Below are positions 1 to 64,000 of a stretch of 64,000 nucleotides of DNA, one piece after another. The notes under the pieces were generated by a model. The model did no database searches. It was not told the DNA's origin and saw only the letters and a list, made by a program, of their open reading frames with translations. A program made the translations under genes and the position numbers. The DNA comes from Chryseobacterium geocarposphaerae (GTDB lineage: Bacteria; Bacteroidota; Bacteroidia; Flavobacteriales; Weeksellaceae), in contig NZ_PGFD01000002.1 of assembly GCF_002797535.1 (NCBI RefSeq), positions 496,001 to 560,000 on the forward strand, written 5' to 3'. Within the stretch, counting starts at the first letter, position 1. The number at the start of each line of letters is the position of its first letter.

Positions 1-1
1 G

Positions 2-502
2 AAAATTTCAGCTTGGGAAGCGATTAATTTGGCGAAAATGAAGTATAATTTCGAGATTGAAGTTAATTTTATTTCTAAAGATCCAGAGGATGCTGAAAAA
101 CTTTTCCAACAGTTTAAACAGTCAAATCCTAAAAAAACGATTGGACAGTCTAAAATTTTTGAAGTCACCAACAGGTTTTGGCAGAGAATTCTTGAAGTTT
201 CCAATGTTGATCTGAATAAACAGGTTGCCCAAATTTCAGGAAAGGAAATGCAGAAAATCATTGAAAATTTATGTAAAAAGAAATTCAATGTGACCGGAAA
301 ATCGACTTTTAAAGATGAATTTGTAACCGCAGGAGGTGTTGATTTAAAGGAAATCAACTTTAAAAATATGTCCTCAAAAATTTTGCCTAACTTTTACGTT
401 GCAGGAGAAGTCCTGAATATTGACGCTGTAACCGGCGGATTTAATTTTCAGGCTTGCTGGAGTGAAGCTTGGCTGATTGCACAAGACCTGAATTTAAAAT
501 AA
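2..502 (+). CDS. NAD(P)/FAD-dependent oxidoreductase, HI0933/YhiN-like (3' part)
   Basis: The frame is open to the first base of the window, so the true start lies outside; the TTG at 29 and the ATG at 38 are internal codons. What remains is the C-terminal part of a flavoprotein of the HI0933/YhiN (BaiN) group. The support is the end of the protein, with NFYVAGEVLNIDAVTGGFNFQ followed by A.W.....A; in this family that block closes over the FAD (GE.LD..G..GGYN...A). The substrate of the family is not firmly known. The N-terminal Rossmann GxGxxG motif would be upstream and cannot be checked. A palindromic repeat follows the stop. Confidence 0.75.
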   Translation, partial: KISAWEAINLAKMKYNFEIEVNFISKDPEDAEKLFQQFKQSNPKKTIGQSKIFEVTNRFWQRILEVSNVDLNKQVAQISGKEMQKIIENLCKKKFNVTGKSTFKDEFVTAGGVDLKEINFKNMSSKILPNFYVAGEVLNIDAVTGGFNFQACWSEAWLIAQDLNLK

Positions 503-514
503 TCAAATACAATA

Positions 515-589
515 CTGTCATTCTGAATGAAACAACGTGAAATGAAGAATCTCTATAAAATTAGATTCTTCCTTCGTCAGAATGACAAA
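515..589. repeat. Imperfect palindromic intergenic repeat, gtcattctga family (copy 1)
   Basis: The outer arms TGTCATTCTGA and TCAGAATGACA are complementary. Between them lie GAAGAATCT and AGATTCTTC, also complementary, so the region folds as one long hairpin. Related copies are at 2184-2280, 24768-24868 and 50723-50803. It looks like a dispersed non-coding palindromic element. A transcription-stop role for the upstream flavoprotein gene is possible. Confidence 0.75.
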
Positions 590-624
590 CTAAATTCATA
601 ATTTAGTAAAAACACAAATTGCAA

Positions 625-1263
625 ATGCTTTCAGTCAAAAAGAATGTCTTAAGTATTTCTAAAATCCTTTTGATCTTAGGATTCGGATATTTTTTTTGGC
701 TGATGCTGAAAATTACATTAGAATATATTCCTTTTAGAAAAGATGTAAGTTTTTTGATGATCAAACAAACAGAAGTTATTGAAAGACCGGAATACTTATA
801 TTTTTTCTATACTCATGTTTACACAAGTATTTTTGTGCTGTTGAGTGGATTTTCAGCTATTCTCAGAAAAGATTTCAGACTAAAAAACTTTCATAAAAAT
901 GCAGGAAAGATTTATATTTTTCTGATTTTACTTTTTGCAGCACCGTCTGGAATTTACATGGGAATTTTTGCCAACGGTGGAATTTACTCTAAAATCTCAT
1001 TCGTTATCTTAGGTTGTCTGTGGTGGTTTTCGACTTTTAAAGCCTATCAATTAGCCCGACAAAAAAACTTTAAAGAGCATAAACAATGGATGTGGCGCAG
1101 TTTCGCATTAACCGTTTCTGCGATCACCTTAAGAATGTGGAAAGTAATTATTGTATATTTATTTCACCCCAATCCAATGGATGTTTACCAGATCATTGCC
1201 TGGATGGGATGGATTCCCAATATTATTTTAATTGAATATTTAATCACAAAAAAATGCATATGA
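625..1263 (+). CDS. DUF2306 family integral membrane protein
   Basis: This is a hydrophobic protein of 212 residues with about five or six predicted membrane segments. I start it at the ATG at 625, because the TTG six bases upstream is unlikely. The sequence YTHVYTSIFVLLSGFSAIL, followed by a HKNAGKIYIF block and a late HKQWMWRSFALT block, fits DUF2306, a family of predicted multi-helix membrane proteins with conserved histidines. The histidines suggest haem or metal binding, but no activity is established. The stop overlaps the ATG of the next gene (ATGA at 1260-1263), so the two are co-translated. Confidence 0.7.
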   Translation: MLSVKKNVLSISKILLILGFGYFFWLMLKITLEYIPFRKDVSFLMIKQTEVIERPEYLYFFYTHVYTSIFVLLSGFSAILRKDFRLKNFHKNAGKIYIFLILLFAAPSGIYMGIFANGGIYSKISFVILGCLWWFSTFKAYQLARQKNFKEHKQWMWRSFALTVSAITLRMWKVIIVYLFHPNPMDVYQIIAWMGWIPNIILIEYLITKKCI

Positions 1264-2177
1264 AAATTTTAAAATTAACTTTAATTTCCCTGTTTACCAT
1301 AAGTTTGGTAAGCTGCAAAAAAGAAGCAAAAGTAACAGATCATTCAAATGACAGCCTTACTGCAAAGAAAGATTCGGTAGTTGTTCCTGAGATCCATAAA
1401 GAGTATTATGGAATTTATATGGGCGATTTTGCCGGAAAAGAGATGATCACTCCGGAAATCGGAGAAGAATATGAAGGCGATGTTTACAAGAAAATCTCCT
1501 TAAAAATTAATAGAATAACAAAAGACAGTGTTTACGGCCAAAGTATTGTGAATGGAAACCAGCGCCCTTTCCGTGGAGTCTTTAATGAAGAAACAAAATC
1601 GTTTGTTCTGGACGAACCGGGAAATGATAAAACCGATGGGAGATTTGAAGTTAAATTAAACAATGATAGTCTTACCGGAAAATGGAATGCTTTTAATAAA
1701 TCTGCCGTAAAAGCCCCTTTAAAAACACTGAAACTGATCAAAAAAGAGTTTGTTTACAACCCCAACTTCATGCTGAATGAAGACAGCGATTTAATTGACT
1801 GGGAAAACCCGAAAGATTTCGTTGAAAAATATACCGATGAAGAAACAGGAAAAACAGAAACCTACACTGCTTCAAAAAACAGGATTGCTTCTGATGCGGT
1901 TTTCAAGATCAATGCCTCCAAGCAAAAGCTCACGGAAAAAGACCTTAAAAATCTTAGAAAGCTGGATATGGAGATCATCAAAAATTCCGTTTTTGCAAGA
2001 CATGGCTACGCTTTTAAAAAGCAGACCTACAGAAACTTTTTTGAGCAGACAGACTGGTATATCCCGGTTTCCAACAATGTAGACAAAGATCTTTCTCCAA
2101 TGGAAAAGGATAATGTTGCCTTACTCAACCGCTTCATAAAATATGCGGAGGATAAATATGATAGTTTTGGAAGATAG
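1260..2177 (+). CDS. YARHG-domain lipoprotein
   Basis: This is a predicted exported lipoprotein of 305 residues. Residues 1-21 form a signal peptide ending in a lipobox (SLVSC), and the mature protein begins CKKEAK. The ATG at 1260 is preferred over 1254 because it overlaps the previous stop and gives a clean signal peptide. Near the C-terminus, NSVFARHGYAF followed by a FF..TDWY stretch matches the YARHG domain, an extracellular module of unknown function. The middle has a beta-rich repeat-like section (residues ~45-160) that I do not recognise. Gene order suggests an envelope role with the DUF2306 protein. Confidence 0.7.
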   Translation: MKILKLTLISLFTISLVSCKKEAKVTDHSNDSLTAKKDSVVVPEIHKEYYGIYMGDFAGKEMITPEIGEEYEGDVYKKISLKINRITKDSVYGQSIVNGNQRPFRGVFNEETKSFVLDEPGNDKTDGRFEVKLNNDSLTGKWNAFNKSAVKAPLKTLKLIKKEFVYNPNFMLNEDSDLIDWENPKDFVEKYTDEETGKTETYTASKNRIASDAVFKINASKQKLTEKDLKNLRKLDMEIIKNSVFARHGYAFKKQTYRNFFEQTDWYIPVSNNVDKDLSPMEKDNVALLNRFIKYAEDKYDSFGR

Positions 2178-2183
2178 CTTCTA

Positions 2184-2280
2184 AGATCCTTCGACTGCGC
2201 TCAGGATGACACAAAAAATAATACTCTCCATTTTCAGGGCTAGTATAACGTCTGTCATTCTGAGCGCAGTCGAAGGGTCT
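2184..2280. repeat. Inverted repeat, gtcattctga family (copy 2), 28-bp arms
   Basis: The arms at 2184-2211 and 2253-2280 are complementary at 26 of 28 positions and carry the core CTTCGACTGCGCTCAG. They are separated by 41 bases. The element lies between convergent genes, where it could also stop transcription from both sides. It shares its TGTCATTCTGA end with the copies at 515, 24768 and 50723, but its inner part differs. Confidence 0.8.
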
Positions 2281-2295
2281 CATCTATTGTCAGTC

Positions 2296-2673
2296 TTATT
2301 TTTCTAATTTAACCAAAATATAAAGCAATAAGCATCCGACAGCATAGCATAAAATATCAATCCAGGAAAACGAATTTCCAATAACGATATACATAATGCT
2401 TCCGGACCGGAAACCTAATTTTTCCGCAATATTAAAATACTGGGCAAATTCAATAAGACAGGAAAAAACAAGAATCCCAAGAATCAGTTTTTCATTATCT
2501 GTAATGTTGAAAAAGCTTTTGATAAGTGTATATAGGAGTATGACAACAATTACATCTCCAAGATAAGCTCTTACAAAGAAAATATCTTTTAATCGGGTTG
2601 CAATTAAAACTTCTGTCAGGAAAATTATAACACTAAACAGAAAATATTTTAGATTAAATTTTAATTTCATCAT
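2296..2673 (-). CDS. DUF2809 family small membrane protein
   Basis: This is a protein of about 125 residues with four hydrophobic segments. The FVRAYLGDVIVVILLY block near the first third and FSWIDILCYAVG near the end fit the DUF2809 family of small bacterial membrane proteins, whose function is unknown. Two adjacent ATG codons (2673 and 2670) could start it. It stands alone between a convergent lipoprotein gene and a thioredoxin gene on the same strand, 69 bases away. No regulatory site is evident. Confidence 0.7.
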   Translation of the reverse strand: MMKLKFNLKYFLFSVIIFLTEVLIATRLKDIFFVRAYLGDVIVVILLYTLIKSFFNITDNEKLILGILVFSCLIEFAQYFNIAEKLGFRSGSIMYIVIGNSFSWIDILCYAVGCLLLYILVKLEK

Positions 2674-2742
2674 TTTAAATATTGATGATAAAAAATCGGC
2701 ATTCGAATGAATGCCGATGTATAAATTCCGGTAACAAATATA

Positions 2743-3399
2743 TTATTTCTTCACTTTCACTGTACATCCTATCGCAACAGTTTTTGTCATTTTTATCGGC
2801 TCATTTTTAATCAGCGCATTTACTGCATCCTGAACATAGTATTCTGAAACATCATTAGGATTTTCATAATTATTGTCGATAGCGCCAATATACTTTACGA
2901 TATTTTTCCCATTCTCTTTCTGCAGAAGAAAGACATGAGGGGTTTTTGTGGCTCCATATTGAGGAAAAATCTTCTGTCCTTCATCCACTAAATACGGGAA
3001 CGTAAATCCTTTTTGCTTTGCTCTCTCAATCATTTGTGTATATCCGTCTTCAGGCTGTACGGAGGGATCATTCGGATTAATAGCGATTACAGGATACCCT
3101 TGAGATTTGTATTTTTTATCTAATGCTATAATCCTGTCTTCATATTTTTTTGCGTAAGGACAGTGATTGCAGGTGAAAACAACAATAAATCCTTTTGCCG
3201 ATTTAAAATCACTCAGAGAAACCATTTTTCCATCAACATTTTTCAGCTTAAAATCGGTTGCTTCATCTCCTACTTCGTACCCTTTTACCAAAGATTTACT
3301 TTCTTTTCCGTGTTCCTTTTTACCATGATCTGTTGTGGTAAAGCTTAGGAGTCCTAATCCAACAACAAAAGCTATTATTAAGATGTTTAAGTTTTTCAT
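2743..3399 (-). CDS. Exported thioredoxin-fold (redoxin/AhpC-TSA) protein
   Basis: The protein has 218 residues and an N-terminal signal peptide or anchor (residues ~1-22). It then has a redoxin fold starting at YEVGDEATDFKLKNVDGK. The active site is C77-N-H-C80, a CxxC motif in the form FTCNHCPYAKKYEDR, as found in the AhpC/TSA-like proteins related to ResA/TlpA. The later GATKTPHVFLL stretch holds the cis-proline of the thioredoxin fold. The likely role is disulfide reduction or peroxide-linked thiol chemistry in the periplasm. It lies 10 bases after the TlpA-like gene on the same strand, so the two probably form an operon. Confidence 0.8.
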   Translation of the reverse strand: MKNLNILIIAFVVGLGLLSFTTTDHGKKEHGKESKSLVKGYEVGDEATDFKLKNVDGKMVSLSDFKSAKGFIVVFTCNHCPYAKKYEDRIIALDKKYKSQGYPVIAINPNDPSVQPEDGYTQMIERAKQKGFTFPYLVDEGQKIFPQYGATKTPHVFLLQKENGKNIVKYIGAIDNNYENPNDVSEYYVQDAVNALIKNEPIKMTKTVAIGCTVKVKK

Positions 3400-3409
3400 A
3401 GTATTTTGT

Positions 3410-3901
3410 TCAATTTAAATGTTTAGCAATTGTATTTTCTAAGTCTTCTTTACTCATTTCACCGTCATTAAAATGTACTTTTTCACCATTTTTATAAAAG
3501 ATCGTTACAGGGATATTTCCGTCCCAGTTCTTTTCAAAACGGGGAATCCAGGTATTCATTCTTTTAATATCGTCCAGTAAAATGACTTCTGCCCCAAGAT
3601 TTTTATTTTTTATAAATTTTAAAACCCTCTCTTTATCTACAGCTCTGTCTAAAGAGACCAAAAGCATTTTAAATTTCGGGTCATTTTTGTATTTGTTATT
3701 CACTTCCATAAAGTAAGGAAGCTCTTTTACACATGGAGCACAAGTAGTCGCCCAAAAGTTTACCACCAGCAATTTATCTCTTTCTGACTGAATTCTCTTT
3801 TCGAGTTCTTCATATTTCACAGAGGAAACATCAGTTTGATTTTGCGCAGAATACCAATGTGTGCCCAACAGTAAAATAACAAAGTAAATTATCTTATTCA
3901 T
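3410..3901 (-). CDS. TlpA-like exported thiol-disulfide oxidoreductase
   Basis: This is a 164-residue protein with a signal peptide (residues 1-20). The thioredoxin active site is C54-A-P-C57 in the context VVNFWATTCAPCVKELP, typical of TlpA/ResA-like proteins that reduce periplasmic disulfides, for example in cytochrome c maturation. I start it at the ATG at 3901, since the TTG at 3925 would spoil the signal peptide. IPVTIFY carries the cis-proline. It is the first gene of a two-gene unit with the redoxin downstream (10-base gap). The specific substrate is not indicated. Confidence 0.8.
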   Translation of the reverse strand: MNKIIYFVILLLGTHWYSAQNQTDVSSVKYEELEKRIQSERDKLLVVNFWATTCAPCVKELPYFMEVNNKYKNDPKFKMLLVSLDRAVDKERVLKFIKNKNLGAEVILLDDIKRMNTWIPRFEKNWDGNIPVTIFYKNGEKVHFNDGEMSKEDLENTIAKHLN

Positions 3902-4041
3902 ACTCAAAATTAAGAAAATCAACAAATTAGTCTACAGAGACTTCCTGTTAAATTTTGTTAAGAGTTTTGAGGATATTTTAATTTTCTTCAAAAATAATCA
4001 CTATATCAGGAAGGATAATTATTTTTGTGGAAAATTATTGT

Positions 4042-4512
4042 ATGAAAAAAAGGATATTGCTGCTGATAACTTTGTGTATGGTTTCTTTTGCTTTTGCACA
4101 GGAGACTCCAGAAACAAAAACGACTCCGGCTCCTGCTCCGGCAACTATTATCAATGTGGAGTCACTTCCTCATTATGTAGAACTGAAAAAGAGGATCAAC
4201 CTTACGGGTGTAGTAATGACCGCAGATAAAGAACCGGAATTTCCTGGTGGAATGGCACTTTTCCGCAGAAAATTTGCTGAAAATATGGAGGTAATCTACG
4301 CAAAGGGCAAAAAGATAGATACCCGCGTTTATTTTATCGTTGAAAAAAATGGCTATATCAATAATATTGCCGCCATAAGCAACAATAAAGATCATGCAAA
4401 AGCAGCAGAAGCAGCACTAAAGAAAATGCTGGTTCGCTGGAAACCTGCTTTAGTGGCAGATAAACCTGTTCGTTTTCTTTACAGCTTCCCGCTTTCTTTG
4501 CAGAAGTATTAA
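4042..4512 (+). CDS. Exported protein with TonB C-terminal-like domain
   Basis: This is a 156-residue protein with a cleavable signal peptide ending near FAFAQ, a short Thr/Pro/Ala linker (residues ~20-37), then a domain with PEFPGGMALFRRKFAENM and R.YFIVEKNGYINN. That pattern is typical of the Bacteroidota energy transducer TonB C-terminal fold. There is no membrane anchor beyond the signal peptide, so a classical TonB role is unlikely; it may act as a periplasmic adaptor. The ATG at 4042 is chosen over a GTG at 4027, which would place extra residues before the signal peptide. It converges with mutS across a shared terminator. Confidence 0.65.
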   Translation: MKKRILLLITLCMVSFAFAQETPETKTTPAPAPATIINVESLPHYVELKKRINLTGVVMTADKEPEFPGGMALFRRKFAENMEVIYAKGKKIDTRVYFIVEKNGYINNIAAISNNKDHAKAAEAALKKMLVRWKPALVADKPVRFLYSFPLSLQKY

Positions 4513-4532
4513 AATGAATCAAATACCTTAAT

Positions 4533-4570
4533 AAAAAAAATGATTGGATTATCCTCCAATCATTTTTTTT
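4533..4570. terminator. Bidirectional terminator between the TonB-C-like gene and mutS
   Basis: The arms are at 4533-4547 and 4556-4570, with A8 on one side and T8 on the other, so it works as an intrinsic terminator on both strands. It overlaps the last codons and stop of mutS (4549-4551). Confidence 0.8.
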
Positions 4571-7137
4571 ATCGAATTAAGCTTCATTAAAGCTTCTATG
4601 GGTGTCAAGGTATTGATATCTATTTTGGTCAGTTCCTCACGAATATTCTCTAAAACAGGATCATCCAGCTGAAAGAAAGACAACTGCATATTTTCTTCCG
4701 TCACTCTTTTGATGCTTTCTGATGAACTTCCCTGAGTGCGGCTTGCTTCCAGTGTTTTCAGGATTTCATTGGCTCTGTTCACCACTTTTGCGGGCATTCC
4801 CGCCAGTTTCGCCACATGAATACCGAAGCTATGCTCACTTCCGCCCGGAATCAGCTTTCTTAAAAAGATAATATTTCCTTTATTTTCCTGAATAGAAACG
4901 TGGAAATTTTTCACTCTTTCAAAATTCACGGTCATTTCGTTCAATTCGTGGTAATGTGTTGCAAATAATGTCTTTGCCTGTGTCGGATGCTGATGAAGGT
5001 ATTCTGCGATGGCCCAGGCAATAGAAACTCCGTCATAGGTAGATGTTCCGCGACCAATTTCATCCAATAAAATCAAACTTCTTTCCGAAATATTGTTCAG
5101 GATATTGGCCGCTTCATTCATTTCAACCATGAAAGTGGATTCTCCGGCAGAAATATTATCCGTTGCTCCTACTCTTGTAAAAATCTTATCTAAAATCCCG
5201 ATTTTCGCATGTTTTGCAGGAACAAAGCTCCCAATCTGAGCCAGCAGGCAAACAATCGCCGTTTGACGAAGAATCGCCGATTTACCTGCCATGTTCGGTC
5301 CGGTGACCATAATGATCTGCTGAGAATCTTTATCTAAGAAAATATCGTTCGGGATGTATTTTTCTCCTAAAGGAAGTGCATTTTCAATGATCGGGTGTCT
5401 CGCTTCTTTTAAATCGATCGCAAAAGTTTCTGTTAAAACAGGCTTGGTATAACTCTCAGAAACGGCCAGTTCAGACAATCCAACCGCAACATCTAACTGT
5501 GCAATAATATTTGAATTTTCCTGAATCTGATCAATATAAATCATGGTTTCGGCGCATACATTTCTGTACAGCTCATTTTCCAGCACTCCTATTTTCTCTT
5601 CGGCTCCAAGAATCTGATTTTCATATTCTTTCAGTTCTTCCGTGATGTAGCGCTCGGCATTAACCAATGTCTGTTTTCTCAGCCAATCACCCGGAACTTT
5701 ATCTTTATGGGTATTTCGAACTTCAATATAATATCCGAAAACATTATTAAAATCTATTTTAAGGCTCGAAATTCCTGTTCTTTCGATTTCTCTCTGACAC
5801 ATTTCGTCTAAGAAACCACGTCCTTTAGACTGCAACCCTCTTAATCGGTCAAGCTCTTCAGAAATCCCTTCCTTAATGACATTTCCTTTTGCTAAATTAA
5901 CAGGAAGCTCATCATTCAGATGATTTTGAAGGCATTTAATTAATTCATCCTGATCGTACAACGGATCCAGCCAAGCCAGAACATCCGCATGAGGATGAAG
6001 CAAAGCTTTGATTTTATGAATATTAATTAAACTCTGGCGAAGATATCCCAATTCTTTAGGTGAAATTTTTTCTGCCGCCAGTTTTCCCATCAGTCGATCC
6101 AGGTCAGAAATCGATTTCAACAGTTGAGAAATTTCATATTTAAGTTGATCGTTTTCGTTCAGAAAATCAATTAAAGCAAGCCTTCTGTTGATTTCACTGA
6201 CTGATTTCAACGGCAAAATAATTCTTCGTCTCAATAGTCTTCCTCCCATCGGAGTAGATGTTTTATCAATGATATCCAACAAAGATTTTCCCTGCGGATT
6301 GCTTGGATAAACAATTTCAAGGTTTCTCAATGTAAAATTATCCATCATCAGGTAATCTTCCTGAGGAATCACCTGAATTTTAGTAATGTGGGATAATAAA
6401 TTGTGATGGGTATCTTCAACAAGGTAAGCAAAAATGGCTCCTGCTGCCGTAATCGCCAACGGCTGGCTTTCAACACCAAAACCTTTTAATGAATTGGTTT
6501 TAAAATGATTGGTAAGTTTTTCGTAGGCAAAATTATATTGATATGCCCAATCTTCAAGCTTGAAAGCATTTTTATTTTTAAGCTGTTCAGGAATCTGAAC
6601 ACTTCTCTGGTAAATAATCTCACTCGGGTCAAACGTATTGACAATATGAAGCAGCTTTTCCAGGTTTCCTTCGCTCACCAAAAATTCTCCCGTAGAAATA
6701 TCCACCAAAGCAATCCCGAACCTCTCCTTTTCCTTATGAAGGGAAAGCAGGAAATTATTCTTTTTTGAATTAAGAACCTGGTCATTGAACGTAACTCCTG
6801 GTGTCACCAATTCTGTAACACCACGTTTTACAATTCCTTTAACCATTTTGGGATCTTCCAGCTGATCGCAAATTGCAACCCTCATTCCCGCTCTTACCAA
6901 TTTTGGCAAGTAAGAGTCTACAGAATGATGTGGAAATCCAGCCAGTTCGATGTGATCTTCACCATTGGCTCTTTTTGTTAAAACAATGCCTAAAATCTGA
7001 GACGTTCTCACCGCATCCTGCCCGAAAGTTTCGTAAAAATCCCCCACTCTGAATAGTAAAAGAGCATCAGGATATTTCGCCTTGATGGTGTTATACTGAG
7101 TCATTAACGGAGTTTCTTTCTTCGCTGCCTTTGCCAT
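4549..7137 (-). CDS. mutS: DNA mismatch repair protein MutS
   Basis: MutS recognises base mismatches and small loops and recruits MutL; it acts as a cytoplasmic dimer. The protein is 862 residues, close to the E. coli length of 853. The mismatch-reading F-x-E motif is at F34-Y35-E36 in GDFYETF. The ATPase part has the Walker A GPNMAGKSAILRQ, then STFMVEMNE, the Walker B LILLDEIGRGTST and the FATHYHEL switch histidines. All functional motifs appear intact, and the whole N-terminal, connector, lever/clamp and ATPase series is present. The C-terminal end is read through the stem of the downstream terminator. It is transcribed alone. Confidence 0.97.
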   Translation of the reverse strand: MAKAAKKETPLMTQYNTIKAKYPDALLLFRVGDFYETFGQDAVRTSQILGIVLTKRANGEDHIELAGFPHHSVDSYLPKLVRAGMRVAICDQLEDPKMVKGIVKRGVTELVTPGVTFNDQVLNSKKNNFLLSLHKEKERFGIALVDISTGEFLVSEGNLEKLLHIVNTFDPSEIIYQRSVQIPEQLKNKNAFKLEDWAYQYNFAYEKLTNHFKTNSLKGFGVESQPLAITAAGAIFAYLVEDTHHNLLSHITKIQVIPQEDYLMMDNFTLRNLEIVYPSNPQGKSLLDIIDKTSTPMGGRLLRRRIILPLKSVSEINRRLALIDFLNENDQLKYEISQLLKSISDLDRLMGKLAAEKISPKELGYLRQSLINIHKIKALLHPHADVLAWLDPLYDQDELIKCLQNHLNDELPVNLAKGNVIKEGISEELDRLRGLQSKGRGFLDEMCQREIERTGISSLKIDFNNVFGYYIEVRNTHKDKVPGDWLRKQTLVNAERYITEELKEYENQILGAEEKIGVLENELYRNVCAETMIYIDQIQENSNIIAQLDVAVGLSELAVSESYTKPVLTETFAIDLKEARHPIIENALPLGEKYIPNDIFLDKDSQQIIMVTGPNMAGKSAILRQTAIVCLLAQIGSFVPAKHAKIGILDKIFTRVGATDNISAGESTFMVEMNEAANILNNISERSLILLDEIGRGTSTYDGVSIAWAIAEYLHQHPTQAKTLFATHYHELNEMTVNFERVKNFHVSIQENKGNIIFLRKLIPGGSEHSFGIHVAKLAGMPAKVVNRANEILKTLEASRTQGSSSESIKRVTEENMQLSFFQLDDPVLENIREELTKIDINTLTPIEALMKLNSIKKMIGG

Positions 7138-7224
7138 TAAAATCTGTCTTAAAAAATTAGGATGGTAAAAGTAAGAAATAAAATAGTAGAAGGAAAGCTT
7201 TTGAAAAACTACATTTATAATCTC

Positions 7225-7315
7225 CCACAGATTTCACGGATTTGCACAGATGTTTATGTTTTACTTTGTTTTAAAAAAAGAAAAAAATATATGCAATAAT
7301 CCGTGAAATCTGTGG
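7225..7315. repeat. Inverted repeat with perfect 18-bp arms (ccacagatttcacggatt)
   Basis: The arms at 7225-7242 and 7298-7315 are perfectly complementary, with a 55-base AT-rich spacer between them. The element lies between the mutS start and the stop of the cupin gene. Its CCACAGATTT end resembles the ends of the large repeats at 59045-59285 and 61733-61967, so it may belong to the same modular family. Confidence 0.8.
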
Positions 7316-7327
7316 AAAAAAAAATTA

Positions 7328-8194
7328 TTAAGAATGTCTCGCCAAAGCTTTTGAACTCTTTTTATACGCCCATTTTTGTTTATAATTCACCCATTTAGCT
7401 TTAAAAATCTTTCGCATTAATTTATCCGTGTATCTCATAATGAAAACATGATACAGCATATTGGCAAAAACATTCGGTTTATTCGGAAGGGCACGAAGTG
7501 ACATTGAAAATCCAGGCTCTAAATATCGGTTGAAATGCCAGAAAGCTCCCGGAATAAAAAGAGCGTCTCCATGTTCCATGAAAATTTCAAAACCTTTTGC
7601 CTGTTTCAACGCCGGAAATTTTTCATAGTCAGGATTCTCATAATCAACATCGTAGATGGTGTGCACCGATAACGGAACTTTATATAAAAAAGCTGACTGT
7701 TTCTGATCGAACAATAAAATTCTCTTCTTACCTTCAAAATGGATATGAAGAAAATCTCCCAAATCTACATCATAATGCATTAAAACATGCGCCTCACTTC
7801 CTCCAAAAAACAAAGTAGGAAGTCTTTTAAAAAATTTCATCCCCAAATCCGGGTATGTGAAATTCTTCAATAATTCCGGAAGCCGGTCTGTGATGATATA
7901 AAAGAAAATTCTAAGATCCGAAGGCTTGCTTTTTATGGTATCAATATAATCCTTCATTTTCATTTTGGTAACGGGAGCATCGCTGCTTTTATTCGCATCA
8001 GCGGGCTTGTTATCATACAAAGGAACTTCCTGTTCACCGGCTTTCTCACGGATAAAATCAAAGTTCCATTTATCAAAAGCATCCCATCGGCTCGCAAAAT
8101 TTTTAATCAGAAGCGGCTTGTGCTTTTTGAAATAATTTTTCTGAAAATCTTCTTTACTAATATCTGTAACAACATCTACACTTTCGAGAATCAT
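7328..8194 (-). CDS. Cupin-like JmjC-domain protein (predicted Fe(II)/2-oxoglutarate oxygenase)
   Basis: This 288-residue protein has the cupin_8/JmjC-like pattern. An N-terminal KNFASRWDAFDKWNFDFI block is followed by the metal site HYDVD (H-x-D) in a LMHYDVDLGDFLHIHFEGKKR stretch, and by a GDALFIPGAFWH block containing the second-strand histidine. Family members hydroxylate proteins or, in some cases, small molecules, using Fe(II) and 2-oxoglutarate; the target here is unknown. The tail after residue ~245 is basic (Lys/Arg-rich). The gene stands alone, with palindromes downstream. Confidence 0.75.
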   Translation of the reverse strand: MILESVDVVTDISKEDFQKNYFKKHKPLLIKNFASRWDAFDKWNFDFIREKAGEQEVPLYDNKPADANKSSDAPVTKMKMKDYIDTIKSKPSDLRIFFYIITDRLPELLKNFTYPDLGMKFFKRLPTLFFGGSEAHVLMHYDVDLGDFLHIHFEGKKRILLFDQKQSAFLYKVPLSVHTIYDVDYENPDYEKFPALKQAKGFEIFMEHGDALFIPGAFWHFNRYLEPGFSMSLRALPNKPNVFANMLYHVFIMRYTDKLMRKIFKAKWVNYKQKWAYKKSSKALARHS

Positions 8195-8299
8195 TTGGTG
8201 TGGTATTTTTTAATGCGAAATAAAAGTAGTGTTTTTTTGAAACTCAGAAAAATTTCATCATTAATTTTATTTATCATTACCAGCAATAATCCTAGGCTT

Positions 8300-8461
8300 T
8301 TAGCTACAGAAATATAATAATATTGAAATTATTCCTCCAAAAATAATCACAGCACAGCCTTGAGGACTTTTTGATTTTCTTGTATTGCGACCAAATGTAC
8401 TCACGTAATGTCCACTTACCCATTTTCCATTCCTGAAATATCCTTTTCTGTAATACCCCAT
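8300..8461 (-). CDS. Small predicted membrane protein (53 aa)
   Basis: An ATG at 8461 opens a 53-codon frame that ends in TAA at 8300-8302. The protein starts MGYYRKGYFRNGKWVSGHYV, an aromatic and glycine-rich motif that I have seen in small Bacteroidota proteins, and it ends with one hydrophobic segment (CAVIIFGGIISILLYF) before CS. It lies inside an otherwise empty 375-base gap between the cupin gene and the bestrophin gene. No ribosome site is visible, which is normal for this group. I do not know its function. Confidence 0.55.
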   Translation of the reverse strand: MGYYRKGYFRNGKWVSGHYVSTFGRNTRKSKSPQGCAVIIFGGIISILLYFCS

Positions 8462-8544
8462 TTATATTAATTTTCAACAAAGAAAAAATCTATGCCATGA
8501 AAAAAATTATGGTTTTCCGTAAAGTCAAGATAAAACGAAAAATT

Positions 8545-8552
8545 TATATTTG
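8545..8552 (+). promoter_or_regulatory. Candidate -7 element (TATATTTG) for the bestrophin gene
   Basis: It matches the Bacteroidota TAnnTTTG consensus and sits 17 bases before the ATG at 8570. No clear -33 TTTG is seen at the right spacing, so the call rests on the -7 box. Confidence 0.45.
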
Positions 8553-8569
8553 TAAGAACAACAAAATCT

Positions 8570-9457
8570 ATGAGAGTTTACGACACCAAACATTTTCTAA
8601 AAATCCTTTTCAGCCTGCACAAAAGCGATACTTTGAAAATCCTTTTTCCAAGCATGATTATTGTAGGCCTGTATTCGTGGGGAATTGAATATTTAGAAGT
8701 CGAATATCTTCATCTTACTTCAAAATCAGGAATCAGTAATGTCGGGATGATTCATTCCTTGCTTGGTTTTGTACTTTCTTTACTATTGGTTTTCAGAACC
8801 AATACTGCCTATGACAGATGGTGGGAAGGAAGAAAACTCTGGGGAAAACTGGTAAACGATTCCCGAAATTTTGCTATAAAAATCAATTCCATTCTTGAAA
8901 ATGACAGAAAAGATGCCGAACAGATTGCAAGGTACTTAAAGTTTTTTCCTCATTTCTTAGCCAAGCATCTTTCTAAAGATTCTACGAGATTGGCTCTGGA
9001 CGAAGACTATTCGGAGATTGAACGGTCTATAAAGAACCATGGACCTAATGAAATCATTAGCCTTCTGACCTATAAACTGAATCAGCTAAAAAAAGAAGGG
9101 AAAATTTCTGATGTGGAAATGCTGTATCTGGATACACAACTCAGCGGTTTCTTAGAAGTTTGCGGTGGATGTGAGAGAATTAAAAACACTCCGATTCCTT
9201 ATTCTTACTCTTCTTTTGTCAAAAAGTTCATCATTCTGTATGTCATGGCATTACCGGTTGCCTATGTGATCAGCATTGGTCTTTTTATGATCCCACTTAC
9301 TGTTTTTGTCTATTATGTTTTGATGAGTTTAGAGCTTATTGCCGAAGAAATTGAAGATCCTTTCAATAATGACGAGAATGACATCCCTATGGAAGCACTG
9401 GCACAGAATATTGAAAGAAACGTTCATCAGATCATGGGATTAAACAAACTTCCCTAG
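8570..9457 (+). CDS. Bestrophin-family (UPF0187) ion channel protein
   Basis: This 295-residue membrane protein fits the bacterial bestrophin family. The signature NTAYDRWWEGRKLWGKLVNDSRN near residues 80-105 is the conserved N-terminal block. The family's helix 2 region and the two C-terminal hydrophobic segments (YVMALPVAYVISIGLFMIPLTVFVYYVL) follow, with a closing acidic patch EEIEDPFNNDENDIP. Family members form pentameric channels in the inner membrane. Ion selectivity cannot be told from sequence alone. The gene seems to be monocistronic, although an RNA methyltransferase gene follows on the same strand. Confidence 0.9.
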   Translation: MRVYDTKHFLKILFSLHKSDTLKILFPSMIIVGLYSWGIEYLEVEYLHLTSKSGISNVGMIHSLLGFVLSLLLVFRTNTAYDRWWEGRKLWGKLVNDSRNFAIKINSILENDRKDAEQIARYLKFFPHFLAKHLSKDSTRLALDEDYSEIERSIKNHGPNEIISLLTYKLNQLKKEGKISDVEMLYLDTQLSGFLEVCGGCERIKNTPIPYSYSSFVKKFIILYVMALPVAYVISIGLFMIPLTVFVYYVLMSLELIAEEIEDPFNNDENDIPMEALAQNIERNVHQIMGLNKLP

Positions 9458-9522
9458 TTTCAAAAATCGGGTTTAATAAAAAACTGTTATTTTTGATTTT
9501 TTAATCTCTACAAAATAATACA

Positions 9523-10053
9523 TTGGTACAAAAATTAAAACTGGAAGAACTCAACAGAATAGATGTGGAAACATTTAAAACGGTTGAAAAAATTCCTTTG
9601 GTAGTTGTTTTGGACAACATCAGAAGCATGCACAATGTAGGTGCTACTTTCAGAACTGCAGATGCTTTTTTGATTCAAAAGATCGTTCTTTGCGGTATTA
9701 CTCCGCAACCTCCTCACCGCGAAATTCATAAAGCGGCACTGGGAGCTACAGAAAGTGTTGACTGGAGCCATGAAAATGATATCAATACTGCCATTAATGA
9801 TTTAAAATCGCAGGGTTTTGAAATTGTGGGAATTGAGCAAACGACAAGCAGCCAAATGATCACCGATTTCACCATAGATAAGTCTAAAAAATATGCCGTT
9901 ATCTTAGGAAATGAAGTAGAAGGAATCAGTGATGAAGCCCTTCCTAATATCGATTCTTTCCTGGAAATTCCCCAATTGGGAACAAAGCATTCTTTAAATG
10001 TGAGCGTATGCGGAGGAATCGTAATGTGGGAGTTTGCGAAAGCCCTAAAATAA
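9523..10053 (+). CDS. SpoU/TrmH-family RNA 2'-O-ribose methyltransferase
   Basis: This 176-residue protein has the three SPOUT motifs: NIRSMHNVGATFRTADAF near the N-terminus, AVILGNEVEGIS in the middle and IPQLGTKHSLNVSVCGGIVMWE at the end. These form the trefoil knot that binds S-adenosylmethionine and methylates ribose of tRNA or rRNA; the exact target position is not visible. The start is a TTG at 9523, because there is no in-frame ATG before the first conserved block. There is no N-terminal RNA-binding domain, so it resembles the short TrmH/TrmL-type members. Confidence 0.88.
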   Translation: MVQKLKLEELNRIDVETFKTVEKIPLVVVLDNIRSMHNVGATFRTADAFLIQKIVLCGITPQPPHREIHKAALGATESVDWSHENDINTAINDLKSQGFEIVGIEQTTSSQMITDFTIDKSKKYAVILGNEVEGISDEALPNIDSFLEIPQLGTKHSLNVSVCGGIVMWEFAKALK

Positions 10054-10238
10054 AAAAACTGCATATGCCTAAAAGACAGTGCAGTTTGAAATAAATCTAA
10101 TAAAAAGTAAAAATGAAAGGCGACAAAGATACTTCTTTTTCCTTTACAAACAAATTTTAACATCACTTTTCAAAAAAAATCATCAAAAAAAAGCGATATA
10201 CAGAAAAATTTTAGTTTAATTTTTTATAAATTAGCACC

Positions 10239-10892
10239 ATGTTTATCAAGGATTATATCTCAAAAGACTTTCCATGTTTTAGCCTGACTGATTCAATAGA
10301 AGCAGCTAGGGATTTATTAGAAGACTTTGGATATACTCATGTTTTCATCAAAAAATCCCATCATTTTTACGGAGCCATTGCCATAGACTTTCTTTATGAA
10401 GAAGAAGAGGGTACTTTAAAAGACCTGGAACACCAGATAGAACGTTTTGCGATATCGGAAGACAGCAATATCATGGACAGTATCCGTCTGTTTCATACTT
10501 TTAACACTAATGTGGTTCCTGTTATCAATAAAAATGAAAAATATTTAGGATATATAAGCTGTGATGATATTTTCCAGGATTTATCAAAATATCCGCTGTT
10601 TTCTGAAACGGGAGCGATCCTTACCATAGAAACTCCGGCGAGAAAATATTCCATGACAGAAATTGCCAATATTATAGAAAGCAACAATTCTAAATTTTAC
10701 GGAGGATTTATCAGTTTTATGTCGGATGAAGTGATTCATGTGACGATAAAGATCAGCAATGAAAACCTGGCTTCGATAGACGCCACATTCGACCGATATG
10801 ATTACCGAATTGTGGAAAAATATTATTCGGATGAAAAATCGGACCTGTATAAGGACAGATTCGGCTTTTTCCAAAAATTCATAGAAATCTAA
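10239..10892 (+). CDS. CBS-domain protein
   Basis: This 217-residue protein has two CBS-like units. The first spans residues 1-60 (MFIKDYISKDFPCFSLTDSIEA, then HVFIKKSHHFYGAI); the second spans ~75-125 (DSNIMDSIRLFHTFNTNVVPVINKNEKYLGYIS). The C-terminal third has an ACT-like pattern (AILTIETPARKYSMTEIANIIES). CBS pairs usually bind adenosine nucleotides. It sits two bases before the NAD kinase gene (stop 10892, ATG 10895), so the two are co-expressed. That invites the idea of nucleotide-dependent regulation, but this is inference. Confidence 0.75.
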   Translation: MFIKDYISKDFPCFSLTDSIEAARDLLEDFGYTHVFIKKSHHFYGAIAIDFLYEEEEGTLKDLEHQIERFAISEDSNIMDSIRLFHTFNTNVVPVINKNEKYLGYISCDDIFQDLSKYPLFSETGAILTIETPARKYSMTEIANIIESNNSKFYGGFISFMSDEVIHVTIKISNENLASIDATFDRYDYRIVEKYYSDEKSDLYKDRFGFFQKFIEI

Positions 10893-10894
10893 GC

Positions 10895-11764
10895 ATGAAA
10901 GCAGCCATATATTCTCAGAAAAAAGATCTTGACACCTTTTTATATCTCAGTAAATTTATTTCAGAGCTGGAAAGCAGAGGTGTAGCATCTGTTCTTTATG
11001 ACGAAATGGCTGAAGCCCTTCAGTTTTCAAAAATTTTCGAGACTTTTAATTGTAAGCAAGATCTTCTAGAGAAAAAAGTGGATCTTTTTTTCACATTTGG
11101 AGGAGACGGAACGATTGTAAACTCTTTAACTTTTATTGAAGATTTAGAAATTCCTGTTGTTGGGGTAAATACCGGAAGACTCGGTTTTCTGGCAAGCTTT
11201 ACAAAAGAAGAAGCGTTCAGGGAGCTGGATGCCATTTTAAAAGGAGATATTAAAACCAGCCGAAGATCAGTAATTGAAGTAGTTTCTCCCGGCTTAGAAG
11301 AAGGTTTTTTCCCTTATGCATTAAATGATGTGACCGTTTCCAGAAAAGAAACGACTTCCATGATTACTGTAGATTCATACATTAATGATGAATTTTTAAA
11401 TGTATTCTGGGGAGACGGGGTAATTGTTTCGACACCTACAGGTTCTACGGCATATTCATTAAGCTGCGGCGGGCCGATCATTTCTCCCAATAACGAAAAT
11501 TTTGTCATTACTCCTATTGCACCTCACAATCTTAATGTAAGACCTTTGGTGGTTAATGACAGGGTAGAAATCAAGTTTAGGGTAGAAAGCAGGGTTCCCC
11601 AGTATTCTCTTTCTTTAGACTCAAGATTAATACATATAGAAACAGATAAGGAAATTATTATAAAAAAGGCATCTTTCCAGCTTCTTCTGGTGCAGCCCAA
11701 CAATTTAAGTTTTTACGAAACCATCCGTCAAAAGCTACTTTGGGGCCGAGATAAAAGAAATTAG
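10895..11764 (+). CDS. nadK: NAD kinase
   Basis: NAD kinase makes NADP from NAD and ATP or polyphosphate in the cytoplasm. The 289-residue protein has the family motifs GGDGTIVNS, NTGRLGFLA and a DGVIVSTPTGSTAYSLSCGGPI block, which form the nucleotide-binding site, including the GGDGT aspartate that acts as general base. Length is normal for bacterial NadK. It follows the CBS gene with a 2-base gap and is followed by fbaA after a 70-base gap. No odd features are seen. Confidence 0.96.
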   Translation: MKAAIYSQKKDLDTFLYLSKFISELESRGVASVLYDEMAEALQFSKIFETFNCKQDLLEKKVDLFFTFGGDGTIVNSLTFIEDLEIPVVGVNTGRLGFLASFTKEEAFRELDAILKGDIKTSRRSVIEVVSPGLEEGFFPYALNDVTVSRKETTSMITVDSYINDEFLNVFWGDGVIVSTPTGSTAYSLSCGGPIISPNNENFVITPIAPHNLNVRPLVVNDRVEIKFRVESRVPQYSLSLDSRLIHIETDKEIIIKKASFQLLLVQPNNLSFYETIRQKLLWGRDKRN

Positions 11765-11834
11765 TTATTGAGCAAAAATGATTACCTTTACAACAATTTT
11801 ACAAGATCCTAATAATTTATATAAAAAGTAAAAC

Positions 11835-12905
11835 ATGAGCAGAATTTTTCCGGCAGGAGTTGCCACAGGTCAATTAGTTACCGATATTTTTCAATATGCT
11901 AAAGAAAATAAATTTGCATTACCGGCAGTAAACGTAATTGGTTCCAGCAACATTAATGCAGTTATGGAAACTGCAGCGAAATTAAACTCTCCTGTTATTA
12001 TTCAGTTTTCAAATGGTGGAGCTGCTTACAACGCAGGAAAAGGATTAAACAACGATGGGCAGAGAGCAGCGATTTTAGGTGCTGTTGCAGGAGCTAAACA
12101 TATCCATACGCTGGCTGAAGCTTACGGAGCAACTGTAATTCTTCACACAGACCACTGTGCAAAAAAATTATTGCCTTGGATTGACGGATTGATGGATGCT
12201 AACGAAGAGCATTACAAACAAACGGGAAAATCTCTTTATTCTTCTCATATGCTTGATCTTTCTGAAGAGCCTTTAGAAGAAAACTTAGAAATTTCTGCTC
12301 AATATTTCGAAAGAATGGCTAAACTTCAGATGACTCTTGAAGTGGAAATCGGAGTTACAGGAGGCGAAGAAGATGGTGTTGACAACTCAGATGTTGACAA
12401 CTCAAAATTATATACTCAGCCTGAAGACATCGCTTACACCTACGAAAAATTGAAGGCGATATCCGACAACTTTACAATTGCAGCCGCATTTGGTAACGTA
12501 CACGGAGTTTATAAGCCAGGAAACGTAGTTCTTACTCCGAAAATTCTTGACAATTCTCAGAAATATGTTCAGGAGAAATTCGGAACAGCGGCTAAGCCGG
12601 TGAACTTCGTATTCCACGGAGGTTCTGGTTCTACTTTGGAAGAAATCAGAGAAGCCATCGACTATGGAGTAATCAAAATGAATATTGACACTGACCTTCA
12701 GTTTGCTTATACAGAAGGAATCAGAGATTATATGGTAAACAATATCGAGTATTTGAGAACTCAGATCGGAAACCCTGAAGGAGAAGAGAAACCAAATAAA
12801 AAATTCTACGATCCGAGAGTTTGGATGAGAAAAGGTGAAGAAACTTTCTCTACAAGATTGGTTCAGGCATTTGAAGATTTAAATAACGTAAATACTTTAA
12901 AATAA
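11835..12905 (+). CDS. fbaA: Class II fructose-bisphosphate aldolase
   Basis: This enzyme cleaves fructose-1,6-bisphosphate to dihydroxyacetone phosphate and glyceraldehyde-3-phosphate in glycolysis and runs the reverse in gluconeogenesis; it needs a divalent metal. The 356-residue protein is in the class IIA (FbaA) group. The motifs ILHTDHCAKKLLPW and EVEIGVTGGEEDGVDN are present, then GNVHGVY and VFHGGSGS provide metal and phosphate ligands, and KMNIDTDLQ is at the substrate end. Length and motif order match E. coli FbaA. It is probably well expressed, but a promoter box was not clear. Confidence 0.96.
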   Translation: MSRIFPAGVATGQLVTDIFQYAKENKFALPAVNVIGSSNINAVMETAAKLNSPVIIQFSNGGAAYNAGKGLNNDGQRAAILGAVAGAKHIHTLAEAYGATVILHTDHCAKKLLPWIDGLMDANEEHYKQTGKSLYSSHMLDLSEEPLEENLEISAQYFERMAKLQMTLEVEIGVTGGEEDGVDNSDVDNSKLYTQPEDIAYTYEKLKAISDNFTIAAAFGNVHGVYKPGNVVLTPKILDNSQKYVQEKFGTAAKPVNFVFHGGSGSTLEEIREAIDYGVIKMNIDTDLQFAYTEGIRDYMVNNIEYLRTQIGNPEGEEKPNKKFYDPRVWMRKGEETFSTRLVQAFEDLNNVNTLK

Positions 12906-12916
12906 AAATTGGTAAG

Positions 12917-12971
12917 AAGTAAAATGTATAATGTAGTAAGTTCAGCACTTTCTCTTTTATACATTTTACTT
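12917..12971. repeat. Inverted repeat between fbaA and accD (15-bp arms)
   Basis: The arms AAGTAAAATGTATAA and TTATACATTTTACTT are complementary, with a 25-base spacer. A run of T follows (12971-12976), so it may stop fbaA transcription. It is AT-only in the arms, so it is a weaker terminator than the GC-rich ones in this window. Confidence 0.55.
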
Positions 12972-12999
12972 TTTTCATTGTACATTAATATATTATAAA

Positions 13000-13857
13000 A
13001 TGGCAGCATTCGACTGGTTTAAAAGAAAAGCAAAAAACATTACGACTTCTACTGATGAAAAAAAGGATGTTCCCAAAGGTCTTTGGCACCAAACTCCTTC
13101 TGGAAAAGTAGTTGAGCATGAAGAATTAAAAAGAAACAACTATGTTTCTCCTGAGGATGGATTTCATGTAAGAATTGGAAGTGCAGAATTTTTTGATATC
13201 CTTTTTGATGAAGGTAAATTCACTGAGTTAGATGCTAACGTTGAAAGTATAGATATCCTTAATTTTAAAGATACGAAGCCTTACGCAGACCGTTTAAAAG
13301 AAGTAAAAGCGAAAACAAAGCTTACTGACTCTATCAGAAACGCCGTAGGAACTGTAAAAGGAACTGAAATGGTAGTTTCTTGTATGGATTTTGCTTTTAT
13401 CGGAGGATCTTTGGGTTCTGTAATGGGAGAAAAAATCAGAAGAGCGGTAGATTATTGTATTCAGCACAAACTTCCTTACATGATTATCTGTCAGTCAGGA
13501 GGTGCAAGAATGCAGGAAGCAACGTATTCTCTGATGCAGTTGGCAAAAGTACAGGCAAAATTGGCTCAGCTTTCAGAAGCGGGACTTTTATACATCGCTT
13601 ACCTTTGTGATCCTACTTTTGGAGGTATTACGGCTTCTTTTGCTATGACAGCGGATATTATCATGGCTGAACCGGGAGCTTTAATCGGTTTTGCAGGACC
13701 TAGAGTTATTCGCGAAACAATTGGTAGAGATCTACCGGAAGGATTCCAGACTTCTGAATTCCTGCAGGAAAAAGGATTTGTGGATTTCATCGTGAAAAGA
13801 ACTGAAATTCAGGACACCGTAGCTAAAACAGTAAATTTATTGGCAGTACGTGCTTAA
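13000..13857 (+). CDS. accD: Acetyl-CoA carboxylase carboxyltransferase subunit beta, zinc-ribbon-less
   Basis: AccD forms, with AccA, the carboxyltransferase that makes malonyl-CoA for fatty-acid synthesis. The 285-residue protein has the family's crotonase-like core: [52 protein letters not shown] and [11 protein letters not shown]. Its N-terminus differs from the E. coli type. Where four cysteines normally hold a zinc (two CxxC pairs), residues 29-55 read LWHQTPSGK and VSPEDGFH, with no cysteine. My recollection is that Flavobacteriia share this state, which I could not test here. A terminator follows. Confidence 0.93.
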
Positions 13858-13879
13858 AATTTGTAACAAAAATACAATC

Positions 13880-13910
13880 ATCTCTCTCTAATTAGGGAGA
13901 GATTTTTATT
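13880..13910 (+). terminator. Intrinsic terminator after accD
   Basis: A 10-bp stem (13880-13889 with 13894-13903, one G-U pair) with an AATT loop is followed by TTTTATT. It ends just before the next gene's ATG at 13912. Confidence 0.7.
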
Positions 13911-13911
13911 G

Positions 13912-14430
13912 ATGAGAACTTTTAAAATATTCTTTGATACGATCCGGAGTATGAGTTTCAAAAAGATCATGCGTCTTTTGTCACTCGTTCTGCCCCATCC
14001 TCTTTTTTCTTTATTAAGTTTTCATGCCACCATACAAGCGTACACCATTGCTCAGAAAAAATTCCCTAAAACCGCTTCTAATAATGGTATCGGAAATGCT
14101 TTCAGACATGCTTTGTGGTGCTGCTTTATCATGATGTACTGCTGTAAAGTTTCTTCTCCTCAAAAAGCACTGGAATTCTGTAAAAGAATGACCGATATGC
14201 ACGAAGAATTATTTCCCAACCAGCCATTGGAAACAAAAATGGATCTTCATAACAATAAAATCGGGATGGATTATTTTATGGAATTACTGCCCGGAATCCA
14301 CCGTCAGTTCTTTGAAAAAAGCTTTTTCATAGATGGCCTGGAAAAGAAAATGAAGGAGGCAAAAGTCTTAAAAAATCTGGATGATGATTTTGATGGCTTT
14401 CTGGTTTATCTTTCTGATGTTAAATCGTAA
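13912..14430 (+). CDS. DUF6973-like protein with conserved His/Asn motifs
   Basis: This 172-residue protein carries GIGNAFRHALWCC, then MTDMHEELFP and MDLHNNKIGMDYF. This spacing of RHA.W, D.HE and MDLHNN.G is the pattern I associate with the DUF6973 family. The histidines and the acidic residues look like a metal site, but no enzyme activity has been assigned to my knowledge. The ATG at 13912 is used rather than the TTG one codon earlier. It is separated from the accD terminator by a few bases, so it must rely on its own or a read-through promoter. Confidence 0.55.
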   Translation: MRTFKIFFDTIRSMSFKKIMRLLSLVLPHPLFSLLSFHATIQAYTIAQKKFPKTASNNGIGNAFRHALWCCFIMMYCCKVSSPQKALEFCKRMTDMHEELFPNQPLETKMDLHNNKIGMDYFMELLPGIHRQFFEKSFFIDGLEKKMKEAKVLKNLDDDFDGFLVYLSDVKS

Positions 14431-14532
14431 AGATATTAAATTGTTAGGATGTAAATCTGTACATTTGTTTTTTATAGAACGAAATAAGCAGCTTAACGAA
14501 TTAACAACTTTACAACTTAACAAAAAATAAAG

Positions 14533-15936
14533 ATGGTTCTCAGCAGAATTTGGTCGGCATTTATCATTGTTGCCATTGCTATTGCAAGTATAAAATACAT
14601 TTCCTCAAGTCACTACAAAACCATTTTTAACGATATGGTAGTGGGAAAAGGAGGCGATACGGTACAGATTGCAACACAGAAAATAAATACACTTTCTCCG
14701 ATTGTCCGGGACAGTTTGATGAAAAAGCCCGATTTTGCTGACAACAGAATCCACTATAAAACTGATTCACTAAAACAAAATGTAAAAGTATATCGTGTTC
14801 AGGAAGCTGATGGCGTAATCGGAACCTCTGAAACAGCAGTGAAGATATGTTTGGGGTTGATCGGGATTATGACGTTATTCATGGGATTCATGAGTATTGC
14901 TGAAAAAGCAGGCGGAATCAATTTATTGAGCAGGTTAATACAGCCCTTTTTCTCAAAACTATTTCCTGAAATCCCTAAAAATCATCCTGCTTTCGGGCAT
15001 ATGCTGATGAATTTCAGTGCCAATCTCTTAGGTTTGGATAATGCAGCAACTCCTTTTGGCTTGAAAGCCATGGAAAGTCTGCAGACTTTAAATCCGAGTA
15101 AAGACACGGCAAGTAATTCTCAGATCATGTTTCTTTGCCTTCATGCAGGAGGAATGACGCTGATTCCGGTTTCTATTATTGCTATTCGCGCTTCGATGGG
15201 ATCAAAAACTCCTACCGACATTTTCCTACCGTGTATGATTGCGACGTTTGCCGCGACTTTAGCTGCAATGATCATAGTTTCGCTCTATCAGAAGATTAAT
15301 TTATTAAGACCTGTCGTTCTTGCATATGTTGGGGGAATTTCGGCTCTTATCGCTTTACTGGTTTTATATTTAACTCAATTAAGCAAAGACGAGTTGGATG
15401 ATTTCAGCAAAGTACTCAGCAACGGATTAATTCTTTTCATCTTCCTTGCCATTGTGCTTGGAGCCGTTTATAAAAAAATCAATGTTTTTGATGCCTTTAT
15501 TGAAGGAGCAAAAGAAGGTTTTACAACCTGTGTAAAGATTATTCCGTATTTGGTAGGGATGTTGATCGCCATCTCCCTGTTAAGAACTTCCGGAGTTTTT
15601 GATGTGATTATTGACGGAATGAAATGGGTAGCCAATGCCGCAAACTTTGATCCCCGATTTGTAGACGGTCTTCCAACTGCTTTAATCAAGCCATTATCAG
15701 GTTCTGGAGCAAGAGGAATGATGGTTGATACCATGACAACCTTCGGAGCAGACAGCTTTCAGGGAAAATTGGCAGCTGTTCTTCAGGGAAGCTCAGATAC
15801 GACGTTTTACGTAATTGCTGTGTATTTTGGAGCGGTAGCCATAAAGAATACCAGATACACCGTAATTGCCATGCTTTTGGCGGATCTGGTGGGTGTTATA
15901 ACTTCTATTGCGCTGGCTTATCTTTTCTTTGCATAA
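14533..15936 (+). CDS. Fused SpmA-SpmB nucleoside-recognition (Gate) domain membrane protein
   Basis: This 467-residue protein has about ten hydrophobic segments. The N-terminal half (to residue ~260) resembles SpmA: MNFSANLLGLDNAATPFGLKAM and HAGGMTLIPVS. The C-terminal half (from ~300) resembles SpmB: GAKEGFTTCVKIIPYLVGML, then LPTALIKPLSGSGARGMMVD and LQGSSDTTFYV. In sporulating Firmicutes these are two separate proteins needed for spore core dehydration, but both belong to the nucleoside-recognition/Gate family found in many non-sporulators. The substrate here is unknown. It is followed, 8 bases later, by an ATP-grasp gene on the same strand. Confidence 0.85.
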   Translation: MVLSRIWSAFIIVAIAIASIKYISSSHYKTIFNDMVVGKGGDTVQIATQKINTLSPIVRDSLMKKPDFADNRIHYKTDSLKQNVKVYRVQEADGVIGTSETAVKICLGLIGIMTLFMGFMSIAEKAGGINLLSRLIQPFFSKLFPEIPKNHPAFGHMLMNFSANLLGLDNAATPFGLKAMESLQTLNPSKDTASNSQIMFLCLHAGGMTLIPVSIIAIRASMGSKTPTDIFLPCMIATFAATLAAMIIVSLYQKINLLRPVVLAYVGGISALIALLVLYLTQLSKDELDDFSKVLSNGLILFIFLAIVLGAVYKKINVFDAFIEGAKEGFTTCVKIIPYLVGMLIAISLLRTSGVFDVIIDGMKWVANAANFDPRFVDGLPTALIKPLSGSGARGMMVDTMTTFGADSFQGKLAAVLQGSSDTTFYVIAVYFGAVAIKNTRYTVIAMLLADLVGVITSIALAYLFFA

Positions 15937-15944
15937 AGTTAATA

Positions 15945-16682
15945 ATGAAAGCCTACATTCAAACTGATACAACAGGGGAATTTTATAATGTGAATGCCTT
16001 TATAGCATATGAAGGGTTCAAAAACTTTGGTTATGAAATAGAAAAATTTGTTGATGCAGACGATATTTCAGATAACAATCCGGAAAATATAATTATAGGA
16101 GGAATCGGAAATGTAAGAAAGAGGCTTAAAAACCTAAACATAATTCGTCCCGATAAGGAAATTGATTATCCTGAGGAATTAAAACCTTTTTTGAAAAGAA
16201 AAATTTGGGAATCAACAATTAATCAAATTTTCTCAGATAAAAACAACTGGAATATTTTCATTAAGCCCAAAACAGAAACAAAATTGTTTGCCGGAAAAGT
16301 TATTCAAAATGAAATGGATTTTTTAGGCATTATTAATAAAGAAAAAGACATTGAAGTACTTTGTTCTGAGCTTATTGATTTTAAAACAGAATGGAGATGT
16401 TTTATTCGATATAAAGAAATCTTAGACATTCGAAGATACAAAGGAGACTGGGATACAAAAATAGACATAAAAATTGTTGAAGCCGCCATAAATTCATTTA
16501 CATCACAACCCAATTCATTTGCTTTAGATTTTGGTGTAAATACAAAAGGGGAAACAATATTAGTTGAAGTGAATGATGGACATTCTTTAGGAACTTATGG
16601 TCTTTCGTCCATTAATTATGCGAAGTTTCTTTCCGCCAGATGGAGTGAGCTCACCCAAACAGAAGATTATTTAAACTTTTAA
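15945..16682 (+). CDS. ATP-grasp protein, R2K-clade (DUF4343-like)
   Basis: The 245-residue protein looks like a compact ATP-grasp ligase of the R2K type. FIKPKTETKLFAGKVI carries the nucleotide-binding lysines. ELIDFKTEWRCFIRYKEILDIRRYKGD carries the R..V/I-type catalytic arginines, and FALDFGVNTKGETILVEVNDGHSLG carries the D...E.N metal-binding end. R2K proteins are predicted amide or peptide ligases, often found in phage, plasmid or conflict contexts. No acceptor is obvious here. The small gene downstream (14-base gap) is the only candidate partner. I am fairly sure of ATP-grasp and moderately sure of the clade. Confidence 0.72.
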   Translation: MKAYIQTDTTGEFYNVNAFIAYEGFKNFGYEIEKFVDADDISDNNPENIIIGGIGNVRKRLKNLNIIRPDKEIDYPEELKPFLKRKIWESTINQIFSDKNNWNIFIKPKTETKLFAGKVIQNEMDFLGIINKEKDIEVLCSELIDFKTEWRCFIRYKEILDIRRYKGDWDTKIDIKIVEAAINSFTSQPNSFALDFGVNTKGETILVEVNDGHSLGTYGLSSINYAKFLSARWSELTQTEDYLNF

Positions 16683-16696
16683 AAAAAAAATCAATA

Positions 16697-17080
16697 ATGA
16701 TTACAGATAAAGAATTTACATTAAGACTAATACGCCAGTTAACTCAAGCATTAGAAAAACTTATTTTGGATAAGCCTGAAGAAAGTTTAATGCAGAAAGA
16801 ACTGGATTTTGAAACTTTGATGAGGGATATTTTCAAGTTTGATTTTACCACTCTTTCATCAAAAACAAAAGAAGAGATTATTGAAATCGTCAACGAAAGG
16901 CAGGAAAGAGATCACAAGGATTATTATGAAATGTTGGGAAATCTTTTCTATTTTAATGGAAAAGCGAATGGAAATAAGGACTTTTTGGACAAGGCAAAAA
17001 CATTCTACGAGTTGTACCTTCAGACCAGTGGGATTTTTGCTTTGCCAATTATCAACAGAATTAATGAACTTAAGAATTAA
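16697..17080 (+). CDS. Small helical protein downstream of the R2K ATP-grasp gene
   Basis: This 127-residue protein is almost wholly helical by pattern. It opens with EFTLRLIRQLTQALEKLIL, has a charged middle (KTKEEIIEIVNERQERDHKDYY) and ends with KAKTFYELYLQTSGIFALP, which resembles one TPR-like hairpin. The N-terminal block recalls a family of small helical proteins (DUF6483-like), but I would not insist on it. No catalytic motif is seen. It probably shares a transcript with the ATP-grasp gene and ends at a strong hairpin. Confidence 0.55.
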   Translation: MITDKEFTLRLIRQLTQALEKLILDKPEESLMQKELDFETLMRDIFKFDFTTLSSKTKEEIIEIVNERQERDHKDYYEMLGNLFYFNGKANGNKDFLDKAKTFYELYLQTSGIFALPIINRINELKN

Positions 17081-17094
17081 AAGCTTTATATAAC

Positions 17095-17134
17095 AACGAC
17101 TCGGGGCGGCCTTAAAAGGCCGCCCCGAGTCGTT
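17095..17134. terminator. GC-rich perfect hairpin between convergent genes
   Basis: The stem is 19 bp, perfect, at 17095-17113 and 17116-17134 with a two-base loop (AA). Its CGGGGCGGCC core is strikingly GC-rich in an AT-rich region. It overlaps the stop codon (17133-17135) of the retropepsin gene on the minus strand. No T-run follows either arm, so it could stop transcription or protect 3' ends on both strands without being a textbook terminator. Confidence 0.65.
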
Positions 17135-18248
17135 AATTCAACAATTCTAAAATATTCTTCTTTTCCAGAGTAAAGTTTTGATGAGATTCATTTTCAATCG
17201 TAATGACTTTAGCCTCATTAAGCATCTTTTTTATTTCACAGAGCATATCTTCATTTGCTTTCGACACATCAAGAGTATTAACCTTGATAATTCTTTCACC
17301 CAAATTCAATTCCGATAATTGATTATTTTTCAATTTATTAACAATAATCAGATTGCCTTTATTCACGGTAAAAGAAATTCCGAAAGAATTATATTCGGAC
17401 TTATTTCCGTTCGGATTCAGAATAATCTTTTTATTGATAAAGTCCAGAACTACTACATAATTTTCCATGAATTTAGTTCCTACTAAGTTGACAGTGTCTA
17501 AACTGCTGTCTATAATCTGATTTCCGACGTTTATATTACCAAACTGAACTTCCATTACATCAACCTCTTTTTCTCCCTTGCTTATACTATTTAAAGACTG
17601 CGCAAGTAAACCTTCAAAAATCAGAAAATCATGATCTTTTATCTTGTTATAAGATTGCTGATTAAGAGAAAAGCCCATCCCTGAACCCGTATCAAAAACA
17701 TAGTCTAAAATTTGTCCTCTTATTTTCACTTCAATTTTGGGAACACTTGTAAATTTTTCTTCTGTAAATGGGATATTTACTGAGCCAGAAGACAAATCAG
17801 CCTCTGTTTTATCAGATACAGTAAGCGTTTTATTTTTAAAATCAATTTGCCACATCTTATCTTTCATCATATTCGCACCTAAGATCCCACTTATCTTTTT
17901 GCAGGCACGAGAGCTTATCCAGCTGATATCAGCAAACGAAAAGTTGACATTTTTAATATTTAAATCTGCTACCTTTAATGTATTAATCATGAAGACATCC
18001 ATTTTAGATTTCGCATTATTCGCATCTATTGCCTCAAATATAATGTTGCTTTTTTTAGCATTAATTTTATCCTTCAGTTCATCTGAAATAATAGTAAAAG
18101 CCCCGGTATCGAATATAAAATGATGTTGATCATTCTTTATCGTTACATTTAAGACAATCTTTCCTTCTATTAATTCAAAAGGGATTACGGTTGCTTTGAA
18201 GAAAAACGGACAAAGTAATAATAAGATGATTAAAGAGTTAAATTTCAT
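17133..18248 (-). CDS. Exported retropepsin-like aspartic protease with two DTG motifs and a PDZ-like tail
   Basis: The protein has 371 residues and a signal peptide (1-19). The first catalytic motif is FIFDTGAFTIIS (residues ~44-55) and the second is YVFDTGSGMGFS (~186-197). Each belongs to a retropepsin-type half, so one chain could form a pseudo-dimeric active site. The region from about residue 290 on (GISFTVNKGNLIIVNKL, then LGERIIKVN) fits a PDZ domain. The family is common in Bacteroidota and presumably acts in the periplasm; its substrate is unknown. Its 3' end overlaps the GC-rich hairpin. Confidence 0.8.
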   Translation of the reverse strand: MKFNSLIILLLLCPFFFKATVIPFELIEGKIVLNVTIKNDQHHFIFDTGAFTIISDELKDKINAKKSNIIFEAIDANNAKSKMDVFMINTLKVADLNIKNVNFSFADISWISSRACKKISGILGANMMKDKMWQIDFKNKTLTVSDKTEADLSSGSVNIPFTEEKFTSVPKIEVKIRGQILDYVFDTGSGMGFSLNQQSYNKIKDHDFLIFEGLLAQSLNSISKGEKEVDVMEVQFGNINVGNQIIDSSLDTVNLVGTKFMENYVVVLDFINKKIILNPNGNKSEYNSFGISFTVNKGNLIIVNKLKNNQLSELNLGERIIKVNTLDVSKANEDMLCEIKKMLNEAKVITIENESHQNFTLEKKNILELLN

Positions 18249-18375
18249 ATTTCTATTGTGATTTATTCATGGTATAAGCAAATATAAGCACTCTCTCTAT
18301 TTCTCCAAACAAAAAACCGTGGCAAAGGCATTACACTTTAACACGGTATTATAAAAAATTAAATTATTTATTTTC

Positions 18376-19260
18376 TTAGAAGGTAATCTTATACGTTCCT
18401 GTCGAAGAAACATTAGCTTTTTCAGCCTTTACATATTTTTTTACCCAAGCAACTGAAGTGGAAGAAACACAAGGATCTGAAATTCCTCCTGCTCTTCTTG
18501 CAGAAACCACATTTCCTGCTTTATCTACGGTATAAGCGATCGTAATGGAACCGCTTGCTGTACAGCCGTGAGAAGGTTGCGCTCCTCCTCTTCCCATCGT
18601 TCCCGGAATATATCCTACCAACTTCCTGTCAATTCCCACTTTACTGTCTCCGTTTCCGTCACCACCCAAAGGATCTCCTGCATTTCCTATGCCTGTTCCG
18701 TCTCCCTGACTTCCTGCTTTCGTTCCCCTTCCTCTGATTAAATTTCCAATGGCTGCTGTTCCTTTTCCGTCTCCGTTCCCGGTTTTTGAATTTGCTGTAA
18801 CCGCACCGGATTTTTTAGTATTTTTAGAAGCACTTGTACTTGTAGCAGATTTTTTATTATCCGCCTTTGACTCCTCTTTTTTCGGAACCGTTACTTTAGA
18901 ATTATTTCCTGTAATAATTTTATCCTTAGCCTCTGATTTTTTGGTTTCAGGTTGTGGTTCAGGCTTTATGATGGTTTTTGTTTCAGGAACTGCCGTTTCT
19001 ACAGGTTCAGGAGTAACTTCTTCCGTAGCAGCAGCCAGACTTCCCGGCTGATCTGCAGGTTCTTCTACCCCATTTCCGTTTCTGTTATCCCCGAAATTGA
19101 CCAGCATTGTCGTAACAACCTCCGGTTCCGGATCCAATTCAGGTTTTAATTTATATAAAAAAACAAACAACAAGATCGCAGACCAGATCAGAACAGAAAG
19201 CAATGCGCTTTTTATCCGGTCTCTGTTTTCTTCCTGTTTATTTATAGCATAAGTCTTCAT
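18376..19260 (-). CDS. tonB: Energy transducer TonB
   Basis: TonB couples the ExbB-ExbD proton-driven motor to outer membrane receptors. The 294-residue protein has a cytoplasmic start, one membrane helix (SVLIWSAILLFVFLYKL), a long Pro/Glu/Lys-rich then Ser/Gly-rich linker that spans the periplasm (residues ~60-210), and a C-terminal domain (CTASGSITIAYTVDKAGNVVSARRAGG). The C-terminal domain has two cysteines (HGCTASG, DPCVSS), which could form a disulfide. It is shorter and less typical than E. coli TonB, but the exbB-exbD-tonB order supports the call. It lies 23 bases after exbD. Confidence 0.85.
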   Translation of the reverse strand: MKTYAINKQEENRDRIKSALLSVLIWSAILLFVFLYKLKPELDPEPEVVTTMLVNFGDNRNGNGVEEPADQPGSLAAATEEVTPEPVETAVPETKTIIKPEPQPETKKSEAKDKIITGNNSKVTVPKKEESKADNKKSATSTSASKNTKKSGAVTANSKTGNGDGKGTAAIGNLIRGRGTKAGSQGDGTGIGNAGDPLGGDGNGDSKVGIDRKLVGYIPGTMGRGGAQPSHGCTASGSITIAYTVDKAGNVVSARRAGGISDPCVSSTSVAWVKKYVKAEKANVSSTGTYKITF

Positions 19261-19283
19261 CGTAAAATAATCTTTATTCGTGA

Positions 19284-19682
19284 TTATTTATCCTTTACTG
19301 TTGCAATTGCAATATTAAATTTGTGTTTTTCCGCAATTTCCATCGCAAATACCACATCTTTATGCATTGTATTTTCATCCGCTCTTATCGTAAAAGATTT
19401 GTTTGTTTGACCAGCCAGTTTATCAACAACGATTTGCTCTAGCTGATCTTTATTGACAGGAGTATCGTCTACGAAATAAGAACCGTCAGGTTTTATACTT
19501 ACCGTTAAAGGATTAGGAATATTGTCTTCTACCGCTCCCGTTTTCGGAAGCTTTACATCTATCGCACTTTGATTGGCCGCCGAAGACGTTACCATAAAAA
19601 AGATCAGCATCAGCAGGATAACATCGGTCATCGCTGCCAAACTGAACTCGGGATTCGCTTTATTTCTTCTCTGAATTTTCAT
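19284..19682 (-). CDS. exbD: Biopolymer transporter ExbD
   Basis: ExbD is the peptidoglycan-side partner of ExbB in the TonB motor. The 132-residue protein has the N-terminal membrane helix with the essential aspartate: FSLAAMTDVILLMLIFFMVTSS, where the D lies in the MTDVIL sequence. A periplasmic domain follows (VSIKPDGSYFVDD). Length is typical. It lies 9 bases after exbB and 23 before tonB, so one operon is certain in practice. Only one exbD is present, though some Bacteroidota carry two in tandem. Confidence 0.93.
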   Translation of the reverse strand: MKIQRRNKANPEFSLAAMTDVILLMLIFFMVTSSAANQSAIDVKLPKTGAVEDNIPNPLTVSIKPDGSYFVDDTPVNKDQLEQIVVDKLAGQTNKSFTIRADENTMHKDVVFAMEIAEKHKFNIAIATVKDK

Positions 19683-19691
19683 CTGGAAAGA

Positions 19692-20396
19692 TTATAAAGG
19701 TTTGTTGATAAGATCTAAAAATTCACCAGACATATTCTGAGCCTTCAATACAAACTTATCAATTCTTGTTAATAACAAATTATAGAAGAAGTTAGCCGGA
19801 ATTGCCACTGCAAGACCTACCGCAGTTTGTCCTAAAGCCGTATAAATTCCTTCAGAAAGTGTTTTCGGAGAGAAAGACCCTGTTGCGTGCGAAAGGTTAA
19901 AGAACGCAATAATCATCCCGATTACCGTTCCTAAAAGTCCCAACATAGGAGCAATACTCGGAACTACCGCCAAAAGATTAAGGTTTTTTTCCATATTCGC
20001 AACTTCAACCTGAGCCTGAGATTCCATGGCACTCACAATATCAGAAACAGGACGCCCTAATCTTGAAATTCCCTTTTCTAAAATTCTTCCTTCCGGAGAG
20101 TTTTGTCTTTTACAATAGTCTGAAGCAGATTCTATTTTGCCTTCTTTAATGAAGTCTTCAATATTATCCATAAAATTGGAATCCGTTTTTGAAGTCAACC
20201 TTTTAATAAAGAAAAAACGTTCAAAAAACAGATACACCGAAAACACACCAAGTGTTAGTACGGTCACCATCACTATTTTAGCGAAAGCACCTCCATGAAA
20301 CATGATCTTCCAAAATGAAAATTCTAAATCTTCTGTGTTCACTGCCGGTGTAGCAATTTGTGCAAATAAAATCTGAGTAAGTTCCGTTAACAGCAT
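19692..20396 (-). CDS. exbB: MotA/TolQ/ExbB proton channel protein
   Basis: ExbB forms the pentameric channel part of the TonB motor in the inner membrane. The 234-residue protein has three hydrophobic segments: FAKIVMVTVLTLGVFSVYLFF, then LLAVVPSIAPMLGLLGTVIGMIIAFF and IYTALGQTAVGLAVAIPANFFYNLLLTRI. The last two with the APMLGLLGTV block are the family signature. It is the first gene of exbB-exbD-tonB. A TATTTTTG box on the minus strand (20428-20435) lies 32 bases before the ATG. Confidence 0.93.
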   Translation of the reverse strand: MLLTELTQILFAQIATPAVNTEDLEFSFWKIMFHGGAFAKIVMVTVLTLGVFSVYLFFERFFFIKRLTSKTDSNFMDNIEDFIKEGKIESASDYCKRQNSPEGRILEKGISRLGRPVSDIVSAMESQAQVEVANMEKNLNLLAVVPSIAPMLGLLGTVIGMIIAFFNLSHATGSFSPKTLSEGIYTALGQTAVGLAVAIPANFFYNLLLTRIDKFVLKAQNMSGEFLDLINKPL

Positions 20397-20427
20397 TAAT
20401 ATGTAGTTTTATAATGGTTTTAAACGA

Positions 20428-20435
20428 CAAAAATA
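20428..20435 (-). promoter_or_regulatory. Candidate -7 element (TATTTTTG) for exbB-exbD-tonB
   Basis: It matches TAnnTTTG on the minus strand and precedes the exbB ATG by 32 bases. There is no clear TTTG -33 box. Confidence 0.45.
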
Positions 20436-20573
20436 ATAGAATATTATTAATTGATGTCTTAAAAAATGCTTAAAAACAACTTAAAATTAAGTTGCTTTTT
20501 ACAAACAGCAAAATTCTTTCCAAAAAGTATTGAAAAGAATTTTTAGTATAAAAAATATTAAGATATAAGGATA

Positions 20574-21035
20574 TTAATCCTCGTCTACCTCAATATCATC
20601 TTGTTTAAATTCGCATTTAAGTCTGAAAGGTATCGGAGTATCTGAACCCGTGTAAAAATCATCAATTGTTCCTTTCCAGATCACCTGAAGTTCTCCTTCT
20701 TCATTCTTTTCAAATTGAAGCTCGTTATCATAGATGAAAGCCTCTTCATCATCAAAAAGATCTACTTCTGTGTAGCTGTCTTCATCAGAATCATTAATTT
20801 GAATTGTTTTCCCTTCTATTTCCGCAGATTCGATAGGGAAATCGAAGACCTCAAGCGAAAGTTGTGGAAAATTGTACTGCAGAGAATCATCGTCAACGTG
20901 ATCCAAACTGTCATCCGTAATAACTTCAACCTCTAAAAAATGTTGTTGGTTGCTATAGACCGCTTTGCAATAAGTATTTCTGATATTGTATTTTAGCGTT
21001 TCGTCCGGATGGTAAATTTTTAAAATCCCTTTCAT
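20574..21035 (-). CDS. Acidic protein of unknown function (153 aa)
   Basis: I do not recognise this protein. It has no signal peptide or membrane helix and is strongly acidic, with runs such as DDSLDHVDDDS and NDSDEDSYTEVDLFDDEE. The alternating hydrophobic pattern suggests a beta-rich fold (LSLEVFDFPIESAEIEGKTIQI). The ATG at 21035 opens a cytoplasmic-looking N-terminus (MKGILKIYHPDETLKYNIR). It sits alone, divergent from the DUF885 lipoprotein gene and upstream of exbB on the same strand with a 177-base gap that makes co-transcription less likely. Confidence 0.6.
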   Translation of the reverse strand: MKGILKIYHPDETLKYNIRNTYCKAVYSNQQHFLEVEVITDDSLDHVDDDSLQYNFPQLSLEVFDFPIESAEIEGKTIQINDSDEDSYTEVDLFDDEEAFIYDNELQFEKNEEGELQVIWKGTIDDFYTGSDTPIPFRLKCEFKQDDIEVDED

Positions 21036-21203
21036 TATTTCTTAAAAAAAGAACTGTAATAGTATGATTGTTAAACGTTTTCAGCAAAGATAAAAAATAG
21101 ATTGAATGTGAAAAATATTTTGAAAAATATTTTTGCAAAATCCTCCTTCAAAACACCCTTTTTTGTTATTATTAATTACTTTTGTTTTTCAAAGATTCTG
21201 AAA

Positions 21204-23000
21204 ATGAAAAACATTGTATTTAAAAGCATCGTCGGTTTGGGATTACTCATGGGTGTGGCCTCTTGTAAGAAGTCGGATTCACCATTAACAAAAGTAACTC
21301 CCAGTAATTTAGATTCTATCGCGTCGAACTATTATGAACAATATCTGAAGCTTTACCCTCTTGAAGCGACTTCCCAGGGCGATCTCAGATACAATGACCA
21401 ATTGCCGATCAATATAGACAAAGATTTTATTTCCGGTGAAGTTTCTTTTTATAATTCAGTACAGAAACAGTTGGAAAATGTTGATTATAAGAATCTTTCT
21501 GATGAAGACAAAGTTGTATATGATGTACTTGACTTCATGCTGAAAGACAGAATTGAAGGATATGCCTATCACCCAGAATATATTCCGTTTACCCAGTTTG
21601 GAGGTTTACCTTTAAGTTTCCCTCTTTACGGAAGCGGACAGGGAAGCCAGCCTTTCAAAACAGAAAAAGATTATAGCGACTGGCTAAAAAGAATGGAAAA
21701 ATTTCCGGATTGGATGAATGCTGCCACGGACAATTTCAGAGAAGGAATAAATAATAAAATGGTATTGCCTAAAAAGCTGGTTATTAAAATGATTCCTCAA
21801 ATGAGAGCGGAAGAGATCATTACCACAGATTTGGATAAAAATATTTTTTACGGACCCATTAAAGACTTCCCGAAAAGCTTCACTAAAGAGCAGAAAGATA
21901 AATTTTCAGGGCTTTACAAGGAAACTATTTTAAAGAAGATTATTCCTGCATACACCAAAATGGGTGACTTCTTAGAAAAAGAATACTTACCTAAAGCAAG
22001 AGAAACTGATGGATACAACAGTCTTCCAAATGGAAAGGAAATTTATCAGTATTACGCAAAAAGCTGGACAACCACCAACAAATCTCCTGAGGAGATCAAC
22101 AAAATAGGTCTTCAGCAAGTGGCTATGCTTCGTGCGGAAATGGAAAAAGTAAAGCAACAGGTTGGCTTTACAGGGGCTTTGGAAGAATTCATCAGTTTTG
22201 TAAAAACAGATCCTAAAGCAATGCCTTACAAGACTTCCAAAGAAGTTTTAGGTGCATTCAATGGAATTTTGACGAAGATTACCCCGAAGCTTAAAACCAT
22301 GTTCTCTGTAACTCCAAAAACTAAATTTGAGATCAGACAGACCGAGAAATTCAGAGAAGCCAGTGCAAGCGCAGAATACATTCAGGGAACTCCGGATGGA
22401 AAAAGACCCGGTATTTTCTATGTTCCACTTCCTGATCCTTCCAAGTTCAATGTTACTTCAGGAATGGAATCTTTGTTCTTACATGAAGCTATTCCGGGGC
22501 ACCATTATCAAGTTTCCTTACAACAGGAAAACACCAAGCTTCCCAAATTCATGAGATTCGGATGGTTTGGAGCATACGGAGAAGGATGGGCACATTATTG
22601 TGAAACATTAGGCCCTGAATTTGGATTGTACACAGATCCTTATCAAAAAATGGGGTATTTGAGTGATCAGATGTTAAGAGCAGTAAGACTGGTCGTAGAT
22701 ACCGGTTTGCATACGGGAAAAATGACCAGAGAAGAAGCTATTAAATATTTCCTAAGTAATATTTCTTATGATGAAGCCGGAGCAACCGCCGAAGTTGAGA
22801 GATATATGGCTATGCCTGGACAGGCTTTAGGATATAAAATAGGCTCGTTAAGAATTCGTGAACTTAGAGAGAAATACCAGAAAGAACTGGGCCCAAAATT
22901 CAATTTGGCAAGCTTCCACGATGAAGTTTTAAGCCAAGGATGTCTTCCTTTGGATGTACTGAACAGAAAAATGGAGCTTTGGGCAAAAAAGCAGAAGTAA
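21204..23000 (+). CDS. DUF885 family lipoprotein, probable zinc metallopeptidase-like
   Basis: The protein has 598 residues from the ATG at 21204; the earlier in-frame start at 21102 is rejected because the signal peptide begins at 21204. It has a lipobox (GVASC) at about residue 18. The DUF885 core carries ESLFLHEAIPGHHYQVSLQQE, a HExxGH-type zinc motif, plus YGEGWAHYCE and EAGATAEVERYMAMPGQALGYKIG. These are conserved in this family of presumed zinc peptidases. Anchoring is likely in the inner leaflet of the outer membrane. The substrate is unknown. A terminator follows. Confidence 0.85.
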   Translation: MKNIVFKSIVGLGLLMGVASCKKSDSPLTKVTPSNLDSIASNYYEQYLKLYPLEATSQGDLRYNDQLPINIDKDFISGEVSFYNSVQKQLENVDYKNLSDEDKVVYDVLDFMLKDRIEGYAYHPEYIPFTQFGGLPLSFPLYGSGQGSQPFKTEKDYSDWLKRMEKFPDWMNAATDNFREGINNKMVLPKKLVIKMIPQMRAEEIITTDLDKNIFYGPIKDFPKSFTKEQKDKFSGLYKETILKKIIPAYTKMGDFLEKEYLPKARETDGYNSLPNGKEIYQYYAKSWTTTNKSPEEINKIGLQQVAMLRAEMEKVKQQVGFTGALEEFISFVKTDPKAMPYKTSKEVLGAFNGILTKITPKLKTMFSVTPKTKFEIRQTEKFREASASAEYIQGTPDGKRPGIFYVPLPDPSKFNVTSGMESLFLHEAIPGHHYQVSLQQENTKLPKFMRFGWFGAYGEGWAHYCETLGPEFGLYTDPYQKMGYLSDQMLRAVRLVVDTGLHTGKMTREEAIKYFLSNISYDEAGATAEVERYMAMPGQALGYKIGSLRIRELREKYQKELGPKFNLASFHDEVLSQGCLPLDVLNRKMELWAKKQK

Positions 23001-23017
23001 TCCTCATTAAAAATATT

Positions 23018-23051
23018 AAAGTCACAAATTAATTTTTGTGGCTTTTTTGTT
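23018..23051 (+). terminator. Intrinsic terminator after the DUF885 gene
   Basis: The arms AAAGTCACAAA and TTTGTGGCTTT (23018-23028, 23035-23045) pair over 11 positions with one G-U, then a T-run follows. Confidence 0.75.
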
Positions 23052-23120
23052 TGATTTATTTCATAAATTCATTCAGCAAAAAATTTAGACGATATTTTAA
23101 AGCTTTAATTCAATAGAAAA

Positions 23121-23570
23121 ATGATAACAGAAGGTCTACAATCGCTTTATACAAGAGATTTAAATAAATTAAAACTGGAAATTGAGTCTTATCAAGACGA
23201 AGCATCAATTTGGAAAACAGATAAAAACATTTCAAATTCTGCGGGAAACCTGTGCCTTCATTTGGTCGGAAATCTTAATCATTTCATTGGAGCTCAATTA
23301 GGGAATTCAGGTTATATCAGAAAGCGTGAGCTTGAATTTTCATTAAAGGATATTCCAAGAACTGAGCTTATTGAAAAAATTGAAGGAACATTGGAAATTG
23401 TGGCTTCAACATTCAATACACTGTCTCGCGAAGATCTGGAAAAAGATTTTCCTCTTGAAGCTTTAGGATATAAAATGACCACTGAGTATTTCCTGATCCA
23501 TTTATTTGGTCATTTAAGCTATCATCTGGGACAGATCAATTACCACAGAAGATTGTTGGATGGGGAATAG
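23121..23570 (+). CDS. DinB-like / DUF1572 family protein
   Basis: The 149-residue protein has the four-helix DinB pattern with three histidines that bind a metal: NLCLHLVGNLNHFIGAQLG near residues 45-63, and LIHLFGHLSYHLGQINYHRR at the C-terminus. Members include thiol-dependent transferases and many proteins of unknown role. No signal peptide is present, so it is cytoplasmic. It starts at an ATG preceded by an AT-rich stretch. It stands between the DUF885 terminator and a double-hairpin repeat, so it is a single-gene unit. Confidence 0.8.
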   Translation: MITEGLQSLYTRDLNKLKLEIESYQDEASIWKTDKNISNSAGNLCLHLVGNLNHFIGAQLGNSGYIRKRELEFSLKDIPRTELIEKIEGTLEIVASTFNTLSREDLEKDFPLEALGYKMTTEYFLIHLFGHLSYHLGQINYHRRLLDGE

Positions 23571-23574
23571 TTTT

Positions 23575-23633
23575 TAACCACCCCGTCAAAAATTCTTCGA
23601 ATTTTTGACACCCCTCCGAAGGAGGGGAATTTT
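23575..23633. repeat. Double-hairpin intergenic repeat, accaccccgtc family (copy 1)
   Basis: It begins AACCACCCCGTC. The first hairpin has 11-bp perfect arms (23585-23595, 23599-23609); the second pairs CCCCTCC with GGAGGGG around GAA (23611-23627). A close copy lies at 50823-50880. It sits between convergent genes, 8 bases before the nth stop. Confidence 0.8.
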
Positions 23634-23644
23634 ATGGTAACAAT

Positions 23645-24274
23645 TTATTTCTCTTTTTCTTTAAACATCATTTTGGTAATGAAGTCTTTCTCTCCTTTTC
23701 CTCTTGCAGGAGAATATTCTCTTCCGTAAAAAATAATCTGAAGGTGAAGCTTATTCCATACTTCTTCTTTCCAGATACTTTTAGCGTCTTTTTCCGTTTC
23801 TACGACGTTTTTCCCGGAGGTAAGCTTCCACTGCGTCATGAGCCGGTGAATGTGTGTATCGACCGGAAAAGCAGGAAATCCGAAGCCCTGACTCATCATC
23901 ACAGAAGCCGTTTTATGACCAACTCCCGGAAGCGCCTCTAATTCTTCATAAGTTTGAGGTACTACTCCATGATGTCTTTCCAACAGGAGTTCTGCCATTC
24001 TTTTCAGGTTTTTGGCTTTTGTATTCGCCAGTCCGATTTCTTTGATCAGTTCTTTGATTTCCGAAACCTCCAATTTTGCCATTTTTTCAGGAGTTCCCGC
24101 CACTTTAAACAGGTTTGGAGTTACCTGATTTACTTTTTTATCGGTAGTCTGAGCAGATAACGCTACGGCCACCATCAAAGTATAAGGATCCGTATGATCC
24201 AGCGGAATCGGAACTTCAGGATATAGTTTTTCTAATTCGGTCTGAACAAGCTCGGCTCTTTGCTTTTTTGTCAT
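23645..24274 (-). CDS. nth: Endonuclease III (Nth) lacking the iron-sulfur cluster cysteines
   Basis: Nth is a DNA glycosylase/AP lyase that removes oxidised pyrimidines. The 209-residue protein keeps the helix-hairpin-helix LPGVGHKTASV with catalytic Lys121 and the aspartate Asp139 in FPVDTHIHR. In E. coli Nth, four cysteines after the last helix hold a [4Fe-4S] cluster; here residues 184-209 (GREYSPARGKGEKDF, then a Lys/Glu end) have none, and there is no cysteine in the whole protein. The cluster must be absent. Both catalytic residues remain, so activity is likely. Confidence 0.9.
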   Translation of the reverse strand: MTKKQRAELVQTELEKLYPEVPIPLDHTDPYTLMVAVALSAQTTDKKVNQVTPNLFKVAGTPEKMAKLEVSEIKELIKEIGLANTKAKNLKRMAELLLERHHGVVPQTYEELEALPGVGHKTASVMMSQGFGFPAFPVDTHIHRLMTQWKLTSGKNVVETEKDAKSIWKEEVWNKLHLQIIFYGREYSPARGKGEKDFITKMMFKEKEK

Positions 24275-24307
24275 TTAACTATTAAATTTGAACAAAATTA
24301 AATCATT

Positions 24308-24757
24308 ATGCTGAAAGTTGGAGATAAACTACCACAATTTGAAGGAATAAATCAGGATGGAGAAACGGTACAATCGGAGAAATTAATCGGAAAAAAATTA
24401 GTTATTTTCTTTTATCCTCAGGCAAATACGCCAACCTGTACTGTGGAAGCCTGTAATTTGAGTGATAATTATTCAAAATTGGAAAAGGCAGGATTTCAGT
24501 TATTGGGAATAAGCGGAGACTCTGTGAAAAAGCAGAAAAATTTTCACAATAAATTTGCTTTTCCTTATGATCTTATTGCTGATGAAAACCGTGATATTAT
24601 TGAAAAATTCGGGGTTTGGCAGGAGAAAAAAACGTTTGGTAAAACCTATATGGGAATTGTAAGAACCACCTTTATTTTTGATGAAAAAGGAGTTTGTACG
24701 AGAGTCATTGAGAAAGTAACTTCAAAAACAGCGGCTGAGCAGATTTTGGAGGGATAA
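24308..24757 (+). CDS. bcp: Thiol peroxidase Bcp (peroxiredoxin Q type)
   Basis: Bcp reduces hydrogen peroxide and organic peroxides with thioredoxin as electron donor in the cytoplasm. The 149-residue protein has the family pattern FFYPQANTPTCTVEACN, with the peroxidatic Cys44 in TPTCT and the resolving Cys49 five residues later, as in the two-cysteine Bcp form. The C-terminal R.TFIFDEKG block closes the fold. It diverges from nth with a 33-base gap, so the two promoters must overlap; shared expression in DNA and peroxide stress is possible but is only inference. Confidence 0.93.
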   Translation: MLKVGDKLPQFEGINQDGETVQSEKLIGKKLVIFFYPQANTPTCTVEACNLSDNYSKLEKAGFQLLGISGDSVKKQKNFHNKFAFPYDLIADENRDIIEKFGVWQEKKTFGKTYMGIVRTTFIFDEKGVCTRVIEKVTSKTAAEQILEG

Positions 24758-24767
24758 TTTTTGATTC

Positions 24768-24868
24768 TTTGTCATTCTGAACATAAACTAAAGGTTTACG
24801 AACGTAGTTCAGAAGTGGAGGAAGAATCTATAATAGTAACCAGATTCTTCCTCCGTCAGAATGACAAA
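24768..24868. repeat. Nested palindromic repeat, gtcattctga family (copy 3)
   Basis: The outer arms TTTGTCATTCTGA and TCAGAATGACAAA (24768-24780, 24856-24868) are perfect over 13 bases. Inner arms GGAGGAAGAATCT and AGATTCTTCCTCC (24817-24829, 24842-24854) are also perfect. The element lies between convergent bcp and GNAT genes. Confidence 0.8.
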
Positions 24869-24880
24869 CTCATAGTATGA

Positions 24881-25420
24881 TTATTCTGTTTCGTAATACC
24901 TCAACTCCTCATTTTCCCCCGGAAGAGTTACATGTTTCTGGAATTTTAACCCCAGTTTCTCAATTAATTTCTGAGAAGAAAAATTGCCTTTTGAAGTAAT
25001 TGCAGAGATCTTTTTTAGTCCAAAATCATCCATTCCTATGGATTTGACTTTTGAAGCGGCTTCATACGCATACCCTTTTCCTTCAAACTCATCTAATAAA
25101 GAAAATCCGATATCTACCACATCCAAGCCTTCTCTTTCGAAAATTCCTACCCCGCCAATTTTGTGATTTCCTTCTTTGGTCAGTACCAAATAGTTTCCGT
25201 AGCCCAATCGTTCAAACTGTGGAAGAAACTTTTCTTTGATATAGTTTTCTGCATCGGCAACCGTTTTTATATGACGATCTCCGATGAACTGAATAAACTT
25301 GGGCCTGTTGTAAAGATCAAGAATGAATTCTCCGTCTTCCAAAGACATTGGACGGATGATCAACCTTTCTGTTTCGTAGAAATTATCTGCGTTTGGAGGA
25401 ATTTGTTTTTTTAGGCTCAT
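24881..25420 (-). CDS. GNAT family N-acetyltransferase (RimJ/RimL type)
   Basis: The 179-residue protein starts ETERLIIRPMSLEDGEFILDLYNRP, typical of RimJ/RimL-like acetyltransferases. GNYLVLTKEGNHKIGGVGIFERE and DIGFSLLDEFEGKGYAYEAASKV hold the acetyl-CoA-binding A motif (the Q/R-x-x-G-x-G/A site is EGKGYA). The C-terminus has KISAITSKGNFSSQKLIEKLGLKF. Substrate is unknown; it may be a protein N-terminus or a small molecule. Its 5' end overlaps the end of the upstream exported-protein gene by 38 bases, so the two are translationally linked. Confidence 0.88.
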   Translation of the reverse strand: MSLKKQIPPNADNFYETERLIIRPMSLEDGEFILDLYNRPKFIQFIGDRHIKTVADAENYIKEKFLPQFERLGYGNYLVLTKEGNHKIGGVGIFEREGLDVVDIGFSLLDEFEGKGYAYEAASKVKSIGMDDFGLKKISAITSKGNFSSQKLIEKLGLKFQKHVTLPGENEELRYYETE

Positions 25421-26051
25421 CTTTCGGGGGATCTTTTTTTTCTATTTTTAAAAGTCTCGGATTATTCTTACATTTTTTATTATAAAGCTCTATATAAGTT
25501 CCGTTGTCTTGTATATTGGCCACTTCACCTGTCGCCTTATTCACAGTGATATTAAAATGCTTTTTCTGGTAAGGGCATTCGTTTGAGGTAAGTTTTCCAA
25601 CTTCCAGATAATAGTTTTTACCGTCTTCCGCATAATTTCCTGCCAGGTCATTAAACTCTTCATCTACAAAGTATCCTTCATCTGTGAGCTTAATTGCCGC
25701 CTCTTCTACATTGTCTATTTTACCTATAAACTTTCTGAGCGAAGGGAGATCTGTTATATATTCTATTTTACCTGCTGAAGAATAAACAACATAAAAGAAG
25801 CCGTTTTCATCAGGAAATAAATTAAAACCTGAGGATTGCGGTATGTACTCCTTCTTCGTTCCAACAGCTCTTACTTCCTGGTTTTTGCCATAATTATTAT
25901 GAACTAAAATCCAGAAATCTGTTTTCTGATTGGGAATAATACTCTGTAAAATATTAGAATAGCCTGTAAAATGTTTTTTCTCCTGAGAATAAGCGTTTAT
26001 CCCCAACATCAGAAAAGAAAATATACCAAATTTTAAAATTGCTTTTATCAT
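25383..26051 (-). CDS. Exported protein of unknown function (222 aa)
   Basis: The protein has a signal peptide (MIKAILKFGIFSFLMLGINAYSQ, cleavage near residue 22) and then no recognised domain. The mature part has beta-rich stretches with two tyrosine-rich segments (NGFFYVVYSSAGKIEYI and DGKNYYLEVGKL), two cysteines (NECPYQKK and NKKCKNN) that may form a disulfide, and a basic C-terminal tail with KKDPPKDEPKK. It probably resides in the periplasm or outside. It shares a 38-base overlap with the acetyltransferase gene and is 34 bases after manC, so it may belong to that unit. Confidence 0.55.
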   Translation of the reverse strand: MIKAILKFGIFSFLMLGINAYSQEKKHFTGYSNILQSIIPNQKTDFWILVHNNYGKNQEVRAVGTKKEYIPQSSGFNLFPDENGFFYVVYSSAGKIEYITDLPSLRKFIGKIDNVEEAAIKLTDEGYFVDEEFNDLAGNYAEDGKNYYLEVGKLTSNECPYQKKHFNITVNKATGEVANIQDNGTYIELYNKKCKNNPRLLKIEKKDPPKDEPKKTNSSKRR

Positions 26052-26085
26052 AGCTAAATAACAGACACAAAGTATGCCATCTTAA

Positions 26086-27177
26086 TTACATAAAACGTTC
26101 CCCTTTTTTGAAGTTTTTAAGATCTAAAACGTAATCTTTTATCAGCTGATCATGCTCTCTTGGGCAAATTAGCAGCACTTTATCTGTATCTACAACGATA
26201 TAATCCTTCAATCCGTCTATCACAACCATCTTATTGCTTTTGGCATGAATGATATTGCCTTCTGCATTATACGTTAAAAGGTGTTTTTGATTAACAGAGT
26301 TTCTATTTTTATCTTTCTCTGTGTTTTCATACACCGAGGTCCATGTTCCCAGATCACTCCATCCCAAATCTGCAGGAATTACATATACATTCTTTGCTTT
26401 TTCGAGAATCCCGTTATCGATGGAAATTTTCTGAACTTTTGGATAAATAAGTTCTATACAGCTCTGTTCATTACCCGCATTATAATCACATGCCATGAAA
26501 TGCTGTGTCATATCCGGAAGATACATTTCAAAAGCATGGTGAATACTTTTAACATTCCAGATAAAAATTCCCGCATTCCAAAGGAAATCTCCGCTCTCTA
26601 AAAAGCTTTGTGCAATTTCCAGAATGGGCTTTTCAGTAAATGTTTTTACTTTAAAATAATCTGCATTTTTCTTTTCTACGAACTGAATATAGCCATATCC
26701 TGTATCAGGTCTCGTAGGAGTGATTCCCAATGTTACCAGATACTCATTTTCAGATGCCAACTCAAAAGCAAGCTCTAATTTCTGTAAAAAAATATCTTCT
26801 TTAAGAATCAAATGATCGGCTGGTAAAACTACCATGGTCGCATTAGGATTCTTTTCAGCGATTTTGTTAGCCATATAAAGATTACAGGCCGCCGTATTTT
26901 TCATCAATGGTTCTCCCACAATATTTTCTTCCGGAATTTCCGGTAATTGCTGATGGGATACACTTACATATTCTTTATTTGTAATGACAAATATATTTTC
27001 AGCAGGGATTATTTTACTGATCCTGTCATACGTCTGCTGAATCATTGTTCTTCCCGTTCCTAAAATATCCTGAAACTGTTTGGGGAATTTTTGTGTACTT
27101 AAAGGCCAAAATCTGCTTCCGATTCCTCCCGCCATTATCACACAATATTTATCTGACTGTAACATGTTCACATACAT
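26086..27177 (-). CDS. manC: Mannose-1-phosphate guanylyltransferase
   Basis: The enzyme makes GDP-mannose from mannose-1-phosphate and GTP, for surface polysaccharide. The 363-residue protein has the pyrophosphorylase signature VIMAGGIGSRFWPLSTQKFPKQF (residues ~13-35), then LPADHLI, and FTEKP....A, plus the NAGIFIWN block. It has only the transferase part: the C-terminal phosphomannose isomerase domain of the bifunctional ManC/AlgA forms is absent. Two ATG codons (27177 and 27165) could start it; the first overlaps the SprT-like gene by 10 bases. Confidence 0.92.
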   Translation of the reverse strand: MYVNMLQSDKYCVIMAGGIGSRFWPLSTQKFPKQFQDILGTGRTMIQQTYDRISKIIPAENIFVITNKEYVSVSHQQLPEIPEENIVGEPLMKNTAACNLYMANKIAEKNPNATMVVLPADHLILKEDIFLQKLELAFELASENEYLVTLGITPTRPDTGYGYIQFVEKKNADYFKVKTFTEKPILEIAQSFLESGDFLWNAGIFIWNVKSIHHAFEMYLPDMTQHFMACDYNAGNEQSCIELIYPKVQKISIDNGILEKAKNVYVIPADLGWSDLGTWTSVYENTEKDKNRNSVNQKHLLTYNAEGNIIHAKSNKMVVIDGLKDYIVVDTDKVLLICPREHDQLIKDYVLDLKNFKKGERFM

Positions 27178-27758
27178 TTTTCTACTCTGGCTAAAGGTCT
27201 GAAAGAATACTTTCTCCCGGTAGCCAAATTCTTACAAAGATAGTTTTTTTTAATAAGTCCTTCCTGCAGATATTTTTGATTTTGATAAACAAAAAAGCCT
27301 CCTTTCTCTATTTCTTCAATATAGCAAAAATTGTCATCTGCATGTCCTGCATGAAAAAACTTTACTAAATCCGGACTTGCCATAAAATTGGCTTTGGGAG
27401 ATTTTGAAAACTTTATAATAATGGGTTTCAACGCATCCTCATATACTTCAATACTCTCCAAAAGCATTTCTCTAAAAGTGGTTTTCCACTCATTTCCATG
27501 AGGTGATATCCTTCTTCCAAACTTTTCAAAAGCAATAAGATGTGCCAGCTCATGAGTAAGCACAAAGAAAAAAAGCTGTGGCGATAATGTGGAATTTATT
27601 GTAATTTCATGGGAATTATCATGCAGCTTCCTATAATCTCCCAATTTCGAATTCCGCTCTCTTGTTATCTTTATATGAATATAATAATCTGAGAACCATT
27701 TTCTTAAATAAGTCCGTGTATTTTGAGGTAAATATTTTTCTAATGTTTCAATAGACAT
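27168..27758 (-). CDS. SprT-like zinc metalloprotease domain protein
   Basis: This 196-residue protein has the HELAH zinc motif in FFVLTHELAHLIAFEKFGRRISPHGNEWKTTFREML, the core of the SprT-like domain related to the human SPRTN DNA-protein crosslink protease. The third zinc ligand is likely the H in SPHG. The C-terminal part has cysteines (FCYIEE, NYLCKNL and VEKCM) that partly resemble the zinc ribbon of SprT proteins. It starts one base after the TolC stop and overlaps manC, so all three genes sit in one transcript. Confidence 0.82.
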   Translation of the reverse strand: MSIETLEKYLPQNTRTYLRKWFSDYYIHIKITRERNSKLGDYRKLHDNSHEITINSTLSPQLFFFVLTHELAHLIAFEKFGRRISPHGNEWKTTFREMLLESIEVYEDALKPIIIKFSKSPKANFMASPDLVKFFHAGHADDNFCYIEEIEKGGFFVYQNQKYLQEGLIKKNYLCKNLATGRKYSFRPLARVEKCM

Positions 27759-27759
27759 T

Positions 27760-29106
27760 CTACAAACTTAGTGGAATTCCGGCATAGAAGTTCAATAATT
27801 TTAAACTGAATAAATAATTATATTTTGCCTGAGCTACAGAACCTTGTGCATTCGCATAGTTATTTCTGGCAACATTCAGATCAAAAATAGTTGTTCTTCC
27901 GGCGGCATAGCTTTTTTCAGCAAAATCCATAGAAAGTTTTGAGCTTTTTTCCGCTTCTACTGCAGCTAAATAAGCTTCGTAGTTGGCATCAACATCAAAC
28001 TGTGCCTTCTGAACACTTTGTCTTACCGACTGCTTTTGCTGCTCAAGTGAGTTCTTGGCAACACTTTCATTAATTTTTGACTGCTCTACCTGAAGTTTTG
28101 TAATTCCTTTATTAAAAATCGGAATATTAACAGAAAGGCCGGCTTGCTGTCCAAAGTTGTCTTTATACTGCTCAAACAAATTCCTTTCATAAACAATATT
28201 TTTTGACTCATCTATTCCAGTGATATCTGTATTAAGAAGGTTGTTGTAGAAAGATCCGATTCCCACACTTGCCGTTACTGTAGGCCAGAAAGCTGTTTTT
28301 GAAACTTCAGTCTGAGCTTCCGCAGATTTTATTCTGCTTTCCGCTGCTTTTATCTGAGGCTGAGATTCATAAGCTGTTGTCAAAACCTCATTCACTGATT
28401 TTAATTCCGGAGTCAGTTGGTCAGGAACACTTACATCCTCAACATCAAAGTTTTTATAATCCTGCAATTGTAAAAGCTGAGCCAAAGCGAATAAGCTTCG
28501 CCCAACATTAATTTCAGCCGTTTTCAGATTTTGTTTTTCTCTTGCCAATGCTGCTTCAGCCTCTGCTAAAACAGTCTGCGCCGTTGTACCTACCGATGTC
28601 GTTATTTTCGCCTTGTCATATTGCTTTTTGGCATTCGCAACCGTACTTTCAGAGATTTTTACAATTTCCTTATTCAACAAGGTCGTTAAATATTGCTGTG
28701 CGATCTGCAACGAAATATCGTTCTTTATTGTTTCTACATCATATAAGCTTGCTTCCAGATCATACTGGTTTTTTCTGACTGTTTTATCCAGCCTTCCGTT
28801 GTTATATACCAAAACTTCAGCTCCTAGATTTGCATTGTTTCGAAAGACATCGTTTCTTAAACTCCCTGTCCCGAAAGAGGTCTGTCCGAAACTAACAGTA
28901 TTTCCTATACTTCCGGAAACAGAAGGAAGATAATTTTTTTTGGCAATTTTTAGGTTGGCTTCCTGATTTTGTTTCGAGTATTCATTTTGTATTACCTGAA
29001 GATTATGTTCTACTGCATAGTTTACACACTCTCTCAGTGACCACCTTTTCTGAGACTTTAGCCCCAAACAACTTAATCCTAAAATGATTACCAAAACTTT
29101 TTTCAT
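27760..29106 (-). CDS. TolC family outer membrane efflux protein
   Basis: This 448-residue protein has a signal peptide (1-19) and the two repeated coiled-coil halves of the TolC family. The N-terminal half carries SLRECVNYAVEHNLQVIQNE and the C-terminal half carries KSSKLSMDFAEKSYAAGRTTIFDLNVARNNYANAQGS, the usual family end signature. It forms a trimeric channel through the outer membrane. The neighbours include no membrane fusion protein or RND/ABC pump; it must work with components elsewhere. It is followed by the SprT-like and manC genes. Confidence 0.9.
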   Translation of the reverse strand: MKKVLVIILGLSCLGLKSQKRWSLRECVNYAVEHNLQVIQNEYSKQNQEANLKIAKKNYLPSVSGSIGNTVSFGQTSFGTGSLRNDVFRNNANLGAEVLVYNNGRLDKTVRKNQYDLEASLYDVETIKNDISLQIAQQYLTTLLNKEIVKISESTVANAKKQYDKAKITTSVGTTAQTVLAEAEAALAREKQNLKTAEINVGRSLFALAQLLQLQDYKNFDVEDVSVPDQLTPELKSVNEVLTTAYESQPQIKAAESRIKSAEAQTEVSKTAFWPTVTASVGIGSFYNNLLNTDITGIDESKNIVYERNLFEQYKDNFGQQAGLSVNIPIFNKGITKLQVEQSKINESVAKNSLEQQKQSVRQSVQKAQFDVDANYEAYLAAVEAEKSSKLSMDFAEKSYAAGRTTIFDLNVARNNYANAQGSVAQAKYNYLFSLKLLNFYAGIPLSL

Positions 29107-29208
29107 AATTAATTCAGCTTTTATGACATTAGACGCGAATATGTAAAAAAAGTTACAATTAAAAAAAATTAATGTCCCTTTTTAAAAAACTTTTGAGAAT
29201 TTTGTATC

Positions 29209-30453
29209 ATGACAAACGAACAATACCAAGAAGCCGTAAACTGGCTTTTCGTGCAAGCTCCTAATTATCAAATCGATGGTCAAAAAGCATATAAACCTGG
29301 TCTACAAAATATAGTCAGACTTTGTGATTTCTTTGGAAATCCTCAAGAAAAAATAAAATGTATTCATATCGGAGGAACGAACGGAAAAGGTTCTTCAAGC
29401 AATATGCTCGCTTCTGTGCTTCAGGAAGCTGGTTATAAAACCGGACTTTACAATTCTCCGCACCTGATCGATTTTACAGAACGCATCAAGGTAAACGGTG
29501 AAAACTGTGATAAAAACTTTGTCTTTGATTTTATTCAAAAACTGAAAAATCTTCCCGAAGATATTAAACCTTCCTTTTTTGAATTTACTACGGTTATGGC
29601 TTTTGAATATTTCTATCAGCAGAAAGTTGACTTTGCGATTATCGAAGTTGGATTAGGCGGAAGACTGGACTCAACAAATATTATTAAGCCATTAATTGCC
29701 GCCATTACTAATGTTCAGCTCGATCACCAAAACATTCTAGGTGATACCATCGAAGAAATTGCAGCAGAAAAAGCAGGAATTATTAAAAAGCACATCCCTA
29801 TTATTTCAGGGGACGAAAATAATTTGGTAAAAAACATCATTAAAAGCAAGGCAGATCAAGAAAAAGCACCATTTATTGATGCCACCTTATTAAAGACTGA
29901 CCTTACTTCAGATCTAAAAGGCAATTATCAGGCTAAAAATATTAAAGTCGTTCTGGCCTTAATAGAAGAACTAAAAAAATTAAATCTATCTATTTCTGAT
30001 AAAAATATTGAAGACGGTCTTCTACATGTTCATCAAAACACCAATTTTATCGGTCGTTGGTTTGAGTTCTCTAAAACCCCACTGACAATTTGCGATACTG
30101 GACACAATCAGGCCGGACTAGAGTATGTTTTTGACCAGTTAAATTCCATAGATAAGCACAAACATATTATTTTAGGCTTCGTCAATGACAAAAAAATCGA
30201 TGAAGTCACCAAAATTTTACCCGAAAATTCTGAGTTCTATTTTGCCAAACCAGCCATTAACAGAGGAAGAGATCCCAAAGATTATGAAGATCTATTGATT
30301 GGCGCAAAAATTTCTTATAAAATTTTCGATTCTGTACAGGAAGCATATCTATCTGCAAAAGAGCAATGTACAAATGAGGAAATGATTTTTATCGGCGGAA
30401 GTAACTTTGTAGTGGGAGAATTTTTAGAAAAAAATTTGGAGGTTTCCAAATAA
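29209..30453 (+). CDS. folC: Bifunctional folylpolyglutamate synthase/dihydrofolate synthase
   Basis: FolC adds glutamate to dihydropteroate and to folates with ATP. The 414-residue protein has the Mur-ligase type P-loop IHIGGTNGKGSSSNMLASVLQEAGYKTGLYNSPHL and VGLGGRLDSTN, then the TNVQLDHQNILG block, and the C-terminal domain with ICDTGHNQAGLEYVFDQL. Length fits the bacterial family. It diverges from tolC by 102 bases. The end of the coding sequence carries the promoter of the following tRNA genes. Confidence 0.94.
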   Translation: MTNEQYQEAVNWLFVQAPNYQIDGQKAYKPGLQNIVRLCDFFGNPQEKIKCIHIGGTNGKGSSSNMLASVLQEAGYKTGLYNSPHLIDFTERIKVNGENCDKNFVFDFIQKLKNLPEDIKPSFFEFTTVMAFEYFYQQKVDFAIIEVGLGGRLDSTNIIKPLIAAITNVQLDHQNILGDTIEEIAAEKAGIIKKHIPIISGDENNLVKNIIKSKADQEKAPFIDATLLKTDLTSDLKGNYQAKNIKVVLALIEELKKLNLSISDKNIEDGLLHVHQNTNFIGRWFEFSKTPLTICDTGHNQAGLEYVFDQLNSIDKHKHIILGFVNDKKIDEVTKILPENSEFYFAKPAINRGRDPKDYEDLLIGAKISYKIFDSVQEAYLSAKEQCTNEEMIFIGGSNFVVGEFLEKNLEVSK

Positions 30454-30465
30454 GTCGTATATTTG
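30435..30465 (+). promoter_or_regulatory. tRNA-Val promoter (TTTG-N19-TATATTTG)
   Basis: A TTTG at 30435-30438 and TATATTTG at 30458-30465 are separated by 19 bases, a textbook Bacteroidota -33/-7 pair. The -33 box lies inside the 3' end of folC, and the first tRNA starts 33 bases after the -7 box. Confidence 0.8.
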
Positions 30466-30497
30466 CACCACTCTAATCGAGGAAACAACGATAAAGA

Positions 30498-30572
30498 GGG
30501 TTCTTAGCTCAGTTGGTTCAGAGCATCTGGTTTACACCCAGAGGGTCGGGGGTTCGAATCCCTCAGGACCCA
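30498..30572 (+). tRNA. tRNA-Val (anticodon TAC), copy 1
   Basis: This 75-nt gene folds as a cloverleaf. The acceptor stem is GGGTTCT with AGGACCC, the anticodon loop is TTTACAC (TAC, valine), the T loop is TTCGAAT and the discriminator base is A. The CCA end is not encoded. It is identical to the copy at 30606-30680. Confidence 0.97.
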
Positions 30573-30605
30573 CAGAAAAGGAAACGAAACCTTTAAAAAA
30601 AATTC

Positions 30606-30680
30606 GGGTTCTTAGCTCAGTTGGTTCAGAGCATCTGGTTTACACCCAGAGGGTCGGGGGTTCGAATCCCTCAGGACCCA
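30606..30680 (+). tRNA. tRNA-Val (anticodon TAC), copy 2
   Basis: The sequence is identical to copy 1 over 75 nt, and 33 bases separate the two. Both are likely cut from one transcript that ends at the terminator at 30684-30712. Confidence 0.97.
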
Positions 30681-30683
30681 CAG

Positions 30684-30712
30684 AAAACTCTCTTTTTCAA
30701 GGGAGTTTTTTT
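30684..30712 (+). terminator. Intrinsic terminator of the tRNA-Val pair
   Basis: The stem AACTCTCT with AGGGAGTT (30686-30693, 30700-30707, one G-U) is extended by A-T pairs, and a run of T follows. Confidence 0.8.
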
Positions 30713-30784
30713 ATTTATATAAATTTTAATGTAAAAAGGCTTTCAGATTTCTTTTATTTAAGTTTATGACCTCCTTTAGAATAA

Positions 30785-30949
30785 TCACTTATTCTGTCCC
30801 GGTGCATAGGGTTTTGCCGATTTAGAGCCTGTTACCTTTTTAACCTGTCCGGGAGGTAAACCATGATTACCATTAGACTTGACTGCAACGCAGGATGTAA
30901 GAAACATTCCTAATAAAACCATTGCTCCTATTTGTTTCAGTGTTTTCAT
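30785..30949 (-). CDS. Small lipoprotein (54 aa)
   Basis: An ATG at 30949 on the minus strand opens 54 codons and ends in TGA at 30785-30787. The protein has a signal peptide with a lipobox (FLTSC, Cys20), then NGNHGLPPGQVKKVTG and a SAKPYAPGQNK end. The HGLPPGQ and YAPGQ motifs are familiar to me from small lipoproteins of Flavobacteriia, which databases sometimes label as a quinol oxidase subunit without evidence. Function is unknown. It fills most of the 318-base gap between the tRNA terminator and the glycosyltransferase gene. Confidence 0.72.
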   Translation of the reverse strand: MKTLKQIGAMVLLGMFLTSCVAVKSNGNHGLPPGQVKKVTGSKSAKPYAPGQNK

Positions 30950-31037
30950 TATAAATACTTTTTAATAAAGTTATAAAAAATCATGCCATTCATTATAGTA
31001 TCAGTAATTGTAAAAAGAACAGAAGATTTTGCCCGAA

Positions 31038-32003
31038 TCAAATTTTTTTGACGATTTTTTGTACATCAAGCTCTTCCAGACATGCCCAATCTCCTCGGAA
31101 ACACTCTTTATCTCCGAAAACAGAACACGGCCTGCACGTTAAATCTTCTATCTGAACAACATCATCTTCACTTTGGCCGAATCCTAAAAAACCCGCATAA
31201 GGATGCGTCGATCCCCAAACAGAAATACATCTTGTTCCCATTAGACTTGCCAAATGCATATTGGCAGAATCCATAGAGATCATCAGCTCCAGCTCGGAAA
31301 TCTTATTCAATTCTTCTGCAAGACTCAGTTTTCCTGATAAACTGTAAGTATTAGGGATTTCCCTCTCCCACTTTTCCAAAGTTTCAGTTTCTTTTTTACC
31401 TCCGCCAAAAAAATAAACCTTATGTTTTTGAGCCAAAATCCTTGCTAATTCATAAGATTTTTCTAGTGGAAGCATTTTCCCTTGGTGTTGGGCAAAAGGA
31501 GCAAAACCAATTCCTGATTTATTTATTGGGGCCGGTCTCAATTGGTGTGACAATTCAACTTTAAAACCCATTTCGCGGAAAACATCTGCATAACGTTCAA
31601 CCGTTTTTCTCAGCTGAACTTTATTCAGATTCCAAACGTCTGTTAACCGTTCCTTTTCCTCCTTTCCTTTATTGATTTTGAAGACTTTTAAGCCTTTTCT
31701 TATGTAAATTTTATCTAAAACCTTCGTTCTGATAACATCATGAAGATTGGCTATCAAATCAGGCTTAAACTCTTTAATCAGTTCATTCGCCAATCTGTTC
31801 AATCCAAAGAAACCTTTATAATCGTCCAGATTGATTCCTTTAAATATAACATTTGGAATGCCGGCAAATAAGTCTTGAAAATTCTGTCGTGAAACCATTA
31901 TAATTTCCACATCCGGATTTTGCTCTAAAAACTCACGGAAAACGGGAGCTGTCATTGCAACATCACCAAAAGCAGAAAAACGATATGCTAAAATTCTTGT
32001 CAC
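31038..32003 (-). CDS. Glycosyltransferase family 9 (heptosyltransferase-like)
   Basis: This 321-residue protein resembles ADP-heptose:LPS heptosyltransferases (GT9). It starts RILAYRFSAFGDVAMTAPVF, the usual GD.. N-terminal loop, and has the acceptor-side pattern of the family. The C-terminal half has ISMDSANMHLASLMGTRCISVWGSTHPYAG, the GT9 nucleotide-sugar signature. The last part has a cysteine-rich segment (DLTCRPCSVFGDKECFRG) typical of Bacteroidota members. It starts with a GTG two bases after the sufE stop. It likely acts on LPS or other surface glycan at the cytoplasmic membrane. Confidence 0.85.
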   Translation of the reverse strand: MTRILAYRFSAFGDVAMTAPVFREFLEQNPDVEIIMVSRQNFQDLFAGIPNVIFKGINLDDYKGFFGLNRLANELIKEFKPDLIANLHDVIRTKVLDKIYIRKGLKVFKINKGKEEKERLTDVWNLNKVQLRKTVERYADVFREMGFKVELSHQLRPAPINKSGIGFAPFAQHQGKMLPLEKSYELARILAQKHKVYFFGGGKKETETLEKWEREIPNTYSLSGKLSLAEELNKISELELMISMDSANMHLASLMGTRCISVWGSTHPYAGFLGFGQSEDDVVQIEDLTCRPCSVFGDKECFRGDWACLEELDVQKIVKKI

Positions 32004-32005
32004 AA

Positions 32006-32425
32006 TTAGGATTTCAACTGATAGGCAACTGCGTAAAATTTAATCTGCTTTGTCATCGCCATCAATCCGTTAGCACGAGAAGGAGAAAGAAACTCCTGCA
32101 GACCGATTTCAGAGATAAACTCGAAATCAGAATCTAAAATTTCCTGTGTAGAATGACCACTGTAAATGCTCACTAAAAGAGAAACAATTCCTTTCGGCAA
32201 AATACCGTCAGAATCAGCATTGAAAAACAATTTCCCATCTTTGAACTCTGCATCAATCCAAACTTTACTTTGACAGCCTTTAATCAGATTTTCGTCAGTT
32301 TTTTTATCATCAGAAAGCCCTTTCAGCTCCTTTCCAAGGTCAATGATATATTCATATTTCTGCTCCCAATCTTCAAGAAATGCAAATTCGTCGATAATTT
32401 CCTGCTGTTTTTCCTTAATGGTCAT
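32006..32425 (-). CDS. sufE: SufE family Fe-S assembly protein
   Basis: SufE takes sulfur from the cysteine desulfurase SufS and passes it to the scaffold. The 139-residue protein has the family pattern EKYEYIIDLGKELKGL, then the active cysteine in NLIKGCQSKVWIDAEFKDGKLFFNADSDGILPKGIVSLLV, and FISEIGLQEFLSPSRANGLMAM at the end. Length is normal. It precedes the GT9 gene by only two bases. No sufS lies in this window. The role in this operon is unclear; the pairing may be one of convenience. Confidence 0.92.
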   Translation of the reverse strand: MTIKEKQQEIIDEFAFLEDWEQKYEYIIDLGKELKGLSDDKKTDENLIKGCQSKVWIDAEFKDGKLFFNADSDGILPKGIVSLLVSIYSGHSTQEILDSDFEFISEIGLQEFLSPSRANGLMAMTKQIKFYAVAYQLKS

Positions 32426-32542
32426 TTCTATACTTTCTTTTGTGCAAAGATACTAAATTTAGACTTTTTAAATTTTATGTTAAGTTTGGGACTGAATACA
32501 TTAAATTATTATCAAATATTTTGATTTATACGGATTTAGTTT

Positions 32543-33646
32543 TTAAAAACTTTCAGTGGCCTTTTGAAAAACTTCCAGCAATTTTATCTCCTCATTTTCC
32601 CAACAAAGTATATTTGCAGCCCTTTCAAGTTCCGGCAGATAGTTTTTTCTTCCTTTATTCAAAACGGTATTTATTGCTTCTGCAATACTTGAAGGCTCAT
32701 GGTTTTTAATGATCTCTCCCACATCAAACCGATTTTTAATCGTAAGCATTTCAGGAAGACTTGATAAAATTAAAGGAACTCTTGCCTGAATACAATCCAG
32801 AACTTTATTTGGTAAAGAATAAAAATAACTTTCTCCCCCATTCTCTTCAATACTCATCCCGCAATCTGCAGTCAGAGTAATTTTTCTTAAATCATCAGGA
32901 TGTAACTTTCCTAAAAACTGGACTTTATCCTGAAGGTCTTCCTTAATCACCAGTTCTTCATATTCTGTTTTTCTTGGTCCGTCTCCCGCAATCTGAAAAA
33001 CAACATTTTCTACATCATGCATAGCCAAAATTGCCTTATCAATCCCCCGAAACGGATTAATTGCTCCTTGGTATAAAAGAATTTTAGGATTGTTATCTGA
33101 AATCTCCTGATTAAAATTCAATTTCCTTGGCGCATTCTGAACAACAACAGGATTAATTCCATATTGAGCTTTGAACCAGACGGCATATCCTGAACTTGCT
33201 GTAATCATCAATTTGATCTTCGGAACAATAGTCTTTTCCAGATATCTCCATAATTTTTGTGACATTTTGCCCTGAATTGCAGGCATTTCGGAAAAAATTT
33301 CATGACTGTCAAAAATTAACGGAATATTTAACTTTTTTGCAATCAGATAGTTCGGAAGCAATGCGTCCAGATCATTGGCATAAAGAATAGTATTTTTATT
33401 TGCTTTTTTCTTTAGCTGATGGTATAATTTCCAGTTGAATTCTAAATAAGCTGTTTTTAAACTTTTTGATTTTAACTCTATTCTGGAAAATGGATAAGGC
33501 CGCGACATCTCTTCAGCTCCGTTCCAGTCGTTTCCAATGAGCTCAATATCGTACCCGTTTTCGTATAACGTTCTGCAAACCTTTTCTATACGCTGATCCG
33601 TATATAAGTTGCTGAACGCTGAAGTAATCACTTTTTTATTACTCAT
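32543..33646 (-). CDS. Glycosyltransferase family 4 (group 1)
   Basis: The 367-residue protein has the GT-B pattern. The N-terminal Rossmann domain has VITSAFSNLYTDQRIEKVCRTL. The C-terminal sugar-nucleotide domain includes ILLYQGAINPFRGIDKAILAM, FQIAGDGPRKTEYEELV and FLGKLHPDDLRKITLTADCGMSIEENGGESYFYSLPNKVLD, typical of the GT4 family. Donor and acceptor are unknown; other surface-glycan genes in this window (manC, GT9) are consistent with a polysaccharide role. Its ATG overlaps the preceding membrane protein stop (TAATG). Confidence 0.87.
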   Translation of the reverse strand: MSNKKVITSAFSNLYTDQRIEKVCRTLYENGYDIELIGNDWNGAEEMSRPYPFSRIELKSKSLKTAYLEFNWKLYHQLKKKANKNTILYANDLDALLPNYLIAKKLNIPLIFDSHEIFSEMPAIQGKMSQKLWRYLEKTIVPKIKLMITASSGYAVWFKAQYGINPVVVQNAPRKLNFNQEISDNNPKILLYQGAINPFRGIDKAILAMHDVENVVFQIAGDGPRKTEYEELVIKEDLQDKVQFLGKLHPDDLRKITLTADCGMSIEENGGESYFYSLPNKVLDCIQARVPLILSSLPEMLTIKNRFDVGEIIKNHEPSSIAEAINTVLNKGRKNYLPELERAANILCWENEEIKLLEVFQKATESF

Positions 33647-33903
33647 TACTTCTTTTTATCCGTCAAAAGATGGTAAATTTGTATAAAGCAAATCAGTCCG
33701 TTGGGAATAATCACCGGCCAGAGCATTCCGCTGAAAATGCCATAAATGACAAAACAGATACAACCTATCATATTCACAATTCTGATTTTTCTTATATCTT
33801 TCAATATGAAACTCAGCACAATAAAAAGTGAAGCGGAATATCCGATATAAGTAGCAATTTCGGGAATCATGAGAAAAATTTTCAGGATAACAAACTTAAT
33901 CAT
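33646..33903 (-). CDS. Small membrane protein, YgjV-like
   Basis: The protein of 85 residues has three hydrophobic segments. The sequence IATYIGYSASLFIVLSFILKDIRKIRIVNMIGCICFVIYGIFSG and then VIIPNGLICFIQIYHL resembles the small YgjV-like membrane proteins, whose function is unknown. The ATG at 33903 is the start; the TTG two codons upstream is less likely. Its stop overlaps the ATG of the glycosyltransferase by one base, so translation is coupled. Confidence 0.7.
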   Translation of the reverse strand: MIKFVILKIFLMIPEIATYIGYSASLFIVLSFILKDIRKIRIVNMIGCICFVIYGIFSGMLWPVIIPNGLICFIQIYHLLTDKKK

Positions 33904-34022
33904 TTTCAATAAGATAATAAAATTTTTTCTGCCATAAAGTCATTTATTGATTTTTGGTAAAATATTTGTAATTTAGATAGTGAATAAATGGCAATGTTGC
34001 TTTTATTCTAATGAGATATATT

Positions 34023-36560
34023 ATGGATTATAAGTTTTCACAAGGTTTGAGCCAGGTGTTCAAACAAAGCAAGAGCGAAGCTAAAAGGCTCAAAAGTGAA
34101 TTTCTTAATACAGAACATCTACTTTTAGGTATTATAAAAACGGAAAACTCTGCAAAAGAAATCCTTCAAAACCTTAATGCGGATTTAACACAAATCAGAA
34201 GAAAAATTGAAACTTTAAATACAGCAAGTCTTAATCCTATTTCTGAGGAGGTTACCAATATTTCTTTCACGAAGATGGCAGATCACGCCATCAAGCGTGC
34301 GGAGTTAGAATGCAGACAATATAAAAGTAATGAAATTAATACCGTTCATTTGCTTTTAGGCATTCTTTATAAATATGAGGACCCTACTTCAAATATTTTA
34401 GGAGCTTACGACATCGATTATGAAGGAGTTTCAAGAGAATATCAGACTATGCTTAAAAATTCCGGACAGGCACCACAAATGAGTGCTTATGATGACGACG
34501 ATGAAAGAGAGGAATTTGAGCAGATGAGAAAGCCTACAGGAAATTTAGGTTCTGCCAAAAGTAAAACTCCTACATTGGATAACTTTGGTAGAGACTTAAC
34601 TTCTTTGGCAAGAGATGGAAAATTAGACCCTGTAATCGGCCGTGAAAAAGAAATTGAGAGGGTTTCTCAGATCTTATCACGTAGAAAGAAAAACAATCCG
34701 CTTCTTATCGGGGAGCCCGGAGTTGGTAAATCTGCGATTGCGGAAGGTTTGGCATTAAGAATTCAACAGAAAAAAGTGTCCAGGGTTCTTTACGGAAAAC
34801 GTGTGATCACTTTGGATTTGGCAAGTTTAGTTGCCGGAACCAAATATCGTGGTCAGTTTGAAGAAAGAATGAAGGCCATTATGACGGAACTGGAGAAAAA
34901 CAGAGATGTCATCTTATTCATCGATGAGCTTCATACCATTGTAGGTGCAGGAAGTTCAACAGGAAGTTTAGATGCATCCAATATGTTTAAACCGGCTTTG
35001 GCAAGAGGTGAAATTCAATGCATCGGAGCAACAACTCTGGATGAATACCGTCAGTATATTGAAAAAGACGGCGCCTTAGAAAGAAGATTCCAGAAAGTAA
35101 TGGTGGAACCTACTTCTATTGACGAAACCATTCAGATTCTGAATCAGATCAAAGATAAGTATGAAGAGCATCACAATGTAATTTATACTCCTGAAGCGAT
35201 TGCAGCGTGTGTCAATTTGACATCAAGATACATTACCGACCGTTTCTTACCGGACAAAGCCATCGATGCGATGGATGAAGCAGGATCCCGTGTTTATATC
35301 AAAAACATGAAGGTTCCTACTGAAATCATTGATTTCGAAAAGAAAATTGAAGAAATCAAAGAATTGAAGCAGAAAGCGGTAAAAGCTCAGGATTATCTTG
35401 AAGCAAGAAAGCTGAAGGATGAAGAAGAAAGACTTCAGATGGAACTCAATGCTGCCCAGGACAAATGGGACAAAGATGTTAAAGAGAAAAAAGAAACCGT
35501 GACAGAAGAAAATGTAGCGGAAGTGGTTTCTATGATGAGCGGAGTTCCTGTAACGAAGGTTGGTAAAAATGAGCTTGATAAATTAGCTCAGATGGATGAT
35601 AAACTAAACGGAAAAGTAATCGGTCAGGAAGACGCTGTAAAAAAAGTTGTGAAAGCAATTCAAAGAAACAGAGCCGGTCTAAAAGATCCGAACCGTCCGA
35701 TTGGTACATTTATCTTCCTAGGAACAACCGGAGTCGGTAAAACCGAGTTAGCCAAAGTAATGGCAAGAGAATTATTTGATTCTGACGAAGCATTGATCAG
35801 AATTGACATGAGTGAATACATGGAAAAATTCGCGGTTTCAAGATTGGTGGGTGCGCCTCCAGGCTACGTTGGATACGAGGAAGGTGGACAACTAACAGAA
35901 GCTGTAAGAAGAAAACCTTATGCTGTGGTTCTTCTGGATGAGATTGAAAAAGCTCACCCTGATGTATTCAACATCTTGCTGCAAATTTTGGATGAAGGTC
36001 ACGTTACCGACAGTTTAGGAAGAAAAATAGATTTCAGAAATACCATTATCATCCTTACTTCAAACATCGGTACAAGAGATATTAAAGATTTCGGAGACGG
36101 TGTAGGATTTGGTACTTCAGCTAAAAAATCAACTTCTGATACAAGAGCAAGAAGCACTATAGAAAATGCCCTTAAAAAAGCATTTGCTCCTGAATTCCTG
36201 AACAGAATTGATGATATTATTATCTTTAACTCTCTTGAGCAGACAGATATCAAGAAAATTATCGATCTTGAACTGAGCAAATTGTACGGAAGATTAGAAA
36301 AATTAGGTTATAAAGTTGAATTAACTGATGAAGCTAAAGACTTTATTTCTGAAAAAGGCTGGGATAAAGATTTCGGAGCAAGACCATTGAAACGAGCGAT
36401 CCAGAAATATATTGAAGATTTATTGGCAGAAATGCTTGTGAATAAGCAATTAAGCGAAGGAGAAACTGTAATTCTTGATCTTAACGAAGCAAAAGACGGC
36501 TTGATTGGAAAAGCACCAAAAGGAAAAAAATCTTCGGCTGAAAAGTCTTCTCAATCGTAA
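34023..36560 (+). CDS. clpC: ATP-dependent Clp protease ATP-binding subunit ClpC
   Basis: ClpC unfolds proteins for ClpP. The protein of 845 residues from the ATG at 34023 has two Clp N-terminal repeats (FLNTEHLLLGIIK and NTVHLLLGILYK), first AAA domain with Walker A GEPGVGKSAIAEGLA and Walker B VILFIDELHT, a middle UVR motif region (AVKAQDYLEARKLKDEEERLQ) that marks ClpC rather than ClpB, and second AAA domain with Walker A GTTGVGKTELAKVMA. The end has GARPLKRAIQKYIEDLLAE. An upstream ATG at 34011 would add four residues. It is monocistronic and ends in a strong terminator. Confidence 0.95.
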   Translation: MDYKFSQGLSQVFKQSKSEAKRLKSEFLNTEHLLLGIIKTENSAKEILQNLNADLTQIRRKIETLNTASLNPISEEVTNISFTKMADHAIKRAELECRQYKSNEINTVHLLLGILYKYEDPTSNILGAYDIDYEGVSREYQTMLKNSGQAPQMSAYDDDDEREEFEQMRKPTGNLGSAKSKTPTLDNFGRDLTSLARDGKLDPVIGREKEIERVSQILSRRKKNNPLLIGEPGVGKSAIAEGLALRIQQKKVSRVLYGKRVITLDLASLVAGTKYRGQFEERMKAIMTELEKNRDVILFIDELHTIVGAGSSTGSLDASNMFKPALARGEIQCIGATTLDEYRQYIEKDGALERRFQKVMVEPTSIDETIQILNQIKDKYEEHHNVIYTPEAIAACVNLTSRYITDRFLPDKAIDAMDEAGSRVYIKNMKVPTEIIDFEKKIEEIKELKQKAVKAQDYLEARKLKDEEERLQMELNAAQDKWDKDVKEKKETVTEENVAEVVSMMSGVPVTKVGKNELDKLAQMDDKLNGKVIGQEDAVKKVVKAIQRNRAGLKDPNRPIGTFIFLGTTGVGKTELAKVMARELFDSDEALIRIDMSEYMEKFAVSRLVGAPPGYVGYEEGGQLTEAVRRKPYAVVLLDEIEKAHPDVFNILLQILDEGHVTDSLGRKIDFRNTIIILTSNIGTRDIKDFGDGVGFGTSAKKSTSDTRARSTIENALKKAFAPEFLNRIDDIIIFNSLEQTDIKKIIDLELSKLYGRLEKLGYKVELTDEAKDFISEKGWDKDFGARPLKRAIQKYIEDLLAEMLVNKQLSEGETVILDLNEAKDGLIGKAPKGKKSSAEKSSQS

Positions 36561-36581
36561 ATAAATAATTTAATCATATTA

Positions 36582-36613
36582 AAAAAGCTCCAGGATTTCC
36601 CCTGGAGCTTTTT
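36582..36613 (+). terminator. Intrinsic terminator after clpC
   Basis: A perfect 13-bp stem (36582-36594, 36601-36613) has the core GCTCCAGG/CCTGGAGC and ends in T's. Confidence 0.9.
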
Positions 36614-36704
36614 CATTTTCAGTAACATAATTAATTTATTTTTTCACTAAATAATGATTAATTAATAAAAATCATTATTTTTATTGAACATAAAATTAAT
36701 TAAT

Positions 36705-37085
36705 ATGAAAATGAGAAAAACATTTTTACTGTTAAGTATTCCATTACTTACCAATTTATCCTGTGCCAATGAAAATGTAGCTACTTCTGCTATACCTGAA
36801 ATTTCTAAACCCGAAGCGGTTCAAAAATTCAACCTAGCTATCAAAAAAGTAGCCATGGAAAAAGAACCGGCACCTGAAAGACCTAGGACTTCAGCTGAAC
36901 TGAGTGATTACAAGAAAGACATGCTGATTCCGGCAGCCAAAGATCTTATAGCAAGTACAGGGGTAACTTATTCCGAAATTGAGAAAAGAACAGAAAACGA
37001 CAGGGAGAAGATTCTAAAATGGGCTGTAGAAGTCTATGGAGAATACAACAAGGAAATCAACCAAAATTACAAATCACAAAACTAA
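36705..37085 (+). CDS. Lipoprotein of the duplicated pair, copy 1 (A1)
   Basis: The 126-residue protein has a signal peptide with a lipobox (TNLSC), then an acidic and basic helical domain with PERPRTSAELSDYKKDM, PAAKDLIASTGVTYSEIEKR and KWAVEVYGEYNKEINQN. I do not recognise a family. A second ATG (36711) aligns with the start of copy 2. From MRKTF on, it matches A2 at 119 of 124 positions, and the last 82 residues are identical. Four bases after its stop the secreted protein gene B1 starts, so the two are translated together. Confidence 0.7.
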   Translation: MKMRKTFLLLSIPLLTNLSCANENVATSAIPEISKPEAVQKFNLAIKKVAMEKEPAPERPRTSAELSDYKKDMLIPAAKDLIASTGVTYSEIEKRTENDREKILKWAVEVYGEYNKEINQNYKSQN

Positions 37086-37089
37086 AGCC

Positions 37090-37635
37090 ATGAAAAAACT
37101 AATTTTACTTGCCGCATTTTTCTCTTCTTTTTGCATTTCAGCACAAGACCTTTATATTCAAAATTATACGGATACGGTTATTCAATTTGTTGTATGGAGA
37201 TTGAATCCTTCAAATATCGCAGGAAACTGTAGTCCGAATCTTCAGTCAACGAGTTCCGGAGGCCTGTCTACATTAACCTATGCTCCGGTAGTCAATACAG
37301 TTCCTGCTGAAGCTTATTATTACGGGGATATTAATACTTCCAATACATTTAATGCAAGTTATCCATTGACACCTTTAATTGATGCATGGACGTATGACAG
37401 TAATTATTCTACTCCTTACACCCTTCCTTCAAATCCTGTTCCTACAGCCTATATTACGGGCTCGCAATGGGGAGGTATTAAACTGGGGGTACAGGATCAC
37501 TTCGGAAATAATATCGGAGGATATTATTCTTTGGGCCATTTTTGCGGATCAGCAACACCCGTAACAGCTTTTTCAGGAGTAATTCAGGGAAGCTATTTCC
37601 AATTTGGCGGTGCAGATTGGGTTGTTCTTTATTAA
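37090..37635 (+). CDS. Secreted protein of the duplicated pair, copy 1 (B1)
   Basis: The protein has 181 residues with a signal peptide ending in CISAQ. The mature part has no recognised domain. It is rich in Tyr, Asn, Ser, Thr and Gly and looks all-beta. It shares with B2 the LYIQNYT/VYIQNYT start, a single early Cys, the GGYY.LG.FCGS block and the C-terminal GGA.W. end. The ATG at 37090 is used instead of 37036, since the earlier frame only repeats the end of A1 in another frame. Its role is unknown; the partner lipoprotein may anchor or escort it. Confidence 0.65.
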   Translation: MKKLILLAAFFSSFCISAQDLYIQNYTDTVIQFVVWRLNPSNIAGNCSPNLQSTSSGGLSTLTYAPVVNTVPAEAYYYGDINTSNTFNASYPLTPLIDAWTYDSNYSTPYTLPSNPVPTAYITGSQWGGIKLGVQDHFGNNIGGYYSLGHFCGSATPVTAFSGVIQGSYFQFGGADWVVLY

Positions 37636-37706
37636 TTTCTACCACAGTCTGATATAATAACATTGAGAGCCTAAATCCTACACAATTTTTAACAATAATT
37701 AATATC

Positions 37707-38081
37707 ATGAAAAAAACTTTTTTACTGTTAAGTATTCCATTACTTACTATTTTATCCTGTGCCAACGAAAATATGGCCACTTCTGCAACACCTGAAATTT
37801 CTAAACCTGAAGCTGTTCAAAAATTCAACCAGGCCATTAAAAAAGTAGCCATGGAAAAAGAACCGGCACCTGAAAGACCAAGGACTTCAGCTGAACTAAG
37901 TGATTATAAGAAAGACATGCTGATTCCGGCTGCCAAAGATCTTATAGCAAGTACAGGAGTAACTTATTCCGAAATTGAAAAAAGAACAGAAAACGACAGA
38001 GAAAAAATTCTAAAATGGGCTGTAGAAGTCTATGGTGAATACAACAAGGAAATCAACCAAAATTACAAATCACAAAATTAA
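37707..38081 (+). CDS. Lipoprotein of the duplicated pair, copy 2 (A2)
   Basis: The 124-residue protein is the paralogue of A1, with lipobox TILSC and the same helical domain. It differs from A1 at only five residues, all in the first 42. In the last 82 codons there are scattered synonymous base changes but no residue change, which suggests purifying selection rather than a very recent copy. B2 starts four bases downstream. The 71 bases between B1 and A2 hold no evident terminator, so both units may be one transcript. Confidence 0.7.
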   Translation: MKKTFLLLSIPLLTILSCANENMATSATPEISKPEAVQKFNQAIKKVAMEKEPAPERPRTSAELSDYKKDMLIPAAKDLIASTGVTYSEIEKRTENDREKILKWAVEVYGEYNKEINQNYKSQN

Positions 38082-38085
38082 GTTT

Positions 38086-38655
38086 ATGAAAAAATTATTT
38101 TTACTGGCAGCAGCATTTATATCTTTTTCTCTTTCAGCACAATCATTGCCACCTGTTTATATACAAAACTATACTCCCAATTATGTTGAGTTTACTCTTA
38201 ATAAATCCAATTTAGGGAATGTTGGAGGGGGATGCACTCCCACCCTGGAATCAAGAGATGCTATCAATGATTTATTAAAGCTAGGATTTACAAATAATCC
38301 TTCAGTATCAATTGATGCCAATTATGATGGCAATGTAAACAATACTTTTGCATTCAATACTGCTGTTCCTACCACTCCTCAGGTTGGAAGGTGGATTGTG
38401 AATGCTAATTATGCCGCTCCATTTACGGCCCCTTCAGGTGTTCTTACAACCTTCAGTACAGCGACCACATGGACTGGAATTAAATTCGGTATAAAGGATC
38501 AATCCGGAGTTAATACCGGAGGATACTATTACCTGGGACAATTTTGTGGAAGTTCAACCGTCATTTCAGATTTAACGGGAAATGTTATTCCTGCAAATAT
38601 GTCAGGCGGAGCTTTCTTTACCGCAGGCGGAGCAACCTGGATTGTGATTTATTAA
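38086..38655 (+). CDS. Secreted protein of the duplicated pair, copy 2 (B2)
   Basis: The 189-residue protein has a signal peptide ending in LSLSAQ and then a beta-rich mature part of unknown family. It is clearly related to B1 by the start (VYIQNYT), the early GGGC, W.GIK.G..D..G...GGYY.LG.FCGS and GGA.W. ends, but the middle third is strongly diverged and longer. That middle (PVPTAYI in B1, GVLTTFSTATT in B2) may be the specificity part. A terminator follows. Confidence 0.65.
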   Translation: MKKLFLLAAAFISFSLSAQSLPPVYIQNYTPNYVEFTLNKSNLGNVGGGCTPTLESRDAINDLLKLGFTNNPSVSIDANYDGNVNNTFAFNTAVPTTPQVGRWIVNANYAAPFTAPSGVLTTFSTATTWTGIKFGIKDQSGVNTGGYYYLGQFCGSSTVISDLTGNVIPANMSGGAFFTAGGATWIVIY

Positions 38656-38676
38656 CGTTTAGAAAAATACAATTAA

Positions 38677-38707
38677 AAAAATCCCGAAGTAATTTCGGGG
38701 TTTTTAT
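38677..38707. terminator. Bidirectional terminator between B2 and the outer membrane protein gene
   Basis: Arms AAAAATCCCGAA and TTCGGGGTTTTT (38677-38688, 38694-38705) pair with one G-U, and T or A runs flank both sides. Confidence 0.75.
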
Positions 38708-38718
38708 ATTCAGTTGTA

Positions 38719-39246
38719 TTAAAGTCCAACTACGAATCCAATATTCGGAACTAATCCGCTTGAAAAAATACTTTCATTTTCTTTATAAAGAACATTATAC
38801 ATCAAGCCTAACTGTAGATAAGAATTGTTCCCGATTCTCTGCATATAGCCTCCTCCAAGATACAGTGCATCTTCATTCGTATTCGCTTTATAATCGTAAA
38901 TCTTATCTTTATAATTGATGAAATAATGCTGATAGTTCGCACTTAAATAAAATGTTCTTGCTACATAGTAATTCAGAAACGGGCCGACTCCGAGCATCGT
39001 TGAACTATAAGCATTGGATTTCTGCCACGAAATACTTCCCAAAACTCCGCCTTCAAGATCATTGGTAAGCTTATATCCAACCCTTGGTGTTGCAGAAAGA
39101 TTAAAATAGCTATTGCTTCCGAAGCCCAATCCGATTCCGCCTCCGAAAGTCCATCTATTATTGCTTTCCGGTGAAGTTCCGACCGCGACTTGAGAAAATA
39201 CTGAACCCGAAATGAGTAAGAATAAAGGAATAATAAATTTTGTCAT
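38719..39246 (-). CDS. Outer membrane beta-barrel protein (175 aa)
   Basis: The protein has a signal peptide (residues 1-18, ending VFSQ) and a pattern of short amphipathic strands rich in Gly, Tyr, Asn and Ser (RWTFGGGIGLGFGSNSYF, SPRVGYKL, YYVARTFYLSANYQ, YLQLGLMYNVLYKE). It ends GFVVGL, with a hydrophobic last strand, as OmpA/OmpW-type small barrels often do. Its family and ligand are not identified. It diverges from mnmA with a 116-base gap and ends at the shared terminator. Confidence 0.65.
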   Translation of the reverse strand: MTKFIIPLFLLISGSVFSQVAVGTSPESNNRWTFGGGIGLGFGSNSYFNLSATPRVGYKLTNDLEGGVLGSISWQKSNAYSSTMLGVGPFLNYYVARTFYLSANYQHYFINYKDKIYDYKANTNEDALYLGGGYMQRIGNNSYLQLGLMYNVLYKENESIFSSGLVPNIGFVVGL

Positions 39247-39304
39247 ATTATATTGTTTTTATCGATGCTTAAAATTATAGTTTTTTTACGAATTTATTTA
39301 GTTG

Positions 39305-39312
39305 TATTTTTG
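39305..39312 (+). promoter_or_regulatory. Candidate -7 element (TATTTTTG) for mnmA
   Basis: It matches TAnnTTTG and lies 50 bases before the ATG at 39363. The T-rich stretch near 39281 may be the -33 region. Confidence 0.45.
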
Positions 39313-39362
39313 CGGCGTCAAACTAAGAACTCCCGTTAAGAGTTTCGTAAAATTGAAATACA

Positions 39363-40550
39363 ATGAAAGTAGTAGTAGGCCTTTCCGGAGGCGTAGACTC
39401 AAGTGTAACAGCTTATTTGTTACAGCAACAGGGCCATGACGTAGTGGCTTTGTTTATGAGAAACTGGAATGATGCATCCGTTACGTTGGAAGACGAATGC
39501 CCATGGATCGAAGACAGTAATGATGCTCTAATGGTTGCTCAAAAGCTTGGAATTCCTTTCCAAGTGATTGATATGAGTGATCTTTACAAAGAAAGAATCG
39601 TTGATTACATGTTCGATGAATATCAGAAAGGAAGAACTCCGAATCCCGATGTTTTATGCAATAGAGAGGTAAAATTCGATGTTTTTATGAAAACAGCGAT
39701 GTCTTTGGGTGCAGAAAAGGTAGCAACCGGGCATTACGCAAGAGTTGATTCAACAATTGATGAAAATGGAAAAGAAATTTTTCATTTGTTAGCCGGAAAG
39801 GATAATAATAAAGATCAATCTTACTTTTTATGTCAATTAAGTCAGGACCAGTTGTCGAAAGCAATGTTTCCGATCGGAGAACTGACAAAGCCTCAGGTAA
39901 GAGAAATTGCAAAAGAAATCGGACTGGTAACGGCTGATAAAAAAGATTCTCAGGGATTATGCTTTATTGGAAAAGTAAGCCTGCCTCAGTTCTTACAACA
40001 ACAGCTGGTTCCTAAAGAAGGCGAAATTGTAGAAATTTTCAAAGATTCTCCGCTTTTCGCCCAAGAAGCTCCTGAACTTTCTTCAAAACAGGAAGAGCTT
40101 GAATATTTAAGCCAGAAAATCAATTATAAAAAATCCGACGGGAAAGTAATCGGAAAGCATCAAGGCGCTCAATTTTTCACGATCGGACAAAGTAAAGGGT
40201 TAGGAATCGGCGGACACAAAGAAAGCTGTTTTATCATCTCTAGAGACATGGAAAACAACATCCTTTTCGTAGGAGAAGGACATCAGTTTCCTGGATTGCT
40301 AAAAAGAGCTTTAAAGATCGATAATTCTGAATTGCACTGGGTTCGTGAAGAACTGAGACTGAAAAATGGAGAATCGATGGAAGTAATGGCAAGGTTCAGA
40401 TACAGACAGCCTTTGCAGAAAGCGACCTTACACCAATTTGAGGATGCATTTTATGTTGAATTTGAAGAGCCACAGTCTGCCATTGCAGAAGGACAGTTTG
40501 CAGCATGGTATGATGGCGAAGAATTATTGGGAAGCGGTGTGATTGCATAA
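39363..40550 (+). CDS. mnmA: tRNA 2-thiouridylase MnmA
   Basis: MnmA puts sulfur on U34 of tRNA Lys, Glu and Gln. The 395-residue protein has the PP-loop [11 protein letters not shown] at the start, the catalytic Cys in [13 protein letters not shown], the interaction block ATGHYARV, and the second Cys in [12 protein letters not shown]. The C-terminal part has [17 protein letters not shown] and [15 protein letters not shown] sequences. It is about 30 residues longer than E. coli MnmA, mainly by an insertion after the second Cys (residues ~225-255), which is usual in Bacteroidota. A hairpin with a T-run follows. Confidence 0.95.
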
Positions 40551-40588
40551 ATTTTATTTGTCTTTCTGATGACAAACTTTATAGATTC

Positions 40589-40625
40589 AAACGTCATAGG
40601 TTTTAAAAACCTATGACGTTTTTTA
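40589..40625 (+). terminator. Intrinsic terminator after mnmA
   Basis: A perfect 15-bp stem (40589-40603, 40607-40621) with a 3-base loop is followed by T's. AACGTCATAGG and its complement form the core. Confidence 0.8.
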
Positions 40626-40640
40626 TGACGTCACAAATTC

Positions 40641-40745
40641 CTAGCCCCGATTGGGCGGCATGTTTGAGTTCTTTTTTGGAATCGGCGGCGGCTTTGCCGC
40701 CGCCGATTCCAAAAAGAAAATAACGAAGCGGGATAGCTTCAAATA
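40641..40745. repeat. Intergenic structured element, agccccgat...gcgggat type, with a GC-rich hairpin
   Basis: It starts with CTAGCCCCGATTGGGCGGCA and ends with CGAAGCGGGATAGCTTC. Between them a 20-bp perfect hairpin (40673-40692, 40696-40715, loop TTT) holds an alternating CGG core. The outer ends are partly complementary (AGCCCCG and CGGGAT.GCT). I recall similarly bounded elements between genes in Flavobacteriia genomes. This 387-base gap has no gene apart from these hairpins. Confidence 0.6.
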
Positions 40746-40937
40746 AATAGTTTATCGTCGTAATGAAACAGCTCTAAAACCTTAAATATTACTATCGTCG
40801 ATTCAATTTTACCATTCATCTATAAAAAAGACTTATACTTCTATAAGCCTTTACTGATGACTTTTTCAGGCATGTCAATTGTTTATTCTATAGCAAGAAG
40901 AACAAAAACAGAATATAAATCTTAAAATTTGATTATT

Positions 40938-41231
40938 ATGAAAAAGTTAGTTTTAGCAGCTGGTTTATTTATCGCATTCGCTGCCAATGCACAATACAGA
41001 CAAGAAGGATTCAGAAATGATAAAATAGAATATCGTCAAAACGATTTTGGAAGGCTGAAATTATCTCCACGACAGGAAAGAGAGATCTTTGCTTTATCAA
41101 AACAAAGACTGACCGCAAGAGAATATGACGCAAAACTGAGAAGAATTCTTTCAAGAGAACAATATGCACAATATCAGAGAAATGATTTTCGCAGAGGAGA
41201 GATAGCCTTTAATAAACCTTTCAGAAGATAA
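40938..41231 (+). CDS. Small exported basic protein (97 aa)
   Basis: The protein starts at ATG 40938 with a signal peptide (MKKLVLAAGLFIAFAANAQ). The mature part is rich in Arg, Gln and Tyr: DFGRLKLSPRQEREIFALSKQRLTAREYDAKLRRILSREQYAQYQRN. I do not recognise a family with certainty, though short Arg/Gln-rich exported proteins of this kind are common in Chryseobacterium-like genomes and recall the P-pilus/Spy-like stress chaperones in layout. A terminator hairpin follows at 41250. No partner gene is evident. Confidence 0.6.
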   Translation: MKKLVLAAGLFIAFAANAQYRQEGFRNDKIEYRQNDFGRLKLSPRQEREIFALSKQRLTAREYDAKLRRILSREQYAQYQRNDFRRGEIAFNKPFRR

Positions 41232-41249
41232 GAAAACTGAATTGATAAT

Positions 41250-41280
41250 AAGCCCGAAGCAATGGTTTCGGGTTTTATTT
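41250..41280 (+). terminator. Intrinsic terminator after the small exported protein gene
   Basis: Arms AAGCCCGAA and TTCGGGTTT (41250-41258, 41267-41275) pair with one G-U and a T-rich tail follows. Confidence 0.7.
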
Positions 41281-41350
41281 TTTCAAAAATCCTGTAACAT
41301 ATTTTAGAATGTTATACTTACTTAATAGATAACAATTTAAAATATCAATT

Positions 41351-41557
41351 ATGAAAACTACTTTAAGAAACCAACACATTATTGCCAACCAGATTTTGAT
41401 TGCGTTTGTATCTGCCATTTTTGGATATAATTTGTATCAGGCAATTGTACATCCTGAAAAATCTCAACTTATATTGAGCATTATTTTATTAGCTTTTACT
41501 TATTATGCCTGTAAAAAATACGGCTATAGAATCAAGAATAAAAAAGAAAAAATTTAA
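41351..41557 (+). CDS. Small membrane protein (68 aa)
   Basis: This is a 68-residue protein with two hydrophobic segments (IANQILIAFVSAIFGYNLYQAIV and QLILSIILLAFTYYACKKY) and a strongly basic end (RIKNKKEKI). I do not recognise its family. The ATG at 41351 is preceded by an AT-rich leader. It is isolated between a terminator and a convergent membrane protein gene. Confidence 0.5.
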   Translation: MKTTLRNQHIIANQILIAFVSAIFGYNLYQAIVHPEKSQLILSIILLAFTYYACKKYGYRIKNKKEKI

Positions 41558-41628
41558 CCTTATTCTAACTTAATATAAATCCCAAAGCATTTTTTGTTTC
41601 GGGTTACTTTTTATTAAAGTCAAATAAA

Positions 41629-41979
41629 TTATTTCATTTTATAGTTTAATTTATTTGAATTAACAAACAGTATTACAATTAATTCCAATATTAAAATCAT
41701 AATTAAAAACCCGACAGGTTTTGCTAATAAAATTCCTTTGATCAATTTTATAACTCCTACAAGGAAAATAGAAATCATAAAGTAAAAAGTGGCTTTTGAA
41801 ATGCTTTCTCCGAATACTTTTAATGCAAAGACTGAAGCATAAAGTCCGAACACGAGAATTAAATAGAATTTGAGAAAATGGGGTCCTTTCAAAGAAATCG
41901 GATCAAAAGTATGGTTAACTGTAAAAAGCCAGATAAAGCTTATAACAACCGGAACGGTGTGAATGATTATTTTTTTCAT
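41629..41979 (-). CDS. Small membrane protein (116 aa)
   Basis: The 116-residue protein has four hydrophobic segments and no motif I recognise. The first (IIIHTVPVVISFIWLFTV) is followed by a polar FDPISLKGPHFLK loop, then LILVFGLYASVFALKVFG and two more. It starts 15 bases after the stop of the Cys/Gly-rich-tail protein on the same strand, so the two likely form an operon. The function is unknown. Confidence 0.55.
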   Translation of the reverse strand: MKKIIIHTVPVVISFIWLFTVNHTFDPISLKGPHFLKFYLILVFGLYASVFALKVFGESISKATFYFMISIFLVGVIKLIKGILLAKPVGFLIMILILELIVILFVNSNKLNYKMK

Positions 41980-41994
41980 AATAATTTATTTTGT

Positions 41995-42696
41995 TTAACC
42001 ACTGCACCCTCCACATCCACCGCACCCCCCGCCGCATCCGCTACATCCTCCTCCATTTCCACAACCAGATCCACAACCGCTTCCATCCGATTTTGTCATT
42101 CTTTTTCCTGGATCCTGAACTAAAGAAATAAAATATGTGACGAAAAAAATAACTCCCAGTATTAATGTTTTGATAAAAACTTCCATAAAATCATCAGAAA
42201 AACAAATGATTACAAATCCTACAACTGCTAAAAAAAGAAATTTTAATTTCCGGACTCTTTTTTTCTTTATTTCATCAGGATTCCAGATATCTTCCGGTGG
42301 TTTCTGCTGAAAAGTATTTTCGTAATTTTTCAGTGTATCTTCCAGCCAATTCTTATGTTTTATGTTTTCTACGACTCCTCCTGCTGAAGGATGATGATGA
42401 AGCTTCTGCTGCAGAATATTCGGACAAAATTCTTCCCAGTAATTCTGAGTATAGATTAAATGCATATGCCAGACTTTGTCTACAATTTCACTGGGTGAGG
42501 CTCCGCTTGGGAAAGCGCAACAGAGATAAACAAATTTTTTGTATTCTTCTATCGCTTTTTTCGTAAAGTTTTCCGTCCAGTTCTCTTCTTTTGCTAATTT
42601 TTTTGAGAGAGGAAAATCAGCATCGGGATTATCTAACGAAAAACCCTGGAGCCTAATCCAAAGCGGATCATTCTGTAATAAGATTTTTGTTTCCAT
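41995..42696 (-). CDS. GRDP/DUF1399-like protein with a Cys/Gly-rich tail
   Basis: The protein has 233 residues. The N-terminal ~130 residues have YKKFVYLCCAFPSGASPSEIVDKVWHMHLIYTQNYWEEFC. The VD..WH.H and Y...FC spacing is typical of the glycine-rich domain protein (DUF1399) family. Residues ~165-205 hold two membrane helices (LFLAVVGFVIICF, ILGVIFFVTYFISLV). The last 29 residues, from DGSG on, are almost only Gly, Ser and Cys, with seven cysteines in GCG, CGG or CSG steps. That tail could bind metal or form disulfides. It is the first gene of a pair with the membrane protein downstream. Confidence 0.65.
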   Translation of the reverse strand: METKILLQNDPLWIRLQGFSLDNPDADFPLSKKLAKEENWTENFTKKAIEEYKKFVYLCCAFPSGASPSEIVDKVWHMHLIYTQNYWEEFCPNILQQKLHHHPSAGGVVENIKHKNWLEDTLKNYENTFQQKPPEDIWNPDEIKKKRVRKLKFLFLAVVGFVIICFSDDFMEVFIKTLILGVIFFVTYFISLVQDPGKRMTKSDGSGCGSGCGNGGGCSGCGGGCGGCGGCSG

Positions 42697-42809
42697 TGCT
42701 TCAACTTTTAGTTTCTACTCAAATTTCTATTAATTTTATAATATAAAAGTCTCACAATAGTCTTTTTTAGTTTTAAAATAATCTTATATTAGTCTTACAA
42801 AATATTAAA

Positions 42810-43706
42810 ATGAAAAAAGAAGATATTCAGCATTTAGAGAAATTAATGAATTTCTTGAGCCTGCACTTTTTAAAGAAAAATCATTGGGAGGACGTTTCAA
42901 AAACCGAATGGTCGTACATTGTTGCAGAGCTTAATGATTTAATTATTAATGAAAATTCAGAAAAAAATATAAAGAAAAATCCGGATTTGTTGGGATCCAA
43001 TTATCTTTACGAACATTTGATTATCAATAAATTAAAGAAATATTACCAAAACGAAAATACAATTTTAAGCAAACCCAATCTGGCGAAATTAAGTCTGATT
43101 GTCAAAGTTTTAGGTTACTCAAATTATATAGATTTCATTAATTCGAATACAGAATTGTTCAATTTTAATGATCTTAGAATTGATATGAATAATGTAAAGC
43201 AGAATACGGAATTGCTGGACAAATTGGTCGGCTGTTGGTACTCTTATAACAGAAACCTTCCGGAAAACCCTTTACAGGCAAAAGAAGACAGAATCTGGCG
43301 TTCTGCAACAGAAATCTACAAATCCGAAACTTCCGGCGAGTATTTCATAGAAAGAAGTGGCGGTGACCGTCATAAATATTTTGGAAAAGTGACCGCCTAT
43401 TCAGATTATGTTTTCATCATTATGAACAGCAATACGTTCATTCGGCAGAGACATTTTATTTCAAGGATAAAAGACATCAATGAAAAGCTGAAGAATCCAG
43501 AATATAAGCTCCATGAGTTGCATTTTATAAGTACATGTATTAGTTTTAACCAAGAGCCTATAGCCCTGTTTGAAATATTCCAGAAAGCAGACAGAAAAAA
43601 CTTCATTCCTGACTCAATAAGTTTCCCTTTTGACAGTGATGAAATCCCGAAATCAATTATAAAACAACTTGAAGATACGGAAGCTAACCGGATAGATTAT
43701 AAATAG
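42810..43706 (+). CDS. Protein of unknown function (298 aa)
   Basis: I do not recognise this protein. It has no signal peptide or membrane segment. The first 80 residues are helical and charged (EDIQHLEKLMNFLSLHFLKKN), while residues ~130-230 look beta-rich with NKLVGCWYSYNRNLPENP near the start and GEYFIERSGGDRHKYFGKV in the middle. This could be a sensory or ligand domain. It has its own upstream region of 113 bases opposite the Cys/Gly-rich-tail gene. A TA-rich repeat follows its stop. Confidence 0.5.
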   Translation: MKKEDIQHLEKLMNFLSLHFLKKNHWEDVSKTEWSYIVAELNDLIINENSEKNIKKNPDLLGSNYLYEHLIINKLKKYYQNENTILSKPNLAKLSLIVKVLGYSNYIDFINSNTELFNFNDLRIDMNNVKQNTELLDKLVGCWYSYNRNLPENPLQAKEDRIWRSATEIYKSETSGEYFIERSGGDRHKYFGKVTAYSDYVFIIMNSNTFIRQRHFISRIKDINEKLKNPEYKLHELHFISTCISFNQEPIALFEIFQKADRKNFIPDSISFPFDSDEIPKSIIKQLEDTEANRIDYK

Positions 43707-43742
43707 TTATTGGTTGTTAGTTGATGGTAGTTAGTTGATAGT
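43707..43742. repeat. Short direct repeats of ttagttgatg/ttagttgata
   Basis: The stretch has TTATTGGTTG, TTAGTTGATGG and TTAGTTGATAG in series, in a 79-base gap between convergent genes. It looks like a small low-complexity repeat. Confidence 0.5.
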
Positions 43743-43785
43743 TTTCAAGTGTTTTTATTTAATCATTATTATGTTGCTTTTCAAA

Positions 43786-44529
43786 TTAACTTACCAGCCA
43801 ATCTTTAAAATCCTTGACACGATCACGGCTGACTGTAATCTCTTCCTGTGGCTGAAATTCCAGTTCAACCTTGTAATTAGGGGAAGTATGAATATTTTTA
43901 ATGTAATCTGAATTAATAATAAACTGCCTGTTCGCTCGGAAGAATTTCTTCTCATCCAACACATCTTCCAGCTCATCCAGTGTAAAATCTGAAGGAAAGG
44001 ATCTTTCCTGGGTTTGGAGATAAACTATTTTATTTTCACTGAAAAAGCAGCTTATTTCGTGAGTCTGCACAATTTTCAGGTTGTATCCTATTTTCACCAA
44101 AATCCTGGAAAGTGTCGTCTTTTCTTTTTTAATTAACTGCTTAATTTCTTGCGAATTGACAGAGTTATCTGAAGGAATAAATGATTTGTATTTTTCGATT
44201 GCTCCGGCTAAGTCTTCATCCAGAATAGGCTTCAGAAGATAGTCTATGCTGTTTAATTTGAAGGCTTTTAAAGTGTATTGATCAAAAGCTGTGGTATAGA
44301 TGATAAATCCCTTTGTAGGAACTTTCTCAAAAATATCGAACGATAAACCGTCTCCCAAAACAATATCTGAAAATATCAAATGTGGATGCTCATTTTCTGA
44401 AAACCATTGAACGCCTTCTTCCACAGATTCTATTTTCCCAATTAATTCAATTTCAGGAAATTCATTAAGCATTCTTTCCAATTTCCTTGAAGCCGGTTTT
44501 TCGTCTTCGATAATAACTGTTTTGATCAT
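43786..44529 (-). CDS. LytTR-family response regulator
   Basis: The 247-residue protein has a receiver domain (residues 1-120) with the phosphate-accepting Asp55 in LIFSDIVLGDGL and acidic Glu8-Asp9 in VIIEDEKPA, then Lys in LLKPILDEDL. The C-terminal LytTR DNA-binding domain (from ~145) has FFRANRQFIINSDYIKNIH, the usual signature. It regulates transcription on phosphorylation by a LytS-like kinase. The kinase encoded upstream on the same strand (46236-47558) is the obvious partner. The gap to the preceding 2TM gene is 57 bases. Confidence 0.92.
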   Translation of the reverse strand: MIKTVIIEDEKPASRKLERMLNEFPEIELIGKIESVEEGVQWFSENEHPHLIFSDIVLGDGLSFDIFEKVPTKGFIIYTTAFDQYTLKAFKLNSIDYLLKPILDEDLAGAIEKYKSFIPSDNSVNSQEIKQLIKKEKTTLSRILVKIGYNLKIVQTHEISCFFSENKIVYLQTQERSFPSDFTLDELEDVLDEKKFFRANRQFIINSDYIKNIHTSPNYKVELEFQPQEEITVSRDRVKDFKDWLVS

Positions 44530-44586
44530 TGAGCTCCCGATTTTAGTTTAAATTTCCGAAATAAAATTACTTAAAAATACTGGTTT

Positions 44587-44871
44587 TTAAAACTTAATCG
44601 GTTCTTTTGATTTTCTCATCTCCTTTTCGATCACATTTTTTTCCCACTGAGAATCCAACAGAAATAGTTTTACTGCTTTTACTGTTAAGATAATTCCCCA
44701 AATTGCCAGAATAATTGATCCGTTCCATTGTGAGATATTGAAAATTCCTTTCTCGAAAATATCATCAAAGTAAATGATAAAAGCAACGATTCCGAACCAT
44801 AAAATGTTTTTGTAGAATCTTTTTAAATCCTGTACTCTCTGTTGTGACTGATTGTAGTTCATAGTATTCAT
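44587..44871 (-). CDS. 2TM domain protein (94 aa)
   Basis: This small protein has two hydrophobic segments with the layout of the 2TM domain: QRVQDLKRFYKNILWFGIVAFIIYF, then ILAIWGIILTVKAVKLF and the SQWEKNVIEKEM end. Family members accompany LytTR/LytS systems in Bacteroidota. Here three such proteins and one kinase-fused copy lie in the same locus. The NGSIILAIWG block replaces the usual WPMLGWG. It follows the next 2TM gene by 23 bases. Confidence 0.8.
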   Translation of the reverse strand: MNTMNYNQSQQRVQDLKRFYKNILWFGIVAFIIYFDDIFEKGIFNISQWNGSIILAIWGIILTVKAVKLFLLDSQWEKNVIEKEMRKSKEPIKF

Positions 44872-44894
44872 TTTTAAAAGGTTATTATTTTTAA

Positions 44895-45191
44895 TTAAAG
44901 TGATTTTGTTCTGCTTTTTTCTTCTTCCATCAGTTGTTTTATTTTTCTTTCTTCCCAGTCTTTACCGATTCCGAAAGTGTTTACCGCATGAGCTAAAACT
45001 CCGATTCCCCAACCTAACATCGGCCAGTAAAACCATAAATGTTCAGGAGACGTAATGATGTTTAAAACAAATAAGAAAGGAATGACAAGACAATAAGAAC
45101 TGAGATTTCCGTAGAAACTTTTAAGGTCTTTTACTCTTTTTGATGCTTTTTCGTAAGCCAACACTTCTTTTTGATAAGATAAATTTTCCAT
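44895..45191 (-). CDS. 2TM domain protein (98 aa)
   Basis: The 98-residue protein has the classic 2TM layout: KASKRVKDLKSFYGNLSSYCLVIPFLFVLNIITSPEHLWFYWPMLGWGIGVLAHAVNTFGIGKDWEERKIKQLMEEE pattern in outline. The ATG at 45191 is used instead of the TTG at 45260. It is very similar to the C-terminal domain of the kinase at 46236-47558 (both carry FYWPMLGWGIG and HAV/HAI.FGIG). It heads a second unit of 2TM-2TM-regulator after the terminator at 45307-45338. Confidence 0.85.
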   Translation of the reverse strand: MENLSYQKEVLAYEKASKRVKDLKSFYGNLSSYCLVIPFLFVLNIITSPEHLWFYWPMLGWGIGVLAHAVNTFGIGKDWEERKIKQLMEEEKSRTKSL

Positions 45192-45306
45192 AATTATAAT
45201 TTTTAAATGTTTAACTGTTTGTTTTTGTTGATACAAATGTAGGTCTGCAAAACGCCTCAAATCAATTTTATCTTACCGAACCGTAGAAAATGGTTCCTGA
45301 ATTGTA

Positions 45307-45338
45307 AAAATCCCGACTCAACGGAGAATCGGGATTTT
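45307..45338 (-). terminator. Intrinsic terminator after the ICMT-like gene
   Basis: Arms AAAATCCCGA and TCGGGATTTT (45307-45316, 45329-45338) with an inner CTC/GAG pair. It divides the 2TM locus into two units on the minus strand. Confidence 0.75.
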
Positions 45339-45368
45339 AATTATCATCTGTTTTTGATTTATTTTGCC

Positions 45369-45935
45369 TTAATAAATAAAGGGAATCAATCTTTTTGTTT
45401 CTTTTCTGTATTGAAGATATTCGTCGCCAAACTGTTCAATCAGAGCCTGTTCTTCTACTTTAATCCTGTAATTGAATGCTAAAAACGGAGGAATAAAAGC
45501 TACGGCAAATGAAATCCAGTTGTTCAGAAACAAACCTAGTCCTACAAAAGTCAGCAATGCAAATGTATAAGAAGGATGTCTCATGTATTTGTAAAAGCCT
45601 TCTTTCTTAATTTTATGATCTTCCTGGATACTCACATCTACCGTAAAATATTTACCTAAAGATCTGATAATGACCCATCGGAAAAGAATTCCGATTACAA
45701 TACAGCCTTCACCGAGAAAAAATATCCACTCTCCCTTGCTGATAGGAAATTTGAACATGTTTGAAATAAAAACAGCCAAAAAAATCGATGGAACAATCAC
45801 CAACCACAGAATATTTAATGTCGATTTATCTTTCTTCTTAGCGTTTTGGGTGGATGTAAATACTTTTTTGTAGTACAACTCACTTAGAAACCAAATTGCC
45901 ATCGAAATATAAAATATGACCGTAAGCTCTTTCAT
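45369..45935 (-). CDS. Isoprenylcysteine carboxyl methyltransferase (ICMT) family membrane protein
   Basis: The 188-residue protein has five or so hydrophobic segments. The C-terminal half carries FTVDVSIQEDHKIKKEGFYKYMRHPSYTFALLTFVGLGLFLNNW, the RHP-type signature of the ICMT/phospholipid methyltransferase-like family, and an EEQALIEQFGDEYLQYRKETKRLIPFIY end, with the Y...T.R..P..Y motif. Bacterial members methylate unknown substrates with SAM. It starts one base after the 2TM gene stop. Its place inside a kinase operon suggests membrane-linked signalling, but this is inference. Confidence 0.82.
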   Translation of the reverse strand: MKELTVIFYISMAIWFLSELYYKKVFTSTQNAKKKDKSTLNILWLVIVPSIFLAVFISNMFKFPISKGEWIFFLGEGCIVIGILFRWVIIRSLGKYFTVDVSIQEDHKIKKEGFYKYMRHPSYTFALLTFVGLGLFLNNWISFAVAFIPPFLAFNYRIKVEEQALIEQFGDEYLQYRKETKRLIPFIY

Positions 45936-45936
45936 G

Positions 45937-46233
45937 TTATTTTTCTTTATCCATGAGTTCTTTTATTTTTTTCTCTTCCCAACTTTTTCCAAGCACAAAA
46001 GGCGGTAAAAAAACGCTTAATCCGTGCGCGGCAAGACCAATCCCCCAAAACAAAGGTAACTGAAACATTTTCCAGCTCCATTGTTCCTTATCATCAGTAT
46101 CAAAAAACTGAAGGGCGATAACAAGCAAATTCGTAAAACAGTATACCATCAAATGGATATAAAATCCTTTGATCTTTTTTACACGTTTCTCCGCTTCTTT
46201 GTAGCGAATATCGTTTTCGTCTATATTTATCAT
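45937..46233 (-). CDS. 2TM domain protein (98 aa), third copy
   Basis: The protein has KEAEKRVKKIKGFYIHLMVYCFTNLLVIALQFF, then the WKMFQLPLFWGIGLAAHGLSVF and LGKSWEEKKIKELM ends, all typical of 2TM. It lies between the kinase gene (2-base gap) and the ICMT-like gene (1-base gap), so coupling is tight. It diverges from the others in the loop (TDDKEQWSWK). Its role is presumably in membrane association of the kinase system. Confidence 0.85.
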   Translation of the reverse strand: MINIDENDIRYKEAEKRVKKIKGFYIHLMVYCFTNLLVIALQFFDTDDKEQWSWKMFQLPLFWGIGLAAHGLSVFLPPFVLGKSWEEKKIKELMDKEK

Positions 46234-46235
46234 CT

Positions 46236-47558
46236 TTATCTGTTTTTATGTTGGTCTTTTTCTAATATTTCCCGTATTTTTTTCTCTTCCCAGGTTCTTC
46301 CGATTGAGAAAACACTTATTGCATGAGCAGCAATCCCTATTCCCCATCCTAACATCGGCCAGTAAAACCATAAACGTTTAGGAGAAGTAATAAGGTTAAG
46401 AATTATTAAAAATGTGATTACTATGATATATGAGAAAAGATTACTATAGAAACTTTTAATCTCTTTCACTCTTTTTTGTGCTTTTTCATAGGCCTTATCT
46501 CCAGATTCATTTTTTTCACTGACTACATTAGGTTTACTTAAAAGCATCGGAAGTTTTACTTTAAAGTAATCATCTGATTTTTCAATAAAAACATTTCGCT
46601 TCGTCAACAAAGAATACCGCTGAACAATATTAGCCAATCCGATTCCTGCGCTTTCTTTCATCTGTTCTCTTACCTGAAGGTTGTTTTCGATACAAAGCGT
46701 ATCGTTTTCAGAAAATACTTTTATAATCAACGGCTTTGAAGAAGTGGCAAAATTATGCTTGATGCAGTTTTCCAACAACAGCTGTAGAGAAAGCGGAACC
46801 ACAAACTGTCTTAAATCTTCGGTATCGATATTAAATTCGAAGTCTACGCTGTCCTCAAATCTTGTTTTTAAAAGCTCACAATAAGTTTTCGCAAATTCAA
46901 TTTCGTCTTCTACCGTTACTAATTCCTTGTCTTTCTGCTCCAGAACATATCGGTAGATCTTTGACATGGAAGCGGTAAATTTCTGTGCCTGCTTCGGGTT
47001 TTCATCAATTAAAGAGCTTAGTACATTCAGGGAATTAAATAAAAAATGCGGGTCCAATTGGTTTTTAAGACTTTCAAACTGGGCATTAGCAGATCTTGCA
47101 ATCAGCTTCTGTTCTACGACTTCTTTTTTTGAGGTCTTTTTCAGTTCCTCCATAAAACTTTTGGCATGGAGAAAAGCCGAAATCAACAGGGCTATATTGA
47201 TGGTAAACCAGTTGATGAAATTATATTTTCCAGAAAAATATTCCTTGGCCGTAGCCGCTTTTTGAATAACCACAAAATTCAGGTAATTGCAGAAATACAC
47301 CAGGATAATATTGGCAATCAGGATTGAAATAATACTTATCACCGCTCTTTTTGTTGTCGCTTCAGACCAGGGAAACTTTTTATTGAGAAAGTCATTAATT
47401 GCCCAGTTTCCGAAACCTAAAACGAATGAATAGATAAAGGAAATAAGAATGGTAAGAACAAAGTTTTCAATATTTCTCTCGTCTGTAAATACAAAGAAGA
47501 AAAACATTGAAGTTGCCAATGATATCCAGAATAACGTTATGATATTTTTACGTTTCAT
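46236..47558 (-). CDS. LytS-like sensor histidine kinase with a C-terminal 2TM domain
   Basis: The 440-residue protein has about four N-terminal membrane segments (residues 8-30, 34-55, 72-96 and 117-132), a His_kinase block (QFESLKNQLDPHFLFNSLNVLSSLI, phospho-acceptor His171) and an HATPase region with N (LENCIKHN) and G boxes (GIGLANIVQRY). After residue ~350 a complete 2TM domain follows (KAQKRVKEIKSFYSNLFSYIIVI, FYWPMLGWGIGIAAHAISVF, WEEKKIREIL). The known partner type is the LytTR regulator, present at 43786-44529. The fusion is the unusual part. Confidence 0.92.
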   Translation of the reverse strand: MKRKNIITLFWISLATSMFFFFVFTDERNIENFVLTILISFIYSFVLGFGNWAINDFLNKKFPWSEATTKRAVISIISILIANIILVYFCNYLNFVVIQKAATAKEYFSGKYNFINWFTINIALLISAFLHAKSFMEELKKTSKKEVVEQKLIARSANAQFESLKNQLDPHFLFNSLNVLSSLIDENPKQAQKFTASMSKIYRYVLEQKDKELVTVEDEIEFAKTYCELLKTRFEDSVDFEFNIDTEDLRQFVVPLSLQLLLENCIKHNFATSSKPLIIKVFSENDTLCIENNLQVREQMKESAGIGLANIVQRYSLLTKRNVFIEKSDDYFKVKLPMLLSKPNVVSEKNESGDKAYEKAQKRVKEIKSFYSNLFSYIIVITFLIILNLITSPKRLWFYWPMLGWGIGIAAHAISVFSIGRTWEEKKIREILEKDQHKNR

Positions 47559-47628
47559 ATTTAAAAATTACCTGATTTCGAATCAGTGATATATAAAATT
47601 TGGTCCTCTGGAAAGGAAGACCAAAGTA

Positions 47629-48279
47629 CTATTTTTTATCTCCCATACTCAGAAAATATTCTGCCTCAGATTTTCCCCAATTAGGATCCAAGGTCGTTTT
47701 TGGCTTATAAGCATTAAATTTTTCTAAAGATACTTTAAAAAGCTCCAGCCCTTTAGCTTTACTTCCGCCGTATTGCTCCGGAGTGAAATATACATCTTCT
47801 GCTTTTATTAAAGCCACTCTTGGATTGGCAGGATCAAAATCTTCTGCTTTTTTCAATTCGTTTGCAGCCTGCGTTCCGTAAGTCATATACCTTTGTTGCG
47901 GATTGACCATCATTTTCAGAGAAAAGACCATTTTTTGCAGCAAATGGATTTCAGAATTATTTTTTTCTGCGCTTTCCGCAGCATCTATATATTTTTGTGC
48001 CTGATCTGCCACCTCATCAAGACTCTCCATTTTACCTTCTCTCATCAACACTCTTCCTTTTTGAATATACGAAAATGCGGTATAATAATTGGGAAGCCAT
48101 TTTCCTTTTTCTTTATCTCCGATTCGTTGGAAATCATTGGCAAGGTTCTGAAAATCTTCTGCAGATTTGCAGGTCTCGATTTTAGCGATTTTTTCTGTCA
48201 TAATTTTCTCATAACCTGCCTGAGCAAAAGTGATTAAACTCACACAGCTTAAAGCAGCAGTTAAAATGTATTTTTTCAT
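47629..48279 (-). CDS. Exported TPR-like protein (216 aa)
   Basis: The protein has a signal peptide (residues 1-20, ending ITFAQ) and helical TPR-like repeats: WLPNYYTAFSYIQKGRVLMREGK, then ESLDEVADQAQKYIDAAESAEKNNSEIHLLQKM and QRYMTYGTQAANELKKAEDFDPANPRVALIKAE. The end has a GKSEAEYFLSMGD block. This matches a class of small periplasmic proteins in Bacteroidota of unknown role. It follows the TonB receptor gene with a 48-base gap on the same strand and precedes the kinase gene by 70 bases. Confidence 0.7.
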   Translation of the reverse strand: MKKYILTAALSCVSLITFAQAGYEKIMTEKIAKIETCKSAEDFQNLANDFQRIGDKEKGKWLPNYYTAFSYIQKGRVLMREGKMESLDEVADQAQKYIDAAESAEKNNSEIHLLQKMVFSLKMMVNPQQRYMTYGTQAANELKKAEDFDPANPRVALIKAEDVYFTPEQYGGSKAKGLELFKVSLEKFNAYKPKTTLDPNWGKSEAEYFLSMGDKK

Positions 48280-48327
48280 AGTTTCTAAATTTTTTGAAGA
48301 TTATTTTTATTTAAATGTAGTTGTTTT

Positions 48328-50562
48328 TTACAGATTATTGTTAATGGCATCCTGTGTTCTGTCTACTCCAAAGCTAATGAATGCGCCCACAAAAACAAAT
48401 GTATTTACCGGAGGAACTACAGCAGAGCTTTGATTTCCGTTTCGGGAAAAGTTATAGCCATAGATATTTTTTGATCCCAATATATTGGAAACACTCAATA
48501 CAAGAACGGTAAAGGCTTTTGAATCTTTTTTTCCAAGGTTCGGAAGATAATTAAAGCTGAAATTCAGGGCACTGTAATCTTTTAATCTGCCTTCATTTCT
48601 TATAAAGTTCACTTCTTCACCATTTACTGTTTTTGTAGCAATATCATAATAGGGTCTTCCTTTGGAGTAGCTGTAAGAAAGATTGGTTCCGAATTTCAGT
48701 TCAGGAAAAAATCTTTTTGCTACCACGGAAAGAGTATGTTCTGATGCAAAATTGGGTTTTAAACTCATCGGATAATTCATAAAATCTCTTTTTGAATCCA
48801 GATAAGAATAGCTTATCCAATAGTCAATATTTTTGAATGTTTTTTTGTCTCTCCAGAAAAGCTCTAATCCTTTTGCAAAACCATATCCGTTATTGTTTAC
48901 AGCAGTCTGAACAGATTGATATTGCCCGTTTATTTCTCCGATATTCTGAACTTTGACCAATTCATTATATTTTTTATAAAAAGCTTCCAGTCTTAAGCTT
49001 CTTCCTTCAGACGCTCTCTGAATCTGGAAAATATAATGCTGAGACTGCTGAAAATCAAGATTTGAAGGTGAATTGATGTACTTGCTTTCAGGATTTTGAT
49101 AAAACAGACCATAAGCGAGAGAAGTAGTCCAATCTTTTGCTAAGCGGTAAGCTAATGCAAAACGTGGTGCTATGTTGGCTTTACCCAGGAAAGAAGAATA
49201 TTCTCCTCTTAGTCCGATTTTTGCAGAAAACTGGTTACTGAAACCTAAATCTGTTTCTACAAAAGCTGCCGAGATCAGATCTCTGTAATTTTTTTGAATG
49301 TCCTGAAAGTTTAATTGTTCACTGGCATTATTCAGCTCAAAGCCTCCTCTCACTGCACTTATTTTATTAATTTTTCTTTCTAGAACGGCTTTAAGGTTAA
49401 TATAATTTCCAGCATTCAGAAGCTCCGTTTTTTCAGATTCAAGAGTATTTGTTTCGGTGGAGAAATTAAGGTTTGATCTGTTGTAAGAATAGGAGGTTCC
49501 CACATTCAGAAGATATTTTCCGAATTTTTGTCTGAAAGATAAATTATGATAGGTGTTTTTTCCTTTTAAACGAACCAAAGCGAAATCATATTCCGATTCA
49601 AGGCTTTCCGTTTTCACCCCCATTTTATTGGTATTATACATCCCGTAATATTTGAAAAGACCTCCGGATTTGGTTTTTATTCTAAAATTGGCATCTCCGT
49701 TGAAACCTTGCGGAGCATCTATAAAATCGGTGTTAAAATCAAAGACCTTCTGCATTAAACTTAATAAAGAATATCCTGCACTTGCCCCGTAAGAATACGT
49801 TTTTTTATCATCTAATTTTTGGAAACCCGCGTTTAAAAAGATGGGTGAAATTCCGAAGTCATAAGAGCTCTGATCCGGAAGATCCACACTTTCAAGCATC
49901 AATGCTCCGGAAAGAGCCTGCCCGTACAACGCAGAATAACCTCCGCTTGAAAATATATTTCCTTTAAAAAGAGAAGTATTAAACTGATCTCTCCCTGCAA
50001 TTCCCGGAATTGAATTGGAGAAATAATTATTGATCAAACTTCCGTCCATAAAAATCTTAGACTCGGTTCCGGTTCCTCCACGAATAAACAATCCTTCCGA
50101 CTCTCCTACTTTCTGAACACCCGGAAGATAATTCAACGCTGAAGAAATCTGTCCGTCTGCTCCTGCAGTAGTATAAATATCTATAGGAGTTAAAAGTGCT
50201 GTTGCTCTTTTTTTATCGCTTGCTTCAATGGCCCCTGCAGAAACAACAACAGCATCTATTTCGTTGATCTGCTCTTTTAATTCCGCATTCACTACGACAT
50301 TCTGATCACCGATCTCAATATTTTTATTGACTTCGATATATTTAGGATGGGTAAAACTCAGCACATGATCTCCTTTTTCTGAGGTTTCAAACGAGAAATT
50401 ACCTTCCGCGTCGGTTGTTGCTCCGTCATAAGTATCTTTTAAAATAACATTCACCTCACTCACTCCTTTATTTTTAAAGCTCACTTTTCCTGAGATTCTG
50501 GTTTGGGCAAAACTTAAAGTAAGTGATAAAAAAAAGGCGAGAAATGATAATTTTGTTTTCAT
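48328..50562 (-). CDS. TonB-dependent receptor with CarboxypepD_reg-like N-terminal domain
   Basis: The 744-residue outer membrane receptor has a signal peptide, a CarboxypepD_reg-like extension (ISGKVSFKNKGVSEVNVILKDTYDGATTDAEGNF) and a plug domain (TAGADGQISSALNYLPGVQKVGESEGLFIRGGTGTESKIFMDG), then the beta-barrel ending in a short hydrophobic strand. It imports an unknown nutrient or siderophore with energy from ExbB-ExbD-TonB. The C-terminal strand VFVGAFISFGVDRTQDAINNNL is not the usual aromatic end. No SusD or DUF4249 partner lies next to it; a TPR-like gene follows. Confidence 0.88.
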   Translation of the reverse strand: MKTKLSFLAFFLSLTLSFAQTRISGKVSFKNKGVSEVNVILKDTYDGATTDAEGNFSFETSEKGDHVLSFTHPKYIEVNKNIEIGDQNVVVNAELKEQINEIDAVVVSAGAIEASDKKRATALLTPIDIYTTAGADGQISSALNYLPGVQKVGESEGLFIRGGTGTESKIFMDGSLINNYFSNSIPGIAGRDQFNTSLFKGNIFSSGGYSALYGQALSGALMLESVDLPDQSSYDFGISPIFLNAGFQKLDDKKTYSYGASAGYSLLSLMQKVFDFNTDFIDAPQGFNGDANFRIKTKSGGLFKYYGMYNTNKMGVKTESLESEYDFALVRLKGKNTYHNLSFRQKFGKYLLNVGTSYSYNRSNLNFSTETNTLESEKTELLNAGNYINLKAVLERKINKISAVRGGFELNNASEQLNFQDIQKNYRDLISAAFVETDLGFSNQFSAKIGLRGEYSSFLGKANIAPRFALAYRLAKDWTTSLAYGLFYQNPESKYINSPSNLDFQQSQHYIFQIQRASEGRSLRLEAFYKKYNELVKVQNIGEINGQYQSVQTAVNNNGYGFAKGLELFWRDKKTFKNIDYWISYSYLDSKRDFMNYPMSLKPNFASEHTLSVVAKRFFPELKFGTNLSYSYSKGRPYYDIATKTVNGEEVNFIRNEGRLKDYSALNFSFNYLPNLGKKDSKAFTVLVLSVSNILGSKNIYGYNFSRNGNQSSAVVPPVNTFVFVGAFISFGVDRTQDAINNNL

Positions 50563-50722
50563 AGCTGTTTTTATTTCGATTCAAAAGTAGGATGAATTTT
50601 TGAAGTCTATAAATTTTTGTTGCTGAATGGTTGGTTTTTGATTCTGAGTTGTAATTTTAGGTTTAACGCAGATATTTTTTTTGATTTTTGAACAATTTTT
50701 ATTCAAGGAAGTGAATGAGTCT

Positions 50723-50803
50723 TTTGTCCTTCTGACGAAGGAAGAATCTCTATTTTGTTCTTTATAGATTCTTCAATACGCTTTGCTGCTTTCAGAATGA
50801 CAA
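50723..50803. repeat. Palindromic repeat, gtcattctga family (copy 4)
   Basis: TTGTCCTTCTGACGAAGGAAGAATCT and AGATTCTTC...TTTCAGAATGACAAA are complementary in part, like the copies at 515 and 24768. It lies in the 348-base gap between a TonB receptor gene and an AraC-type gene. Confidence 0.65.
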
Positions 50804-50822
50804 ATCTAATGTGGTAAACTTT

Positions 50823-50880
50823 AACCACCCCGTCAAAAATTCTTTCGAATTTTCGACCCCCTTCCAAAGGAGGGGAATTT
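50823..50880. repeat. Double-hairpin intergenic repeat, accaccccgtc family (copy 2)
   Basis: It begins AACCACCCCGTC, as at 23575, and contains two hairpins; the first has a single mismatch and the second pairs CCCCTTCC with GGAGGGG. It directly follows copy 4 of the other repeat family. Confidence 0.75.
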
Positions 50881-50910
50881 TTATAACTATTTGCTTTACT
50901 AATGCCCTTT

Positions 50911-51813
50911 TTAATGAATAGGAATACAAAAATCTACAAGCATTTTTCCTTCGGGATGTTCTTTGAAATTGGTGTGATAAATTTCGAAAGGGAAGACTTT
51001 CCGAACGGCATAATTGTTTTCTTTCATCCATAAAAAGAGAGAAACCCAACATTGTTCGAAGTCATGTAAGGTAACCTCACCACTCCCGATGATGAATTTT
51101 CCAGCTTCAATCGTTTCCGGGAAAACTTCACCTTCCTGCTTCTTTAAAGGTTCATCCAACAGCATACAGGCATGAATTCTTACTTTATCCGGTGGCGTGA
51201 CTTTAAAACTGTCGTGGTAAACGGAAAGCATTTTTACATTCTCTTTGGGAAATAGTCTTTTCGTTTTCGCCCAATCAATCAGAATATTGTAAGAAGGCTC
51301 AACATTAGCAATTCCCAGACTCATTACAGCTGCCAAATTCATTTCCTGAAGTTCGGTTACTTTAATTTTTAAATTCATATTTCTCCAATTTAATAGGTTT
51401 TCGATATTGCAAATGTATTGGTCGAAAACCGTATCAATTTGTCCGTTCTTGCTTTCTTTATTCTGGATCTTATGAAAATTTTCAGGTGCCAATTTACGGA
51501 ATTCCGAGGGCGATTTTCCGTAATATTTTTTAAAGGTTTTATTAAATGCCGAATGATTGGAAAAACCGAACTGATGATAAATATCCTTCACAGTCAAATT
51601 CTTTCTTAAAGCTAAATAAAAAGCGCTTTTTTCAATTCTTTTCCGGGTAATATAATTCTGAACTGTTTCGTCTGTGATCATCCGGAAAATCCTATGAAAA
51701 TGAAACGGGGAATACGCTGCAATCTCTGCAACTTTTTCTAAGGAAAGCTCTGTATCAAGATTATTATCAATAAACTGAATGGTTTTTACGATTCTTTTTT
51801 TGTATTCTTCCAC
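50911..51813 (-). CDS. AraC-family transcription regulator with GyrI-like effector domain
   Basis: The 300-residue protein has an N-terminal AraC DNA-binding domain (residues 1-110): KRIVKTIQFIDNNLDTELSLEKVAEIAAYSPFHFHRIFRMITDE, then the second helix-turn-helix with IYHQFGFSNHSAFNKTFKKYYGKSPSEFRK. The C-terminal GyrI-like/effector-binding domain (residues ~145-300) includes EMNLAAVMSLGIANVEPSYN and ends in RKVFPFEIYHTNFKEHPEGKMLVDFCIPI. Such proteins sense small hydrophobic molecules. It is divergent from sodC, which it might regulate, but no binding site was seen. Confidence 0.9.
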   Translation of the reverse strand: MEEYKKRIVKTIQFIDNNLDTELSLEKVAEIAAYSPFHFHRIFRMITDETVQNYITRKRIEKSAFYLALRKNLTVKDIYHQFGFSNHSAFNKTFKKYYGKSPSEFRKLAPENFHKIQNKESKNGQIDTVFDQYICNIENLLNWRNMNLKIKVTELQEMNLAAVMSLGIANVEPSYNILIDWAKTKRLFPKENVKMLSVYHDSFKVTPPDKVRIHACMLLDEPLKKQEGEVFPETIEAGKFIIGSGEVTLHDFEQCWVSLFLWMKENNYAVRKVFPFEIYHTNFKEHPEGKMLVDFCIPIH

Positions 51814-51829
51814 GTCAAAGTGTTTCCAG

Positions 51830-51837
51830 CAAAGGTA
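51830..51837 (-). promoter_or_regulatory. Candidate -7 element (TACCTTTG) for the AraC-type gene
   Basis: This matches TAnnTTTG on the minus strand and lies 17 bases upstream of the ATG at 51813. No -33 partner is seen. Confidence 0.45.
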
Positions 51838-51946
51838 CCAAGATCGGGTGAAAATTATTTGTCATTTATTGCTGGTTGAAAAAAAGAATGAAAGCCATAA
51901 AGTGTTTCGGGAAATCTTTTTTAATTTTATAGAAAAATCATTTACA

Positions 51947-52450
51947 ATGAAAATACAAACAATGTCATTATTGCTAGGGAGTGTATTTTTGGCAGCTTCT
52001 TGCTGTACTACAAAAACGTACACTATAAACCCTAAAAGTGGAACACAAACCGACGGGACTGCAAAGTTTACCCAGAAAAAAAATGAAGTGGTTATGAAAC
52101 TGGATGTAAAAAATCTTACTCCTGGAATACACGCTGTACACATTCATGAGAAAGGAGACTGCTCTGCAGCTGACGGAACTTCTACAGGAGGACATTGGAA
52201 CCCTTCAAAGAACGATCACGGTAAATGGGGAGCTGAGCATTTCCACATGGGAGATATCGGAAATTTAACTGCTAATCAGGACGGAGTGGCAACGCTTACT
52301 TTCAAAACTGAAAAATGGTGTTTAGGATGTACTGATGAATCTAAAAATATCATTGGTAAAGGTCTTATCATCCATGCTGCAGCAGATGATTTCCATACCC
52401 AGCCTACAGGAAATGCCGGAGGAAGAGTGGGATGCGTAGAGATTAAATAA
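51947..52450 (+). CDS. sodC: Superoxide dismutase [Cu-Zn], lipoprotein form
   Basis: The enzyme turns superoxide into oxygen and peroxide outside the cytoplasm. The 167-residue protein has a lipoprotein signal (FLAASCC). Metal ligands are visible: His65 and His67 in HAVHIHEKGD, His83 in TGGHWNP, His91 in NDHGKWG, His100 and Asp103 in HMGD, and His143 in IIHAAADDF, and the disulfide pair Cys72-Cys163 ends in AGGRVGC. A CxxC at Cys125-Cys128 is extra. The ATG at 51947 is used instead of the upstream frame start at 51779. A terminator follows. Confidence 0.95.
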   Translation: MKIQTMSLLLGSVFLAASCCTTKTYTINPKSGTQTDGTAKFTQKKNEVVMKLDVKNLTPGIHAVHIHEKGDCSAADGTSTGGHWNPSKNDHGKWGAEHFHMGDIGNLTANQDGVATLTFKTEKWCLGCTDESKNIIGKGLIIHAAADDFHTQPTGNAGGRVGCVEIK

Positions 52451-52468
52451 TTGCCTATAATAAGTAAA

Positions 52469-52502
52469 AAAATAACCGCTAATTTCTTAGCGGTTATTTT
52501 TA
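52469..52502. terminator. Bidirectional terminator between sodC and the Prc-type protease gene
   Basis: A perfect 14-bp stem (52469-52482, 52487-52500) with loop TTTC and core AACCGCTAA; A and T runs flank the ends. Confidence 0.9.
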
Positions 52503-52503
52503 T

Positions 52504-54633
52504 TTATTGCTTTGTAGTCATATCTGCGAGAATGTTCATTGCTTCCTGAAGGTAAGTATCTTTTCTAAGGTTCTTCACCCATAGTTCAGATTTCTTCTTG
52601 AAGGCTTCATCTTTTTTCTCTCTTTCTATTTCTGCAGGGAACATCGTAAATTTAAGTCCGTTATCGAATTTCGTAAGCACTTTGAATTTCTCGATCTGAG
52701 CTTTTCTCTGCTTCATCAGTTCATTGAACTTATTGATATTCAATGTGATCGTTTCTTCTTTATCCAATTTCTCTCTCCATTGTGCAGATTCAATCAGCAA
52801 CTGGTAATTTGAATTTTTTGCCATTCTTGCTGCACTTGCTTTTTCTAAAGCCTGAATATCAAAATAGTTCAGCTTTTCGAATTTCGTAGCAGGAATTTTA
52901 TCCCAAGCTAAAGCATAATCATCATATCTCTCTCCTATCTCAGCATAGGTAAAGAAGTCTTTCATCTGAATATCAGAAACCACACCTTTTCTTTGCGTTG
53001 ATTCCCCAGTAATTCTGTAGAACTTCTGAATTGTCAGTTTTAAAGATCCGAAATCGTCTTCTGTATTTAAGAATCTGTTCAGGTCTACAAAAGTCTGAAC
53101 GGTTCCTTTTCCGAATGACTGTGGAGATCCGATCACTAAAGCTCTTCCGTTATCCTGCATTACTCCCGCAAGGATTTCTGAAGCTGAAGCAGAAAGCTCG
53201 TTCTGCATGATCACTAATGACCCTGTCCAGATTGGTGATTCATTTTTATTTTTCAGCGTCTGGATTTTCCCGTTTCCGTCTTTTACCTGAACATATGGAC
53301 CTGCATTCATGAACAGTCCCATAATATCTCCTACTTCTGTTAAAGATCCTCCCCCGTTATTTCTTAAGTCTAAAACAATCCCTTCGATGTTTTGCTGCTT
53401 AAGCTTAATAATTTCGTTCTTGATATCGTCAGAAGCATTTCTTCCTTTATCGTTTTCAAAATCCGCATTGAAGCTTGGCAAGTTGATGAAACCGTACTTT
53501 TTACCGTTGGGAGCATTTACTACGATACTTCTTGCAAAAGTGTCCTCTATCGCCACTTCTTCACGGATCATGGTTACATCTTTTATCGTTCCGTCTTTTT
53601 TCTGAACCGTTAAAGTAACCGGAGTTCCTTTTTCCCCTCTGATCAGTCTTACCGCTTCATCAGAAAGCATTCCTACCACATTTACAGCATCTTCTTTCGG
53701 TTTTGATTTTACTTTTAAGATTTTATCACCTTCCGAAAGCTGTTTTGATTTCCAGGCCGGAGCTCCAATGGTAAGAGCACCTAAATAAAGATTTCCTTTT
53801 TTCTCCTGAATAATCGCTCCGATTCCAATTACTTTTCCTGTAAAGTTGGTATCAAAATCTTCTTTATCTTTTGGAGAATAATAGTTGGTATGCGGATCAA
53901 AAACTTCTGTATAAGCATTCATGTATACTGAGAACCAGTCCATTTTCTTTCTCTTTTTAAATCTTGTAAAGGTTTCTTTCACAAGATCTTTTACCTCATC
54001 TGTAGCCTGCTTTATTTTCATTTCCGGAGAAAGAGGCTTGTATTTGATGGTATCTTTTAAGTTGTATTTCTGAACAGAATCTTTTTTCTCTTTCTGAGCT
54101 TCTTCCTTGCTGTTCATCGACTCAACTTCCTGCAGGATGTTGTATTTGATGAATTTTTTCCATTCATTATACTGTTCTTGCTTATTAGCCGGTACTTTCT
54201 TTAATTTTGGCTCAAGAGTTAGCGTTTCGTCTTCTTCCAGATTGATTGGCTTACTGAAAATATCCTGAGTGATCTTGTCGATCTCATCTACTCTTTGGTA
54301 CAATCTGTCAACCGTCAGTTTATAAAATGTTAAATCTCCCTGATTAAGATAATCGTCCAATTTAGTTTCATGCTTACTAAACTCGTCCATATCCGACTGC
54401 AAAAAGTATCTTTTCGCAGGATCGATCATCTCAAAATAATGCTTGTACACATCTTTGGAATAAGCATCATTAATGGGTTTCGGGCTGTAATGTAAGTAAG
54501 ATAGGGTGTTTTTTACACTCACCATTATCGTCTGCATTTTCTCATCATCATTTTTAGGCGAATTGAAGCAAAACATTAGACTTGTCAATGGAATTAGTAG
54601 TAAAAATTTATTCAGCTTAAAATTTTTCCACAT
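52504..54633 (-). CDS. prc: C-terminal processing peptidase, Prc/Tsp type
   Basis: This 709-residue exported protease degrades or trims periplasmic proteins from the C-terminus. It has a signal peptide, an N-terminal Prc domain, a PDZ domain (GIGAIIQEKKGNLYLGALTIGAPAWKSKQLSEGDKILKV) and the S41 peptidase domain. The catalytic serine is in NELSASASEILAG and the lysine in FGKGTVQTF. The C-terminal part is DUF3340-like, the extended Tsp C-terminal region. E. coli Prc is 682 residues. It ends at the terminator shared with sodC. Confidence 0.92.
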   Translation of the reverse strand: MWKNFKLNKFLLLIPLTSLMFCFNSPKNDDEKMQTIMVSVKNTLSYLHYSPKPINDAYSKDVYKHYFEMIDPAKRYFLQSDMDEFSKHETKLDDYLNQGDLTFYKLTVDRLYQRVDEIDKITQDIFSKPINLEEDETLTLEPKLKKVPANKQEQYNEWKKFIKYNILQEVESMNSKEEAQKEKKDSVQKYNLKDTIKYKPLSPEMKIKQATDEVKDLVKETFTRFKKRKKMDWFSVYMNAYTEVFDPHTNYYSPKDKEDFDTNFTGKVIGIGAIIQEKKGNLYLGALTIGAPAWKSKQLSEGDKILKVKSKPKEDAVNVVGMLSDEAVRLIRGEKGTPVTLTVQKKDGTIKDVTMIREEVAIEDTFARSIVVNAPNGKKYGFINLPSFNADFENDKGRNASDDIKNEIIKLKQQNIEGIVLDLRNNGGGSLTEVGDIMGLFMNAGPYVQVKDGNGKIQTLKNKNESPIWTGSLVIMQNELSASASEILAGVMQDNGRALVIGSPQSFGKGTVQTFVDLNRFLNTEDDFGSLKLTIQKFYRITGESTQRKGVVSDIQMKDFFTYAEIGERYDDYALAWDKIPATKFEKLNYFDIQALEKASAARMAKNSNYQLLIESAQWREKLDKEETITLNINKFNELMKQRKAQIEKFKVLTKFDNGLKFTMFPAEIEREKKDEAFKKKSELWVKNLRKDTYLQEAMNILADMTTKQ

Positions 54634-54710
54634 AAACTGTCTGTTTTTATTAATTTTTTATAAATAGTAGAATGATTAGTAGTAACAAATAATTTTCTGT
54701 TACAAACTAT

Positions 54711-54718
54711 CAAATTTA
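54711..54718 (-). promoter_or_regulatory. Candidate -7 element (TAAATTTG) for prc
   Basis: It matches TAnnTTTG on the minus strand, 78 bases before the prc ATG. No -33 box is apparent. Confidence 0.4.
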
Positions 54719-54838
54719 GCACCTTATTTATAAATATCGAATACTTTTAGTTTTTTTTGTTAAAATAGTTATTATTTTAGACTTTCACACCCTGCTTTCC
54801 GGTAAAATTATTTTGAATAATAAAGATACCGCCATTAT

Positions 54839-55642
54839 TTATTGGATCACAATACTTTTTGTTCTCACTGTATGAGCTGAAAAATAGCCTAACGCTCCGT
54901 TTGTGATATTACTTGGAGGGTTAGCCGGTGTAACGCCTCCTCCGGGTCCACCGGAAAGCTGAAGAAGTGCAGAATAAAAAGTATATACAGGATCGTCTAT
55001 ACACTGCATTTCAACATGAATCGTATCACCTACAACCACTTTTATATCATCTGCATTGGCATCATCGTTAGGAAGAATCAAAGGTCTTTGATTTGGCATT
55101 CCATTATTTACATTATCAGAAAACTCCGAAAAGAATTTTTTTGGATTATTATTTACCGTATAAATAAAAAGATAACGGTTTCCAAGTGGAGACGGATCGG
55201 TAAAGAGAGGCAAAAGTGTATAACTTGTTTCACCTCCCACCTTGAAAGAGTCCTGTTCCAGACCATCAAATGAAACGGCTTCAGGCATTATACTCTGTGC
55301 AGAATATTGTTTTCCTTCAGCATTTATTTTTAAGGTATAAGTTCTTCCTGACTGTCCTACAAAATTAGAAGTTTTATAGGTTCCATTTCCTGCGTACTGC
55401 AACGTTTCGGTTTGTCCGGTATTATCACTTAAAACAACCTGCGCATTTTCCACTGCAGGATACTGATTGGCTTCCGTAAAAGCCACTGACTTTGTAATTT
55501 TCACAAAATACGGACCTGCCTGATCGGTTACATTTCCTTCGATCACAATTTGGCCACTTTGATCCTCCAAATTAAGATCAATTTCCTTTTCACAAGAAAT
55601 TACTAAAGAAAGTGACAATATGATTAAAAATATATTTTTCAT
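54839..55642 (-). CDS. DUF4249 lipoprotein
   Basis: The 267-residue protein has a lipoprotein signal (LVISC). The DUF4249 layout is visible: EKEIDLNLEDQSGQIVIEGNVTDQAGPYFVKITKSVAF near the N-terminus, VVLSDNTGQTETL, then GRTYTLKINAEGKQYSA and a C-terminal ITNGALGYFSAHTVRTKSIVI. These proteins lie next to a TonB receptor in Bacteroidota and act as its surface lipoprotein partner. It begins three bases after the receptor gene stop, so they are expressed together. The substrate is unknown. Confidence 0.88.
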   Translation of the reverse strand: MKNIFLIILSLSLVISCEKEIDLNLEDQSGQIVIEGNVTDQAGPYFVKITKSVAFTEANQYPAVENAQVVLSDNTGQTETLQYAGNGTYKTSNFVGQSGRTYTLKINAEGKQYSAQSIMPEAVSFDGLEQDSFKVGGETSYTLLPLFTDPSPLGNRYLFIYTVNNNPKKFFSEFSDNVNNGMPNQRPLILPNDDANADDIKVVVGDTIHVEMQCIDDPVYTFYSALLQLSGGPGGGVTPANPPSNITNGALGYFSAHTVRTKSIVIQ

Positions 55643-55645
55643 GAA

Positions 55646-57985
55646 TTAAAATTTGAAATTATACGTGATGTTGGGTACCCAACGGAATAATGATGTCTGC
55701 ATAGCACGGGTCGTTCCTGGTTTATCCGGATTGTCTTCGAAATTGATAGTATAAGCATTTTCCCGTCCATAAACATTATAAATTCCAAAAGACCAAGAAC
55801 CTTTGAAACGCTTATTAGATCCTGCACTCGGTTCATATGTTGCACTCAGATCCATTCTGTGATAAGCCGGCATTCTGTCTGCATTTCTGCTGCTGTATTG
55901 GAAAACAGTCTGTCCGTTCAGTTCGTATTTTCCGGTCGGGAAAGTCACTGCATTTCCTGTGCTGTATAAAAATAATCCTGAAAAAGACCATTTCGGATTC
56001 AACTGATAGGTTGCAACCACCGAAAGATCATGGGTTTTGTCCTGTCTCGCATTATACCAGTCATCATTATTGATCCCGTTGATTTTTCTTTCTGTTTTTG
56101 ACAAAGTGTAGGAAATCCAGCCCGTTAATTTTCCGCTTTTCTTTTTAGCTATTAATTCTAATCCATAAGCTCTTCCTTTTCCGAATAACAGCTCACTTTC
56201 TACATCTGCTGCCGTATCAAATGAAATCTGCGCTCCGTTTTTATAGTCGATCTGATTTTGCATGGATTTGTAATAAATCTCAGCATTTACTTCATAATTA
56301 TTGTCGTTGAAATTTCGGCTATAGCCTATGCTGACCTGATCTGCAATTTCCGGTTTTACTGTGTAGCTGCTTCCGATCCATTGATCCGTAGGATTTCCGC
56401 TTCCGCTGTTGCTTAATAAGTGAAGGTTTTGGGTATTTCTGGAGTATCCTCCTTTTACGCTGCTGACTTCATTAATTCTGTAATTGGCAGTAATTCTCGG
56501 TTCAAGATTCACGTAAGTTTTTCCGAATTTTCCTTTTTCTAAAAATTCAGAACCGGTGAGAACTCCATTTTGATAAGTATTAAAGGTATCGCCTCCTAAA
56601 ACGCTGAACATTGAAAGCCTCGCCCCGTAATTAACCGTTAATTTTTCGGTTGCTTTAAAATCATCATTAATATACAGTGCGTTTTCCCATGAATATCTCG
56701 GATTTCTCGGAAAACTGCTCACACTGGTTCCGGAAGCACTGCTTGGTGTAATGGTATGATAAATAGACTGTAAACCAAATTTCACTGAATGTTTATTTCC
56801 TGCAAACCATGAAAAATCCTGTTTCAGGTTCCAGTCCTCAATTTGAGAGTCCAGTCCGAAGGTATTATTGTTACTACTTACGCTTACATTATAATTATAG
56901 TTACTGTAAATCAATGAAGTATTGGAAAATAATTTACTGCTGATAATGCTGTTCCATCTTAAAGTAGCCGTTGTATTGCCCCAGTCCGTAGAAAAGGTAT
57001 CGCCTAAACCAAGTACATCTCTTCCGAAATATCCGGATAAATACAACCTGTTGTTTTCATTGATCTGATAATTGGCTTTTAAATTCAAATCATAAAAATA
57101 CAATTTACTGTCTTTATAGTCATCCGTAGTTTTTAGAAATAAATCGGCATAGGTCCTTCTTCCTGAAACAATAAAAGATGATTTTTCTTTTTGAATCGGT
57201 CCTTCAACACTCAATCTGCTACTGATCAATCCAATTCCTCCGTTTACGTTATATTCTTTATTGTTTCCATCTTTCATTTTGACATCCAAAACTGAGGATA
57301 GCCTACCTCCATACTGTGCAGGACTGTTTCCTTTAATAATGCTTACATCTTTCAGGGCATCACTGTTGAAAGTACTGAAAAAACCCAATAAATGGGAAGC
57401 ATTATATACCGCAGCTTCGTCAAGCAAAATAAGATTCTGATCAGTCGCTCCTCCTCTCACGCTGAATCCGCTGCTTCCTTCTCCGTTACTTTTAATACCC
57501 GGTAAAAGCTGTATTGTTTTCATCACATCTTTTTCGCCAAACAAAACAGGAAGTTTTTCAATATTTTTAATGCTTAAAGTTTCTGTTCCCATCTGGGCAG
57601 AACTCAGGTTTTTATCTTTTTTAATTCCAGAAATAACGACTTCATCAATGGTTTTTACTCTTTCTTCTTCTCCGGCAACCAGCTCAATATCCTGTTTTAT
57701 ATTATCTTCTACAGAAATACTTTGCCGAAAATCTTTAAAACCGGGATTCGAAATCAATAAATGATAAGTTCCTTTGGGGAGAGAAAGAGAATAAAAGCCA
57801 TATTCGTTAGCAACAACAGAAATATTGGGATTTTCTGCTACTTTTACAGTCACTCCAATAAGCAGTTCCCCGTTTTTCTTATCTTTTATCGTTCCGCTTA
57901 CTGAATATTGCTGCTGAGCAAAAGCAACTGTACAAAAACAAATTGCCGCCGCCGAAGTAGCTGCCTTTAAAAAGGATATTTGCAT
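55646..57985 (-). CDS. TonB-dependent receptor, DUF4249-linked
   Basis: The 779-residue protein has a signal peptide, a CarboxypepD_reg-like domain (YSVSGTIKDKKNGELLIGVTVKVAENPNI), a plug (SIKNIEKLPVLFGEKDVMKTIQLLPGIKSNGEGSSGFSVRGGATDQNLILLDEAAVYN) and a barrel, with the NITYNFKF end at the C-terminus (last Phe), as expected for BamA recognition. It precedes the DUF4249 lipoprotein by three bases. It likely imports an iron complex or a small organic nutrient. Confidence 0.9.
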   Translation of the reverse strand: MQISFLKAATSAAAICFCTVAFAQQQYSVSGTIKDKKNGELLIGVTVKVAENPNISVVANEYGFYSLSLPKGTYHLLISNPGFKDFRQSISVEDNIKQDIELVAGEEERVKTIDEVVISGIKKDKNLSSAQMGTETLSIKNIEKLPVLFGEKDVMKTIQLLPGIKSNGEGSSGFSVRGGATDQNLILLDEAAVYNASHLLGFFSTFNSDALKDVSIIKGNSPAQYGGRLSSVLDVKMKDGNNKEYNVNGGIGLISSRLSVEGPIQKEKSSFIVSGRRTYADLFLKTTDDYKDSKLYFYDLNLKANYQINENNRLYLSGYFGRDVLGLGDTFSTDWGNTTATLRWNSIISSKLFSNTSLIYSNYNYNVSVSSNNNTFGLDSQIEDWNLKQDFSWFAGNKHSVKFGLQSIYHTITPSSASGTSVSSFPRNPRYSWENALYINDDFKATEKLTVNYGARLSMFSVLGGDTFNTYQNGVLTGSEFLEKGKFGKTYVNLEPRITANYRINEVSSVKGGYSRNTQNLHLLSNSGSGNPTDQWIGSSYTVKPEIADQVSIGYSRNFNDNNYEVNAEIYYKSMQNQIDYKNGAQISFDTAADVESELLFGKGRAYGLELIAKKKSGKLTGWISYTLSKTERKINGINNDDWYNARQDKTHDLSVVATYQLNPKWSFSGLFLYSTGNAVTFPTGKYELNGQTVFQYSSRNADRMPAYHRMDLSATYEPSAGSNKRFKGSWSFGIYNVYGRENAYTINFEDNPDKPGTTRAMQTSLFRWVPNITYNFKF

Positions 57986-58196
57986 TAGTTTATTTTTTGT
58001 GAGTATATATTTACACTTATTTTTTTGATTAGTTTTTAAATTGCATGGATTGTTACAATAATCCTGTATTACTGCAATACAAAACGCTTAAATCGTCAAA
58101 ATATTTCTCTCTTTTTAGATTATTTCAAAAATATACATCCAGAATTAGCCCTTCAAGACTTCATTAAAATTATCATGAATTATGTATTTTAGGTTG

Positions 58197-58204
58197 TATA
58201 TTTG
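58197..58204 (+). promoter_or_regulatory. Candidate -7 element (TATATTTG) for surE
   Basis: It matches TAnnTTTG and lies 19 bases before the surE ATG at 58224. No -33 box was found. Confidence 0.5.
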
Positions 58205-58223
58205 TTAAAATTATTTTTTTAAT

Positions 58224-58994
58224 ATGGAAAGACCACTTATTCTGGTTACTAATGATGACGGAATTACAGCACCTGGTATCAGAAATCTTGTAAGCTTTAT
58301 GAACGAAATCGGAGAAGTCGTTGTTGTAGCTCCCAATTCTCCACAAAGCGGTAAAGGTCACGCTATCACCATCAATTCTACCCTAAGTTACGAAGAAGTA
58401 CATCTGGATGGTCCTCAAAAGGATTTTTCGTGTAGCGGAACTCCTGTAGACTGCGTAAAAATGGCTCTTGATAAAATCTTACCGAGAAGGCCGGATATTG
58501 TTGTTTCAGGGATCAATCATGGCGCCAATTCTTCAATCAATGTTATCTATTCAGGGACAATGTCTGCAGCTGTGGAAGCGGGTGTAGAAAATCTTCCTGC
58601 AATAGGATTTTCTTTACTGGATTTCAGTTGGGAAGCCGATTTCACTCAGGCAAAAGAATATATTCAGAATATCGTCAGAAAAACATTGGAAAACCCAATG
58701 CCAAAAGGAATTGTTTTAAATGTAAACATCCCTAAGCTCTTAAAAGAAGAAATAAAAGGCGTAAAAGTCTGCAAACAGGCCCACGCAAAATGGGAAGAAA
58801 GTTTTGATGAAAGGGTAAATCCGCATGGCAAAAAATATTACTGGTTAACAGGATATTTCAACAATATGGATGAATCTCAGGATGCTGATGAGACTGCTTT
58901 AGCCAATGGATATATTTCCATTGTTCCGGTAAAATTTGATTTAACCGCTTATGAGTATATGAATACGCTGAGTGAGGTAATGAATTTTGATTAA
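58224..58994 (+). CDS. surE: 5'/3'-nucleotidase SurE
   Basis: SurE removes phosphate from nucleoside monophosphates. The 256-residue protein starts LILVTNDDGITAPGI (metal ligands Asp11-Asp12), has VVAPNSPQSGKGHAIT, the substrate site FSCSGTPVDCVKMALDKIL, PDIVVSGINHGANSSINVIYSGTMSAAVEA, and GIVLNVNIP. These are the four SurE motifs and the length is typical. The promoter is close to the ATG. A terminator at 59001-59030 follows. Confidence 0.95.
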   Translation: MERPLILVTNDDGITAPGIRNLVSFMNEIGEVVVVAPNSPQSGKGHAITINSTLSYEEVHLDGPQKDFSCSGTPVDCVKMALDKILPRRPDIVVSGINHGANSSINVIYSGTMSAAVEAGVENLPAIGFSLLDFSWEADFTQAKEYIQNIVRKTLENPMPKGIVLNVNIPKLLKEEIKGVKVCKQAHAKWEESFDERVNPHGKKYYWLTGYFNNMDESQDADETALANGYISIVPVKFDLTAYEYMNTLSEVMNFD

Positions 58995-59000
58995 AATATA

Positions 59001-59031
59001 AAGGCGTAAATAATTTTACGCCTTATTTTTT
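59001..59031 (+). terminator. Intrinsic terminator after surE
   Basis: The stem AAGGCGTAAA with TTTACGCCTT (59001-59010, 59015-59024) is perfect, followed by ATTTTTTG. Confidence 0.85.
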
Positions 59032-59044
59032 GTTTTTTTATGTG

Positions 59045-59285
59045 CTTTTGTCTTGAAACAAAAGAACGAAAAATTCAAGACTTCGAAACTTCCACTAAAA
59101 ATTAATTCTGCTCTCTAAAAATTCTAAAACTCGCACGAATTGAAAATTGATCCTCTCTGATTCAATATTTGTCTCGCGCTCAAACAGTAGAATTTTTTTA
59201 ACGTTCACAGAATTAACTTTCTTAACGCTCCACTTTCCTAGGTCGTTAACATAATCTGTGTAAATCTGAGAAATCTGTGGGAAAT
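59045..59285. repeat. Large intergenic repeat element, left copy (inverted partner at 61733-61967)
   Basis: The 241-base element runs from CTTTTGTCTTGAAACAAAAG to AATCTGTGGGAAAT and abuts the stop codon of the radical SAM gene. Its inverse lies at 61733-61967. Long identical stretches include GCTCAAACAGTAGAATTTTT, TTTAACGTTCACAGAATTAA and CTCTAAAAATTCTAAAACTC. The end pairs with the 7225-type repeat. Together they flank the Lgt-like/radical SAM operon. Confidence 0.85.
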
Positions 59286-60689
59286 TTAAAATAAAACCCT
59301 ATCCTCTTTTCTCAATTCCTCCAAATATTTGCTTTTATCATCCCTATAGAAAAGATTCATCGTCTCAAAAGGAATTAATTTTAGATCCTTGTTTACAATA
59401 TGAACGCAGGATTTCTTTACTGCACGGACATCAAAATCATGAGCATCCATAAAGTTCATAATAATGATTCTGAACAGATTATCATAATCCAGATTCGGAG
59501 CGGAAACTTCAGGAAGACAACACAATAACTGATTTACTTTAGGCTGCACTTTATCTACAGAAATTCCGGTACTGAAAATATCTAAAAGCTGCATCTGCAA
59601 TCCCGTATCCTGTTCGTAGACAATCGTATTTCGGGTTTCATTATTCAGTAAATCAGCAGGATTGATGTATCTCGTTAAAGGAATGGTTTCACCTTCCAGT
59701 TTTAAAATATATCCCATTGCCAAAGCATCCGGATTGCAGGGAACCGGAATAATATCGTCTGAATTCAGTAAAGGAAACTGGTTCAGAATCTCCTGTCTTA
59801 CCTCCGTCAATGTAATTTTTTCATGAGCAGAATCTTCCTTGTTTCTACCTGCAATTTCAACAGGCTGGAAAGTAATTCCGCGTACGCATTTCTGTTTTAA
59901 AGCAAACTCAATGATCTTACCAATTTCGTCTATATTTTTATCTTTCTGAAGAACGATAACAAGCGTTGTAGAAAGATTTAAAGCATTTAACTTCTCCAAA
60001 GCCTTCAATCGAACATCTGTTAAATCTTTTCCTCTAAAATCCTTTAGAACTTCGGGTTTAAAAGAATCAAACTGAAGATAAATTTCAAATTCCGGAGCGT
60101 ATGTAGCTAATTTTTCTGCAAAACCCGGGTCATTGGCAATTCTTACTCCGTTTGTATTCAGCATTAAATGTTTAATCGGTTTCGACTTCGCAATATCCAT
60201 GATTTTGAAGAATTCCGGATGAATCGTCGGCTCTCCTCCACTTATCTGTACCACATCCGGTTCTCCTTCATTTTTTACAATGACATCAAACATCGCTTCA
60301 ATCTCTTCTAGGCTTCTGTGGCTTCCGTAATGTGGTGATGACATGGCATAACAAGTTGGGCAGGTAAGATTACACCGATCTGTCACTTCCACAATAGAAA
60401 GACAGCTGTGTTGCTCATGATCTACGCATAGACCGCAATCATAAGGACAACCGTATTCTACATCCGTTCCGAAATGTAAAGGCATTTCAGAAGCTTTATT
60501 GTAGTTTCTAATGTTTTTATAATAGTGAACATCCGAAGCGATTTTAGTTTTGAAAAATCCGTGATCAGGACATCTTTTCGTCATAAAAACGGCTTCATCC
60601 TCAATGATAATCTTTGCGCCTACTCTTTTCAGGCATTCAGGACAAAGACTGATCGTATAATCGTAATAGGTATAATTTCTTACCGGCAT
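59286..60689 (-). CDS. Radical SAM protein, Tes/MJ0619-like
   Basis: The protein has 467 residues. The cluster motif C106-x3-C110-x2-C113 lies in VEVTDRCNLTCPTC. Before it is an extra cysteine set (C16, C19, C40, then C81, C85, C88 and C96, as in GCPYDCGLC). This spacing of an N-terminal zinc-like set, a GCPxxCGLC block and a canonical cluster is what I know from MJ0619-type enzymes (the archaeal tetraether lipid synthase group). The C-terminal part has LLCCLPEV and KKSCVHIVNKDLKLIPF. It is the last gene of an operon with an Lgt-like gene. The reaction here is unknown. Confidence 0.78.
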   Translation of the reverse strand: MPVRNYTYYDYTISLCPECLKRVGAKIIIEDEAVFMTKRCPDHGFFKTKIASDVHYYKNIRNYNKASEMPLHFGTDVEYGCPYDCGLCVDHEQHSCLSIVEVTDRCNLTCPTCYAMSSPHYGSHRSLEEIEAMFDVIVKNEGEPDVVQISGGEPTIHPEFFKIMDIAKSKPIKHLMLNTNGVRIANDPGFAEKLATYAPEFEIYLQFDSFKPEVLKDFRGKDLTDVRLKALEKLNALNLSTTLVIVLQKDKNIDEIGKIIEFALKQKCVRGITFQPVEIAGRNKEDSAHEKITLTEVRQEILNQFPLLNSDDIIPVPCNPDALAMGYILKLEGETIPLTRYINPADLLNNETRNTIVYEQDTGLQMQLLDIFSTGISVDKVQPKVNQLLCCLPEVSAPNLDYDNLFRIIIMNFMDAHDFDVRAVKKSCVHIVNKDLKLIPFETMNLFYRDDKSKYLEELRKEDRVLF

Positions 60690-60700
60690 AATTCCTTTTT

Positions 60701-60937
60701 TTACAAGCTAAAACCACAGATACAGCCTCCAGCAATAAAAGTAAGGATTCCGATGAGGATTCCGATTAAGGGAACTTTAAAACTGTATTTTTTTCCAGTA
60801 CTCGAAGCAGACATTATTCCTAAAATGACAGCAATTAAAATTGAAATAGCAAATGTGGCGAGACCTATGCAAAGGAAAATTATTCCCATTCCGGCAAGAT
60901 CTCCTCCTCCAAGATTACCGACTTCTAATAATTTCAT
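60701..60937 (-). CDS. Small membrane protein in the Lgt-like/radical SAM operon (78 aa)
   Basis: This 78-residue protein has two long hydrophobic segments (MGIIFLCIGLATFAISILIAVILGIM and VPLIGILIGILTFIAGGCICGF) separated by SASSTGKKYSFK. It resembles small DUF4190-like membrane proteins, but not enough for a sure assignment. It overlaps the Lgt-like gene by 23 bases and is 11 bases from the radical SAM ATG. It may hold the two enzymes or a substrate at the membrane; this is a guess from position alone. Confidence 0.65.
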   Translation of the reverse strand: MKLLEVGNLGGGDLAGMGIIFLCIGLATFAISILIAVILGIMSASSTGKKYSFKVPLIGILIGILTFIAGGCICGFSL

Positions 60938-61670
60938 GTGTATTTTTTTTCAATAGATAAATATAATAAATGACCACTAATAAACATACGATTTGTATCG
61001 TACTCAAATTCAAAATGATATTAAATTTTGGTTTAATGAAATCCAGGATAAATCTGAACGAGAAATAAAAAAGCATAAAAAGCTGGAATAAAACTCCTGA
61101 TCTGTAGGCATAATTCTTTTGAAAATATTTCAAAAAAATGAAAAGAATCAATAAAAATATCATCTCATATAAGGCAACAGGATGTCTATTGATATGATCT
61201 CCCAGATTCATTCCAAATATGGAATCAGTTGGTAATCCGTATGTTTCTTCATAAATTCCTGTACAAAAACAACCTATTCTTCCTATAAACATTGCCACAA
61301 TTAATGGATAAACCATTTTATCCCCGGTGCTTTCTTTTTTACCTATCATTTTTTTCATCAATTCAACCCCAACAAGACCACCTGATAAACCTCCTACAAT
61401 GGTATTATTCAGCCAGATATATATCCATAGATTTTGAGCTTTCATTAGATCGTAAGGTCTTTCTAATGAACCAATGAAATGTGAACCAAGCAGTGCCCCA
61501 AGAGTTGCAGCAATCAGGATAAGTAATGAATTTACACTACTGAATTTCTCTTTATCTTTTCTTTTTGCAAAAGTATAATACCTCATCCCTATAAAAATCC
61601 CTAAAGATTCTGTAATGGGATGCAATAAAACCTCTTTACCCAAAATGTGAAAAGTAAACGGAAAATCCAT
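60915..61670 (-). CDS. Prolipoprotein diacylglyceryl transferase (Lgt)-like paralogue
   Basis: The 251-residue membrane protein has about seven hydrophobic segments. The Lgt signature area reads GRIGCFCTGIYEETYG at residues 130-145. Arg131 is kept, but the two Asn of canonical GRxGNFxNGE are Cys, and two residues are inserted. The TIVGGLSGG stretch (90-98) replaces the HGG of E. coli Lgt. RHPVALYE (162-169) is conserved. True Lgt moves diacylglycerol to lipoprotein cysteine. This protein may use the same lipid donor with another acceptor. It is the first gene of the three-gene operon. Confidence 0.82.
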   Translation of the reverse strand: MDFPFTFHILGKEVLLHPITESLGIFIGMRYYTFAKRKDKEKFSSVNSLLILIAATLGALLGSHFIGSLERPYDLMKAQNLWIYIWLNNTIVGGLSGGLVGVELMKKMIGKKESTGDKMVYPLIVAMFIGRIGCFCTGIYEETYGLPTDSIFGMNLGDHINRHPVALYEMIFLLILFIFLKYFQKNYAYRSGVLFQLFMLFYFSFRFILDFIKPKFNIILNLSTIQIVCLLVVIYYIYLLKKNTHEIIRSR

Positions 61671-61732
61671 GGTTCCAAAAATATTGTTTTTAATTAAGAC
61701 TTTAATACTTTTCTATTGTCGATTCTTATTTT

Positions 61733-61967
61733 ATTTCCCGCAGATTTTCACAAATATTCACGCGAAAATGACTTAGGAAAATGGAGTATTAAGAAAATTA
61801 ATTCTGTGAACGTTAAAAAAATTCTACTGTTTGAGCGTGAGACAACATTTGAACCGAAGAACAAATACTGAATTCACGCGAGTTTTAGAATTTTTAGAGA
61901 ACAGAATTAATTTTTAGCGAAAGTTTCCAAGTCTTGAACTTTTGTTTCTTTTGTTTCAAGACAAAAG
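61733..61967. repeat. Large intergenic repeat element, right copy (inverse of 59045-59285)
   Basis: This 235-base element is the reverse complement of the left copy, with high identity and a few insertions or deletions in the middle and near the CACGCG end. It sits in the 386-base gap between the Lgt-like gene start (61670) and guaC (62057). No coding frame was found in the gap. A promoter for the operon must lie in 61671-61732 or within the element. Confidence 0.85.
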
Positions 61968-62056
61968 AAAATTAACTCATAAATTTTATAAAATCTTTCT
62001 AAATCAAATTTCAAATCAATCTTTTTCCTAAATTTAAGTAAAATAATTTCCAAATT

Positions 62057-63094
62057 ATGAGAATAGAATATGATATAAAACTGGGTTTTAAAGACGTAAT
62101 GTTTCGTCCGAAACGTTCTACCTTAAAATCACGCTCAGAAGTTAACTTAGACAGAGAATTTACCTTCAGACATACTAAAAAGAAATGGAAAGGCACTCCC
62201 ATCATTGCTGCCAATATGGATACGGTGGGAACTTTTGAAATGGCTGTGGAACTGGCAAAAGAAAAGATCATTACTGCCATTCATAAGCACTATACTCCTG
62301 AAGAATGGTCCTATTTTCTGAATAGCCAGTCTGAAGAAATTTATCAGTATATCGCACTAAGTACCGGAACCGGGAAAGCTGACGAAGAAAAAATAAAAAC
62401 GATTCTCGAAAAACACCCAAAAATCGAATTTCTCTGCATAGATGTAGCCAATGGGTATTCTGAGCATTTTGTGGAATTTGTGAAGAAAGCAAGAGCTAAC
62501 TTTCCTGATAAGATTATTATCGCCGGAAATGTGGTAACCGGAGAAATGGTTGAAGAACTTTTATTGGCAGGTGCAGATGTCATAAAAGTAGGAATCGGTC
62601 CCGGTTCTGTATGTACGACGCGTGTAAAAACAGGAGTCGGTTATCCTCAGCTTTCTGCCATTATAGAATGTGCAGACGCAGCGCATGGTCTGAAAGGTCA
62701 TATCATTGCAGACGGAGGCTGTAAAGTTCCGGGAGATGTTGCCAAAGCATTTGGTGGTGGAGCAGATTTTGTAATGCTCGGAGGAATGTTTGCTGGTCAC
62801 GATGAAAGTGGTGGTGAAATCGTAGAAGAAAATGGTAAAAAATTCAGGTTATTTTACGGGATGAGCTCTAAAACAGCCATGGACAAGCATTCGGGAGGTG
62901 TTGCAGAATATAGAGCTTCGGAAGGAAAAACCGTAAAAGTGGCTTATAAAGGACCTGTTTCGGAAACGGTAAAAGATATTTTGGGAGGAGTCCGCTCTAC
63001 TTGCACTTATGTAGGTGCATCTACTTTAAAGGAACTGTCTAAAAGAACAACTTTCATCCGAGTTCAGGAGCAGGAAAACCAAGTTTTTAATTAA
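62057..63094 (+). CDS. guaC: GMP reductase
   Basis: GMP reductase converts GMP to IMP with NADPH. The 345-residue protein begins [29 protein letters not shown], typical of GuaC and not of IMP dehydrogenase, and lacks the CBS pair. The catalytic Cys is in [20 protein letters not shown], and [35 protein letters not shown] is the phosphate site. [16 protein letters not shown] follows, then YKGPV. Length matches E. coli (347). The gene is monocistronic, convergent with fabG. Confidence 0.95.
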
Positions 63095-63221
63095 TGTTTT
63101 TAAAAAGTAGAGTTATTAATTAGCGCCTGCTTCTAACTAACTGATAATAAAAGAAAAAGATTCTCATGATATTAGTTTTTTTGGCTTTAGTTTACAACAA
63201 AGGTAAATCTATCATGAACAC

Positions 63222-63251
63222 AAAAAAATACCTCATGTGAGGTATTTTTTT
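63222..63251. terminator. Bidirectional terminator between guaC and fabG
   Basis: A perfect 14-bp stem (63222-63235, 63238-63251) has A7/T7 ends and ATACCTCA/TGAGGTAT inside, so it can stop transcription from either side. Confidence 0.9.
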
Positions 63252-63290
63252 GTAAAAAGCGACATAAAAGTTGTCTTTTTTGCTATTTTT

Positions 63291-64000
63291 TTAAGTTAAC
63301 AGTCCTCCGTCAACATTTAATGTTTGTCCTGTAATATAAGAAGACATTTCACTTCCTAAGAAAACACAAGCATTGGCAATATCTGCAGGTTTTCCTAATT
63401 TTTTCATAGGAATTGCTTCATTCCATTTTTGAGTGGCTTTTTCATCTAAGGCTGCCGTCATTTCAGTAGCAATAAATCCAGGAGCAATCGCATTGCAACG
63501 AATGTTTCTCGAACCTAACTCCAACGCCACAGATTTTGTAAATCCTATTACTCCTGCTTTAGAAGCCGCATAATTTGCCTGTCCTGCATTTCCGCTGATC
63601 CCTACTACAGAGGTCATATTGATGATAGATCCTGACTTTGCCTTCATCATTGGCTTAATAACCGCTTTGGTAAGGTTGAAAACAGAATCCAGGTTTACTT
63701 TGATAATGGTATCCCAGTCATCTTTAGACATTCTCAACAACAAGTTGTCTCTGGTAATACCCGCATTGTTAATCAGAATATCAATCTGTCCGAACTCAGC
63801 CATTACTTCATCTACTAATGTCTGGGCCGCATCAAAATCTGATGCATCCGACTGATACCCCTTAATTTGAGTTACAGAACTTAAAGTTTCTTCTAATTCT
63901 TTCGCTTTGTCTACAGAACCGGCGTAAGTGAATGCAACCTTTGCCCCTTGCTGAGCAAACATTTCAGCGATTCCTCTTCCGATTCCTCTTGTAGCTCCCG
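63291..64000 (-). CDS. fabG: 3-oxoacyl-[acyl-carrier-protein] reductase (start outside the window)
   Basis: FabG reduces 3-oxoacyl-ACP with NADPH in fatty acid elongation. The frame is open to the window edge; the ATG at 63962 is internal, since the codons before it read GATRGIGRGIAE, the NADPH-binding TGxxxGIG site. The rest has INNAGITRDNLLLRM, the catalytic Ser (MTSVVGISGNAGQ), Tyr and Lys (QANYAASKAGVIGFTKS) and the closing ITGQTLNVDGGLL. About 237 residues are visible, nearly the full length. It is close to accD in pathway but not in position. Confidence 0.93.
   Translation of the reverse strand, partial: GATRGIGRGIAEMFAQQGAKVAFTYAGSVDKAKELEETLSSVTQIKGYQSDASDFDAAQTLVDEVMAEFGQIDILINNAGITRDNLLLRMSKDDWDTIIKVNLDSVFNLTKAVIKPMMKAKSGSIINMTSVVGISGNAGQANYAASKAGVIGFTKSVALELGSRNIRCNAIAPGFIATEMTAALDEKATQKWNEAIPMKKLGKPADIANACVFLGSEMSSYITGQTLNVDGGLLT

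Follow-up and report, generated by a model that had tools for sequence, protein, structure and literature searches.

Three genes lie tightly packed on the minus strand of the window, by which we mean the whole stretch of 64,000 nucleotides of Chryseobacterium geocarposphaerae DNA that was analyzed. They encode an Lgt-like transferase, a small membrane protein and a radical SAM (rSAM) protein. The open reading frames (ORFs) for the first two overlap by 23 bases and an 11-base gap separates the second from the third; on ORFs, coordinates, overlap and gap the initial annotation agrees with the sequence. In this genome the cassette lies closest to surE and an IMPDH-family gene. The genes and the sites discussed below are:

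60915-61670, minus strand: Lgt-like membrane transferase gene (251 aa; PF01790 match)
60701-60937, minus strand: small two-helix membrane protein gene (78 aa)
60716-60718, minus strand: codon for C74, the small protein's conserved tail cysteine, five from the end (Cys-centered comparison)
59286-60689, minus strand: rSAM protein gene (467 aa; cassette subfamily, related to Tes and TrsS)
60561-60644, minus strand: rubredoxin/zinc-ribbon-type site C16, C19, C40, H43 of the rSAM protein (domain search and alignment)
60417-60449, minus strand: N-terminal auxiliary cluster motif C81, C85, C88, H91 (alignment; Tes pattern)
60351-60374, minus strand: radical SAM CxxxCxxC motif, C106, C110, C113 (alignment)
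59736-59738, minus strand: C318, invariant in 27 cassette rows, found in five TrsS-type rows and absent from three Tes-type rows
59517-59522, minus strand: C390-C391 pair, conserved in the cassette's main Bacteroidota clade
59406-59408, minus strand: C428, the only one kept of four C-terminal cysteines conserved in Tes-type rows

Inverted repeats of about 210 bases flank the cassette in the window. Because they belong to a dispersed family found at 12 places in the genome and lie on both sides in only one of 80 Weeksellaceae loci, the repeats do not define the unit, and the idea of a mobile element was rejected. Consensus promoter-like sites showed no excess over shuffled sequences (12 versus a mean of 12.3). 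A scan of viral contigs returned one short relative, which was left out of the comparisons.

We surveyed 392 sampled Bacteroidota genomes for the cassette's rSAM subfamily and its Lgt-like gene. The rSAM subfamily is encoded in 31 genomes, all 31 of which also encode the Lgt-like gene, and only one genome has the Lgt-like gene without the rSAM subfamily. Among 99 relatives the two genes are present in an identical set of 49, with no discordant genomes. Of 60 genomes from the same genus, 48 have the pair and 12 are without it, so natural nulls exist within the genus. The surE-to-IMPDH site was located in 11 of these 12, and all three genes were without a match at each of the 11 sites. The association is stronger than chance, with a Fisher p of 3.6e-45 across the 392 genomes and 7.1e-13 across the 60 same-genus genomes, values to be read with the reservation that related genomes are not independent. 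Genomes sampled later gave the same picture: each of the six high-scoring new rSAM genes has an upstream Lgt-like gene and is accompanied by a small membrane ORF with a Cys tail. The low-scoring rSAM gene of a seventh new genome (L195) has neither an Lgt-like gene nor a Cys-tailed ORF. Beyond the Bacteroidota, diverged versions of the cassette are found in the Actinomycetota, on Mycobacterium plasmids and in Nonomuraea, and two diverged cassettes also carry an ICMT-type methyltransferase and a DUF4395 gene. The neighborhood survey called for in the initial annotation thus finds the pairing conserved, and the Lgt-like gene, far from rarely adjoining the rSAM gene, is usually adjacent to it.

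The adjacency is not absolute. Two genomes (G128 and G359) carry the Lgt-like gene and the rSAM gene on separate contigs, and in G468 over 2 kb lies between them. Neither G128 gene has a recognizable small Cys-tailed protein nearby, nor is there one beside the orphan Lgt-like gene of G114. In trees, a single branch sets the cassette rSAM proteins apart from the rest, another does so for the cassette-type Lgts, and the subclades of the two correspond. Clustering of the neighbors at 22 loci, for which the small proteins are too diverged, gave no other recurring family; the only clusters covering at least four loci were the two enzymes and a LepA-like protein (4 loci). It could be argued that unrelated genes became adjacent and stayed so through slow genome rearrangement, as the chromosomal surroundings are alike in most of the 80 Weeksellaceae loci. 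That explanation is hardly credible: the discordance counts already contradict it, and the genes occur together in distant families with other neighbors, on separate contigs in the two genomes above and in Actinomycetota, and are absent together within the genus. The three genes are a conserved unit.

The rSAM protein has the Pfam domains Radical_SAM and Zn_ribbon_HMPTM with a sub-threshold Fer4_12, and no further Pfam domain. The CxxC...CxxH, GCPxxCGLC and CNLTCPTC motifs reported in the initial annotation are all found in it. For the rubredoxin-type site and the N-terminal cluster motif, the Tes ligand patterns are those given in PMC9433317. Among solved structures, the best match is to the tetraether synthase 7TOL (E 8.7e-61), with which the protein aligns over residues 11-318 and 385-453. 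The assignment to the MJ0619/Tes group made from the first reading stands as to kinship but not as to membership. Against the Tes model (NF045702) the protein scores 273.8 bits with a cut-off of 450; Tes-type genes from the same phylum score 493.8 (L157), 441.9 (L158) and 432.3 bits (L159). The highest-scoring NCBIfam model is TrsS (NF045646), at 319.5 bits again below the cut-off (490), as are the five TrsS-type comparison rows at 335.6 to 352.5 bits. At alignment positions 322, 427 and 442 the window protein has A, S and E where Tes-type rows have Cys, and the Tes C-terminal cysteines, which are probably cluster ligands in 7TOL, are mostly replaced across the Bacteroidota cassette members. 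Because the Tes and TrsS cut-offs are missed and three of the four C-terminal cysteines are replaced, we place the protein outside the Tes family; as judged from its sequence, it is a relative of Tes and not Tes. Nor did it group with another characterized family, such as the cofactor maturases that had been named as the case against a lipid role. An AlphaFold2 model built with 39 close homologues has a pLDDT of 45.9, with block means of 24-37 at residues 321-450.

The rSAM protein also weakly resembles viperin models, with PADLOC pVip matches of about 48 and 41 bits. Together with the patchy distribution and the plasmid copies in Mycobacterium, this could be taken to mean an anti-phage defense cassette. 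The better match (48.1 bits over residues 101-218) is not full-length, however, and the viperin similarity is confined to residues about 101-222, a portion of the generic rSAM core. The Lgt-like and small proteins match nothing in PADLOC at E 0.01 and the nearest neighbors in the window genome are surE and the IMPDH-family gene. A defense role is accordingly very improbable.

The Lgt-like protein matches PF01790 with 84.3 bits, above the gathering cut-off of 24.9, but reaches only 33.2 bits against the equivalog TIGR00544 (cut-off 118.9). The same genome has another LGT match elsewhere, and it is the stronger one (185.5 bits). By our own reading of the motif alignment, R131, Y202 and R206 correspond to R143, Y235 and R239 of E. 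coli Lgt. V92 occupies the position of the HGGL His (His103), with the GGL motif present, and C134 stands at the Asn146 position. A His at the HGGL position is absent from all 23 cassette Lgt-like rows in the alignment. In E. coli Lgt this His is the proposed activator of the acceptor Cys, and the arginines R143 and R239 bind phosphatidylglycerol. Since the HGGL His is missing in all 23 rows, S-lipidation would need another base or acceptor. A usable structural model of the protein (pLDDT 81.7) has seven long helices. The loss of His103 and Asn146, with the additional cysteines of the rSAM protein, is also consistent with a redox or metal relay in which conserved cysteines of the three proteins would transfer electrons or metal and the Lgt fold would be a non-catalytic lipid-binding platform. 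The retained counterparts of R143, Y235 and R239, and the finding of no recurring redox family among the neighbors in the 22 loci, make such a relay quite improbable.

The 78-aa protein has two helices, a K/R-containing loop ahead of the last helix and the tail ...AGGCICGFSL. It has no Pfam match at E 0.1, and its two matches in an NCBIfam search are both far below the cut-offs. Our collection comprises 130 locus records in all, including narrow and wide copies from the same genomes. Both enzymes and an adjoining small membrane ORF are encoded in 118 records, in which some genomes are represented several times; in 117 of the 118, that ORF has a Cys in its last 22 residues, and in the sole exception (L164) such a Cys is found in an overlapping ORF. 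Seven records have the rSAM gene only: L130 and L146 from G128, L134 (the narrow G468 copy), L152 from G359 and the Tes-type L157-L159. Three have the Lgt-like gene only (L177-L179). Although initially treated as incidental, the small protein is a third member that is almost always present and whose C-terminal Cys is conserved.

K or R precedes the last helix in every one of the 42 dereplicated small proteins, a tally that retains L037 and L061, judged to be artefacts antisense to the IMPDH gene. This charge pattern predicts a cytoplasmic basic loop and a last helix ending at the conserved Cys on the outer face. The topology argument is weaker for the 12 of 42 tails in which K or R follows the Cys. 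Tandem copies of the small protein are divergent and have little in common except the Cys tail. Across 81 sequences from Weeksellaceae, similarity among the small proteins follows that of the Lgt-like protein (Spearman 0.59) more closely than that of the rSAM protein (0.19), and the two divergent types segregate together.

A short linked protein with a conserved Cys adjoining an rSAM gene, in places as tandem divergent copies, is what one might see if the rSAM protein were a RiPP-like peptide maturase, modifying the Cys/Gly-rich tail, for example with a thioether, while the Lgt-like protein lipidates it. We consider this rather unlikely. The closest match among solved structures is a lipid enzyme (E 8.7e-61, compared with 1.9e-4 for SkfB and 0.036 for YydG), the tail is predicted to be outside with the rSAM protein presumably cytoplasmic, and Pfam gives only the three matches above.

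We favor the reading, at a probability of roughly 40%, that the cassette makes a lipid-modified small membrane protein, with the tail Cys as the target of the Lgt-like enzyme and the rSAM protein modifying the lipid or the tail. The unit, its joint presence and absence and its conserved residues were observed; every chemical step is an inference. The three genes would act as one functional unit. The small protein would carry, at its C-terminal end, an imitation of the basic-hydrophobic-Cys arrangement seen in a lipoprotein signal. The Lgt-like enzyme would move a diacylglyceryl or related lipid group onto the tail Cys through a rebuilt active site, with His103 gone, Cys in place of Asn146 and the phosphatidylglycerol-binding arginines kept. 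The Tes-related rSAM protein may then abstract a hydrogen from a tail of that lipid and modify it, coupling, branching and thioether formation being candidate outcomes, and its auxiliary clusters would be ligated otherwise than in Tes. A modified protein lipid anchor, also raised in the initial annotation, in our judgment fits better than cross-linked lipids. More specifically, this may be an undescribed lipidation in which an Lgt paralogue S-lipidates the C-terminal Cys of a mini protein and a Tes-related enzyme rebuilds the tail, for instance into a cross-linked or membrane-spanning anchor. Lipoprotein maturation and radical lipid cross-linking would then be joined in one Bacteroidota/Actinomycetota cassette; that fuller version is tentative.

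It is possible, if unlikely, that the product is instead a free lipid. The Lgt-like protein would bind or exchange phosphatidylglycerol, the rSAM protein would join or alter the tails to give a membrane-spanning or branched lipid, and the small protein would be a scaffold or subunit. According to PMC9433317 and PMC13274423, free phospholipids are the substrate of Tes and the proposed substrate of Mss, and the R143, Y235 and R239 counterparts are kept in the Lgt-like protein. However, tandem small proteins sharing little beyond a Cys tail look more like a substrate than a scaffold, the Tes C-terminal cysteines are replaced, and the three same-phylum Tes-type loci are without Lgt-like matches in the stretches examined.

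Zeng et al. (PMC8941075) propose bacterial Tes homologues as possible makers of membrane-spanning lipids. Our results suggest that finding a Tes relative in a bacterium does not by itself imply tetraether-type lipids, as one Bacteroidota subfamily is accompanied by an altered Lgt and a mini protein with a Cys tail. They also suggest that the cassette is an unrecognized way to attach or alter membrane lipids, its chemistry being a guess. If protein lipidation is correct, it would be a post-translational lipid modification of a new kind, separate from the lipoprotein pathway. If it is false, the pairing still offers a short and testable way of learning what two orphan enzyme families do.

The cassette shares features with several known systems. 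Like Lgt, the Lgt-like protein belongs to the LGT family with the R143/Y235/R239 counterparts, the GGL motif and seven long helices in its model; it differs in falling below the TIGR00544 cut-off, in lacking the HGGL His and in having Cys for Asn146. With Tes (GDGT-MAS; MJ0619, NF045702, 7TOL) the rSAM protein shares the rubredoxin-type CxxC...CxxH, the radical SAM core and C428, and the Bacteroidota cassette members share the N-terminal cluster motif. H94, C96 and C318 of the window protein are, in contrast, absent from the three Tes-type rows, and the Tes-type loci have no Lgt-like match. Bacterial Mss is grouped with Tes by description, the sequence comparison covering Tes only. H94, C96 and C318 are common to the window protein and the five TrsS-type plasmid rows, but a Cys follows C318 in the latter where cassette rows have N, H or S. 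A methyltransferase gene, presumably the TrsS partner given the TrsS/TrsM naming, follows in all five TrsS-type plasmid loci, whereas the ORF list and domain search of the window found none adjoining the cassette.

The motif ahead of the tail Cys departs from the standard lipobox of bacterial lipoproteins, which counts against the favored reading. The small protein resembles a lipoprotein signal in its basic stretch, hydrophobic helix, small residues and Cys on the predicted outer face, but its Cys is C-terminal, position -1 is mostly I, V, T or A, and a short tail follows; read by eye, the sequence has no N-terminal signal with a lipobox Cys at +1. In the DAG-RiPPs (ChrH/DybH MNIO), as portrayed in PMC12636315, Bacteroidota peptides are likewise lipidated via the Lgt pathway. 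Those systems use an MNIO enzyme, carry an N-terminal signal for secretion and follow the ordinary lipoprotein pathway, whereas the cassette has a Tes-related rSAM protein.

The cassette in the window consists of three minus-strand genes at 59286-61670, and the tight packing reported in the initial annotation is present in both its overlap and its gap:

60915-61670, minus strand, LGT-family (Lgt-like) gene
60701-60937, minus strand, gene for a 78-aa membrane protein, with a 23-base overlap with the Lgt-like gene
59286-60689, minus strand, radical SAM (rSAM) protein gene, with an 11-base gap to the 78-aa protein gene
59037-59247 and 61767-61975, inverted repeats of ~210 bases, 86-87% complementary, either side of the cassette

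Its neighbors are surE and an IMPDH-family gene. The repeats belong to a dispersed family found at 12 places in the genome and lie on both sides of the cassette in 1 of 80 related loci. The 4.1 Mb host genome, whose closest named matches are Chryseobacterium, encodes one copy of the rSAM gene and another, better-matching LGT gene (185.5 vs 83.8 bits for the cassette gene) bearing the RMGN signature. An ICMT/PEMT-type methyltransferase is encoded at 45369-45935 of the window, ~13 kb from the cassette. No description of the cassette was found in the open-access literature searched, most subscription journals being outside its reach, nor was the Lgt-like/rSAM pairing described in the available excerpts of a paper that mentions 'diacylglyceryl transferase' together with 'radical SAM'.

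The three cassette genes are a conserved unit. A strong rSAM match was found in 49 of 99 relatives, namely G061 and 48 of the 60 genomes from the same genus, and the identical set of 49 encodes the Lgt-like gene at E ≤ 1e-20. We also surveyed 392 Bacteroidota genomes (completeness ≥ 90%), a sample that overlaps the same-genus one. The rSAM protein was matched in 35 at E ≤ 1e-30, 31 of these at E ≤ 1e-90. The pairing first seen in the window recurs, with an Lgt-like match (E ≤ 1e-29) in all 31. Co-presence gave Fisher p values of 3.6e-45 in the 392 genomes and 7.1e-13 within the genus, the related genomes being non-independent. Among the matches listed, Lgt E-values have a gap from 7e-30 to 8e-17. 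Only one further genome of the 392, G114, encodes the Lgt-like gene, there without the rSAM gene. At this orphan cassette-type gene (locus L177) neither an adjoining rSAM gene nor a small Cys-tailed protein was recognized. Co-presence is more than linkage, because G128 and G359 have the pair split between separate contigs. In G468 a distance of over 2 kb separates the two genes, and in G189, with an rSAM match at E ≤ 1e-30 but outside the 31, a diverged Lgt-like gene adjoins. The other three of the 35, in G159, G393, and G478, are Tes (tetraether synthase)-type genes, at 493.8, 441.9, and 432.3 bits where the curated Tes model sets its cut-off at 450; the stretches fetched around them contain no Lgt-like match. 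The G159 gene (L157:8864-10318), from a Bacteroidota-phylum genome, is a candidate for making membrane-spanning lipids.

The pair is missing from 12 same-genus genomes, and surE was matched in 11 of them. At all 11 fetched pair-less sites surE and the IMPDH gene are close together, and tblastn at E 1e-3 matched neither the rSAM protein, the Lgt-like protein, nor either of two small-protein forms, although a highly diverged small protein might be missed by this search. This joint absence reflects either loss or original absence. In a later sample of 247 class genomes, the Zn_ribbon_HMPTM family was matched in 13, of which seven were new to the analysis. Six of the seven encode cassette-type rSAM genes (769.5-810.3 bits), each with a GRxGC-containing Lgt-like gene upstream. 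A script found a small Cys-tailed membrane ORF in five of these cassettes, and inspection of the listed ORFs showed one in the sixth (L190). The seventh genome (L195; rSAM gene at 114.8 bits) is without an Lgt-like match.

An Lgt-family gene, two small Cys-tailed ORFs, and an rSAM gene follow one another in that order on Mycobacterium plasmids (L165, L166), from M. branderi and M. avium. The Nonomuraea Lgt-like gene overlaps a gene on either side: that of a proline-rich protein, whose membrane part ends in ...SAGICTGINPSLYG, and the rSAM gene. In two diverged cassettes (L155:4784-5855, L154:9883-10948), the rSAM and Lgt-like genes are separated by a DUF4395 gene and one for an ICMT-type methyltransferase. 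In maximum likelihood trees, whose rows include unlinked and orphan genes, 26 cassette-type Lgt rows are on one side of a branch (support 99/96), as are 25 cassette rSAM rows with only moderate support (88/87). Both trees have the same three subclades, with several long branches and a warning from the tool about long-branch joins.

Both enzymes are encoded in 120 of the 130 locus records scanned, among which some genomes are represented by both narrow and wide records. A small membrane ORF adjoins in 118, the other two being contig-end records of G304. In 117 of the 118, one or more of these ORFs have a Cys within the last 22 residues; in the exception, L164, an overlapping ORF has one. Dereplication left 42 small proteins, counts that retain two judged antisense artefacts. 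Every one has at least one K or R immediately ahead of the last helix (two or more in 38), while 12 have and 30 lack K/R after the tail Cys. The median tail is 7 residues, with a consensus of approximately [GS]-x-[GSA]-x-C ahead of the Cys. By the positive-inside rule the tail Cys is predicted to be on the outer face, to which the active site of E. coli Lgt has also been assigned (PMC4728403). Several loci encode tandem, mutually divergent small proteins. Across 81 Weeksellaceae sequences, mean identity is 95% for the rSAM protein, 75% for the Lgt-like protein, and 56% for the small protein, whose identity correlates better with that of the Lgt-like protein (Spearman 0.59) than with that of the rSAM protein (0.19). 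There are two co-segregating types, one shared by the window, L039, L046, L047, and L075 and set apart in both membrane proteins. Between types, mean identity is 0.60 for the Lgt-like and 0.30 for the small protein, with the rSAM protein still at 0.95.

Read from a motif alignment (MAFFT put gaps in the His column), the Lgt-like window protein retains the counterparts of E. coli R143, Y235, and R239 and has D for E243, K for R246, V for the HGGL His, and C for N146. The GRxGC Cys is present in all 23 cassette rows and the HGGL His in none. H103N/Q and N146A each inactivate E. coli Lgt (PMC8689077). RxGC is not unique to the cassette, as it is also in two Lgt-family proteins (L174, L176) from genomes without an rSAM match. 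As the likeliest mode of action we tentatively suggest, at a probability of about 0.4, that the Lgt-like enzyme, at the outer face and using a PG-derived lipid, would lipidate the small protein at its tail Cys, and that the lipid or the tail would be modified by the rSAM enzyme.

The Tes assignment of the initial annotation stands in part. The closest solved relative of the window rSAM protein is tetraether synthase (7TOL, E 8.7e-61), but its 273.8 bits against the Tes model (NF045702) are below the cut-off of 450, and it scores 319.5 against the (seleno)protein model TrsS (NF045646; cut-off 490). The excerpts available report 456 bacterial Tes homologues with a brGDGT hypothesis (PMC8941075) and name TrsS once, within a selenoprotein table (PMC13188914). 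We aligned 27 cassette rows with three Tes-type and five plasmid rows, the latter called TrsS-type as TrsS is their best model (335.6-352.5 bits, likewise below its cut-off). In each of the five plasmid loci, haloarchaeal or Mycolicibacterium (L161, L162, L163, L167, L168), a methyltransferase gene follows the rSAM gene; the four haloarchaeal loci have DUF547/redoxin or DUF3179 genes nearby. The rubredoxin-type site and radical SAM Cys are retained, although one cassette row has Cys for H43. The Bacteroidota clades retain the N-terminal cluster motif, which the Actinomycetota/G189 type lacks.

For Tes, it has been proposed that the substrate carbon binds to the C-terminal cluster, and Tyr459 and Met439 are dispensable (excerpts of PMC9433317). 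Tes-type and TrsS-type rows have Cys at 322, 427, and 442, as does the Actinomycetota/G189 type, whereas these are substituted in L139/L155 and the main Bacteroidota cassette clade, except that L138 retains Cys 322. The cassette rSAM proteins thus may or may not carry out Tes-type chemistry. The C390-C391 pair is characteristic of both the main Bacteroidota cassette clade and the TrsS-type rows from haloarchaea. H94, C96, and C318 are common to the window protein and the TrsS-type rows, unlike the Tes-type rows, which are without them.
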